DNA of 64,000 bases from Luzula sylvatica (lineage: Eukaryota > Streptophyta > Magnoliopsida > Poales > Juncaceae), in assembly GCA_946800325.1 (NCBI GenBank), contig OX326956.1:13185167-13249166 (forward strand), read 5' to 3'. A program made the translations under genes and the position numbers. How positions within the stretch are numbered: position 1 is the stretch's first letter; every line of letters starts with the position of its first letter. Below are positions 1-64,000 of this stretch, piece by piece. The notes below the pieces were generated by a model. That model had not been told where the DNA came from. It saw only the letters and a list, made by a program, of their open reading frames with translations, and did not search any database.

Positions 1-423
1 AGAAAGTGATCAAATAAGCCACAAACTTATCTTTCCAGAAAAAAGGAAACCTAACCTAACTCAAAAAATTCAAATTTTGTTGTACCTTTCAAAAAAAAAT
101 CCTATCCCTATCTCTATCTCTTCCAAAAAATCATTGAATCATCACAAATTTTGAACCATAAAAATTCAAATCATTGATTCATCAACTATTTTTTGTTCTG
201 TTCCAATGATGGAAACACATTATTATTCGATTTATTCCGTTTAAACGAAAACATGTCTGAAATACCGAAACAAAAAGCATACAATTAATAACACATTTAT
301 AATATACTCTATATATTATATATAGATCGAATTTGTACTCCTTACAAGTTACGAACCTTCTAGAATTTCAACACATAAATCTAACATGTTGTCGAACGAA
401 CGAGCTATACAAAACTATAAGAC

Positions 424-448
424 AATAATAATAATAATAATAATAATT
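424..448. repeat. AAT trinucleotide microsatellite
   Basis: About eight tandem AAT units, read directly. It lies about 35 bp beyond the stop codon of the MYB gene, probably in its 3' UTR, so length variation could alter the transcript end. Otherwise an ordinary plant microsatellite. Confidence 0.9.
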
Positions 449-459
449 ATGATAATAAG

Positions 460-479
460 AATAAACTTTTGAGTTTATT
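460..479. other. 8-bp hairpin just after the MYB stop codon
   Basis: AATAAACT and AGTTTATT form a perfect 8-bp stem around a TTTG loop, beginning 3 nt past the TAA stop (484-482, minus strand). It overlaps a possible AATAAA signal. It may be chance in AT-rich DNA. Confidence 0.45.
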
Positions 480-481
480 TT

Positions 482-1507
482 TTAAAGAACCCTAATTGCT
501 CCAATCGCAGCATACTGAGAAGACGGTAATTTAGACGGCAATCCAATGCTGAGCTCCAACTCCGAGTCCATCACAACTGGACCCTCCTGTTCTTTTTCTC
601 CACTGGAGATCTGCAGTAATAATAATAAATTAATTTTTCAATTTCATTTTCTTTTTGGTTTTTTAATAACATACCGAATCATTGTAAGGATTATTAATGC
701 GCGAATCATCTTCGTTCACGATTTCGTCGTGTTTGATTTCAAACATGGTCGATCCTCCAGCCTGAAATTTCATAATCCAAAATCAAAATCAAATTTTGAA
801 AAATAAAAGAAAAAAAGGAATATTACCTTCTCGTTAATCTGAACATCGAAAAGGCTGGATCGTCGCTTCTTTTTCGAAGGATTAGTTTGTCGAAGAAAGT
901 ACTTTTGCGCGTGGCTGGCAACCTGCGTAGGCGTTCGTGTGGTCACGAAGCTTCTAGATATTCCTCTCCAGTCTCCTTTTCCTAACTTCTCCAGTCCTGC
1001 CAAAAACGTCCTGTGCTCCTCCTCCGTCCACGGCACCCCTGTCGATTACCAATCATATAAACTCAGGGACTGTTTTGCAAATTGTTGATTATTATCTACG
1101 TACGATTCGACTCAGATCCATCATATATATTTCTTTTCACAATTAATATTGTTGAACTACATTGCAATTATTGTGATCTCAATGGAAAATCGCCAAAAAA
1201 TTCATCTTCTCAATCCAATTAAGGCAAAACAACGAAGATTTACACGCAAAAAACAACAAAGGGGAAAAAGGAAAGTACCTTTCTTCCTCTCAAGTCCCGG
1301 ATCGCGTCTTCGTTTCCTATTCGACTTGAGAAGTCCACCATCGGAAGAATATCCAGCATGATCACCACCGCTGTTCTCGCCGGCCGGAGCAGCACATGAA
1401 ACGAGATTACCCATACTAGCACACTTCCTCATCACTTCCTCTCCTCCACCCACTTCTTCTTCGAAGATCCTCACACCGAACAACTTCAATCCCTTCGATT
1501 TCTCCAT
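482..1507 (-). CDS. MYB-related (SHAQKYF, single-repeat) transcription factor, four exons
   Basis: Exons on the minus strand: 1507-1279, 1038-827, 761-675 and 610-482 (stop TAA). All three introns (240, 65 and 64 nt) are GT-AG, and the joined frame is 657 nt, 218 residues. The start is the first ATG of the frame. An LFGVR motif lies at residues 9-13. The single MYB repeat at about 77-126 has W80 and W100, then [15 protein letters not shown], the plant SHAQKYF signature; a basic KKKRR stretch and SSLFDV follow. Near the C terminus LELSIGL (194-200) resembles an EAR repression motif. This architecture matches the MYBS/MYB1R1-like family of nuclear proteins that bind TATCCA or I-box-like sites in sugar, hormone, stress and circadian responses. 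Family membership is well supported; target genes and the repressor role are inferred. No break was seen. Confidence 0.93.
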
Positions 1508-1577
1508 TGCTACAATTCTCTCAAAGTCTCGATCTTTAGAAGAGGATTTTGCTTCGTTCTTTTCTTGTATATATGGA

Positions 1578-1586
1578 TTTTATATA
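1578..1586 (-). promoter_or_regulatory. possible TATA box of the MYB gene
   Basis: TATATAAAA on the minus strand lies about 70 nt upstream of the start codon, which would allow a 5' UTR of about 40 nt. A second TATATA run follows slightly closer to the gene. The region is AT-rich, so the call rests on spacing alone. Confidence 0.35.
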
Positions 1587-2703
1587 CGGAAAATTACGAC
1601 CTTGGATTTGCTTGTAATTACGTGCTTTGACATTATATCGACAAATAGATACCGTTCTTTCCGGAGTCTAGTCACCTCCCGGTGAGATCAAATTAACTTC
1701 ACTAAAGATTCGTCGTATTTACAGGGCTGTATTGCATGTGGACAGAGCAGCTCGATGTTAGTATTAGTATGTTATTATAAATATTAGACGTGTAAAGCAT
1801 TATTGTTAAAAGGACGCTTCTTAATGCGGTAACCATATCCTGAATTGTATTTAGTTAATATTTATTTCCATAAATTCACAATGATGGATCGAGATTTTAT
1901 GTGCTGACGTGTTTCGTGGTATTAATAAAAGAACATGATTTTGGGTTAAATAACGAGAATGCCACCGTTCTGGGAATCTTGTCGTCTTGTGCTATCTGAA
2001 AATGAAATGCTCTGCAGTTATTAATACTGGACTTGTCCAGTTTATGTATTTTGGATAAAGATTTTTTTTGTTAGTTTCCTAATTTAAGGATATGTTAGAA
2101 AGTACATAATTTCGGTAAGGAACAAAAAAGAAACTATTTCTTTTAGGACAAGATTTTATTATGATTGGATTGGAAAATTTGGATATATAAAAGGATAAAA
2201 TCTATAGAATCACAGAATCAAATAAAGAATAATAAATATAATGGTAAAAAATAACAATCAAATTAATTAATGTCAAATCAAGTTGAAATATCACACTAGA
2301 TAATACCTATGAACTAATTGTTGTTTTTTTAATCGAAGTAAATTCCGAAAATAGTATTTTTTTTTTATTAAATTTATATAATATACAACTTACAAGGCTT
2401 GACTTTTCTTAAGAAATTAAAATAAAAAAGTACATATTGATAGAAATAAATATTATGGACAGATGTAAAAATATAGTTAATTAATATTTGTTGACCAAAA
2501 TTAATTTACCACCGGCCATTGTTAAAAAAATGTTTACCACCCTTTAATGAATCATGACACAATGCACATTGTTTAATTAATTATTATGATTAATTCTTAA
2601 AATAACCCTCTTTGATAATTTATTGCATAAATGATATAGTCTTTGTACCCAATCCTTCTTTAGAGATCAAGTGATAAATGCATATTACTTTTTTGTCATC
2701 CAA

Positions 2704-2721
2704 GGATAAAATCTTTTATCC
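2704..2721. repeat. inverted GGATAAAA/TTTTATCC pair
   Basis: A perfect 8-bp inverted repeat, GGATAAAA and TTTTATCC, with a 2-bp spacer; another GGATAAG follows at 2730. GGATA/TATCC is the core bound by MYBS-type single-repeat MYBs, the family of the adjacent gene. Feedback regulation is only a conjecture, and it lies 1.2 kb from the start codon. Confidence 0.45.
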
Positions 2722-3130
2722 TATTTTAAGGATAAGATCATAAATAATATCTGATCAAGCAATGGATTATATATTTTTTTACATTTTCTTAAGGGATAGC
2801 TAAATACTATCTAAATATCTCAATGGTATATTTTTAGGATAATGATATTGACAATAAATAATATTATTGTGAACAGAAAATTTAAACTTGAAATGATAAT
2901 TTTATTTTTAATTCATGTCAAATTTAAATGAAATTTTTTATTTTTAATATTTATTTTTTCTGTCAAAAACACTATCCTATTTTTAAACAAATAGTTACAT
3001 CGGTAAATATCATATTTTTTTTTAATCAAAGCATACATAAATGATTAAAACAATATCTGAATGATTAAAATTTAATTTTGACATTTAGATTTAAATAAAA
3101 TTTTATGACTCTGTTGGCCATATAAAAATG

Positions 3131-3206
3131 TTGATCGAAGCCCTCATCTTACAATTAGTTCAGGACATGAAATCACCAAAGACTTTTGATCGAAGCCCTC
3201 ATCTTA
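3131..3206. repeat. 21-bp direct repeat, 55 bp apart
   Basis: Positions 3131-3151 and 3186-3206 are identical (starting TTGATCGAAGCCC). No further copies were noticed in the window. Probably a small local duplication. Confidence 0.8.
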
Positions 3207-3592
3207 TAATTTGTCTAATTATTTTAGGAAGGTAATTATAGACTATAGATTATAGATAATTTATCTAAATAGTTAAGAATAATATTATAATTATTATAGG
3301 TGAGTTAGTGCATACTTAGTAAATAATAAATTTTATTTACTGTGCTAATTAACAATAAACTTGAACAGTAGAGGCGAGTAAGTGCAAACTTGAACATTTA
3401 AACTTGATTATTCACATGAATTTACACTTACTAATTAACAAGATAATTAAAATAATTAAAATTCTTAATTATTTAAACTTGATTTTAAAAACTGCCAAGC
3501 CTATTTAAACTTGCATCCATGCGTCTACAAAATAATTAAACTTGCTATTAAAATACTAACTATACATGAGTTTACATTTAAACTTGATTATT

Positions 3593-3670
3593 CACTTAAT
3601 TTTTTTTTTGTAATTAACACCCAATTAACTTGACTATCCACTTAATTATTTTTTGTAATTAACACCCAAT
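3593..3670. repeat. about 33-bp direct repeat next to the satellite edge
   Basis: 3593-3625 and 3639-3670 share CACTTAATT, a T-rich run and GTAATTAACACCCAAT, differing in T-tract length. They lie 215 bp before the satellite begins. Confidence 0.75.
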
Positions 3671-3885
3671 GAACAAGTAATTCAAAGATTTTATTTTTGA
3701 CAAAGCACCATCACAATAAGTTTTTATTCAATTTAACTTCCCTGCACGCATACTAGTTAACAACAAAACATATAATTAGAACCAAATTAATGATAGTGAT
3801 TAAAAGTCAATTTATTTACACATTTCGATATTAATATACTTAATTATACAAATTAAAACCTAAATAAATTCAAAATGGTCAAAAT

Positions 3886-5380
3886 TCGAACGATTTGAGG
3901 AGTTCAAATAACGTGTTTTTAGATCATTTGTATCGTATATTTTACAACATAACTTTTCACCAAATTTTACAAACACTAAGAAATTTTGTTTTTCGATTCA
4001 AAACAATCCTTTAACGCTTTGAGGAGTTCAAATAACGTGTTTTTAAATCATTTGTATCGTATCTTTTACGACAGAACTTTTCACCAAATTTTACAAACAC
4101 TAAGAAAATTTGTTTTTCGATTCAAAACACACTTTTAACGCTTCGAGGAGTATAAATAACGTGTTTTTAGATCATTTGTATCGTATATTTTAGTACGTAA
4201 CTTTTCACCAATTTTTCAAACACTAAGAAAAAGTTTGTTTTTCGATTCGAAACAAACATTTAACGCTTTGAGGAGTTCAAATATCGTGTTTTTAGATCAT
4301 TTGTATCGTATCTTTTACAAGATAACTTTTCACCAAATTTTACAAACACAAAGAAATTTTGTTTTTCGATTCAAAACACACTTTTAACGCTTTGAAGAGT
4401 TTAAATAACGTGTTTTTAGATCATTTGTATCGTATCTTTCACTACATAACTTTTCACCAAATTTTACAAACACTAAGAAAGTTTGTTTTTCGATTCAAAA
4501 CACACTTTTAACGCTTTGAGGAGTTCAAATAACGTGTTTTTAGATCATTTGTATCGTATCTTTTACTACGTAACTTTTCACAAAATTTTACAAACACTAA
4601 GAAAGTTTGTTTTTCGATTCAAAACACACTTTTAACGCTTTGTGGAGTTCGAATAACGTGTTTATAGATCATTTGTATTGTATCTTTTACTACATAACTT
4701 TTCACCAAACTTTACAAACACTAAAAAAGTTTGTTTTTCGATTCGAAACAATCTTTCAACGCTTTGAGGAGGTCAAATAACGTGTTTCTAGATCATTTGT
4801 ATCGTATTTTTTACTACATAACTTTTCTACAAATTTTACGAACACGCCGAAAGTTTGTTTTTCGATTCAAAACACACTTTTAACGCTTTGAGGAGTTCAA
4901 ATAACGTGTTTTTAGATCATTTGTATTGTATATTCTACTACGTAACTTTTCACCAAATTTTACAAACACTAAGAAAGTTTGTTTTTCGATTCAAAACAAA
5001 CTTTTAACGCTTTGAGGAGTTCAAATAACGTGTTATTAGATTATTTGTATCGTATCTTTTACTACATAACTTTTTACCAAAGTTTACAAACACTAAGAAA
5101 GTTTGTTTTTCGATTCAAAACAATCCTTTAACGCTTTGAGGAGTTCAAATAACGTGTTTTTCGATCATTTGTATCGTATCTTTTACTGCATAACTTTTCA
5201 TCAAATTTTATAAACACTACTAAGAAAGTTTATTTTTCGATTCAAAACAATCTTTTAACACTTTGAGGAGTTCAAAAAACGTGTTTTTAGCTCATATGTA
5301 TCGTATCTTTTACACCGTAACTTTTCACCAAATTTTACAAACACTAAGAAAGTTTGTTTTTCGATTCAAAACAAACATTT
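3886..5380 (+). repeat. diverged edge of the satellite array
   Basis: About 12 monomers that differ from the core: ATTTTACAAACAC rather than ATTTCACAAACAC, and AACACACTTTTAACG or AACAATCCTTTAACG rather than AACAAGATTTTAACG, plus many private substitutions. This fits the expectation that array edges are homogenised least by unequal exchange. Confidence 0.85.
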
Positions 5381-7454
5381 AACGCTCTGAGGAGTTCAAA
5401 CAACGTGTTTTTAGATCATTTGTATCGTATCTTTTACTACGTAATTTTCCACCAAATTTTACAAACACTAAGAAAGTTTGTTTTTCGATTCAAAACAATC
5501 TTTGAACGCTTTGAGGAGTTCAAATAACATGTTTTTAGATCATTTGTATCGAAGGTTTGTTTTTCGATTCAAAACAAGATTTTAACGCTTTGAGAAGTTC
5601 AAATAACGTGTTTTTAGATCATTTGTATCGTATCTTTTAGTACATAACTTTTCACCAAATTTCACAAACACTAAGAAAGTTTGTTTTTCGATTCAAAACC
5701 AGATTTGAACGCTTTGAGGAGTTCAAATAACGTGTTTTTAGATCATTTGTATCGTATCTTTTAGTACATAACTTTTCACCAAATTTCACAAACACTAAGA
5801 TAGTTTGTTTTTCGATTCAAAACAAGATTTTAATGCTTTGAGGAGTTCAAATAACGTGTTTTTAGATCATTTGTATCGTATCTTTTACTATTTAACTTTT
5901 CACCAAATTTCACAAACACTAAGAAAGTTTGTTTTTCGATTCAAAATAAGATTTGAACGCTTTGAGGAGTTCAAATAACGTGTTTTAAGATCATTTGTAT
6001 CGTATCTTTTAGTACATAACTTTTCACCAAATTTCACAAACACTAAGATAGTTTGTTTTTCGATTCAAAACAAGATTTGAACGCTTTGAGCAGTTCAAAT
6101 AACGTGTTTTTAGATCATTTGTATCGTATCTTTTACTACATAACTTTTCACCAAATTTCACAAACACTAAGAAAGTTTGTTTTTCGATTCAAAACAAAAT
6201 TTTAACTCTTTGAGGAGTTCAAATAACGTGTTTTTAGATCATTTGTATCGTATCTTTTAGAACATAACTTTTCACCAAATTTCACAAACGTTAAGAAAGT
6301 TTGTTTTTCGATTCAAAACAAGATTTTAACGCTTTGAGGAGTTCAAATAACGTGTTTTTAGATAATTTGTATCGTATCTTTTAGTACATAACTTTTCACT
6401 AAATTTCTGAAACACTAAGAAAGTTTGTTTTTCGATTCAAAACAAGATTTGAACGCTTTGAGTTGTTCAAATAACGTGTTTTTAGATCATTTGTATCGTA
6501 TCTTTTAGTACATATCTTTTCACCAAATTTCACAAACACTAAGATAGTTTGTTTTTCGATTCAAAACAAGATTTTAACGCTTTGAGGAGTTCAAATAACG
6601 TGTTTTTAGATCATTTGTATCGTATCTTTTACTACATAACTTTTCACCAAATTTCACAAACACTAAGAAAGTTTGTTTTTAGATTCAAAACAAGATTTTA
6701 ACGCATTGAGGAGTTCAAATAACGTGTTTTTAGATCATTTGAATCGTATCTTTTACTACATAACTTTTCACCAAATTTCACAAACACTAAGAAAGTTTGT
6801 TTTTCGATTCAAAACAAGATTTGAACGCTTTGAGGAGTTCAAATAATTTGTTTTTAGATCATTTGTATCGTATCTTTTACTACATAACTTTTCACCAAAT
6901 TTCACAAACACTAAGAAAGTTTGTTTTTCGATTCAAAACAAGATTTTAACGCTTTGAGGAGTTCAAATAACGTGTTTTTAGATCATTTGTATCGTATCTT
7001 TTACTACATAACTTTTCACCAAATTTCACAAACACTAAGAAACTTTGTTTTTCGATTCAAAACAAAATTTTAACGCTTTGAGGAGTTCAAATAACGTGTT
7101 TTTAGATCATTTGTATCGTATCTTTTAGAACATAACTTTTCACCAAATTTCACAAACGCTAAGAAAGTTTGTTTTTCGATTCAAAACAAGATTTTAACGC
7201 TTTGAGGAGTTCAAATAACGTGTTTTTAGATCATTTGTATCGTATCTTTTAGTACATAACTTTTCACCAAATTTCACAAACACTAAGAAAGTTTGTTTTT
7301 CGATTCAAAACATGATTTTAACGCTTTGAGGAGTTCAAATAACGTGTTTTTAGATCATTTGTATCGTATCTTTTAGTACATAACTTTTCACCAAATTTCA
7401 CAAACACTAAGAAAGTTTGTTTTTCGATTCAAAACAAGATTTGAACGCTTTGAG

Positions 7455-8198
7455 GAGTGCAAATAACGTGTTTTAAGATCATTTGTATCGTATATTTTAG
7501 TACATAACTTTTCCCCAAATTTCACAAACACTAAGAAAGTTTGTTTTTCGTTTCAAAACAAGATTTGAACGCTTTGAGGAGTTCAAATAACGTGTTTTTA
7601 GATCATTTGTATCGTATCATTTAGTACATAACTTTTCACCAAATTTCACAAACACTAAGAAAGTTTGTTTTTCGATTCAAAACAAGATTTGAACGCTTTG
7701 AGGAGTGCAAATAACGTGTTTTAAGATCATTTGTATCGTATATTTTAGTACATAACTTTTCCCCAAATTTCACAAACACTAAGAAAGTTTGTTTTTCGTT
7801 TCAAAACAAGATTTGAACGCTTTGAGGAGTTCAAATAACGTGTTTTTAGATCATTTGTATCGTATCTTTTAGTACATAACTTTTCACCAAATTTCACAAA
7901 CACTAAGAAAGTTTGTTTTTCGATTCAAAACAAGATTTGAACGCTTTGAGGAGTGCAAATAACGTGTTTTAAGATCATTTGTATCGTATATTTTAGTACA
8001 TAACTTTTCCCCAAATTTCACAAACACTAAGAAAGTTTGTTTTTCGTTTCAAAACAAGATTTGAACGCTTTGAGGAGTTCAAATAACGTGTTTTTAGATC
8101 ATTTGTATCGTATCATTTAGTACATAACTTTTCACCAAATTTCACAAACACTAAGCTAGTTTGTTTTTCGATTCAAAACAAGATTTTAACGCTTCGAG
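7455..8198 (+). repeat. dimeric (248-bp) sub-repeat, three copies
   Basis: The distinctive GAGGAGTGC monomer followed by one with TTTCGTTTC recurs at 7455, 7703 and 7951, exactly 248 bp apart. A local two-monomer amplification inside unit A. Confidence 0.85.
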
Positions 8199-10800
8199 GA
8201 GTTCAAATAACGTGTTTTTAGATCGTTTGTATCGTATCTTTTACTACATAACTTTTCACCAAATTTCACAAACACTAAGAAAGTTTGTTTTTCGATTCAA
8301 AACATAATTTTAACGCTTTGAGGAGTTCAAATAACGTGTTTTTAGATCATTTGTATCGTATCTTTTAGAACATAACTTTTCACCAAATTTCACAAACGCT
8401 AAGAAAGTTTGTTTTTCGATTGAAAACAAGATTTTAACGATTTGAGGAGTTCAAATAACGTGTTTTTAGATCATTTGTAACGTATCTTTTAGTACATAAC
8501 TTTTCACCAAATTTCACAAACACTAAGAAAGTTTGTTTTTCGATTCAAAAGAAGATTTGAACGCTTTGAGGAGTTCAAATAACGTGTTTTTAGATCATTT
8601 GTATAGTATCTTTTAGTACGTAACTTTTCACCAAATTTCACAAACACTAAGATAGTTTGTTTTTCGATTCAAAACAAGATTTTAACGTTTGAGGAGTTCA
8701 AATAACTTGTTTTTAGATCATTTGTATCGTATCTTTTACTACATAACTTTTCACCAAATTTCGCAAACACTAAGAAAGTTTGTTTTTCGATTCAAAACAA
8801 GATTTGAACGCTTTGAGGAGTTCAAATAACGTGTTTTAAGATCATTTGTATCGTATCTTTTAGTACATAACTTTTCACCAAATTTCACAAACACTAAGAT
8901 AGTTTGTTTTTCGATTCAAAACAAGATTTGAACGCTTTAGCAGTTCAAATAACGTGTTTTTAGATAATTTGTATCGTATATTTTACTACATAACTTTACA
9001 CCAAATTTCACAAACACTAAGATAGTTTGTTTTTCGATTCAAAACAAGATTTTAACGCTTTGAGCAGTTCAGATAACGTGTTTTTAGATCATTTGTATCG
9101 TATCTTTTAGTACATAACTTTTCACCAAATTTCACAAACGCTAAGAAAGTTTGTTTTTCGATTCAAAACATGATTTGAACGCTTTGAGGAGTTCAAATAA
9201 CGTGTTTTTCGATCATTTGTATCGTATCTTTTAGTACATAACTTTTCACCAAATTTCACTAACACTAAGATAGTTTGTTTTTCGATTCAAAACAAGATTT
9301 TAACGCTTTGAGGAGTTCAAATAACGTGTTTTTAGATCATTTGTATCGTATCTTTTACTACATAACTTTTCCCCAAATTTCACAAACACTAAGAAAGTTT
9401 GTTTTTCGATTCAAAACAAGATTTGAACGCTTTGAGGAGTTCAAATAACGTGTTTTTAGATCATTTGTATCGTATCATTTAGTACATAACTTTTCACCAA
9501 ATTTCACAAACACTAAGCTAGTTTGTTTTTCGATTCAAAACAAGATTTTAACGCTTCGAGGAGTTCAAATAACGTGTTTTTAGATCGTTTGTATCGTATC
9601 TTTTACTACATAACTTTTCACCAAATTTCACAAACACTAAGAAAGTTTGTTTTTCGATTCAAAACATAATTTTAACGCTTTGAGGAGTTCAAATAACGTG
9701 TTTTTAGATCATTTGTATCGTATCTTTTAGAACATAACTTTTCACCAAATTTCACAAACGCTAAGAAAGTTTGTTTTTCGATTGAAAACAAGATTTTAAC
9801 GATTTGAGGAGTTCAAATAACGTGTTTTTAGATCATTTGTATCGTATCTTTTAGTACATAACTTTTCACCAAATTTCACAAACACTAAGAAAGTTTGTTT
9901 TTCGATTCAAAAGAAGATTTGAACGCTTTGAGGAGTTCAAATAACGTGTTTTTAGATCATTTGTATAGTATCTTTTAGTACGTAACTTTTCACCAAATTT
10001 CACAAACACTAAGATAGTTTGTTTTTCGATTCAAAACAAGATTTTAACGTTTGAGGAGTTCAAATAACTTGTTTTTAGATCATTTGTATCGTATCTTTTA
10101 CTACATAACTTTTCACCAAATTTCGCAAACACTAAGAAAGTTTGTTTTTCGATTCAAAACAAGATTTGAACGCTTTGAGGAGTTCAAATAACGTGTTTTA
10201 AGATCATTTGTATCGTATCTTTTAGTACATAACTTTTCACCAAATTTCACAAACACTAAGATAGTTTGTTTTTCGATTCAAAACAAGATTTGAACGCTTT
10301 AGCAGTTCAAATAACGTGTTTTTAGATAATTTGTATCGTATATTTTACTACATAACTTTACACCAAATTTCACAAACACTAAGATAGTTTGTTTTTCGAT
10401 TCAAAACAAGATTTTAACGCTTTGAGCAGTTCAGATAACGTGTTTTTAGATCATTTGTATCGTATCTTTTAGTACATAACTTTTCACCAAATTTCACAAA
10501 CGCTAAGAAAGTTTGTTTTTCGATTCAAAACATGATTTGAACGCTTTGAGGAGTTCAAATAACGTGTTTTTCGATCATTTGTATCGTATCTTTTAGTACA
10601 TAACTTTTCACCAAATTTCACTAACACTAAGATAGTTTGTTTTTCGATTCAAAACAAGATTTTAACGCTTTGAGGAGTTCAAATAACGTGTTTTTAGATC
10701 ATTTGTATCGTATCTTTTACTACATAACTTTTCCCCAAATTTCACAAACACTAAGAAAGTTTGTTTTTCGATTCAAAACAAGATTTGAACGCTTTGAGGA
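8030..10800 (+). repeat. 11-monomer (1,362-bp) tandem duplication
   Basis: Marker variants recur with a 1,362-bp offset: TATCATTTAG at 8111 and 9473, AACATAATTTT near 8302 and 9664, GATTGAAAACAAG near 8419 and 9781. The copies look nearly identical (one difference noted, near 8478 versus 9840). Boundaries are approximate. Confidence 0.85.
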
Positions 10801-13800
10801 GTGCAAATAACGTGTTTTAAGATCATTTGTATCGTATATTTTAGTACATAACTTTTACCCAAATTTCACAAACACTAAGAAAGTTTGTTTTTCGATTCAA
10901 AACAAGATTTGAACGCTTTGAGGAGTTCAAATAACGTGTTTTTAGATAATTTGTATCGTATCATTTAGTACATAACTTTTCACCAAATTTCACAAACACT
11001 AAGCTAGTTTGTTTTTCGATTCAAAACAAGATTTTAACACTTTGAGGAGTTCAAATAACGTGTTTTTAGATCATTTGTATCGTATATTTTAGTACATAAC
11101 TTTTCACCAAATTTCACAAACGCTAAGAAAGTTTGTTTTTCGATTCAAAACAAGATTTGAACGCTTCGAGGAATTCAAATAACGTGTTTTTAGATCATTT
11201 GTATCGTATCTTTTACTACATAACTTTTCACCAAATTTCACAAACACTAAGAAAGTTTGTTTTTCGATTCAAAACAAAATTTTAACGCTTTGAGGAGTTC
11301 AAATAACGTGTTTTTAGATCATTTGTATCGTATCTTTTACTACATAACTTTTCACCAAATTTCACAAACACTAAGAAAGTTTGTTTTTCGATTCAAAACA
11401 AAATTTTAACGCTTTGAGGAGTTCAAATAACGTGTTTTTAGATCATTTGTATCGTATCTTTTAGTACATAACTTTTCACCAAATTTCACAAACACTAAGA
11501 AAGTTTGTTTTTCGATTCAAAACATGATTTTAACGCTTTGAGGAGTTCAAATAACGTGTTTTTAGATCATTTGTATCGTATCTTTTAGTACATAACTTTT
11601 CACCAAATTTCACAAACACTAAGAATGTTTGTTTTTCGATTCAAAACAAGATTTGAACGCTTTGAGGAGTGCAAATAACGTGTTTTAAGATCATTTGTAT
11701 CGTATATTTTAGTACATAATTTTCCCCAAATTTCACAAACACTAAGAAAGTTTGTTTTTCGATTCAAAACAAGATTTGAACGCTTTGAGAAGTTCAAATA
11801 ACGTGTTTTTAGATCATTTGTATAGTATCTTTTAGTACGTAACTTTTCACCAAATTTCACAAACACTAAGATAGTTTGTTTTTCGATTCAAAACAAGATT
11901 TTAACGTTTGAGGAGTTCAAATAACGTGTTTTTAGATCATTTGTATCGTATCTTTTACTACATAACTTTGCACCAAATTTCGCAAACAGTAAGAAAGTTT
12001 GTTTTTCGATTCAAAACAAGATTTGAACGCTTTGAGGAGTTCAAATAACGTGTTTTAAGATCATTTGTATCGTATCTTTTAGTACATAACTTTTCACCAA
12101 ATTTCACAAACACTAAGATAGTTTGTTTTTCGATTCAAAACAAGATTTGATCGCTTCAGCAGTTCAAATAACGTGTTTTTAGATCATTTGTATCGTATCT
12201 TTTACTACATAACTTTTCACGAAATTTCACAAACACTAAGATAGTTTGTTTTTCGATTCAAAACAAGATTTTAACGCTTTGACAAGTTCAGATAACGTGT
12301 TTTTAGATAATTTGTATCGTATCTTTTAGTACATAACTTTTCACCAAATTTCACAAACGCTAAGAAAGTTTGTTTTTCGATTCAAAACAAGATTTGAACG
12401 CTTTGAGGAGTTCAAATAACGTGTTTTTCGATCATTTGTATCGTATCTTTTAGTACATAACTTTTCACCAAATTTCACAAACACTAAGATAGTTTGTTTT
12501 TCGATTCAAAACAAGATTTTAACGCTTTGAGGAGTTCAAATAACGTGTTTTTAGATCATTTGTATCGTATCTTTTACTACATAACTTTTCCCCAAATTTC
12601 ACAAACACTAAGAAAGTTTGTTTTTCGATTCAAAACAAGATTTGAACGCTTTGAGGAGTGCAAATAACGTGTTTTAAGATCATTTGTTTCGTATATTTTA
12701 GTACATAACTTTTCCCCAAATTTCACAAACACTAAGAAAGTTTGTTTTTCGATTCAAAACAAGATTTGAACGCTTTGAGGAGTTCAAATAACGTGTTTTT
12801 AGATCATTTGTATCGTATCATTTAGTACATAACTTTTCACCAAATTTCACAAACACTAAGCTAGTTTGTTTTTCGATTCAAAACAAGATTTTAACGCTTC
12901 GAGGAGTTCAAATAACGTGTTTTTAGATCGTTTGTATCGTATCTTTTACTACATAACTTTTCACCAAATTTCACAAACACTAAGAAAGTTTGTTTTTCGA
13001 TTCAAAACAAAATTTTAACGCTTTGAGGAGTTCAAATAACGTGTTTTTAGATCATTTGTATCGTATCTTTTAGAACATAACTTTTCACCAAATTTCACAA
13101 ACGCTAAGAAAGTTTGTTTTTCGATTCAAAACAAGATTTTAACGATTTGAGGAGTTCAAATAACGTGTTTTTAGATCATTTGTATCGTATCTTTTAGTAC
13201 ATAACTTTTCACCAAATTTCACAAACACTAAGAAAGTTTGTTTTTCGATTCAAAAGAAGATTTGAACGCTTTGAGAAGTTCAAATAACGTGTTTTTAGAT
13301 CATTTGTATAGTATCTTTTAGTACGTAACTTTTCACCAAATTTCACAAACACTAAGATAGTTTGTTTTTCGATTCAAAACAAGATTTTAACGTTTGAGGA
13401 GTTCAAATAACGTGTTTTTAGATCATTTGTATCATATCTTTTACTACATAACTTTGCACCAAATTTCGCAAACACTAAGAAAGTTTGTTTTTCGATTCAA
13501 AACAAGATTTGAACGCTTTGAGGAGTTCAAATAACGTGTTTTAAGATCATTTGTATCGTATCTTTTAGTACATAACTTTTCACCAAATTTCACAAACACT
13601 AAGATAGTTTGTTTTTCGATTCAAAACAAGATTTGAACGCTTCAGCAGTTCAAATAACGTGTTTTTAGATCATTCGTATCGTATCTTTTAGTACATAACT
13701 TTTCACCAAATTTCACAAACACTAAGATAGTTTGTTTTTCGATTCAAAACAAGATTTGAACGCTTCAGCAGTTCAAATAACGTGTTTTTAGATCATTTGT

Positions 13801-14129
13801 ATCGTATCTTTTACTACATAACTTTTCACCAAATTTCACAAACACTAAGATAGTTTGTTTTTCGATTCAAAACAAGATTTTAACGCTTTGAGCAGTTCAG
13901 ATAACGTGTTTTTAGATCATTTGTATCGTATCTTTTAGTACATAACTTTTCACCAAATTTCACAAACGCTAAGAAAGTTTATTTTTCGATTCAAAACAAG
14001 ATTTTAACGCTTTGAGGAGTTCAAATAACGTGTTTTTCGATCATTTGTATCGTATCTTTTAGTACATAACTTTTCACCAAATTTCACAAACACTAAGATA
14101 GTTTGTTTTTCGATTCAAAACAAACATTT

Positions 14130-17100
14130 AACGCTCTGAGGAGTTCAAACAACGTGTTTTTAGATCATTTGTATCGTATCTTTTACTACGTAATTTTCCA
14201 CCAAATTTTACAAACACTAAGAAAGTTTGTTTTTCGATTCAAAACAATCTTTGAACGCTTTGAGGAGTTCAAATAACATGTTTTTAGATCATTTGTATCG
14301 AAGGTTTGTTTTTCGATTCAAAACAAGATTTTAACGCTTTGAGAAGTTCAAATAACGTGTTTTTAGATCATTTGTATCGTATCTTTTAGTACATAACTTT
14401 TCACCAAATTTCACAAACACTAAGAAAGTTTGTTTTTCGATTCAAAACCAGATTTGAACGCTTTGAGGAGTTCAAATAACGTGTTTTTAGATCATTTGTA
14501 TCGTATCTTTTAGTACATAACTTTTCACCAAATTTCACAAACACTAAGATAGTTTGTTTTTCGATTCAAAACAAGATTTTAATGCTTGGAGGAGTTCAAA
14601 TAACGTGTTTTTAGATCATTTGTATCGTATCTTTTACTATTTAACTTTTCACCAAATTTCACAAACACTAAGAAAGTTTGTTTTTCGATTCAAAATAAGA
14701 TTTGAACGCTTTGAGGAGTTCAAATAACGTGTTTTAAGATCATTTGTATCGTATCTTTTAGTACATAACTTTTCACCAAATTTCACAAACACTAAGATAG
14801 TTTGTTTTTCGATTCAAAACAAGATTGGAACGCTTTGAGCAGTTCAAATAACGTGTTTTTAGATCATTTGTATCGTATCTTTTACTACATAACTTTTCAC
14901 CAAATTTCACAAACACTAAGAAAGTTTGTTTTTCGATTCAAAACAAAATTTTAACTCTTTGAGGAGTTCAAATAACGTGTTTTTAGATCATTTGTATCGT
15001 ATCTTTTAGAACATAACTTTTCACCAAATTTCACAAACGTTAAGAAAGTTTGTTTTTCGATTCAAAACAAGATTTTAACGCTTTGAGGAGTTCAAATAAC
15101 GTGTTTTTAGATAATTTGTATCGTATCTTTTAGTACATAACTTTTCACCAAATTTCTGAAACACTAAGAAAGTTTGTTTTTCGATTCAAAACAAGATTTG
15201 AACGCTTTGAGTTGTTCAAATAACGTGTTTTTAGATCATTTGTATCGTATCTTTTAGTACATATCTTTTCACCAAATTTCACAAACACTAAGATAGTTTG
15301 TTTTTCGATTCAAAACAAGATTTTAACGCTTTGAGGAGTTCAAATAACGTGTTTTTAGATCATTTGTATCGTATCTTTTACTACATAACTTTTCACCAAA
15401 TTTCACAAACACTAAGAAAGTTTGTTTTTAGATTCAAAACAAGACTTTAACGCTTTGAGGAGTTCAAATAACGTGTTTTTAGATTATTTGAATCGTATCT
15501 TTTACTACATAACTTTTCACCAAATTTCACAAACACTAAGAAAGTTTGTTTTTCGATTCAAAACAAGATTTGAACGCTTTGAGGAGTTCAAATAATTTGT
15601 TTTTAGATCATTTGTATCGTATCTTTTACTACATAACTTTTCACCAAATTTCACAAACACTAAGAAAGTTTGTTTTTCGATTCAAAACAAGATTTTAACG
15701 CTTTGAGGAGTTCAAATAACGTGTTTTTAGATCATTTGTATCGTATCTTTTACTACATAACTTTTCACCAAATTTCACAAACACTAAGAAAGTTTGTTTT
15801 TCGATTCAAAACAAAATTTTAACGCTTTGAGGAGTTCAAATAACGTGTTTTTAGATCATTTGTATCGTATCTTTTAGAACATAACTTTTCACCAAATTTC
15901 ACAAACGCTAAGAAAGTTTGTTTTTCGATTCAAAACAAGATTTTAACGCTTTGAGGAGTTCAAATAACGTGTTTTTAGATCATTTGTATCGTATCTTTTA
16001 GTACATAACTTTTCACCAAATTTCACAAACACTAAGAAAGTTTGTTTTTCGATTCAAAACATGATTTTAACGCTTTGAGGAGTTCAAATAACGTGTTTTT
16101 AGATCATTTGTATCGTATCTTTTAGTACATAACTTTTCACCAAATTTCACAAACACTAAGAAAGTTTGTTTTTCGATTCAAAACAAGATTTGAACGCTTT
16201 GAGGAGTGCAAATAACGTGTTTTAAGATCATTTGTATCGTATATTTTAGTACATAACTTTTCCCCAAATTTCACAAACACTAAGAAAGTTTGTTTTTCGA
16301 TTCAAAACAAGATTTGAACGCTTTGAGGAGTTCAAATAACGTGTTTTTAGACCATTTGTATCGTATCATTTAGTACATAACTTTTCACCAAATTTCACAA
16401 ACACTAAGCTAGTTTGTTTTTCGATTCAAAACAAGATTTTAACGCTTCGAGGAGTTCAAATAACGTGTTTTTAGATCGTTTGTATCGTATCTTTTACTAC
16501 ATAACTTTTCACCAAATTTCACAAACACTAAGAAAGTTTGTTTTTCGATTCAAAACAAAATTTTAACGCTTTGAGGAGTTCAAATAACGTGTTTTTAGAT
16601 CATTTGTATCGTATCTTTTAGAACATAACTTTTCACCAAATTTCACAAACGCTAAGAAAGTTTGTTTTTCGATTCAAAACAAGATTTTAACGATTTGAGG
16701 AGTTCAAATAACGTGTTTTTAGATCATTTGTATCGTATCTTTTAGTACATAACTTTTCACCAAATTTCACAAACACTAAGAAAGTTTGTTTTTCGATTCA
16801 AAAGAAGATTTTAACGTTTGAGGAGTTCAAATAACTTGTTTTTAGATCATTTGTATCGTATCTTTTACTACATAACTTTTCACCAAATTTCGCAAACACT
16901 AAGAAAGTATGTTTTTCGATTCAAAACAAGATTTGAACGCTTTGAGGAGTTCAAATAACGTGTTTTAAGATCATTTGTATCGTATCTTTTAGTACATAAC
17001 TTTTCACCAAATTTCACAAACACTAAGATAGTTTGTTTTTCGATTCAAAACAAGATTTGAACGCTTTAGCAGTTCAAATAACGTGTTTTTAGATCATTTG

Positions 17101-20100
17101 TATCGTATCTTTTACTACATAACTTTACACCAAATTTCACAAACACTAAGATAGTTTGTTTTTCGATTCAAAACAAGATTTTAACGCTTTGAGCAGTTCA
17201 GATAACGTGTTTTTAGATCATTTGTATCGTATCTTTTAGTACATAACTTTTCACCAAATTTCACAAACGCTAAGAAAGTTTGTTTTTCGATTCAAAACAT
17301 GATTTGAACGCTTTGAGGAGTTCAAATAACGTGTTTTTCGATCATTTGTATCGTATCTTTTAGTACATAACTTTTCACCAAATTTCACTAACACTAAGAT
17401 AGTTTGTTTTTCGATTCAAAACAAGATTTTAACGCTTTGAGGAGTTCAAATAACGTGTTTTTAGATCATTTGTATCGTATCTTTTACTACATAACTTTTC
17501 CCCAAATTTCACAAACACTAAGAAAGTTTGTTTTTCGATTCAAAACAAGATTTGAACGCTTTGAGGAGTGCAAATAACGTGTTTTAAGATCATTTGTATC
17601 GTATATTTTAGTACATAACTTTTCCCCAAATTTCACAAACACTAAGAAAGTTTGTTTTTCGATTCAAAACAAGATTTGAACGCTTTGAGGAGTTCAAATA
17701 ACGTGTCTTTAGATAATTTGTATCGTATCATTTAGTACATAACTTTTCACCAAATTTCACAAACACTAAGCTAGTTTGTTTTTCGATTCAAAACAAGATT
17801 TTAACGCTTTGAGGAGTTCAAATAACGTGTTTTTAGATCATTTGTATCGTATATTTTAGTACATAACTTTTCACCAAATTTCACAAACGCTAAGAAAGTT
17901 TGTTTTTCGATTCAAAACAAGATTTGAACGCTTCGAGGAATTCAAATAACGTGTTTTTAGATCATTTGTATCGTATCTTTTACTACATAACTTTTCACCA
18001 AATTTCACAAACACTAAGAAAGTTTGTTTTTCGATTCAAAACAAAATTTTAACGCTTTGAGGAGTTCAAATAACGTGTTTTTAGATCATTTGTATCGTAT
18101 CTTTTAGAACATAACTTTTCACCAAATTTCACAAACGCTAAGAAAGTTTGTTTTTCGATTCAAAACAAGATTTTAACGCTTTGAGGAGTTCAAATAACGT
18201 GTTTTTAGATCATTTGTATCGTATCTTTTAGTACATAACTTTTCACCAAATTTCACAAACACTAAGAAAGTTTGTTTTTCGATTCAAAACATGATTTTAA
18301 CGCTTTGAGGAGTTCAAATAACGTGTTTTTAGATCATTTGTATCGTATCTTTTAGTACATAACTTTTCACCAAATTTCACAAACACTAAGAAAGTTTGTT
18401 TTTCGATTCAAAACAAGATTTGAACGCTTTGAGGAGTGCAAATAACGTGTTTTAAGATCATTTGTATCGTATATTTTAGTACATAATTTTCCCCAAATTT
18501 CACAAACACTAAGAAAGTTTGTTTTTCGATTCAAAACAAGATTTGAACGCTTTGAGAAGTTCAAATAACGTGTTTTTAGATCATTTGTATAGTATCTTTT
18601 AGTACGTAACTTTTCACCAAATTTCACAAACACTAAGATAGTTTGTTTTTCGATTCAAAACAAGATTTTAACGTTTGAGGAGTTCAAATAACGTGTTTTT
18701 AGATCATTTGTATCGTATCTTTTACTACATAACTTTGCACCAAATTTCGCAAACACTAAGAAAGTTTGTTTTTCGATTCAAAACAAGATTTGAACGCTTT
18801 GAGGAGTTCAAATAACGTGTTTTAAGATCATTTGTATCGTATCTTTTAGTACATAACTTTTCACCAAATTTCACAAACACTAAGATAGTTTGTTTTTCGA
18901 TTCAAAACAAGATTTGATCGCTTCAGCAGTTCAAATAACGTGTTTTTAGATCATTTGTATCGTATCTTTTACTACATAACTTTTCACGAAATTTCACAAA
19001 CACTAAGATAGTTTGTTTTTCGATTCAAAACAAGATTTTAACGCTTTGACAAGTTCAGACAACGTGTTTTTAGATAATTTGTATCGTATCTTTTAGTACA
19101 TAACTTTTCACCAAATTTCACAAACGCTAAGAAAGTTTGTTTTTCGATTCAAAACAAGATTTGAACGCTTTGAGGAGTTCAAATAACGTGTTTTTCGATC
19201 ATTTGTATCGTATCTTTTAGTACATAACTTTTCACCAAATTTCACAAACACTAAGATAGTTTGTTTTTCGATTCAAAACAAGATTTTAACGCTTTGAGGA
19301 GTTCAAATAACGTGTTTTTAGATCATTTGTATCGTATCTTTTACTACATAACTTTTCCCCAAATTTCACAAACACTAAGAAAGTTTGTTTTTCGATTCAA
19401 AACAAGATTTGAACGCTTTGAGGAGTGCAAATAACGTGTTTTAAGATCATTTGTATCGTATATTTTAGTACATAACTTTTCCCCAAATTTCACAAACACT
19501 AAGAAAGTTTGTTTTTCGATTCAAAACAAGATTTGAACGCTTTGAGGAGTTCAAATAACGTGTTTTTAGATGATTTGTTTCGTATCATTTAGTACATAAC
19601 TTTTCACCAAATTTCACAAACACTAAGCTAGTTTGTTTTTCGATTCAAAACAAGATTTTAACGCTTCGAGGAGTTCAAATAACGTGTTTTTAGATCGTTT
19701 GTATCGTATCTTTTACTACATAACTTTTCACCAAATTTCACAAACACTAAGAAAGTTTGTTTTTCGATTCAAAACAAAATTTTAACGCTTTGAGGAGTTC
19801 AAATAACGTGTTTTTAGATCATTTGTATCGTATCTTTTAGAACATAACTTTTCACCAAATTTCACAAACACTAAGAAAGTTTGTTTTTCGATTCAAAACA
19901 AGATTTTAACGATTTGAGGAGTTCAAATAACGTGTTTTTAGATCATTTGTATCGTATCTTTTAGTACATAACTTTTCCCCAAATTTCACAAACACTAAGA
20001 AAGTTTGTTTTTCGATTCAAAAGAAGATTTGAACGCTTTGAGAAGTTCAAATAACGTGTTTTTAGATCATTTGTATAGTATCTTTTAGTACGTAACTTTT

Positions 20101-20896
20101 CACCAAATTTCACAAACACTAAGATAGTTTGTTTTTCGATTCAAAACAAGATTTTAACGTTTGAGGAGTTCAAATAACGTGTTTTTAGATCATTTGTATC
20201 GTATCTTTTACTACATAACTTTGCACCAAATTTCGCAAACACTAAGAAAGTTTGTTTTTCGATTCAAAACAAGATTTGAACGCTTTGAGGAGTTCAAATA
20301 ACGTGTTTTAAGATCATTTGTATCGTATCTTTTAGTACATAACTTTTCACCAAATTTCACAAACACTAAGATAGTTTGTTTTTCGATTCAAAACAAGATT
20401 TGAACGCTTCAGCAGTTCAAATAACGTGTTTTTAGATCATTTGTATCGTATCTTTTAGTACATAACTTTTCACCAAATTTCACAAACACTAAGATAGTTT
20501 GTTTTTCGATTCAAAACAAGATTTGAACGCTTCAGCAGTTCAAATAACGTGTTTTTAGATCATTTGTATCGTATCTTTTACTACATAACTTTTCACCAAA
20601 TTTCACAAACACTAAGATAGTTTGTTTTTCGATTCAAAACAAGATTTTAACGCTTTGAGCAGTTCAGATAACGTGTTTTTAGATCATTTGTATCGTATCT
20701 TTTAGTACATAACTTTTCACCAAATTTCACAAACGCTAAGAAAGTTTATTTTTCGATTCAAAACAAGATTTTAACGCTTTGAGGAGTTCAAATAACGTGT
20801 TTTTCGATCATTTGTATCGTATCTTTTAGTACATAACTTTTCACCAAATTTCACAAACACTAAGATAGTTTGTTTTTCGATTCAAAACAAACATTT
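14130..20896 (+). repeat. higher-order satellite unit B (6,767 bp)
   Basis: Runs from one AACATTTAACGCTCTGAGG marker to the next, with the 79-bp truncated monomer at 14300. Its variant order parallels units A and C. About 54.5 monomers long. Confidence 0.88.
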
Positions 20897-23800
20897 AACG
20901 CTCTGAGGAGTTCAAACAACGTGTTTTTAGATCATTTGTATCGTATCTTTTACTACGTAATTTTCCACCAAATTTTACAAACACTAAGAAAGTTTGTTTT
21001 TCGATTCAAAACAATCTTTGAACGCTTTGAGGAGTTCAAATAACATGTTTTTAGATCATTTGTATCGAAGGTTTGTTTTTCGATTCAAAACAAGATTTTA
21101 ACGCTTTGAGAAGTTCAAATAACGTGTTTTTAGATCATTTGTATCGTATCTTTTAGTACATAACTTTTCACCAAATTTCACAAACACTAAGAAAGTTTGT
21201 TTTTCGATTCAAAACCAGATTTGAACGCTTTGAGGAGTTCAAATAACGTGTTTTTAGATCATTTGTATCGTATCTTTTAGTACATAACTTTTCACCAAAT
21301 TTCACAAACACTAAGATAGTTTGTTTTTCGATTCAAAACAAGATTTTAATGCTTTGAGGAGTTCAAATAACGTGTTTTAGATCATTTGTATCGTATCTTT
21401 TACTATTTAACTTTTCACCAAATTTCACAAACACTAAGAAAGTTTGTTTTTCGATTCAAAATAAGATTTGAACGCTTTGAGGAGTTCAAATAACGTGTTT
21501 TAAGATCATTTGTATCGTATCTTTTAGTACATAACTTTTGACCAAATTTCACAAACACTAAGATAGTTTGTTTTTCGATTCAAAACAAGATTTGAACGCT
21601 TTGAGCAGTTCAAATAACGTGTTTTTAGATCATTTGTATCGTATCTTTTACTACATAACTTTTCACCAAATTTCACAAACACTAAGAAAGTTTGTTTTTC
21701 GATTCAAAACAAAATTTTAACTCTTTGAGGAGTTCAAATAACGTGTTTTTAGATCATTTGTATCGTATCTTTTAGAACATAACTTTTCACCAAATTTCAC
21801 AAACGTTAAGAAAGTTTGTTTTTCGATTCAAAACAAGATTTTAACGCTTTGAGGAGTTCAAATAACGTGTTTTTAGATAATTTGTATCGTATCTTTTAGT
21901 ACATAACTTTTCACTAAATTTCTGAAACACTAAGAAAGTTTGTTTTTCGATTCAAAACAAGATTTGAACGCTTTGAGTTGTTCAAATAACGTGTTTTTAG
22001 ATCATTTGTATCGTATCTTTTAGTACATATCTTTTCACCAAATTTCACAAACACTAAGATAGTTTGTTTTTCGATTCAAAACAAGATTTTAACGCTTTGA
22101 GGAGTTCAAATAACGTGTTTTTAGATCATTTGTATCGTATCTTTTACTACATAACTTTTCACCAAATTTCACAAACACTAAGAAAGTTTGTTTTTAGATT
22201 CAAAACAAGATTTTAACGCTTTGAGGAGTTCAAATAACGTGTTTTTAGATCATTTGAATCGTATCTTTTACTACATAACTTTTCACCAAATTTCACAAAC
22301 ACTAAGAAAGTTTGTTTTTCGATTCAAAACAAGATTTGAACGCTTTGAGGAGTTCAAATAATTTGTTTTTAGATCATTTGTATCGTATCTTTTACTACAT
22401 AACTTTTCACCAAATTTCACAAACACTAAGAAAGTTTGTTTTTCGATTCAAAACAAGATTTTAACGCTTTGAGGAGTTCAAATAACGTGTTTTTAGATCA
22501 TTTGTATCGTATCTTTTACTACATAACTTTTCACCAAATTTCACAAACACTAAGAAAGTTTGTTTTTCGATTCAAAACAAAATTTTAACGCTTTGAGGAG
22601 TTCAAATAACGTGTTTTTAGATCATTTGTATCGTATCTTTTAGAACATAACTTTTCACCAAATTTCACAAACGCTAAGAAAGTTTGTTTTTCGATTCAAA
22701 ACAAGATTTTAACGCTTTGAGGAGTTCAAATAACGTGTTTTTAGATCATTTGTATCGTATCTTTTAGTACATAACTTTTCACCAAATTTCACAAACACTA
22801 AGAAAGTTTGTTTTTCGATTCAAAACATGATTTTAACGCTTTGAGGAGTTCAAATAACGTGTTTTTAGATCATTTGTATCGTATCTTTTAGTACATAACT
22901 TTTCACCAAATTTCACAAACACTAAGAAAGTTTGTTTTTCGATTCAAAACAAGATTTGAACGCTTTGAGGAGTGCAAATAACGTGTTTTAAGATCATTTG
23001 TATCGTATATTTTAGTACATAACTTTTCCCCAAATTTCACAAACACTAAGAAAGTTTGTTTTTCGATTCAAAACAAGATTTGAACGCTTTGAGGAGTTCA
23101 AATAACGTGTTTTTAGATCATTTGTATCGTATCATTTAGTACATAACTTTTCACCAAATTTCACAAACACTAAGCTAGTTTGTTTTTCGATTCAAAACAA
23201 GATTTTAACGCTTCGAGGAGTTCAAATAACGTGTTTTTAGATCGTTTGTATCGTATCTTTTACTACATAACTTTTCACCAAATTTCACAAACACTAAGAA
23301 AGTTTGTTTTTCGATTCAAAACATAATTTTAACGCTTTGAGGAGTTCAAATAACGTGTTTTTAGATCATTTGTATCGTATCTTTTAGAACATAACTTTTC
23401 ACCAAATTCACAAACGCTAACAAAGTTTGTTTTTCGATTCAAAACAAGATTTTAACGATTTGAGGAGTTCAAATAACGTGTTTTTAGATCATTTGTATCG
23501 TATCTTTTAGTACATAACTTTTCACCGAATTTCACAAACACTAAGAAAGTTTGTTTTTCGATTCAAAAGAAGATTTGAACGCTTTGAGGAGTTCAAATAA
23601 CGTGTTTTTAGATCATTTGTATAGTATCTTTTAGTACGTAACTTTTCACCAAATTTCACAAACACTAAGATAGTTTGTTTTTCGATTCAAAACAAGATTT
23701 TAACGTTTGAGGAGTTCAAATAACTTGTTTTTAGATCATTTGTATCGTATCTTTTACTACATAACTTTTCACCAAATTTCGCAAACACTAAGAAAGTTTG

Positions 23801-26800
23801 TTTTTCGATTCAAAACAAGATTTGAACGCTTTGAGGAGTTCAAATAACGTGTTTTAAGATCATTTGTATCGTATCTTTTAGTACATAACTTTTCACCAAA
23901 TTTCACAAACACTAAGATAGTTTGTTTTTCGATTCAAAACAAGATTTGAACGCTTGAGCAGTTCAAATAACGTGTTTTTAGATCATTTGTATCGTATCTT
24001 TTACTACATAACTTTACACCAAATTTCACAAACACTAAGATAGTTTGTTTTTCGATTCAGAACAAGATTTTAACGCTTTGAGCAGTTCAGACAACGTGTT
24101 TTTAGATCATTTGTATCGTATCTTTTAGTACATAACTTTTCACCAAATTTCACAAACGCTAAGAAAGTTTGTTTTTCGATTCAAAACATGATTTGAACGC
24201 TTTGAGGAGTTCAAATAACGTGTTTTTCGATCATTTGTATCGTATCTTTTAGTACATAACTTTTCACCAAATTTCACTAACACTAAGATAGTTTGTTTTT
24301 CGATTCAAAACAAGATTTTAACGCTTTGAGGAGTTCAAATAACGTGTTTTTAGATCATTTGTATCGTATCTTTTACTACATAAATTTTCCCCAAATTTCA
24401 CAAACACTAAGAAAGTTTGTTTTTCGATTCAAAACAAGATTTGAACGCTTTGAGGAGTGCAAATAACGTGTTTTCAGATCATTTGTATCGTATATTTTAG
24501 TACATAACTTTTCCCCAAATTTCACAAACACTAAGAAAGTTTGTTTTTCGATTCAAAACAAGATTTGAACGCTTTGAGGAGTTCAAATAACGTGTTTTTA
24601 GATAATTTGTATCGTATCATTTAGTACATAACTTTTCACCAAATTTCACAAACGCTAAGAAAGTTTGTTTTTCGATTCAAAACATGATTTGAACGCTTTG
24701 AGGAGTTCAAATAACGTGTTTTTCGATCATTTGTATCGTATCTTTTAGTACATAACTTTTCACCAAATTTCACTAACACTAAGCTAGTTTGTTTTTCGAT
24801 TCAAAACAAGATTTTAACGCTTTGAGGAGTTCAAATAACGTGTTTTTAGATCATTTGTATCGTATATTTTAGTACATAACTTTTCACCAAATTTCACAAA
24901 CGCTAAGAAAGTTTGTTTTTCGATTCAAAACAAGATTTGAACGCTTCGAGGAATTCAAATAACGTGTTTTTAGATCATTTGTATCGTATCTTTTACTACA
25001 TAACTTTTCACCAAATTTCACAAACACTAAGAAAGTTTGTTTTTCGATTCAAAACAAAATTTTAACGCTTTGAGGAGTTCAAATAACGTGTTTTTAGATC
25101 ATTTGTATCGTATCTTTTAGAACATAACTTTTCACCAAATTTCACAAACGCTAAGAAAGTTTGTTTTTCGATTCAAAACAAGATTTTAACGCTTTGAGGA
25201 GTTCAAATAACGTGTTTTTAGATCATTTGTATCGTATCTTTTAGTACATAACTTTTCACCAAATTTCACAAACACTAAGAAAGTTTGTTTTTCGATTCAA
25301 AACATGATTTTAACGCTTTGAGGAGTTCAAATAACGTGTTTTTAGATCATTTGTAACGTATCTTTTAGTACATAACTTTTCACCAAATTTCACAAACACT
25401 AAGAAAGTTTGTTTTTCGATTCAAAACAAGATTTGAACGCTTTGAGGAGTGCAAATAACGTGTTTTAAGATCATTTGTATCGTATATTTTAGTACATAAT
25501 TTTCCCCAAATTTCACAAACACTAAGAAAGTTTGTTTTTCGATTCAAAACAAGATTTGAACGCTTTGAGAAGTTCAAATAACGTGTTTTTAGATCATTTG
25601 TATAGTTTCTTTTAGTACGTAACTTTTCACCAAATTTCACAAACACTAAGATAGTTTGTTTTTCGATTCAAAACAAGATTTTAACGTTTGAGGAGTTCAA
25701 ATAACGTGTTTTTAGATCATTTGTATCGTATCTTTTAGTACATAACTTTTCACCAAATTTCACAAACACTAAGATAGTTTGTTTTTCGATTCAAAACAAG
25801 ATTTGATCGCTTCAGCAGTTCAAATAACGTGTTTTTAGATCATTTGTATCGTATCTTTTACTACATAACTTTTCACGAAATTTCACAAACACTAAGATAG
25901 TTTGTTTTTCGATTCAAAACAAGATTTTAACGCTTTGACAAGTTCAGATAACATGTTTTTAGATAATTTGTATCGTATCTTTTAGTACATAACTTTTCAC
26001 CAAATTTCACAAACGCTAAGAAAGTTTGTTTTTCGATTCAAAACAAGATTTGAACGCTTTGAGGAGTTCAAATAACGTGTTTTTCGATCATTTGTATCGT
26101 ATCTTTTAGTACATAACTTTTCACCAAATTTCACAAACACTAAGATAGTTTGTTTTTCGATTCAAAACAAGATTTTAACGCTTTGAGGAGTTCAAATAAC
26201 GTGTTTTTAGATGATTTGTTTCGTATCATTTAGTACATAACTTTTCACCAAATTTCACAAACACTAAGCTAGTTTGTTTTTCGATTCAAAACAAGATTTT
26301 AACGCTTCGAGGAGTTCAAATAACGTGTTTTTAGATCGTTTGTATCGTATCTTTTACTACATAACTTTTCACCAAATTTCACAAACACTAAGAAAGTTTG
26401 TTTTTCGATTCAAAACAAAATTTTAACGCTTTGAGGAGTTCAAATAACGTGTTTTTAGATCATTTGTATCGTATCTTTTAGAACATAACTTTTCACCAAA
26501 TTTCACAAACACTAAGAAAGTTTGTTTTTCGATTCAAAACAAGATTTTAACGATTTGAGGAGTTCAAATAACGTGTTTTTAGATCATTTGTATCGTATCT
26601 TTTAGTACATAACTTTTCACCAAATTTCACAAACACTAAGAAAGTTTGTTTTTCGATTCAAAAGAAGATTTGAACGCTTTGAGAAGTTCAAATAACGTGT
26701 TTTTAGATCATTTGTATAGTATCTTTTAGTACGTAACTTTTCACCAAATTTCACAAACACTAAGATAGTTTGTTTTTCGATTCAAAACAAGATTTTAACG

Positions 26801-27537
26801 TTTGAGGAGTTCAAATAACGTGTTTTTAGATCATTTGTATCGTATCTTTTACTACATAACTTTGCACCAAATTTCGCAAACACTAAGAAAGTTTGTTTTT
26901 CGATTCAAAAGAAGATTTGAACGCTTTGAGGAGTTCAAATAACGTGTTTTAAGATCATTTGTATCGTATCTTTTAGTACATAACTTTTCACCAAATTTCA
27001 CAAACACTAAGATAGTTTGTTTTTCGATTCAAAACAAGATTTGAACGCTTCAGCAGTTCAAATAACATGTTTTTAGATCATTTGTATCGTATCTTTTAGT
27101 ACATAACTTTTCACCAAATTTCACAAACACTAAGATAGTTTGTTTTTCGATTCAAAACAAGATTTGAACGCTTCAGCAGTTCAAATAACGTGTTTTTAGA
27201 TCATTTGTATCGTATCTTTTACTACATAACTTTTCACCAAATTTCACAAACACTAAGATAGTTTGTTTTTCGATTCAAAACAAGATTTTAACGCTTTGAG
27301 CAGTTCAGATAACGTGTTTTTAGATCATTTGTATCGTATCTTTTAGTACATAACTTTTCACCAAATTTCACAAACGCTAAGAAAGTTTATTTTTCGATTC
27401 AAAACAAGATTTTAACGCTTTGAGGAGTTCAAATAACGTGTTTTTCGATCATTTGTATCGTATCTTTTAGTACATAACTTTTCACCAAATTTCACAAACA
27501 CTAAGATAGTTTGTTTTTCGATTCAAAACAAACATTT
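20897..27537 (+). repeat. higher-order satellite unit C (6,641 bp)
   Basis: Same start marker and truncated monomer (21067). Shares with unit D derived variants absent from B, for example AAATTCACAAACGCTAACAAAG near 23405 and again near 30048. Confidence 0.87.
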
Positions 27538-30500
27538 AACGCTCTGAGGAGTTCAAACAACGTGTTTTTAGATCATTTGTATCGTATCTTTTACTACGTA
27601 ATTTTCCACCAAATTTTACAAACACTAAGAAAGTTTGTTTTTCGATTCAAAACAATCTTTGAACGCTTTGAGGAGTTCAAATAACATGTTTTTAGATCAT
27701 TTGTATCGAAGGTTTGTTTTTCGATTCAAAACAAGATTTTAACGCTTTGAGAAGTTCAAATAACGTGTTTTTAGATCATTTGTATCGTATCTTTTAGTAC
27801 ATAACTTTTCACCAAATTTCACAAACACTAAGAAAGTTTGTTTTTCGATTCAAAACCAGATTTGAACGCTTTGAGGAGTTCAAATAACGTGTTTTTAGGT
27901 CATTTGTATCGTATCTTTTAGTACATAACTTTTCACCAAATTTCACAAACACTAAGATAGTTTGTTTTTCGATTCAAAACAAGATTTTAATGCTTTGAGG
28001 AGTTCAAATAACGTGTTTTTAGATCATTTGTATCGTATCTTTTACTATTTAACTTTTCACCAAATTTCACAAACACTAAGAAAGTTTGTTTTTCGATTCA
28101 AAATAAGATTTGAACGCTTTGAGGAGTTCAAATAACGTGTTTTAAGATCATTTGTATCGTATCTTTTAGTACATAACTTTTGACCAAATTTCACAAACAC
28201 TAAGATAGTTTGTTTTTCGATTCAAAACAAGATTTGAACGCTTTGAGCAGTTCAAATAACGTGTTTTTAGATCATTTGTATCGTATCTTTTACTACATAA
28301 CTTTTCACCAAATTTCACAAACACTAAGAAAGTTTGTTTTTCGATTCAAAACAAAATTTTAACTCTTTGAGGAGTTCAAATAACGTGTTTTTAGATCATT
28401 TGTATCGTATCTTTTAGAACATAACTTTTCACCAAATTTCACAAACGTTAAGAAAGTTTGTTTTTCGATTCAAAACAAGATTTTAACGCTTTGAGGAGTT
28501 CAAATAACGTGTTTTTAGATAATTTGTATCGTATCTTTTAGTACATAACTTTTCACTAAATTTCTGAAACACTAAGAAAGTTTGTTTTTCGATTCAAAAC
28601 AAGATTTGAACGCTTTGAGTTGTTCAAATAACGTGTTTTTAGATCATTTGTATCGTATCTTTTAGTACATATCTTTTCACCAAATTTCACAAACACTAAG
28701 ATAGTTTGTTTTTCGATTCAAAACAAGATTTTAACGCTTTGAGGAGTTCAAATAACGTGTTTTTAGATCATTTGTATCGTATCTTTTACTACATAACTTT
28801 TCACCAAATTTCACAAACACTAAGAAAGTTTGTTTTTAGATTCAAAACAAGATTTTAACGCTTTGAGGAGTTCAAATAACGTGTTTTTAGATCATTTGAA
28901 TCGTATCTTTTACTACATAACTTTTCACCAAATTTCACAAACACTAAGAAAGTTTGTTTTTCGATTCAAAACAAGATTTGAACGCTTTGAGGAGTTCAAA
29001 TAATTTGTTTTTAGATCATTTGTATCGTATCTTTTACTACATAACTTTTCACCAAATTTCACAAACACTAAGAAAGTTTGTTTTTCGATTCAAAACAAGA
29101 TTTTAACGCTTTGAGGAGTTCAAATAACGTGTTTTTAGATCATTTGTATCGTATCTTTTACTACATAACTTTTCACCAAATTTCACAAACACTAAGAAAG
29201 TTTGTTTTTCGATTCAAAACAAAATTTTAACGCTTTGAGGAGTTCAAATAACGTGTTTTTAGATCATTTGTATCGTATCTTTTAGAACATAACTTTTCAC
29301 CAAATTTCACAAACGCTAAGAAAGTTTGTTTTTCGATTCAAAACAAGATTTTAACGCTTTGAGGAGTTCAAATAACGTGTTTTTAGATCATTTGTATCGT
29401 ATCTTTTAGTACATAACTTTTCACCAAATTTCACAAACACTAAGAAAGTTTGTTTTTCGATTCAAAACATGATTTTAACGCTTTGAGGAGTTCAAATAAC
29501 GTGTTTTTAGATCATTTGTATCGTATCTTTTAGTACATAACTTTTCACCAAATTTCACAAACACTAAGAAAGTTTGTTTTTCGATTCAAAACAAGATTTG
29601 AACGCTTTGAGGAGTGCAAATAACGTGTTTTAAGATCATTTGTATCGTATATTTTAGTACATAACTTTTCCCCAAATTTCACAAACACTAAGAAAGTTTG
29701 TTTTTCGATTCAAAACAAGATTTGAACGCTTTGAGGAGTTCAAATAACGTGTTTTTAGATCATTTGTATCGTATCATTTAGTACATAACTTTTCACCAAA
29801 TTTCACAAACACTAAGCTAGTTTGTTTTTCGATTCAAAACAAGATTTTAACGCTTCGAGGAGTTCAAATAACGTGTTTTTAGATCGTTTGTATCGTATCT
29901 TTTACTACATAACTTTTCACCAAATTTCACAAACACTAAGAAAGTTTGTTTTTCGATTCAAAACATAATTTTAACGCTTTGAGGAGTTCAAATAACGTGT
30001 TTTTAGATCATTTGTATCGTATCTTTTAGAACATAACTTTTCACCAAATTCACAAACGCTAACAAAGTTTGTTTTTCGATTCAAAACAAGATTTTAACGA
30101 TTTGAGGAGTTCAAATAACGTGTTTTTAGATCATTTGTATCGTATCTTTTAGTACATAACTTTTCACCGAATTTCACAAACACTAAGAAAGTTTGTTTTT
30201 CGATTCAAAAGAAGATTTGAACGCTTTGAGGAGTTCAAATAACGTGTTTTTAGATCATTTGTATAGTATCTTTTAGTACGTAACTTTTCACCAAATTTCA
30301 CAAACACTAAGATAGTTTGTTTTTCGATTCAAAACAAGATTTTAACGTTTGAGGAGTTCAAATAACTTGTTTTTAGATCATTTGTATCGTATCTTTTACT
30401 ACATAACTTTTCACCAAATTTCGCAAACACTAAGAAAGTTTGTTTTTCGATTCAAAACAAGATTTGAACGCTTTGAGGAGTTCAAATAACGTGTTTTAAG

Positions 30501-30925
30501 ATCATTTGTATCGTATCTTTTAGTACATAACTTTTCACCAAATTTCACAAACACTAAGATAGTTTGTTTTTCGATTCAAAACAAGATTTGAACGCTTTAG
30601 CAGTTCAAATAACGTGTTTTTAGATCATTTGTATCGTATCTTTTACTACATAACTTTACACCAAATTTCACAAACACTAAGATAGTTTGTTTTTCGATTC
30701 AAAACAAGATTTTAACGCTTTGAGCAGTTCAGATAACGTGTTTTTAGATCATTTGTATCGTATCTTTTAGTACATAACTTTTCACCAAATTTCACAAACG
30801 CTAAGAAAGTTTGTTTTTCGATTCAAAACATGATTTGAACGCTTTGAGGAGTTCAAATAACGTGTTTTTCGATCATTTGTATCGTATCTTTTAGTACATA
30901 ACTTTTCACCAAATTTCACTAACAC

Positions 30926-30930
30926 TAAGA
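30926..30930 (+). repeat. 5-bp target-site duplication, left copy
   Basis: TAAGA directly before the 5' LTR, repeated at 38475-38479 directly after the 3' LTR. Five bp is the length made by copia integrases. Removing the element and one copy restores CACTAAGATAGTTTG, the normal monomer sequence. Confidence 0.97.
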
Positions 30931-31054
30931 TGAAGGAAATACAGTTACAGATCAACTAGTTGAATGTACAAATGAGTGTAGACAAACATACGTGTTCGTC
31001 GGAACGATTGGATGCATAATAAGATTATGCAAATCTGGCAGAAATTACATGGTG

Positions 31055-31281
31055 CGTCATGACGCACCAAATTGTGCGTCATGACGCACAATAGAGTAAT
31101 TCTGAGAAAGCCAATCTGTGAGTAGTGCGTCATGACGCAAGTTATCTTGCGTCATGACGGTACACATGAGTGGTGCGTCATGACGGACGTTATCGTGCGT
31201 CATGACGGTACACTGTGTAACGGCTATATCCAAGTAAATGTGACTTGTGCGTCATGACGCACCATATCGTGCGTCATGACG
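31055..31281 (+). promoter_or_regulatory. eight paired CGTCATGACG palindromes in U3
   Basis: The 10-bp core CGTCATGACG, usually within GTGCGTCATGACGCAC, begins at 31055, 31077, 31128, 31150, 31176, 31198, 31250 and 31272. Four pairs form, each exactly 22 bp apart, about two helical turns; the gaps between pairs are 51, 26 and 52 bp. Each core contains the TGACG half-site of plant TGA-type bZIP factors on both strands. The array ends about 65 bp upstream of the TATA-like box, where an enhancer would be expected. The binding protein is unknown. Confidence 0.9.
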
Positions 31282-31349
31282 CACAGTGATCCGAATTCTG
31301 GATTAGCAGTTTCTGATACTCATTAATACACCATTAACTCTCAGATTAA

Positions 31350-31355
31350 TATAAG
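31350..31355 (+). promoter_or_regulatory. TATA-like box of the 5' LTR promoter
   Basis: TATAAG within ATTAATATAAGATC, followed 12-35 bp downstream by a CT-rich tract (31366-31386) suitable for transcription initiation. The identical 3' LTR copy is at 37933-37938. Confidence 0.55.
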
Positions 31356-31892
31356 ATCTGTGGATTCTTCTTCCTCTCTCTCTCTGGCTGCCAGACCTAA
31401 TTCTTGAGAAGAAGAGAGAAACTTGTGTGACAAGTGAAGGAGAATTGGAGATTGTTTTGAGCAAGTTTGCGGGAATTTTAGGGGAATTCGCCGCAACCGA
31501 AAGACGTTAGCTCGAGGTGGATACGAGTAGAGAGATCTCAACTGAGATCTTCGACTGTGATCAATCGAGAGCAAGGACGAGCAAGGTCGGAGACGAACCG
31601 GATAAATTCCGGTTGTATACGACAAATCGGAGCTTCGTATTAGGTGTCGAATCGCGCGGGCGTGGGACGTGCGTGTCGCCGGAATCGAAGCAAGCAGCAG
31701 CTAACAGAGTCAACCCGTCTCCGTGATCAATTTCACGCGGTATGATTCTCTATGAATTAAGCGTTAATTTCATAGGTTAGATGCATTTCATGATTCGTAC
31801 TTTCGGGTCGTTGACGTGGTCCTCGGGATCGGGTCGGACCGGGCCTCACAATCCGCTGCGCGAGGCTCGGTAGTGACGCCGATACCCAACAG

Positions 31893-31904
31893 TGGTATCA
31901 GAGC
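31893..31904 (+). other. primer binding site for initiator tRNA-Met
   Basis: TGGTATCAGAGC begins one base after the 5' LTR. It is the standard plant copia primer binding site, complementary to the 3' end of initiator tRNA-Met, where minus-strand DNA synthesis starts. Intact. Confidence 0.96.
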
Positions 31905-31912
31905 GATCGTCA

Positions 31913-32096
31913 CGATTCGATCGTCGAATCGATTTCGAATAAGTGTTATTCGGAATTTCATGTAGAATTTTAGGACATAATCATGTAGTTGTAAAATTAG
32001 GACCATAGAAATCTTACTAGTATTTGATCATGAGATGATCAAAAGAATCTAGAAGTAATCATGAATTGTTCATGATTAATCGTTTTTGAAACGATT
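31913..32096 (+). other. leader cluster of five perfect 3-nt-loop hairpins
   Basis: Directly after the primer binding site: 31913-31931 (8-bp stem, loop TCG), 31936-31952 (7 bp, GTG), 32023-32043 (9 bp, GAG), 32057-32077 (9 bp, TTG) and 32078-32096 (8 bp, TTG). The first two and the last two are almost back to back. The position between primer binding site and gag is where LTR elements usually keep packaging and dimerisation signals, so this is a candidate; that role is inferred. Confidence 0.85.
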
Positions 32097-32142
32097 AAAA
32101 TCTGTTAAAATTACAAAATAAAACTGAATTTCAGGTCTGGTG

Positions 32143-32743
32143 CGTCATGACGCACGATATGGTGCGTCATGACGCACACGGGAAATCCAAGAGTTGGATC
32201 TGAGGCGTTACTCAGTCCGTCGTGACGCACAAAAGTTGTGCGTCATGACGCACTGTGTAAATTCGTACCATCATGACGGACCATTTGGTGCGTCGTGACG
32301 GTAGAAGTCCAAAAAGTTTCTGGCAAACTGAACAAAATGGTTTTGTTCAGTGCGTCATGACGCACCCTCTGGCGTCATGACGGACCAGAACAGTCCGTCG
32401 TGACGGTATAATCAACCATCATGACGGAAGAACCTCAAAAAGTTTCTGGAAATCTGGACAAAATAGTTTTGTACAGTACGTCATGACGCACCGTCTGGCA
32501 TCATGACGGAAGAACACGGTCCGTCGTGACGGTAGTAACCAACCGTCATGACGGAGGAACCTGAAATAGTTTCTGGAATGGACAACAAAATTGTTTTGTA
32601 TGGTCCGTCGTGACGCACTGTCTGGCGTCATGACGGACCTGTGAAGTCCGTCGTGACGCACGTTATGTTGCGTCATGACGGAAGTCAATGGAAGTCCATT
32701 TTAGTACGGTGCGTCATGACGGACGTTATGTTGCGTCGTGACG
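32143..32743 (+). repeat. about twenty CGTCATGACG-type palindromes in the leader
   Basis: Cores begin at 32143, 32165, 32218, 32241, 32269, 32291, 32353, 32373, 32396, 32417, 32479, 32499, 32522, 32544, 32606, 32626, 32649, 32671, 32712 and 32734. Spacing within clusters is 20-23 bp. Variants are CGTCGTGACG and CATCATGACG, both CG-to-CA/TG-type changes. CGTCGTGACG is no longer self-complementary as DNA but still pairs with itself as RNA through G-U. The same core as the U3 enhancer thus also sits in transcribed sequence. Confidence 0.92.
32315..32690 (+). repeat. three 126-bp tandem repeats in the leader
   Basis: AGTTTCTGG recurs at 32315, 32441 and 32568 (126 and 127 bp apart). Each unit holds an ACAAAA/TTTTGT hairpin and four palindrome cores. 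The first copy's hairpin, 32328-32350, has a perfect 10-bp stem (arm CTGAACAAAA, loop TGG); the later copies carry mismatches. Confidence 0.9.
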
Positions 32744-32923
32744 CACAGTGTAATTTTTCCTGATTTATTTAATTGTGGTTCTAATCATTATTAATTATGT
32801 TCATTCATCATGATATACTTGCTTATTGATATAATTAGATTATATCACATAAATCCCTGCATAATACTTAAGTCATGAAATGCCTTCCATGATTCACAAC
32901 CTCCGAGGTTGGTCATCACACCT

Positions 32924-32954
32924 TGCACGGTTTCAGGCCAAAGTCGGGCGTGCA
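32924..32954 (+). other. constant-loop hairpin 1
   Basis: Stem TGCACG/CGTGCA closes a 19-nt loop, GTTTCAGGCCAAAGTCGGG (32930-32948). The loop is nearly identical in hairpins 2 and 3, whereas the stem is different. Confidence 0.85.
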
Positions 32955-32995
32955 TTGTTGTATGTATCAACGTGAGAGGCAAGCGTTGATTGGGG

Positions 32996-33032
32996 ACAAA
33001 TGCGGGTTCAGGCCAAAGTCGGGCGCATTTGT
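32996..33032 (+). other. constant-loop hairpin 2
   Basis: Stem ACAAATGCG/CGCATTTGT (9 bp) closes a 19-nt loop at 33005-33023, identical to that of hairpin 1 except for G in place of T at loop position 2. Confidence 0.88.
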
Positions 33033-33222
33033 AGCTCAATTGAACGATACGTGAATATGGTTGTGACTTAACCGTCCAAGCCAATCCGATTGGGGTTCGG
33101 GGCATAGTTAGGATGCACAAACGGAATTTGAATCATATATGATATGATTCGATACCGAAATCCTATAAAAGGTCAAGAGTCGTATTGGATGCGATTGGAT
33201 TTATCCTACCTAAATAGTGAGA

Positions 33223-33253
33223 TCCCATTTGTCGGCCAAAGTCACTTATGGGA
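33223..33253 (+). other. constant-loop hairpin 4 (degenerate)
   Basis: Stem TCCCAT/ATGGGA closes a 19-nt loop (33229-33247) that keeps the core GGCCAAAGTC but differs at both ends from the loops of the other three. Confidence 0.7.
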
Positions 33254-33901
33254 GGATCATGAAATATGGGTCTTGAAGTGTTATTGGATTAAGAATCCCG
33301 AATCAATATTAGGGTTATTGATTTGATAAAAGTAACATATTTCATATCATATAAGCATATAGAATAAGTACGCACGGTTAGTTGTCAATGTCATAATTAA
33401 TGTAGAATAATAATTTAAGCAACACCAATATCATATCGATATGATCGATATTAGAGAAAGCAAAAATTTGACAAACTTGAGAAGAAGTCAAATAATATTG
33501 TATGTCAAATGTTGACATACATAAGACACGAACCTTCAAAGGAATTTGAAGATTTATAAGAAACAATAGTCTAAGGATGATTAAGACAAACGTTGTCTCA
33601 ATCAAGGATTTGGGCAAGTTGTTGTCCCAATATCAAAAGAAAGGTTAAATCCGAGGAGGATTAATCCAAAAGTTGATAGAAATAGCTTCTTTTGACATTA
33701 TCATCTTGAAAATGTGTATGAGATATACATTTCTAGAATCCATTGGATGGAATACTAGTTTTATTCGAATAAGATTCGCATGACAAGTACAAGACTTGTT
33801 AATTAATCAAGATGATCAAAGTGTCCTTCCAAAGGTTGGAAAAACGGTAAAAGACTTATCAAAAACCAAACATTTTGAATGTAGGTAAATAAGTAAGTTC
33901 G

Positions 33902-34343
33902 GAGGCAAGAGGAGGCTACAAATATTTCATTATATTTACTAACGATTATTGTAGATATAAAGATATCTATTTAATGCGTTTGAAACATAATTTTGAATGG
34001 TTCAAAAACGTTTCGAAATGAAATACGAAGTCAACTAAGCGAGAAAATCAAAGTCTTTCGATAAGATCGAAGAGACGAACATTTTAAGCTATGAGTATGA
34101 TAATCATCTAGAAAATTTATGGAAAAGTTTCATAGTTATTTTCATTCGGAACATCAATGTAGATTAATGTGTCCGAGAGGAGGAATCAAACTTTGTTGGA
34201 CATTTGTTTGATAGATGATAAATCAAAATCTAATATTTCAAATAAGATTTGAAAATTTACCCTTAAGACCAAGGTTAATCACATACCTTCTAAGTCGGTG
34301 CAAAAGACCCCATATGTGATATGGATCGGAAAGAAATTAAATT
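33902..34343 (+). pseudogene. copia integrase remnant
   Basis: The frame from 33902 reads EARGGYKYFIIFTNDYCRYK, the conserved ARGGYxYFIxFxDDxSRY stretch of copia integrase cores, then runs into a stop near 34020. From 34269 another frame reads TKVNHIPSKSVQKTPY, the PSKSVxKTPYExW block near the core's end. The first catalytic Asp region (HTD..GP) is not recognisable, and frameshifts separate the blocks, so no active integrase can be made. Hairpins at 33991-34007, 34057-34071, 34236-34254 and 34310-34324 overlie it. Confidence 0.85.
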
Positions 34344-34348
34344 GAGGG

Positions 34349-34383
34349 TTAACGTGGTTTCAGGCCAAAGTCGGGCACGTTAA
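34349..34383 (+). other. constant-loop hairpin 3, inside pol
   Basis: Stem TTAACGTG/CACGTTAA (8 bp) closes a 19-nt loop (34357-34375) identical to that of hairpin 1. It sits where the coding sequence downstream of TPYxxW should continue, so the unit is embedded in the pol remnant, 1.4 kb from the other copies. Confidence 0.88.
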
Positions 34384-35212
34384 TAGTTCAATGTTAATAA
34401 AAACTTCCGATGTTATCTTTTGTAAGATTTGAAGATTTGATCCGAAAACTGGTTTTGGATAAATTAAATCTCAAATTTGATATGTTCATTTATTGAATAT
34501 TCTTGAATAAATTAAAGAATACTAAATTTTTCATATCCCAATGAAAATAAGATTTTCATAGTTCGAAAAGAAACCTTCTTAGAGGAGGACTTAATGTGCA
34601 TAAGTTTGGAACTTAATGTCACGTACATATATACGAACTAGTGGGAGATGAATCGATCTCGAAAGGTTCGAGACTCGAAATGGGACATATGAACTGATGA
34701 AATGATTGGAATTTCATCAAAGGTTGATGAATCCAAGTCAAGGTCACAAAGCGATTTTATAGATCAATTTAGACACATCACGAATCAATAAATTGTGAAT
34801 TTATCAAAGAATGTGACAAACGAATCGATCTCATACATGATGAGTCGATGGGCTAAAATGATGCTATAAAGGATAAAAATTTCACATGGCATAATGCCAT
34901 GGAATTCATGATTCAATCCATGCATGTCATCAAGTTTAGAACTTGGTTTGAACATTCCATAGGGTATGACCCATAGGATGTAAGTGAGTTTTCAAAGTGA
35001 AAGCTAACGTGGATTAGAATATGTATACTTACAAAGCAAGAATGTTTATGAGATTCGAGAATTCATGATATGATCATGAAGAAAAGATTTCACAAATAAT
35101 CACGCTTGATTCATTCGGATCATATTTGTCATTTCACATAGTATGACTATGAATTTTGACAAATGGGTGACAAGACTGTATTCCTTGATAGGAAATATTA
35201 AAGGATGTGTAT
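34384..35212 (+). pseudogene. pol linker remnant between integrase and reverse transcriptase
   Basis: Only fragments are recognisable. From 34534 a frame reads YPNENKIFIVRKETFLEEDL, matching the copia segment with NKVFVxRxxxFLE after integrase, and TYKAR-like codons occur near 35020. The rest is interrupted and hairpin-rich: 34541-34559 (8 bp, AAG), 34657-34673 (7, AGG), 34713-34731 (8, AGG), 34788-34804 (7, GTG), 34885-34901 (7, TAA), 34931-34945 (6, TAG), 35062-35080 (8, ATG) and 35137-35151 (6, ATG). Confidence 0.7.
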
Positions 35213-35740
35213 GTGACACAACCTAATAGTTTTATCGATCAAAAGAATCCAAGAAAAGTATACAAATTTCAACGATCCATTTGATGGATTGAAGAATAAT
35301 TCATGAAATTGGAATTTTATTCTGATAAAATTATAATTAGTTATAATATTATCAAGAGCAAAAGAAAAGCTTTGTGTAGATGTGAAGGTTAGTGGGAGCC
35401 ACATACATTTCTTATATTAAAATATATGAACGATATATTATTCGTAGGAAACGATTGTCGTTTCGCTATGAAAATTCAGACGAGACAACTTATGAGATAA
35501 GCATAAAAATCTATAAGATAGATTTAAAATTTCTCGATCTGAATTGAAGTATGTACATCGACAAAACACTGAAAATGGTTTTCAGTACATAAATCCAATA
35601 TCGGATTTCTTCCAAATGTCGAATGGCGAAGTTTTTCTGAGGATCGATGTACGACATCGAGTTAAAGAAAAGTAGAAAATTGGATATTTTATGTTTCGAC
35701 AATAGAATATTCCAAATACGCCATGATATGTACTAATCTT
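35213..35740 (+). pseudogene. copia reverse transcriptase remnant
   Basis: From 35213 one frame reads VTQPNSFIDQKNPRKVYKFQ then RSI and a stop, matching the MxQPEGFxDxxxPxKVCKLxRSIYGLKQ block. At 35423-35434 the catalytic YVDD motif reads YMND, so the first of its two Asp residues is Asn; LFVGND follows. From 35504 IKIYKIDLKFLDLN, a stop and SMYIDK match the GIxIxRDR..LxLSQxxYIDK block. YAMICTNL at 35717-35740 matches YAMLCTRPD. Stops, frameshifts and missing segments (about 37 bp between GND and IKIY) make it inactive. Confidence 0.88.
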
Positions 35741-36375
35741 TAAATATTGTTCATATTAAGTGTCGTAATTATCAATCGAATCCAAAGAATATTTCGTTTC
35801 GAATACTTCATATGGTTGGTTCAAACGAAAACAATTTAATATGGTTGTATAATGGTTATACTTTACACATGCATAATAGTTATGCAACATTTAAAAACTC
35901 GGATTCATATTGAAATTAATAAACAATATCATTTTAGAAAGGATTATACAGATAGCATTTCTCCAAAAATACAACACATTTACGAAATGTGTACATATTT
36001 TGCTTAAATTAAATTGAAGTTGTATGAAAAAGTTTCACAACAACTAAAAATGAAAATTCTACGATGGAATTTGAATTCAATGCGGCTTACGAAGCCGAAA
36101 ATGGAAACGTTATGGATCAAGGTGTTGATCATACTTGGTATTGTCCCAAGTAATAGGATTCTTTGGTTATCTATTTCGATGGTCGAAATAAAATAAACCA
36201 AAAGAAACTGAAATAACATAACCACTCAAACTTATATTTAAATAGGTATTAGATACCTAACAAAAATTGACACTAACGGGAACGTAGCGGAACCGTTTAC
36301 AAAAACTGCTTTCTTCCTAGTTAAGCATGAATGTCATGCGAAGACTATAGGTATAGAGATACCTAGAGGAGGAAT
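35741..36375 (+). pseudogene. copia RNase H and pol C-terminal remnant
   Basis: TMEFEFNAAYEAENG, from just before 36064, matches the STxEAEYxAAxEAxKE block of copia RNase H. KIDTNGNVAEPFTK (36263-36304), followed by KHECHAKTIGIE, matches the conserved end NxADPFTK..xxHxxxxGI. The upstream part is hard to align. Hairpins at 35847-35861, 35870-35886, 35974-35992, 36083-36097, 36172-36190, 36243-36259 and 36325-36339 interrupt or overlie it. Confidence 0.82.
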
Positions 36376-37503
36376 AGATTTGAGGTATAGTTATCTAATA
36401 CCGATAGTCATCGCAGATTATAATCCTAGCAGAGATTATAGGTGTAAATGCTGTATCAACCAATACTTACTCTATATTAGTGCATTTCAAAAATTCTAAA
36501 ATTTTACTTGCATTTATACTTATATGAAAACTTGTGCGTGGTTGTATAATTTGATTACACGAACCTTGATTTATGACTTGTGTGAGTGTCTACGTGATAC
36601 GTGATCATGTTAAGTAAAACCGTCACATTTCAAAAGTCATATTTCAAAAACGTCCCTAGTCATGATTAGGATACTTATGTGATAAGTATATCTATTATAA
36701 GATAATAGACTAACATGTATACTAGCATATTAGCCGAGGTGATGATTATGTTTTGCTAATCATAGGACAAAGAGTTTGTCAAATCGGGAATATGGATATG
36801 CATTACATTATGTATATTGTGACTTGACCAAAAGTGCGATACCATGACATGGTTTAGTCATTGTAGATGGAATCGTAACGAATGGGGTCTTAGTTCTTCA
36901 CACTTGAGATGATCATGGATCATTTTTCGTGCGTAACATAATGCTTAGATATAATCTTCCACTATCTGTAACAGGATGGTCATGGGATTATGATCGGGTA
37001 TTATCTGAAACACGGAATTTGATGTGAGTCATCAAGATAGAAATTGTTCCTTTCGAGAGAAAGAGATATCCCTTAGGCCTATCGATGAATTGATCAACGA
37101 AATCTCTGGCCAGAGTCAATGATATTAATTGTTAATATCGATTGTATTTGTTGATTCAATTCGGTATCGAAACAATAAGTTTAGTCAATCAAATTATAAG
37201 GATGACTATCACCATGCCTTTTGATTGACGGATATCGTGAACAAGAGAACTAAACACCACCGTTCGAGATGGGTATAAATGATCACAATCATTTTCGTTT
37301 TCAACGTGGGAAAGCTATGATGGATTTCTTCCTAGATCCCTCTCATTAGCCCGTGAGCTTAGGCATAAGTTCACTACCATTGCTTGATACGAACCTACGC
37401 GGTCACACATAGAGCTGTCTTATTTCGGGCTTAAATTTCAATCTCTAAGGTTATGTGTACATGAGATGTACACTAGTACTTTATTTAGTTGGATCTTGAA
37501 CTG
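36376..37503 (+). other. non-coding 3' region of the retrotransposon
   Basis: No protein similarity seen in any frame. It contains hairpins at 36671-36689 (8 bp, GTG), 36691-36709 (8, AAG), 36766-36780 (6, GAG), 36909-36923 (6, ATG), 37121-37139 (8, TTG) and 37455-37473 (8, GAG), and the palindrome CTCTGGCCAGAG near 37105. A long untranslated region before the polypurine tract is seen in several plant copia lineages. Confidence 0.65.
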
Positions 37504-37504
37504 A

Positions 37505-37512
37505 GTGGGAGA
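37505..37512 (+). other. polypurine tract
   Basis: GTGGGAGA (within GAGTGGGAGAC) ends one base before the 3' LTR, the usual plant copia form of the plus-strand primer site. Intact. Confidence 0.9.
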
Positions 37513-37513
37513 C

Positions 37514-38474
37514 TGAAGGAAATACAGTTACAGATCAACTAGTTGAATGTACAAATGAGTGTAGACAAACATACGTGTTCGTCGGAACGATTGGATGCAT
37601 AATAAGATTATGCAAATCTGGCAGAAATTACATGGTGCGTCATGACGCACCAAATTGTGCGTCATGACGCACAATAGAGTAATTCTGAGAAAGCCAATCT
37701 GTGAGTAGTGCGTCATGACGCAAGTTATCTTGCGTCATGACGGTACACATGAGTGGTGCGTCATGACGGACGTTATCGTGCGTCATGACGGTACACTGTG
37801 TAACGGCTATATCCAAGTAAATGTGACTTGTGCGTCATGACGCACCATATCGTGCGTCATGACGCACAGTGATCCGAATTCTGGATTAGCAGTTTCTGAT
37901 ACTCATTAATACACCATTAACTCTCAGATTAATATAAGATCTGTGGATTCTTCTTCCTCTCTCTCTCTGGCTGCCAGACCTAATTCTTGAGAAGAAGAGA
38001 GAAACTTGTGTGACAAGTGAAGGAGAATTGGAGATTGTTTTGAGCAAGTTTGCGGGAATTTTAGGGGAATTCGCCGCAACCGAAAGACGTTAGCTCGAGG
38101 TGGATACGAGTAGAGAGATCTCAACTGAGATCTTCGACTGTGATCAATCGAGAGCAAGGACGAGCAAGGTCGGAGACGAACCGGATAAATTCCGGTTGTA
38201 TACGACAAATCGGAGCTTCGTATTAGGTGTCGAATCGCGCGGGCGTGGGACGTGCGTGTCGCCGGAATCGAAGCAAGCAGCAGCTAACAGAGTCAACCCG
38301 TCTCCGTGATCAATTTCACGCGGTATGATTCTCTATGAATTAAGCGTTAATTTCATAGGTTAGATGCATTTCATGATTCGTACTTTCGGGTCGTTGACGT
38401 GGTCCTCGGGATCGGGTCGGACCGGGCCTCTCAATCCGCTGCGCGGGGCTCGATAGTGACGACGATACCCAACA
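37514..38474 (+). repeat. 3' LTR (961 bp)
   Basis: Identical to the 5' LTR except at 38431, 38446, 38453 and 38462. It carries the same eight palindromes, each 6,583 bp downstream of its partner (first core at 37638, last at 37855). Satellite resumes directly after it with the TAAGA duplication. Confidence 0.97.
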
Positions 38475-38479
38475 TAAGA
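38475..38479 (+). repeat. 5-bp target-site duplication, right copy
   Basis: TAAGA, matching 30926-30930. The satellite monomer continues from here in the phase it had before the insertion. Confidence 0.97.
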
Positions 38480-41400
38480 TAGTTTGTTTTTCGATTCAAA
38501 ACAAGATTTTAACGCTTTGAGGAGTTCAAATAACGTGTTTTTAGATCATTTGTATCGTATCTTTTACTACATAACTTTTCCCCAAATTTCACAAACACTA
38601 AGAAAGTTTGTTTTTCGATTCAAAACAAGATTTGAACGCTTTGAGGAGTGCAAATAACGTGTTTTAAGATCATTTGTATCGTATATTTTAGTACATAACT
38701 TTTCCCCAAATTTCACAAACAATAAGAAAGTTTGTTTTTCGATTCAAAACAAGATTTGAACGCTTTGAGGAGTTCAAATAACGTGTTTTTAGATAATTTG
38801 TATCGTATCATTTAGTACATAACTTTTCACCAAATTTCACAAACACTAAGCTAGTTTGTTTTTCGATTCAAAACAAGATTTTAACGCTTTGAGGAGTTCA
38901 AATAACGTGTTTTTAGATCATTTGTATCGTATATTTTAGTACATAACTTTTCACCAAATTTCACAAACGCTAAGAAAGTTTGTTTTTCGATTCAAAACAA
39001 GATTTGAACGCTTCGAGGAATTCAAATAACGTGTTTTTAGATCATTTGTATCGTATCTTTTACTACATAACTTTTCACCAAATTTCACAAACACTAAGAA
39101 AGTTTGTTTTTCGATTCAAAACAAAATTTTAACGCTTTGAGGAGTTCAAATAACGTGTTTTTAGATCATTTGTATCGTATCTTTTAGAGCATAACTTTTC
39201 ACCAAATTTCACAAACGCTAAGAAAGTTTGTTTTTCGATTCAAAACAAGATTTTAACGCTTTGAGGAGTTCAAATAACGTGTTTTTAGATCATTTGTATC
39301 GTATCTTTTAGTACATAACTTTTCACCAAATTTCACAAACACTAAGAAAGTTTGTTTTTCGATTCAAAACATGATTTTAACGCTTTGAGGAGTTCAAATA
39401 ACGTGTTTTTAGATCATTTGTATCGTATCTTTTAGTACATAACTTTTCACCAAATTTCACAAACACTAAGAAAGTTTGTTTTTCGATTCAAAACAAGATT
39501 TGAACGCTTTGAGGAGTGCAAATAACGTGTTTTAAGATCATTTGTATCGTATATTTTAGTACATAATTTTCCCCAAATTTCACAAACACTAAGAAAGTTT
39601 GTTTTTCGATTCAAAACAAGATTTGAACGCTTTGAGAAGTTCAAATAACGTGTTTTTAGATCATTTGTATAGTATCTTTTAGTACGTAACTTTTCACCAA
39701 ATTTCACAAACACTAAGATAGTTTGTTTTTCGATTCAAAACAAGATTTTAACGTTTGAGGAGTTCAAATAACGTGTTTTTAGATCATTTGTATCGTATCT
39801 TTTACTACATAACTTTGCACCAAATTTCGCAAACACTAAGAAAGTTTGTTTTTCGATTCAAAACAAGATTTGAACGCTTTGAGGAGTTCAAATAACGTGT
39901 TTTAAGATCATTTGTATCGTATCTTTTAGTACATAACTTTTCACCAAATTTCACAAACACTAAGATAGTTTGTTTTTCGATTCAAAACAAGATTTGATCG
40001 CTTCAGCAGTTCAAATAACGTGTTTTTAGATCATTTGTATCGTATCTTTTACTACATAACTTTTCACGAAATTTCACAAACACTAAGATAGTTTGTTTTT
40101 CGATTCAAAACAAGATTTTAACGCTTTGACAAGTTCAGATAACGTGTTTTTAGATAATTTGTATCGTATCTTTTAGTACATAACTTTTCACCAAATTTCA
40201 CAAACGCTAAGAAAGTTTGTTTTTCGATTCAAAACAAGATTTGAACGCTTTGAGGAGTTCAAATAACGTGTTTTTCGATCATTTGTATCGTATCTTTTAG
40301 TACATAACTTTTCACCAAATTTCACAAACACTAAGATAGTTTGTTTTTCGATTCAAAACAAGATTTTAACGCTTTGAGGAGTTCAAATAACGTGTTTTTA
40401 GATCATTTGTATCGTATCTTTTACTACATAACTTTTCCCCAAATTTCACAAACACTAAGAAAGTTTGTTTTTCGATTCAAAACAAGATTTGAACGCTTTG
40501 AGGAGTGCAAATAACGTGTTTTAAGATCATTTGTGTCGTATATTTTAGTACATAACTTTTCCCCAAATTTCACAAACACTAAGAAAGTTTGTTTTTCGAT
40601 TCAAAACAAGATTTGAACGCTTTGAGGAGTTCAAATAACGTGTTTTTAGATCATTTGTATCGTATCATTTAGTACATAACTTTTCACCAAATTTCACAAA
40701 CACTAAGCTAGTTTGTTTTTCGATTCAAAACAAGATTTTAACGCTTCGAGGAGTTCAAATAACGTGTTTTTAGATCGTTTGTATCGTATCTTTTACTACA
40801 TAACTTTTCACCAAATTTCACAAACACTAAGAAAGTTTGTTTTTCGATTCAAAACAAAATTTTAACGCTTTGAGGAGTTCAAGTAACGTGTTTTTAGATC
40901 ATTTGTATCGTATCTTTTAGAACATAACTTTTCACCAAATTTCACAAACGCTAAGAAAGTTTGTTTTTCGATTCAAAACAAGATTTTAACGATTTGAGGA
41001 GTTCAAATAACGTGTTTTTAGATCATTTGTATCGTATCTTTTAGTACATAACTTTTCACCAAATTTCACAAACACTAAGAAAGTTTGTTTTTCGATTCAA
41101 AAGAAGATTTGAACGCTTTGAGAAGTTCAAATAACGTGTTTTTAGATCATTTGTATAGTATCTTTTAGTACGTAACTTTTCACCAAATTTCACAAACACT
41201 AAGATAGTTTGTTTTTCGATTCAAAACAAGATTTTAACGTTTGAGGAGTTCAAATAACGTGTTTTTAGATCATTTGTATCGTATCTTTTACTACATAACT
41301 TTGCACCAAATTTCGCAAACACTAAGAAAATTTGTTTTTCGATTCAAAACAAGATTTGAACGCTTTGAGGAGTTCAAATAACGTGTTTTAAGATCATTTG

Positions 41401-44400
41401 TATCGTATCTTTTAGTACATAACTTTTTACCAAATTTCACAAACACTAAGATAGTTTGTTTTTCGATTCAAAACAAGATTTGAACGCTTCAGCAGTTCAA
41501 ATAACGTGTTTTTAGATCATTTGTATCGTATCTTTTACTACATAACTTTTCACCAAATTTCACAAACACTAAGATAGTTTGTTTTTCGATTCAAAACAAG
41601 ATTTTAACGCTTTGAGCAGTTCAGATAACGTGTTTTTAGATCATTTGTATCGTATCTTTTAGTACATAACTTTTCACCAAATTTCACAAACGCTAAGAAA
41701 GTTTGTTTTTCGATTCAAAACAAGATTTTAACGCTTTGAGGAGTTCAAATAACGTGTTTTTCGATCATTTGTATCGTATCTTTTAGTACATAACTTTTCA
41801 CCAAATTTCACAAACACTAAGATAGTTTGTTTTTCGATTCAAAACAAGATTTTAACGCTTTGAGGAGTTCAAATAACGTGTTTTTAGATCATTTGTATCG
41901 TATCTTTTAGTACATAACTTTTCACCAAATTTCACAAACACTAAGAAAGTTTGTTTTTCGATTCAAAACAAGATTTGAACGCTTTGAGGAGTGCAAATAA
42001 CGTGTTTTAAGATCATTTGTATCGTATATTTTAGTACATAACTTTTCCCCAAATTTCACAAACACTAAGAAAGTTTGTTTTTCGATTCAAAACAAGATTT
42101 GAACGCTTTGAGGAGTTCAAATAACGTGTTTTTAGATCATTTGTATCGTATCATTTAGTACATAACTTTTCACCAAATTTCACAAACACTAAGCTAGTTT
42201 GTTTTTCGATTCAAAACAAGATTTTAACGCTTCGAGGAGTTCAAATAACGTGTTTTTAGATCGTTTGTATCGTATCTTTTACTACATAACTTTTCACCAA
42301 ATTTCACAAACACTAAGAAAGTTTGTTTTTCGATTCAAAACATAATTTTAACGCTTTGAGGAGTTCAAATAACGTGTTTTTAGATCATTTGTATCGTATC
42401 TTTTAGAACATAACTTTTCACCAAATTCACAAACGCTAACAAAGTTTGTTTTTCGATTCAAAACAAGATTTTAACGATTTGAGGAGTTCAAATAACGTGT
42501 TTTTAGATCATTTGTATCGTATCTTTTAGTACATAACTTTTCACCGAATTTCACAAACACTAAGAAAGTTTGTTTTTCGATTCAAAAGAAGATTTGAACG
42601 CTTTGAGGAGTTCAAATAACGTGTTTTTAGATCATTTGTATAGTATCTTTTAGTACGTAACTTTTCACCAAATTTCACAAACACTAAGATAGTTTGTTTT
42701 TCGATTCAAAACAAGATTTTAACGTTTGAGGAGTTCAAATAACTTGTTTTTAGATCATTTGTATCGTATCTTTTACTACATAACTTTTCACCAAATTTCG
42801 CAAACACTAAGAAAGTTTGTTTTTCGATTCAAAACAAGATTTGAACGCTTTGAGGAGTTCAAATAACGTGTTTTAAGATCATTTGTATCGTATCTTTTAG
42901 TACATAACTTTTCACCAAATTTCACAAACACTAAGATAGTTTGTTTTTCGATTCAAAACAAGATTTGAACGCTTTAGCAGTTCAAATAACGTGTTTTTAG
43001 ATCATTTGTATCGTATCTTTTACTACATAACTTTACACCAAATTTCACAAACACTAAGATAGTTTGTTTTTCGATTCAAAACAAGATTTTAACGCTTTGA
43101 GCAGTTCAGATAACGTGTTTTTAGATCATTTGTATCGTATCTTTTAGTACATAACTTTTCACCAAATTTCACAAACGCTAAGAAAGTTTGTTTTTCGATT
43201 CAAAACATGATTTGAACGCTTTGAGGAGTTCAAATAACGTGTTTTTCGATCATTTGTATCGTATCTTTTAGTACATAACTTTTCACCAAATTTCACTAAC
43301 ACTAAGATAGTTTGTTTTTCGATTCAAAACAAGATTTTAACGCTTTGAGGAGTTCAAATAACGTGTTTTTAGATCATTTGTATCGTATCTTTTACTACAT
43401 AACTTTTCCCCAAATTTCACAAACACTAAGAAAGTTTGTTTTTCGATTCAAAACAAGATTTGAACGCTTTGAGGAGTGCAAATAACGTGTTTTAAGATCA
43501 TTTGTATCGTATATTTTAGTACATAACTTTTCCCCAAATTTCACAAACAATAAGAAAGTTTGTTTTTCGATTCAAAACAAGATTTGAACGCTTTGAGGAG
43601 TTCAAATAACGTGTTTTTAGATAATTTGTATCGTATCATTTAGTACATAACTTTTCACCAAATTTCACAAACACTAAGCTAGTTTGTTTTTCGATTCAAA
43701 ACAAGATTTTAACGCTTTGAGGAGTTCAAATAACGTGTTTTTAGATCATTTGTATCGTATATTTTAGTACATAACTTTTCACCAAATTTCACAAACGCTA
43801 AGAAAGTTTGTTTTTCGATTCAAAACAAGATTTGAACGCTTCGAGGAATTCAAATAACGTGTTTTTAGATCATTTGTATCGTATCTTTTACTACATAACT
43901 TTTCACCAAATTTCACAAACACTAAGAAAGTTTGTTTTTCGATTCAAAACAAAATTTTAACGCTTTGAGGAGTTCAAATAACGTGTTTTTAGATCATTTG
44001 TATCGTATCTTTTAGAGCATAACTTTTCACCAAATTTCACAAACGCTAAGAAAGTTTGTTTTTCGATTCAAAACAAGATTTTAACGCTTTGAGGAGTTCA
44101 AATAACGTGTTTTTAGATCATTTGTATCGTATCTTTTAGTACATAACTTTTCACCAAATTTCACAAACACTAAGAAAGTTTGTTTTTCGATTCAAAACAT
44201 GATTTTAACGCTTTGAGGAGTTCAAATAACGTGTTTTTAGATCATTTGTATCGTATCTTTTAGTACATAACTTTTCACCAAATTTCACAAACACTAAGAA
44301 AGTTTGTTTTTCGATTCAAAACAAGATTTGAACGCTTTGAGGAGTGCAAATAACGTGTTTTAAGATCATTTGTATCGTATATTTTAGTACATAATTTTCC

Positions 44401-46673
44401 CCAAATTTCACAAACACTAAGAAAGTTTGTTTTTCGATTCAAAACAAGATTTGAACGCTTTGAGAAGTTCAAATAACGTGTTTTTAGATCATTTGTATAG
44501 TATCTTTTAGTACGTAACTTTTCACCAAATTTCACAAACACTAAGATAGTTTGTTTTTCGATTCAAAACAAGATTTTAACGTTTGAGGAGTTCAAATAAC
44601 GTGTTTTTAGATCATTTGTATCGTATCTTTTACTACATAACTTTGCACCAAATTTCGCAAACACTAAGAAAGTTTGTTTTTCGATTCAAAACAAGATTTG
44701 AACGCTTTGAGGAGTTCAAATAACGTGTTTTAAGATCATTTGTATCGTATCTTTTAGTACATAACTTTTCACCAAATTTCACAAACACTAAGATAGTTTG
44801 TTTTTCGATTCAAAACAAGATTTGATCGCTTCAGCAGTTCAAATAACGTGTTTTTAGATCATTTGTATCGTATCTTTTACTACATAACTTTTCACGAAAT
44901 TTCACAAACACTAAGATAGTATGTTTTTCGATTCAAAACAAGATTTTAACGCTTTGACAAGTTCAGATAACGTGTTTTTAGATAATTTGTATCGTATCTT
45001 TTAGTACATAACTTTTCACCAAATTTCACAAACGCTAAGAAAGTTTGTTTTTCGATTCAAAACAAGATTTGAACGCTTTGAGGAGTTCAAATAACGTGTT
45101 TTTCGATCATTTGTATCGTATCTTTTAGTACATAACTTTTCACCAAATTTCACAAACACTAAGATAGTTTGTTTTTCGATTCAAAACAAGATTTTAACGC
45201 TTTGAGGAGTTCAAATAACGTGTTTTTAGATCATTTGTATCGTATCTTTTACTACATAACTTTTCCCCAAATTTCACAAACACTAAGAAAGTTTGTTTTT
45301 CGATTCAAAACAAGATTTGAACGCTTTGAGGAGTGCAAATAACGTGTTTTAAGATCATTTGTATCGTATATTTTAGTACATAACTTTTCCCCAAATTTCA
45401 CAAACACTAAGAAAGTTTGTTTTTCGATTCAAAACAAGATTTGAACGCTTTGAGGAGTTCAAATAACGTGTTTTTAGATCATTTGTATCGTATCATTTAG
45501 TACATAACTTTTCACCAAATTTCACAAACACTAAGCTAGTTTGTTTTTCGATTCAAAACAAGATTTTAACGCTTCGAGGAGTTCAAATAACGTGTTTTTA
45601 GATCGTTTGTATCGTATCTTTTACTACATAACTTTTCACCAAATTTCACAAACACTAAGAAAGTTTGTTTTTCGATTCAAAACAAAATTTTAACGCTTTG
45701 AGGAGTTCAAGTAACGTGTTTTTAGATCATTTGTATCGTATCTTTTAGAACATAACTTTTCACCAAATTTCACAAACGCTAAGAAAGTTTGTTTTTCGAT
45801 TCAAAACAAGATTTTAACGATTTGAGGAGTTCAAATAACGTGTTTTTAGATCATTTGTATCGTATCTTTTAGTACATAACTTTTCACCAAATTTCACAAA
45901 CACTAAGAAAGTTTGTTTTTCGATTCAAAAGAAGATTTGAACGCTTTGAGAAGTTCAAATAACGTGTTTTTAGATCATTTGTATAGTATCTTTTAGTACG
46001 TAACTTTTCACCAAATTTCACAAACACTAAGATAGTTTGTTTTTCGATTCAAAACAAGATTTTAACGTTTGAGGAGTTCAAATAACGTGTTTTTAGATCA
46101 TTTGTATCGTATCTTTTACTACATAACTTTGCACCAAATTTCGCAAACACTAAGAAAGTTTGTTTTTCGATTCAAAACAAGATTTGAACGCTTTGAGGAG
46201 TTCAAATAACGTGTTTTAAGATCATTTGTATCGTATCTTTTAGTACATAACTTTTCACCAAATTTCACAAACACTAAGATAGTTTGTTTTTCGATTCAAA
46301 ACAAGATTTGAACGCTTCAGCAGTTCAAATAACGTGTTTTTAGATCATTTGTATCGTATCTTTTACTACATAACTTTTCACCAAATTTCACAAACACTAA
46401 GATAGTTTGTTTTTCGATTCAAAACAAGATTTTAACGCTTTGAGCAGTTCAGATAACGTGTTTTTAGATCATTTGTATCGTATCTTTTAGTACATAACTT
46501 TTCACCAAATTTCACAAACGCTAAGAAAGTTTGTTTTTCGATTCAAAACAAGATTTTAACGCTTTGAGGAGTTCAAATAACGTGTTTTTCGATCATTTGT
46601 ATCGTATCTTTTAGTACATAACTTTTCACCAAATTTCACAAACACTAAGATAGTTTGTTTTTCGATTCAAAAC
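38475..46673 (+). repeat. 4,828-bp (39-monomer) tandem duplication
   Basis: Private variants recur 4,828 bp apart: AACAATAAGAAAG at 38721 and 43549, and TTTAGAGCATAAC near 39186 and 44014. To the left, 41860-43302 matches 29483-30930 at the same offset once the retrotransposon and one TAAGA are discounted. Copy 1 therefore spans the insertion site and copy 2 has an empty site at about 43303. The right boundary is approximate. Confidence 0.82.
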
Positions 46674-46680
46674 AAGATTT

Positions 46681-49600
46681 TAACGCTTTGAGGAGTTCAA
46701 ATAACGTGTTTTTAGATCATTTGTATCGTATCTTTTAGTACATAACTTTTCACCAAATTTCACAAACACTAAGAAAGTTTGTTTTTCGATTCAAAACATG
46801 ATTTTAACGCTTTGAGGAGTTCAAATAACGTGTTTTTAGATCATTTGTATCGTATCTTTTAGTACATAACTTTTCACCAAATTTCACAAACACTAAGAAA
46901 GTTTGTTTTTCGATTCAAAACAAGATTTGAACGCTTTGAGGATTGCAAATAACGTGTTTTAAGATAATTTGTATCGTATATTTTAGTACATAATTTTCCC
47001 CAAATTTCACAAACACTAAGAAAGTTTGTTTTTCGATTCAAAACAAGATTTGAACGCTTTGAGAAGTTCAAATAACGTGTTTTTAGATCATTTGTATAGT
47101 ATCTTTTAGTACGTAACTTTTCACCAAATTTCACAAACACTAAGATAGTTTGTTTTTCGATTCAAAACAAGATTTTAACGTTTGAGGAGTTCAAATAACG
47201 TGTTTTTAGATCATTTGTATCGTATCTTTTACTACATAACTTTGCACCAAATTTCGCAAACACTAAGAAAGTTTGTTTTTCGATTCAAAACAAGATTTGA
47301 ACGCTTTGAGGAGTTCAAATAACGTGTTTTAAGATCATTTGTATCGTATCTTTTAGTACATAACTTTTCACCAAATTTCACAAACACTAAGATAGTTTGT
47401 TTTTCGATTCAAAACAAGATTTGAACGCTTCAGCAGTTCAAATAACGTGTTTTTAGATCATTTGTATCGTATCTTTTACTACATAACTTTTCACGAAATT
47501 TCACAAACACTAAGATAGTTTGTTTTTCGATTCAAAACAAGATTTTAACGCTTTGACAAGTTCAGATAACGTGTTTTTAGATAATTTGTATCGTATCTTT
47601 TAGTACATAACTTTTCACCAAATTTCACAAACGCTAAGAAAGTTTGTTTTTCGATTCAAAACAAGATTTGAACGCTTTGAGGAGTTCAAATAACGTGTTT
47701 TTCGATCATTTGTATCGTATCTTTTAGTACATAACTTTTCACCAAATTTCACAAACACTAAGATAGTTTGTTTTTCGATTCAAAACAAGATTTTAACGCT
47801 TTGAGGAGTTCAAATAACGTGTTTTTAGATCATTTGTATCGTATCTTTTACTACATAACTTTTCCCCAAATTTCACAAACACTAAGAAAGTTTGTTTTTC
47901 GATTCAAAACAAGATTTGAACGCTTTGAGGAGTGCAAATAACGTGTTTTAAGATCATTTGTATCGTATATTTTAGTACATAACTTTTCCCCAAATTTCAC
48001 AAACACTAAGAAAGTTTGTTTTTCGATTCAAAACAAGATTTGAACGCTTTGAGGAGTTCAAATAACGTGTTTTTAGATCATTTGTATCGTATCATTTAGT
48101 ACATAACTTTTCACCAAATTTCACAAACACTAAGCTAGTTTGTTTTTCGATTCAAAACAAGATTTTAACGCTTCGAGGAGTTCAAATAACGTGTTTTTAG
48201 ATCGTTTGTATCGTATCTTTTACTACATAACTTTTCACCAAATTTCACAAACACTAAGAAAGTTTGTTTTTCGATTCAAAACAAAATTTTAACGCTTTGA
48301 GGAGTTCAAATAACGTGTTTTTAGATCATTTGTATCGTATCTTTTAGAACATAACTTTTCACCAAATTTCACAAACGCTAAGAAAGATTGTTTTTTCGAT
48401 TCAAAACAAGATTTTAACGATTTGAGGAGTTCAAATAACGTGTTTTTAGATCATTTGTATCGTATCTTTTAGTACATAACTTTTCACCAAATTTCACAAA
48501 CACTAAGAAAGTTTGTTTTTCGATTCAAAAGAAGATTTGAACGCTTTGAGAAGTTCAAATAACGTGTTTTTAGATCATTTGTATAGTATCTTTTAGTACG
48601 TAACTTTTCACCAAATTTCACAAACACTAAGATAGTTTGTTTTTCGATTCAAAACAAGATTTTAACGCTTTGAGGAGTTCAAATAACGTGTTTTTAGATC
48701 ATTTGTATCGTATCTTTTAGTACATAACTTTTCACCAAATTTCACAAACACTAAGAAAGTTTGTTTTTCGATTCAAAACATGATTTTAACGCTTTGAGGA
48801 GTTCAAATAACGTGTTTTTAGATCATTTGTATCGTATCTTTTAGTACATAACTTTTCACCAAATTTCACAAACACTAAGAAAGTTTGTTTTTCGATTCAA
48901 AACAAGATTTGAACGCTTTGAGGAGTGCAAATAACGTGTTTTAAGATAATTTGTATCGTATATTTTAGTACATAATTTTCCCCAAATTTCACAAACACTA
49001 AGAAAGTTTGTTTTTCGATTCAAAACAAGATTTGAACGCTTTGAGAAGTTCAAATAACGTGTTTTTAGATCATTTGTATAGTATCTTTTAGTACGTAACT
49101 TTTCACCAAATTTCACAAACACTAAGATAGTTTGTTTTTCGATTCAAAACAAGATTTTAACGTTTGAGGAGTTCAAATAACGTGTTTTTAGATCATTTGT
49201 ATCGTATCTTTTACTACATAACTTTGCACCAAATTTCGCAAACACTAAGAAAGTTTGTTTTTCGATTCAAAACAAGATTTGAACGCTTTGAGGAGTTCAA
49301 ATAACGTGTTTTAAGATCATTTGTATCGTATCTTTTAGTACATAACTTTTCACCAAATTTCACAAACACTAAGATAGTTTGTTTTTCGATTCAAAACAAG
49401 ATTTGAACGCTTCAGCAGTTCAAATAACGTGTTTTTAGATCATTTGTATCGTATCTTTTACTACATAACTTTTCACGAAATTTCACAAACACTAAGATAG
49501 TTTGTTTTTCGATTCAAAACAAGATTTTAACGCTTTGACAAGTTCAGATAACGTGTTTTTAGATAATTTGTATCGTATCTTTTAGTACATAACTTTTCAC

Positions 49601-52600
49601 CAAATTTCACAAACGCTAAGAAAGTTTGTTTTTCGATTCAAAACAAGATTTGAACGCTTTGAGGAGTTCAAATAACGTGTTTTTCGATCATTTGTATCGT
49701 ATCTTTTAGTACATAACTTTTCACCAAATTTCACAAACACTAAGATAGTTTGTTTTTCGATTCAAAACAAGATTTTAACGCTTTGAGGAGTTCAAATAAC
49801 GTGTTTTTAGATCATTTGTATCGTATCTTTTACTACATAACTTTTCCCCAAATTTCACAAACACTAAGAAAGTTTGTTTTTCGATTCAAAACAAGATTTG
49901 AACGCTTTGAGGAGTGCAAATAACGTGTTTTAAGATCATTTGTATCGTATATTTTAGTACATAACTTTTCCCCAAATTTCACAAACACTAAGAAAGTTTG
50001 TTTTTCGATTCAAAACAAGATTTGAACGCTTTGAGGAGTTCAAATAACGTGTTTTTAGATCATTTGTATCGTATCATTTAGTACATAACTTTTCACCAAA
50101 TTTCACAAACACTAAGCTAGTTTGTTTTTCGATTCAAAACAAGATTTTAACGCTTCGAGGAGTTCAAATAACGTGTTTTTAGATCGTTTGTATCGTATCT
50201 TTTACTACATAACTTTTCACCAAATTTCACAAACACTAAGAAAGTTTGTTTTTCGATTCAAAACAAAATTTTAACGCTTTGAGGAGTTCAAATAACGTGT
50301 TTTTAGATCATTTGTATCGTATCTTTTAGAACATAACTTTTCACCAAATTTCACAAACGCTAAGAAAGATTGTTTTTTCGATTCAAAACAAGATTTTAAC
50401 GATTTGAGGAGTTCAAATAACGTGTTTTTAGATCATTTGTATCGTATCTTTTAGTACATAACTTTTCACCAAATTTCACAAACACTAAGAAAGTTTGTTT
50501 TTCGATTCAAAAGAAGATTTGAACGCTTTGAGAAGTTCAAATAACGTGTTTTTAGATCATTTGTATAGTATCTTTTAGTACGTAACTTTTCACCAAATTT
50601 CACAAACACTAAGATAGTTTGTTTTTCGATTCAAAACAAGATTTTAACGCTTTGAGGAGTTCAAATAACGTGTTTTTAGATCATTTGTATCGTATCTTTT
50701 AGTACATAACTTTTCACCAAATTTCACAAACACTAAGAAAGTTTGTTTTTCGATTCAAAACATGATTTTAACGCTTTGAGGAGTTCAAATAACGTGTTTT
50801 TAGATCATTTGTATCGTATCTTTTAGTACATAACTTTTCACCAAATTTCACAAACACTAAGAAAGTTTGTTTTTCGATTCAAAACAAGATTTGAACGCTT
50901 TGAGGAGTGCAAATAACGTGTTTTAAGATCATTTGTATCGTATATTTTAGTACATAATTTTCCCCAAATTTCACAAACACTAAGAAAGTTTGTTTTTCGA
51001 TTCAAAACAAGATTTGAACGCTTTGAGAAGTTCAAATAACGTGTTTTTAGATCATTTGTATAGTATCTTTTAGTACGTAACTTTTCACCAAATTTCACAA
51101 ACACTAAGATAGTTTGTTTTTCGATTCAAAACAAGATTTTAACGTTTGAGGAGTTCAAATAACGTGTTTTTAGATCATTTGTATCGTATCTTTTACTACA
51201 TAACTTTGCACCAAATTTCGCAAACACTAAGAAAGTTTGTTTTTCGATTCAAAACAAGATTTGAACGCTTTGAGGAGTTCAAATAACGTGTTTTAAGATC
51301 ATTTGTATCGTATCTTTTAGTACATAACTTTTCACCAAATTTCACAAACACTAAGATAGTTTGTTTTTCGATTCAAAACAAGATTTGAACGCTTCAGCAG
51401 TTCAAATAACGTGTTTTTAGATCATTTGTATCGTATCTTTTACTACATAACTTTTCACGAAATTTCACAAACACTAAGATAGTTTGTTTTTCGATTCAAA
51501 ACAAGATTTTAACGCTTTGACAAGTTCAGATAACGTGTTTTTAGATAATTTGTATCGTATCTTTTAGTACATAACTTTTCACCAAATTTCACAAACGCTA
51601 AGAAAGTTTGTTTTTCGATTCAAAACAAGATTTGAACGCTTTGAGGAGTTCAAATAACGTGTTTTTCGATCATTTGTATCGTATCTTTTAGTACATAACT
51701 TTTCACCAAATTTCACAAACACTAAGATAGTTTGTTTTTCGATTCAAAACAAGATTTTAACGCTTTGAGGAGTTCAAATAACGTGTTTTTAGATCATTTG
51801 TATCGTATCTTTTACTACATAACTTTTCCCCAAATTTCACAAACACTAAGAAAGTTTGTTTTTCGATTCAAAACAAGATTTGAACGCTTTGAGGAGTGCA
51901 AATAACGTGTTTTAAGATCATTTGTATCGTATATTTTAGTACATAACTTTTCCCCAAATTTCACAAACACTAAGAAAGTTTGTTTTTCGATTCAAAACAA
52001 GATTTGAACGCTTTGAGGAGTTCAAATAACGTGTTTTTAGATCATTTGTATCGTATCATTTAGTACATAACTTTTCACCAAATTTCACAAACACTAAGCT
52101 AGTTTGTTTTTCGATTCAAAACAAGATTTTAACGCTTCGAGGAGTTCAAATAACGTGTTTTTAGATCGTTTGTATCGTATCTTTTACTACATAACTTTTC
52201 ACCAAATTTCACAAACACTAAGAAAGTTTGTTTTTCGATTCAAAACAAAATTTTAACGCTTTGAGGAGTTCAAATAACGTGTTTTTAGATCATTTGTATC
52301 GTATCTTTTAGAACATAACTTTTCACCAAATTTCACAAACGCTAAGAAAGATTGTTTTTCGATTCAAAACAAGATTTTAACGATTTGAGGAGTTCAAATA
52401 ACGTGTTTTTAGATCATTTGTATCGTATCTTTTAGTACATAACTTTTCACCAAATTTCACAAACACTAAGAAAGTTTGTTTTTCGATTCAAAAGAAGATT
52501 TGAACGCTTTGAGAAGTTCAAATAACGTGTTTTTAGATCATTTGTATAGTATCTTTTAGTACGTAACTTTTCACCAAATTTCACAAACACTAAGATAGTT

Positions 52601-52625
52601 TGTTTTTCGATTCAAAACAAGATTT
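46681..52625 (+). repeat. three 1,982-bp (16-monomer) higher-order units
   Basis: Units begin at 46681, 48663 and 50645. The first two share AAAGATTGTTTTTTCG (near 48385 and 50367), which is one T shorter in the third (near 52348). Differences between units are few, so they are recent. Confidence 0.9.
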
Positions 52626-54732
52626 TAACGTTTGAGGAGTTCAAATAACGTGTTTTTAGATCATTTGTATCGTATCTTTTACTACATAACTTTGCACCAA
52701 ATTTCGCAAACACTAAGAAAGTTTGTTTTTCGATTCAAAACAAGATTTGAACGCTTTGAGGAGTTCAAATAACGTGTTTTAAGATCATTTGTATCGTATC
52801 TTTTAGTACATAACTTTTCACCAAATTTCACAAACACTAAGATAGTTTGTTTTTCGATTCAAAACAAGAGTTGAACGCTTCAGCAGTTCAAATAACGTGT
52901 TTTTAGATCATTTGTATCGTATCTTTTACTACATAACTTTTCACCAAATTTCACAAACACTAAGATAGTTTGTTTTTCGATTCAAAACAAGATTTTAACG
53001 CTTTGAGCAGTTCAGATAACGTGTTTTTAGATCATTTGTATCGTATCTTTTAGTACATAACTTTTCACCAAATTTCACAAACGCTAAGAAAGTTTGTTTT
53101 TCGATTCAAAACAAGATTTGAACGCTTTGAGGAGTTCAAATAACGTGTTTTTCGATCATTTGTATCGTATCTTTTAGTACATAACTTTTCACCAAATTTC
53201 ACAAACACTAAGATAGTTTGTTTTTCGATTCAAAACAAGATTTTAACGCTTTGAGGAGTTCAAATAACGTGTTTTTAGATCATTTGTATCGTATCTTTTA
53301 CTGCATAACTTTTCCCCAAATTTCACAAACACTAAGAAAGTTTGTTTTTCGATTCAAAACAAGATTTGAACGCTTTGAGGAGTGCAAATAACGTGTTTTA
53401 AGATCATTTGTATCGTATATTTTAGTACATAACTTTTCCCCAAATTTCACAAACACTAAGAAAGTTTGTTTTTCGATTCAAAACAAGATTTGAACGCTTT
53501 GAGGAGTTCAAATAACGTGTTTTTAGATCATTTGTATCGTATCATTTAGTACATAACTTTTCACCAAATTTCACAAACACTAAGCTAGTTTGTTTTTCGA
53601 TTCAAAACAAGATTTTAACGCTTCGAGGAGTTCAAATAACGTGTTTTTAGATCGTTTGTATCGTATCTTTTACTACATAACTTTTCACCAAATTTCACAA
53701 ACACTAAGAAAGTTTGTTTTTCGATTCAAAACAAAATTTTAACGCTTTGAGGAGTTCAAATAACGTGTTTTTAGATCATTTGTATCGTATCTTTTAGAAC
53801 ATAACTTTTCACCAAATTTCACAAACGCTAAGAAAGTTTATTTTTCGATTCAAAACAAGATTTTAACGATTTGAGAAGTTCAAATAACGTGTTTTTAGAT
53901 CATTTGTATCGTATCTTTTAGTACATAACTTTTCACCAAATTTCACAAACACTAAGAAAGTTTGTTTTTCGATTCAAAAGAAGATTTGAACGCTTTGAGG
54001 AGTTCAAATAACGTGTTTTTAGATCATTTGTATAGTATCTTTTAGTACGTAACTTTTCACCAAATTTCACAAACACTAAGATAGTTTGTTTTTCGATTCA
54101 AAACAAGATTTGAACGCTTTGAGGAGTTCAAATAACGTGTTTTTAGATCATTTGTATCGTATCTTTTAGTACATAACTTTTAACCAAGTTTCACAAACAC
54201 TAAGAAAGTTTGTTTTTCGATTCAAAACAAGATTTGAACGCTTTGAGGAGTTCAAATAACGTATTTTTAGATCATTTGTATCGTATCTTTTAGTACACAA
54301 CTTTTCACCAAATTTCACAAACACTAAGATAGTTTGTTTTTCGTTTCAAAACAAGATTTTAACGCTTTGAGGAGTTCAAATAATGTGTTTTAAGATCATT
54401 TGTATCGTATCTTTTACTACATAACTTTTCACCAAATTTCACAAACACTAAGAAAATTTGTTTTTCGATTCAAAACAAGATTTGAACGCTTTGAGGAGTT
54501 CAAATAACGTGTTTTTAGATCATTTGTATCGTATCTTTTACTATATAACTTTTCACCAAATTTCACAAACACTAAGATAGTTTGTTTTTCGATTCAAAAC
54601 AAGATTTTAACGCTTTGAGCAGTTCAAATAACGTGTTTTTAGATCATTTGTATCGTATCTTTTACTACATAACTTTTCACCAAATTTCACAAACACTAAG
54701 AAAGTTTGTTTTTCGATTCAAAACAAGATTTT

Positions 54733-55400
54733 AACACTTTGAGGAGTTCAAATAACGTGTTTTAAGATTATTTGTATCGTATCTTTTAGCACACAACTTT
54801 TCACCAAATTTCACAAACGCTAAGATAGTTTGTTTTTAGATTCAAAACAAGATTTTAACGCTTTGAGCAGTTCAAATAACGTGTTTTTAGATCATTTGTA
54901 TCGTATCTTTTACTACATAACTTTTCACCAAATTTCACAAACACTAAGAAAGTTTGTTTTTCGATTCAAAACAAGATTTTAACACTTTGAGGAGTTCAAA
55001 TAACGTGTTTTAAGATTATTTGTATCGTATCTTTTAGTACACAACTTTTCACCAAATTTCACAAACGCTAAGATAGTTTGTTTTTAGATTCAAAACAAGA
55101 TTTTAACGCTTTGAGCAGTTCAAATAACGTGTTTTTAGATCATTTGTATCGTATCTTTTACTACATAACTTTTCACCAAATTTCACAAACACTAAGAAAG
55201 TTTGTTTTTCGATTCAAAACAAGATTTTAACACTTTGAGGAGTTCAAATAACGTGTTTTAAGATTATTTGTATCCTATCTTTTAGTACACAACTTTTCAC
55301 CAAATTTCACAAACGCTAAGATAGTTTGTTTTTAGATTCAAAACAAGATTTTAACGCTTTGAGCAGTTCAAATAACGTGTTTTTAGATCATTTGTATCGT
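54733..55400 (+). repeat. dimeric (248-bp) satellite block
   Basis: The monomer pair AACACTTTGAGG/TTAAGATTATTTG and GTTTTTAGATTC/GCAGTTC recurs at 54733, 54981 and 55229, exactly 248 bp apart. The same triplet of dimers recurs from 56096, 59070 and 62789. Confidence 0.9.
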
Positions 55401-56899
55401 ATCTTTTACTACATAACTTTTCACCAAATTTCACAAACGCTAAGAAAGTTTATTTTTCGATTCAAAACAAGATTTGAACGCTTTGAGAAGTTCAAATAAC
55501 GTGTTTTTAGATCATTTGTATCGTATCTTTTAGTACATAACTTTTCACCAAATTTCACAAACACTAAGAAAGTTTGTTTTTCGATTCAAAAGAAGATTTG
55601 AACGCTTTGAGGAGTTCAAATAACGTGTTTTTAGATCATTTGTATAGTATCTTTTAGTACGTAACTTTTCACCAAATTTCACAAACACTAAGATAGTTTG
55701 TTTTTCGATTCAAAACAAGATTTTAACGTTTGAGGAGTTCAAATAATGTGTTTTAAGATCATTTGTATCGTATCTTTTACTACATAACTTTTCACCAAAT
55801 TTCACAAACACTAAGAAAATTTGTTTTCCGATTCAAAACAAGATTTGAACGCTTTGAGGAGTTCAAATAACGTGTTTTTAGATCATTTGTATCGTATCTT
55901 TTACTACATAACTTTTCACCAAATTTCACAAACACTAAGATAGTTTGTTTTTCGATTCAAAACAAGATTTTAACGCTTTGAGCAGTTCAAATAACGTGTT
56001 TTTAGATCATTTGTATCGTATCTTTTACTACATAACTTTTCACCAAATTTCACAAACACTAAGAAAGTTTGTTTTTCGATTCAAAACAAGATTTTAACAC
56101 TTTGAGGAGTTCAAATAACGTGTTTTAAGATTATTTGTATCGTATCTTTTAGCACACAACTTTTCACCAAATTTCACAAACGCTAAGATAGTTTGTTTTT
56201 AGATTCAAAACAAGATTTTAACGCTTTGAGCAGTTCAAATAACGTGTTTTTAGATCATTTGTATCGTATCTTTTACTACATAACTTTTCACCAAATTTCA
56301 CAAACACTAAGAAAGTTTGTTTTTCGATTCAAAACAAGATTTTAACACTTTGAGGAGTTCAAATAACGTGTTTTAAGATTATTTGTATCGTATCTTTTAG
56401 TACACAACTTTTCACCAAATTTCACAAACGCTAAGATAGTTTGTTTTTAGATTCAAAACAAGATTTTAACGCTTTGAGCAGTTCAAATAACGTGTTTTTA
56501 GATCATTTGTATCGTATCTTTTACTACATAACTTTTCACCAAATTTCACAAACACTAAGAAAGTTTGTTTTTCGATTCAAAACAAGATTTTAACACTTTG
56601 AGGAGTTCAAATAACGTGTTTTAAGATTATTTGTATCGTATCTTTTAGTACACAACTTTTCACCAAATTTCACAAACGCTAAGATAGTTTGTTTTTAGAT
56701 TCAAAACAAGATTTTAACGCTTTGAGCAGTTCAAATAACGTGTTTTTAGATCATTTGTATCGTATCTTTTACTACATAACTTTTCACCAAATTTCACAAA
56801 CGCTAAGAAAGTTTATTTTTCGATTCAAAACAAGATTTTAACGATTTGAGAAGTTCAAATAACGTGTTTTTAGATCATTTGTATCGTATCTTTTAGTAC

Positions 56900-59800
56900 A
56901 TAACTTTTCACCAAATTTCACAAACACTAAGAAAGTTTGTTTTTCGATTCAAAAGAAGATTTGAACGCTTTGAGGAGTTCAAATAACGTGTTTTTAGATC
57001 ATTTGTATAGTATCTTTTAGTACGTAACTTTTCACCAAATTTCACAAACACTAAGATAGTTTGTTTTTCGATTCAAAACAAGATTTTAACGTTTGAGGAG
57101 TTCAAATAACTTGTTTTTAGATCATTTGTATCGTATCTTTTACTACATAACTTTTCACCAAATTTCGCAAACACTAAGAAAGTTTGTTTTTCGATTCAAA
57201 ACAAGATTTGAACGCTTTGAGGAGTTCAAATAACGTGTTTTAAGATCATTTGTATCGTATCTTTTAGTACATAACTTTTCACCAAATTTCACAAACACTA
57301 AGATAGTTTGTTTTTCGATTCAAAACAAGATTTGAACGCTTTAGCAGTTCAAATAACGTGTTTTTAGATCATTTGTATCGTATCTTTTACTACATAGCTT
57401 TACACCAAATTTCACAAACACTAAGATAGTTTGTTTTTCGATTCAAAACAAGATTTTAACGCTTTGAGCAGTTCAGATAACGTGTTTTTAGATCATTTGT
57501 ATCGTATCTTTTAGTACATAACTTTTCACCAAATTTCACAAACGCTAAGAAAGATTGTTTTTCGATTCAAAACATGATTTGAACGCTTTGAGGAGTTCAA
57601 ATAACGTGTTTTTCGATCATTTGTATCGTATCTTTTAGTACATAACTTTTCACCAAATTTCACTAACACTAAGATAGTTTGTTTTTCGATTCAAAACAAG
57701 ATTTTAACGCTTTGAGGAGTTCAAATAACGTGTTTTTAGATCATTTGTATCGTATATTTTAGTACATAACTTTTCACCAAATTTCACAAACACTAAGCTA
57801 GTTTGTTTTTTGATTCAAAACAAGATTTTAACGCTTTGAGGAGTTCAAATAATGTGTTTTTAGATCATTTGTATCGTATATTTTAGTACATAACTTTTCA
57901 CCAAATTTCACAAACGCTAAGAAAGTTTGTTTTTCGATTCAAAACAAGATTTGAACGCTTCGAGGAATTCAAATAACGTGTTTTTAGATCATTTGTATCG
58001 TATCTTTTAGTACATAACTTTTCACCAAATTTCACAAACACTAAGATAGTTTGTTTTTCGATTCAAAACAAGATTTTAACGCTTTGAGGAGTTCAAATAA
58101 CGTGTTTTTAGATCATTTGTATCGTATCTTTTAGTACACAACTTTTCACCAAATTTCACAAACACTAAGATAGTTTGTTTTTCGTTTCAAAACAAGATTT
58201 TAACGCTTTGAGGAGTTCAAATAACATGTTTTTAGATCATTTGTATCGTATCTTTTACGACATAACTTTTCACCAAATTTCACAAACACTAAGAAAGTTT
58301 ATTTTTCGATTCAAAACAAGATTTGAACGCTTTGAGGCGTTCAAATAACGTGTTTTAAGATCATTTGTATCGTATCATTTACCACATAACTTTTCACCAA
58401 ATTTCACAAACACTAAGAAAGTTTGTTTTTCGATTCAAACCAAGATTTTAACGCTTTGAGGAGTTCAAATAACGTGTTTTTAGATCATTTGTATCGTATC
58501 TTTTAGTACATAAGTTTTAACCAAATTTCACAAACACTAAGAAAGTTTGTTTTTCGATTCAAAACAAGATTTGAACGCTTTGAGGAGTTCAAATAACGTA
58601 TTTTTAGATCATTTGTATCGTATCTTTTAGTACACAAATTTTCACCAAATTTCACAAACACTAAGATAGTTTGTTTTTCGTTTCAAAACAAGATTTTAAC
58701 GCTTTGAGGAGTTCAAATAATGTGTTTTAAGATCATTTGTATCGTATCTTTTACTACATAACTTTTCACCAAATTTCACAAACACTAAGAAAATTTGTTT
58801 TTCGATTCAAAACAAGATTTGAACGCTTTGAGGAGTTCAAATAACGTGTTTTTAGATCATTTGTATCGTATCTTTTACTACATAACTTTTCACCAAATTT
58901 CACAAACACTAAGATAGTTTGTTTTTCGATTCAAAACAAGATTTTAACGCTTTGAGCAGTTCAAATAACGTGTTTTTAGATCATTTGTATCGTATCTTTT
59001 ACTACATAACTTTTCACCAAATTTCACAAACACTAAGAAAGTTTGTTTTTCGATTCAAAACAAGATTTTAACACTTTGAGGAGTTCAAATAACGTGTTTT
59101 AAGATTATTTGTATCGTATCTTTTAGCACACAACTTTTCACCAAATTTCACAAACGCTAAGATAGTTTGTTTTTAGATTCAAAACAAGATTTTAACGCTT
59201 TGAGCAGTTCAAATAACGTGTTTTTAGATCATTTGTATCGTATCTTTTACTACATAACTTTTCACCAAATTTCACAAACACTAAGAAAGTTTGTTTTTCG
59301 ATTCAAAACAAGATTTTAACACTTTGAGGAGTTCAAATAACGTGTTTTAAGATTATTTGTATCGTATCTTTTAGTACACAACTTTTCACCAAATTTCACA
59401 AACGCTAAGATAGTTTGTTTTTAGATTCAAAACAAGATTTTAACGCTTTGAGCAGTTCAAATAACGTGTTTTTAGATCATTTGTATCGTATCTTTTACTA
59501 CATAACTTTTCACCAAATTTCACAAACACTAAGAAAGTTTGTTTTTCGATTCAAAACAAGATTTTAACACTTTGAGGAGTTCAAATAACGTGTTTTAAGA
59601 TTATTTGTATCCTATCTTTTTAGTACACAACTTTTCACCAAATTTCACAAACGCTAAGATAGTTTGTTTTTAGATTCAAAACAAGATTTTAACGCTTTGA
59701 GCAGTTCAAATAACGTGTTTTTAGATCATTTGTATCGTATCTTTTACTACATAACTTTTCACCAAATTTCACAAACTCTAAGAAAGTTTGTTTTTCGATT

Positions 59801-62800
59801 CAAAACAAGATTTGAACGCTTTGAGGAGTTCAAATAACGTGTTTTAAGATCATTTGTATCGTATCTTTTAGTACATAACTTTTCACCAAATTTCACAAAC
59901 GCTAAGATAGTTTGTTTTTCGTTTCAAAACAAGATTTTAACGCTTTGAGGAGTTCAAATAACGTATTTTTAGATCATTTGTATCGTATCTTTTAGTACAC
60001 AACTTTTCACCAAATTTCACAAACACTAAGATAGTTTGTTTTTCGTTTCAAAACAAGATTTTAACGCTTTGAGGAGTTCAAATAATGTGTTTTAAGATCA
60101 TTTGTATCGTATCTTTTACTACATAACTTTTCACCAAATTTCACAAACACTAAGAAAATTTGTTTTTCGATTCAAAACAAGATTTGAACGCTTTGAGGAG
60201 TTCAAATAACGTGTTTTTAGATCATTTGTATCGTATCTTTTACTACATAACTTTTCACCAAATTTCACAAACACTAAGATAGTTTGTTTTTCGATTCAAA
60301 ACAAGATTTTAACGCTTTGAGCAGTTCAAATAACGTGTTTTTAGATCATTTGTATCGTATCTTTTACTACATAACTTTTCACCAAATTTCACAAACACTA
60401 AGCTAGTTTGTTTTTCGATTCAAAACAAGATTTTAACGCTTCGAGGAGTTCAAATAACGTGTTTTTAGATCGTTTGTATCGTATCTTTTACTACATAACT
60501 TTTCACCAAATTTCACAAACACTAAGAAAGTTTGTTTTTCGATTCAAAACAAAATTTTAACGCTTTGAGGAGTTCAAATAACGTGTTTTTAGATCATTTG
60601 TATCGTATCTTTTAGAACATAACTTTTCACCAAATTTCACAAACACTAAGAAAGTTTGTTTTTCGATTCAAAAGAAGATTTGAACGCTTTGAGGAGTTCA
60701 AATAACGTGTTTTTAGATCATTTGTATAGTATCTTTTAGTACGTAACTTTTCACCAAATTTCACAAACACTAAGATAGTTTGTTTTTCGATTCAAAACAA
60801 GATTTTAACGTTTGAGGAGTTCAAATAACTTGTTTTTAGATCATTTGTATCGTATCTTTTACTACATAACTTTTCACCAAATTTCGCAAACACTAAGAAA
60901 GTTTGTTTTTCGATTCAAAACAAGATTTGAACGCTTTGAGGAGTTCAAATAACGTGTTTTAAGATCATTTGTATCGTATCTTTTAGTACATAACTTTTCA
61001 CCAAATTTCACAAACACTAAGATAGTTTGTTTTTCGATTCAAAACAAGATTTGAACGCTTTAGCAGTTCAAATAACGTGTTTTTAGATCATTTGTATCGT
61101 ATCTTTTACTACATAGCTTTACACCAAATTTCACAAACACTAAGATAGTTTGTTTTTCGATTCAAAACAAGATTTTAACGCTTTGAGCAGTTCAGATAAC
61201 GTGTTTTTAGATCATTTGTATCGTATCTTTTAGTACATAACTTTTCACCAAATTTCACAAACGCTAAGAAAGATTGTTTTTCGATTCAAAACATGATTTG
61301 AACGCTTTGAGGAGTTCAAATAACGTGTTTTTCGATCATTTGTATCGTATCTTTTAGTACATAACTTTTCACCAAATTTCACTAACACTAAGATAGTTTG
61401 TTTTTCGATTCAAAACAAGATTTTAACGCTTTGAGGAGTTCAAATAACGTGTTTTTAGATCATTTGTATCGTATATTTTAGTACATAACTTTTCACCAAA
61501 TTTCACAAACACTAAGCTAGTTTGTTTTTTGATTCAAAACAAGATTTTAACGCTTTGAGGAGTTCAAATAATGTGTTTTTAGATCATTTGTATCGTATAT
61601 TTTAGTACATAACTTTTCACCAAATTTCACAAACGCTAAGAAAGTTTGTTTTTCGATTCAAAACAAGATTTGAACGCTTCGAGGAATTCAAATAACGTGT
61701 TTTTAGATCATTTGTATCGTATCTTTTAGTACATAACTTTTCACCAAATTTCACAAACACTAAGATAGTTTGTTTTTCGATTCAAAACAAGATTTTAACG
61801 CTTTGAGGAGTTCAAATAACGTGTTTTTAGATCATTTGTATCGTATCTTTTAGTACACAACTTTTCACCAAATTTCACAAACACTAAGATAGTTTGTTTT
61901 TCGTTTCAAAACAAGATTTTAACGCTTTGAGGAGTTCAAATAACATGTTTTTAGATCATTTGTATCGTATCTTTTACGACATAACTTTTCACCAAATTTC
62001 ACAAACACTAAGAAAGTTTATTTTTCGATTCAAAACAAGATTTGAACGCTTTGAGGCGTTCAAATAACGTGTTTTAAGATCATTTGTATCGTATCATTTA
62101 CCACATAACTTTTCACCAAATTTCACAAACACTAAGAAAGTTTGTTTTTCGATTCAAACCAAGATTTTAACGCTTTGAGGAGTTCAAATAACGTGTTTTT
62201 AGATCATTTGTATCGTATCTTTTAGTACATAAGTTTTAACCAAATTTCACAAACACTAAGAAAGTTTGTTTTTCGATTCAAAACAAGATTTGAACGCTTT
62301 GAGGAGTTCAAATAACGTATTTTTAGATCATTTGTATCGTATCTTTTAGTACACAACTTTTCACCAAATTTCACAAACACTAAGATAGTTTGTTTTTCGT
62401 TTCAAAACAAGATTTTAACGCTTTGAGGAGTTCAAATAATGTGTTTTAAGATCATTTGTATCGTATCTTTTACTACATAACTTTTCACCAAATTTCACAA
62501 ACACTAAGAAAATTTGTTTTTCGATTCAAAACAAGATTTGAACGCTTTGAGGAGTTCAAATAACGTGTTTTTAGATCATTTGTATCGTATCTTTTACTAC
62601 ATAACTTTTCACCAAATTTCACAAACACTAAGATAGTTTGTTTTTCGATTCAAAACAAGATTTTAACGCTTTGAGCAGTTCAAATAACGTGTTTTTAGAT
62701 CATTTGTATCGTATCTTTTACTACATAACTTTTCACCAAATTTCACAAACACTAAGAAAGTTTGTTTTTCGATTCAAAACAAGATTTTAACACTTTGAGG

Positions 62801-64000
62801 AGTTCAAATAACGTGTTTTAAGATTATTTGTATCGTATCTTTTAGCACACAACTTTTCACCAAATTTCACAAACGCTAAGATAGTTTGTTTTTAGATTCA
62901 AAACAAGATTTTAACGCTTTGAGCAGTTCAAATAACGTGTTTTTAGATCATTTGTATCGTATCTTTTACTACATAACTTTTCACCAAATTTCACAAACAC
63001 TAAGAAAGTTTGTTTTTCGATTCAAAACAAGATTTTAACACTTTGAGGAGTTCAAATAACGTGTTTTAAGATTATTTGTATCGTATCTTTTAGTACACAA
63101 CTTTTCACCAAATTTCACAAACGCTAAGATAGTTTGTTTTTAGATTCAAAACAAGATTTTAACGCTTTGAGCAGTTCAAATAACGTGTTTTTAGATCATT
63201 TGTATCGTATCTTTTACTACATAACTTTTCACCAAATTTCACAAACACTAAGAAAGTTTGTTTTTCGATTCAAAACAAGATTTTAACACTTTGAGGAGTT
63301 CAAATAACGTGTTTTAAGATTATTTGTATCCTATCTTTTTAGTACACAACTTTTCACCAAATTTCACAAACGCTAAGATAGTTTGTTTTTAGATTCAAAA
63401 CAAGATTTTAACGCTTTGAGCAGTTCAAATAACGTGTTTTTAGATCATTTGTATCGTATCTTTTACTACATAACTTTTCACCAAATTTCACAAACTCTAA
63501 GAAAGTTTGTTTTTCGATTCAAAACAAGATTTGAACGCTTTGAGGAGTTCAAATAACGTGTTTTAAGATCATTTGTATCGTATCTTTTAGTACATAACTT
63601 TTCACCAAATTTCACAAACGCTAAGATAGTTTGTTTTTCGTTTCAAAACAAGATTTTAACGCTTTGAGGAGTTCAAATAACGTATTTTTAGATCATTTGT
63701 ATCGTATCTTTTAGTACACAACTTTTCACCAAATTTCACAAACACTAAGATAGTTTGTTTTTCGTTTCAAAACAAGATTTTAACGCTTTGAGGAGTTCAA
63801 ATAATGTGTTTTAAGATCATTTGTATCGTATCTTTTACTACATAACTTTTCACCAAATTTCACAAACACTAAGAAAATTTGTTTTTCGATTCAAAACAAG
63901 ATTTGAACGCTTTGAGGAGTTCAAATAACGTGTTTTTAGATCATTTGTATCGTATCTTTTACTACATAACTTTTCACCAAATTTCACAAACACTAAGATA
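56900..64000 (+). repeat. two 3,719-bp (30-monomer) units, second cut by the window end
   Basis: Markers recur at +3,719 bp: GTTTGTTTTTTGATTC at 57801 and 61520, and the first dimer at 59070 and 62789. Even a one-base insertion (CCTATCTTTTTAGTAC) is shared. The only difference noticed is ACAAATTTTC near 58635 versus ACAACTTTTC near 62354. This is the youngest duplication in the window. Confidence 0.9.

Follow-up and report, generated by a model that had tools for sequence, protein, structure and literature searches.

Hairpins with G-ending triloops along a decayed Copia derivative of Luzula sylvatica: possible dispersed packaging sites for the Gag of a relative

Hairpins in which the stem sequence is largely free and the loop bases are read are known from the Smaug/Vts1 recognition elements and the Roquin CDE triloops, whose loop rules (CNGG and pyrimidine-purine-pyrimidine, respectively) are unlike the one described here. 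In MS2, STNV, parechovirus and HBV, the coat or core protein makes contact with many hairpins distributed over the genome, and those of HBV share an RGAG loop motif (available sections of PMC7612645 and PMC5431903). For retroviruses, the available sections of PMC7599994 describe that the knuckles of HIV-1 NC bind the last G of GGAG and GGUG tetraloops and that MoMuLV NC, with its single knuckle, takes up the G of UCUG, with contacts at i-1, i-2 and i-3 in short oligonucleotides; the NC sites described there sit in the 5′ leader. LARDs (e.g., Sukkula) are LTR elements without coding capacity that possess a large internal region with a conserved RNA structure and are assumed to be mobilised in trans (available sections of PMC7215508).

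The window, a stretch of 64,000 nucleotides from contig OX326956.1 of L. sylvatica, harbours an LTR retrotransposon on its + strand. Its 5′ LTR (961 bp, 30931..31891) shows 4 mismatches in 961 positions to the 3′ LTR (37514..38474, offset 6583), and the letters of the 5-bp target-site duplication TAAGA can be read directly 5′ of the former (30926-30930) and after the latter (38475-38479). The internal region (5622 bp, 31892..37513) includes the primer-binding site TGGTATCAGAGC (31893..31904), presumably a match to initiator tRNA-Met, and the polypurine tract GTGGGAGA (37505..37512); both were read directly, and the identical words follow the LTR and precede the 3′ LTR, respectively, of a full-length relative. 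Two LTRs, primer-binding site, polypurine tract and target-site duplication, as expected of Ty1/Copia, are thus all present. The stop-riddled former pol-coding part (33641..36400) is colinear with the gag-pol frame of this relative, to whose positions 4329-8071 the window aligns from 33641 to 37432 (65%), and most of gag is absent 5′ of it. No ORF of at least 120 aa was found in the window, and a Pfam search with ten pieces of it yielded zero matches. Ten pieces of the loci L011 and L029 gave an RVT_2 match above the cut-off (L011:3346-3552, 7.7e-08) and a weak gag_pre-integrs match under the curated cut-off (L029:2313-2528, 2e-4). The plasmid collection contained no match to the element and the viral contigs scanned no relative; in Rfam nothing reached gathering, and the 12 matches up to an E-value of 1 were all miRNA-type, ten in the LTRs and two in the leader (32137-32183 and 32601-32685). 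What remains is a decayed derivative of a Copia element from which most of gag is missing. Like a LARD, it has no coding capacity, a large internal region and a conserved RNA secondary structure; unlike a LARD, its internal region is recognisable as decayed Copia pol and follows a repeated hairpin rule instead of one conserved fold. As to mobilisation in trans, the related family with an open frame is a candidate partner.

About 40 perfect hairpins with a 3-nt loop had been claimed for this element by the sequence-only reading, a number that was exceeded in an unbiased scan of 31892-37513, which found 46 (arm of at least 6 bp). The low chance expectation that had been stated held as well, with 1.93 such stems (sd 1.31) in 60 dinucleotide shuffles and a mean of 1.61 (maximum 6) in a repeat with 100 other shuffles. 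Arms of at least 8 bp, likewise predicted to be rare by chance, occur 22 times vs 0.08 times in the dinucleotide shuffles. The proposed tabulation of loop lengths showed that every other length from 0 to 20 nt yields just 0-9 repeats. The third loop base is G in 46 of 46 hairpins, at a G content of 1096/5622, and 45 of them are closed by an A-T or T-A pair. Whereas the G rule itself was upheld, the only exception claimed for it, TAA at 34892, is no triloop: its end bases pair and form an 8-bp repeat round one base. Triloops with pairing end bases, of which the region holds two (CCG and TAA), were excluded from the count by definition. In the proposed control, the remaining ~56 kb of the window, mostly satellite, four triloops were found (CAA, CTA, TGC and AAA), none being NNG on the + strand and two of which would read NNG on the opposite strand. 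Chance and base composition were ruled out as cause by the dinucleotide shuffles together with two further Copia elements from this genome.

Thirteen of the hairpins lie in 31892-33500, 27 in 33501-36400 and six in 36401-37513, and each LTR carries three triloop stems of at least 6 bp, all of them NNG. Examples from the scan list, all on the + strand, are found at 31913-31931, 32023-32043, 32056-32078, 32327-32351, 33130-33150, 33499-33521, 34236-34254, 34713-34731, 35507-35525, 35568-35586, 36691-36709, 37121-37139 and 37455-37473; by eye, the spacing of the hairpins shows no regular period. Hairpins of a further kind have different stems and share the 18-nt loop word TTCAGGCCAAAGTCGGGC (32924-32954 and 32996-33032 on the + strand, as well as 34349-34383), with a variant at 33223-33253. 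A leader-type Psi would be confined to the 5′ leader, whereas the triloop hairpins occur in all segments and in the LTRs. This extension over the whole RNA, including former or, in the full-length relative, present coding sequence, is unlike the leader-confined retroviral signal and speaks against Gag as the reader of the loops.

Comparison with related copies revealed that the loop G is mostly, not perfectly, kept and that loop positions 1 and 2 vary freely. Between the window and L021/L029, which are ~70% identical, the substitution rate is 15.0% in stems vs 30.6% in the background, and 43.8, 56.2 and 16.1% at loop positions 1, 2 and 3. Compensatory double changes affect 21 of 222 pairs in this comparison (permuted mean 3.2, maximum 9; 1000 permutations), and 12 of 108 vs 2.1 when the full-length relative is the reference and the window is compared with it. 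In the reverse comparison, with the window as reference, the drop in stem substitution is just moderate (22.4% vs a background of 30.3%). Within the window's family the loop G is changed in 8 of 182 cells; six of these go back to a single shared change (34601), and the other two are private to L008. Against the full-length relative, it is changed in 8 of 29 cases (window as reference) or 3 of 15 (relative as reference), some of which are misaligned, and in the L032/L033 comparisons in 2 of 34, which is no lower than background. Single stem-pair changes within the family comprise 20 G.U cells, no A.C cell and two others (as read from the list, five distinct changes to G.U and one other); in a second Copia family, nine G.U cells, no A.C cell and three others were counted. 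The background hairpin count was based on 20 random loci minus four, namely the relatives L011, L014 and L021 and the satellite locus L017 with 12 repeats of a single hairpin; L028 consists of N over half its length.

The G rule could also be followed across the genome by means of the stem of the hairpin TCTATTAT-AAG-ATAATAGA (36691..36709, + strand). This stem with any loop occurs at 1260 sites, of which 1249 show G as third loop base on one strand at least and 11 on neither, with at least six loop types among the 50 matches listed. The full-length relative carries the stem with the loop TAG, and in L011 it is intact with the loop ACA. A second stem, GATATTAADNHTTAATATC, gave 33 sites without G third on either strand, its reversed control seven, and its obedience to the rule may be weaker.

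The minimum free energy of the internal region is -1496.8 for the sense and -1328.2 for the antisense strand, vs -1110.6 (sd 27.2) for ten shuffles. As stem changes within the family lead to G.U and never to A.C and as the sense strand has the most stable fold, it is the sense RNA on which selection acts. The full-length relative, a copy of a related family whose LTRs are 99.1% identical to each other, extends this picture to a coding element. It has the LTRs, primer-binding site and polypurine tract of Ty1/Copia and an open gag-pol frame of 1324 aa (3060-7031), in which the integrase precedes the reverse transcriptase and Gag lies in front (domain order: Retrotran_gag_2, zf-CCHC below the cut-off, Pol_BBD, gag_pre-integrs, rve, RVT_2); its Gag contains a single CCHC zinc knuckle. 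The array is present in this copy, too, also inside the open frame, which holds 10 NNG stems vs 0.54 (maximum 4) in 300 synonymous-codon permutations. There is good support for selection on the sense RNA that keeps both pairing and loop G: compensation, the kept G, the preference of G.U over A.C, the sense bias and the recurrence in an open frame together argue that the sense-RNA hairpins are selected and that their recognition base is fixed. In that the hairpins differ in their stems and agree in the loop motif, and in that the full-length relative has more of them within coding sequence than its codon content would give, the array resembles the dispersed packaging signals of RNA viruses. Unlike these, it belongs to an LTR retrotransposon, has a one-base motif with an A/U closing pair and amounts to about eight hairpins per kb at most, and its contact with Gag is putative.

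A second Copia family, found in contaminant contigs that apparently stem from another plant, follows the same G rule with other stems and also with 4-nt loops; in the internal region of L033, 12 of 14 triloops and 12 of 14 tetraloops end in G. The array is absent in five other Copia sequences examined, and a sixth shows a hint at most. As L022 (CYRCGKVGHIKKNC), L035 (CFYCQQKGHWKRAC) and L036 (CFKCGLKGHWKKDC) possess a CCHC knuckle and no array, a CCHC Gag does not predict the array. A tree of nine reverse transcriptase pieces fits one gain with losses as well as two gains.

With moderate confidence, we read the hairpins as dispersed Gag-binding packaging sites whose loop G is taken by the zinc knuckle and which were multiplied in a gag-less parasite. 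The genomic RNA of this Copia lineage bears dispersed short hairpins with A/U-closed stems of any sequence and a loop of 3, sometimes 4-5 nt, that ends in G. This G would be an exposed guanosine for the single CCHC knuckle of the relative's Gag, and dozens of equivalent sites may allow Gag to select the RNA and condense it into virus-like particles. Extra sites would have accrued in the gag-less derivative because its way of life is competition for the Gag of another element. In HIV-1 SL2/SL3 and the MoMuLV UCUG, too, a short unpaired stretch ends 3′ in an exposed guanosine, and the knuckle binding described for it (available sections of PMC7599994) is proposed here by analogy. Against Gag stand reports in the same sections that changed SL3 loops are tolerated in HIV-1 packaging and that isolated MoMuLV hairpins bound NC poorly (PMC7599994).

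Alternatively, a host RNA-binding protein (of the LIN28 type with cold-shock domain and zinc knuckles, or another binder of loop G) might stabilise, export or localise the element RNA. LIN28-like proteins are found in plants, and knuckles of this type favour loops that contain G. Any binder that reads loops sequence-specifically would fit the signs of selection on hairpins of the sense RNA and on their G, and a PDB comparison of the relative's Gag knuckle also matches the cellular knuckle proteins TUT4 and TUT7. We nevertheless regard a host reader as unlikely, given that the array is confined to some Copia lineages and that its density, with 8.18 NNG stems per kb in the window element vs 2.71 in the full-length relative, is highest in the window's family among five elements compared in the genome; a higher density in a family without most of gag suits competition for an element protein more directly. 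Still less probable is that the hairpins are mainly RNA architecture (compaction, dimerisation or shielding from nucleases or silencing) with a structurally required loop G. The fold of the whole internal RNA is indeed much more stable than that of shuffles, and further structures occur in it, yet architecture would allow other short loops, whereas triloops dominate and nearly always end in G (46 of 46 here). To our knowledge, A/U-closed NNG triloops have no special stability. A reading of the hairpins by a different protein of the element (reverse transcriptase/RNase H or integrase) while the RNA is reverse-transcribed would fit a lineage-specific array along the whole template; the preference for G as last loop base, however, matches knuckle contacts, and as we know of no precedent for tens of such sites per template, this option appears quite improbable.

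The sequence-only reading had left open whether a recognition code or a mutational mechanism lies behind the array; a code is supported, and a mutational footprint is disfavoured. Template switching or fold-back synthesis by reverse transcriptase that writes and re-perfects short inverted repeats would account for perfect arms, for in-register double changes and for hairpins at other places in relatives. As copying explains neither the G retained beside variable loop positions 1 and 2 nor the asymmetry between G.U and A.C, and as the excess in the open frame over synonymous-codon permutations is left unexplained too, we consider such an origin very remote. At the level of double-stranded DNA, the arms are palindromic halves of the same perfection; as an explanation, however, cruciforms or dimeric protein sites are practically negligible in view of the strand asymmetry of the loop G and of stem changes that go to G.U and never to A.C.

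In the titles and opening lines of abstracts of the literature searched, which mostly excludes subscription journals, no such triloop array was found for a Copia or other plant LTR retrotransposon. Returning to Gag-binding packaging sites, the array bears on the choice of plant LTR-retrotransposon RNAs for packaging and on the success of non-coding derivatives. Tentatively, plant Copia elements might use a genome-wide multi-site packaging code, and gag-less parasites might turn into near-pure arrays of sites that out-compete the full-length element for Gag. The one-base loop rule provides dozens of specific candidate sites in each RNA, in full-length elements and derivatives as well as in the second family, and Gag binding, particle enrichment and competition become testable with short synthetic hairpins. 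Outside viruses, the array would thereby lend itself to testing the idea of dispersed packaging signals.

The decayed Copia element of the window is bounded by LTRs at 30931-31891 and 37514-38474, which differ at 4 of 961 positions, and carries the TSD TAAGA, the primer site TGGTATCAGAGC and the tract GTGGGAGA. It is inserted into an array of a 124-bp satellite (3889-63998; TRF reports 13 and nominally 467 copies), which it interrupts and which looks centromeric. No ATG/GTG/TTG frame of at least 120 aa was found anywhere in the window. A DNA search of the genome (445 Mb, 37 contigs) gave 2943 candidates at first look, and the 40 that were scored were all 98-100% identical over 601 bases.

A complete scan of the internal region (31892-37513) revealed 46 perfect inverted repeats whose arms of at least 6 bp enclose exactly 3 nt, compared with 1.93 (sd 1.31) in 60 dinucleotide shuffles. 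The approximately 40 such hairpins claimed by the sequence-only reading were thus borne out, with no comparable numbers in shuffled sequence. For arms of at least 8 bp the counts were 22 and 0.08, respectively, and no other loop length exceeded 9 repeats. The third loop base was G in 46 of 46 triloops, while position 1 (20 A, 18 T, 8 G) and position 2 (17 T, 15 A, 9 G, 5 C) were mixed; the closing pair was A-T or T-A in 45 of 46. The rule of a third-position G (NNG) therefore holds in the complete list, and the single exception noted earlier, TAA, falls away as one of two self-pairing loops in the internal region (the other being CCG). Loops with C at position 1 and G at position 3 are never counted, because by definition they score as a longer arm. 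Each LTR contains three triloops, all NNG. The approximately 56 kb outside the element, mostly satellite, contain only four, none of them NNG on the + strand and two NNG on the other strand. Hairpins with differing stems around one 18-nt loop word, TTCAGGCCAAAGTCGGGC, also occur (32924-32954, 32996-33032 and 34349-34383; variant at 33223-33253) and are a second conserved-loop class within the same RNA; the word has 395 + 396 occurrences in the genome and its reversed control none. In addition, a palindrome, GTGCGTCATGACGCAC, is present in many copies and variants at 32139-32760, partly inside a 127-bp tandem repeat (32296-32658), and in the LTRs near 31050-31290 and 37634-37872.

Relatives were sought in twenty 10-kb stretches at round genome coordinates, of which three (L011, L014 and L021) contained diverged ones; L021 and its neighbouring stretch L029 aligned to parts of 33308-37577. 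NNG loops made up 26/30 triloop stems with arms of at least 6 bp in L021/L029, 9/10 in L014 and 7/8 in L011 (2600-4640). The stem of the hairpin at 36691-36709 is kept in L011 outside 2600-4640, there with the loop ACA. Across the 16 background loci (155 kb, 4 of the 20 stretches being dropped), the third base of 93 triloops on the + strand was G in 15, T in 30, A in 25 and C in 23, and nine began with C, equivalent to a third-position G on the other strand. NNG stems per kb amounted to 8.18 in the window element, 5.45 in L021/L029, 3.68 in L014, 3.43 in L011 and 2.71 in a full-length relative. Of two Copia controls, the one around L014 had a single triloop in its pol part, with a third base other than G, and a distant one (L022) had none with arms of at least 6 bp in a 3.9-kb gag-pol stretch interrupted by one stop. 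Each end of this array-less element has one TAG-loop hairpin with an 8-bp stem (5181-5199 and 9610-9628), probably within the LTRs. In L017, a separate repeat without BLAST match to the window element, 12 copies of the hairpin aaaataGCGtatttt lie within 10 kb.

As a query against the genome, the RT piece of L011 yielded 4078 candidates, of which 150 were scored as matches; many of these lie within an open frame of 1324 aa. Several on C1 (near 5.98, 12.53, 12.62, 20.04, 20.38, 20.83, 20.89 and 21.86 Mb) are followed after about 1.2 kb by TAG-loop TCTATTAT/ATAATAGA hairpins. One such copy, the full-length relative L031, has its own LTRs (99.1% identical), PBS, PPT and a single frame with Retrotran_gag_2, a zinc knuckle (CFHCHKAGHWKRDC), Pol_BBD, gag_pre-integrs, rve and RVT_2. 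In its internal region 18 of 19 triloop stems are NNG. Within the frame, 10 NNG stems have arms of at least 6 bp, where 300 synonymous-codon permutations averaged 0.54 (maximum 4); for arms of at least 5 bp the figures are 19 and 1.91 (maximum 6). Window segments 31892-32094, 32603-32747, 32853-33458 (2482-3112 in L031) and 33641-37432 (4329-8071) align with it; the window element thus lacks most of gag, and its pol is decayed.

The substitution patterns indicate selection on both pairing and the loop G. Between the window and L021/L029 (blocks 33308-33457 and 33569-37577) substitutions reached 30.6% in the background, 15.0% in stems and 43.8%, 56.2% and 16.1% at loop positions 1, 2 and 3. Of 222 pairs, 21 showed double compensatory changes, whereas 1000 permutations that treat pairs as independent averaged 3.2 and never exceeded 9; A.C cells numbered 3 against 17.5, and G.U cells 13 against 27.8. 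A cruder comparison with all three relatives, using 5-bp arms and including misaligned stretches, yielded 225 unchanged, 30 double, 29 one-sided, 57 broken and 41 gapped pairs. Compensation was also seen against L031, in 12/108 pairs with L031 as reference (2.1 permuted) and in 19/209 with the window as reference (5.4 permuted); in the latter, stems differed at 22.4%, background at 30.3% and loop position 3 in 8 of 29. Seven same-family copies differed from the window (31892-34990) at 2.3% of background, 0.8% of stem and 7.1%, 6.6% and 4.4% of loop positions 1 to 3. Eight changes hit position 3, one shared at 34601 by six copies and two private to the copy L008. Single stem changes, counted as cells, were 20 G.U, 0 A.C and 2 other, which by our own reading of the listing trace to five distinct changes to G.U and one other. 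The stem TCTATTAT/ATAATAGA with any loop occurs at 1260 genome places (reversed control: 3), of which 11 lack a third-position G on both strands; by estimate, roughly a third of random loops would pass such either-strand scoring. A hand count of the first 50 gave AAG 14, TAG 20, TGG 3, ATG 2 and C-N-G types 11.

Scanning an RT alignment against bacterial assemblies uncovered six contigs (L032-L037) with plant-type Copia sequences in Geminicoccus, Solirubrobacter, Bradyrhizobium, Labilibacter and Streptomyces assemblies. Although the records name bacteria, the encoded Copia pol suggests that they are probably plant contamination. L032 and L033 are one family (96.7% over 4.6 kb). On the whole L033 contig, parts of which are present twice, 26/31 triloops (3.5 expected from shuffles) and 21/26 tetraloops end in G; one internal region has 12/14 of each, and the LTR 6/6 and 2/3. 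L033 (451-3760) represents a Copia family whose pol frame is open and whose 3.3-kb leader is rich in hairpins; no frame of at least 60 aa and no gag was found between its primer site and the 981-aa pol frame. Comparing L032 with L033, and the two L033 parts, stems changed at 2.7% and background at 5.6%, with 9 G.U, 0 A.C and 3 other single stem changes; the loop G changed in 2 of 34, no lower than background. G-last triloops were 1/1 in L034, 0/4 in L035 and 0/2 in L037, all 3-kb fragments, and 2/5 in L036, whose shuffles reach 2; 4/5 L034 tetraloops end in G. Given these G-last loops of other lengths, the rule is wider than NNG: in array-bearing families, loops of 3-5 nt mostly end in G. Several Trifolium repens Copia polyproteins (among P0132-P0162) carry the public name 'secreted RxLR effector protein', their Pfam domains being Gag-Pol.

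Folding (span 150) gave -1496.8 kcal/mol for the sense strand, -1328.2 for antisense and -1110.6 (sd 27.2) for ten shuffles. The sense MFE contains 38 of the 46 hairpins, and 47 of its 49 triloops end in G. In four elements, NNG stems of at least 7 bp in which a single pair departs from Watson-Crick have G.T in 23 cases and A.C in 8. A fixed unpaired G, free neighbours and stem sequence, and many equivalent places that differ between relatives point to a protein that recognises a single short-loop guanosine at numerous sites. Of the two origins offered by the sequence-only reading, a recognition code or a mutational footprint, such a code is favoured by the fixed G, the free neighbours and the free stems, and a copying artefact is unlikely. 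Host binders, an architectural role or RT/IN as readers come next after Gag. At motif level, the L031 Gag knuckle matches solved knuckle proteins, best a Gag polyprotein (8pug, 1.9e-05), as well as TUT4 and retroviral NCs including 1u6p (0.027), 1a1t and 1f6u (0.036); the last two we take to be RNA complexes.

The literature searched, as far as the parts available extend and including PMC7215508 and PMC12786077, holds no description of a loop-G hairpin rule, in line with the earlier statement that no named element was known to follow it. As far as the available parts of the sources show, RNA viruses are known to carry dispersed packaging signals that include a loop motif, and LARDs (large retrotransposon derivatives) are reported to possess a conserved RNA structure (PMC7215508). 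According to the available parts of PMC7599994, the N-terminal HIV-1 knuckle takes up the final G of the tetraloops GGAG and GGUG; the MoMuLV knuckle accommodates the G of UCUG and, with short oligonucleotides, also contacts the three preceding bases. The same parts report that changed GGAG loops had little effect on HIV-1 packaging and that NC bound single MoMuLV hairpins poorly. On balance, and by analogy, the reading somewhat favoured here is that the hairpins may serve as Gag packaging or assembly sites.
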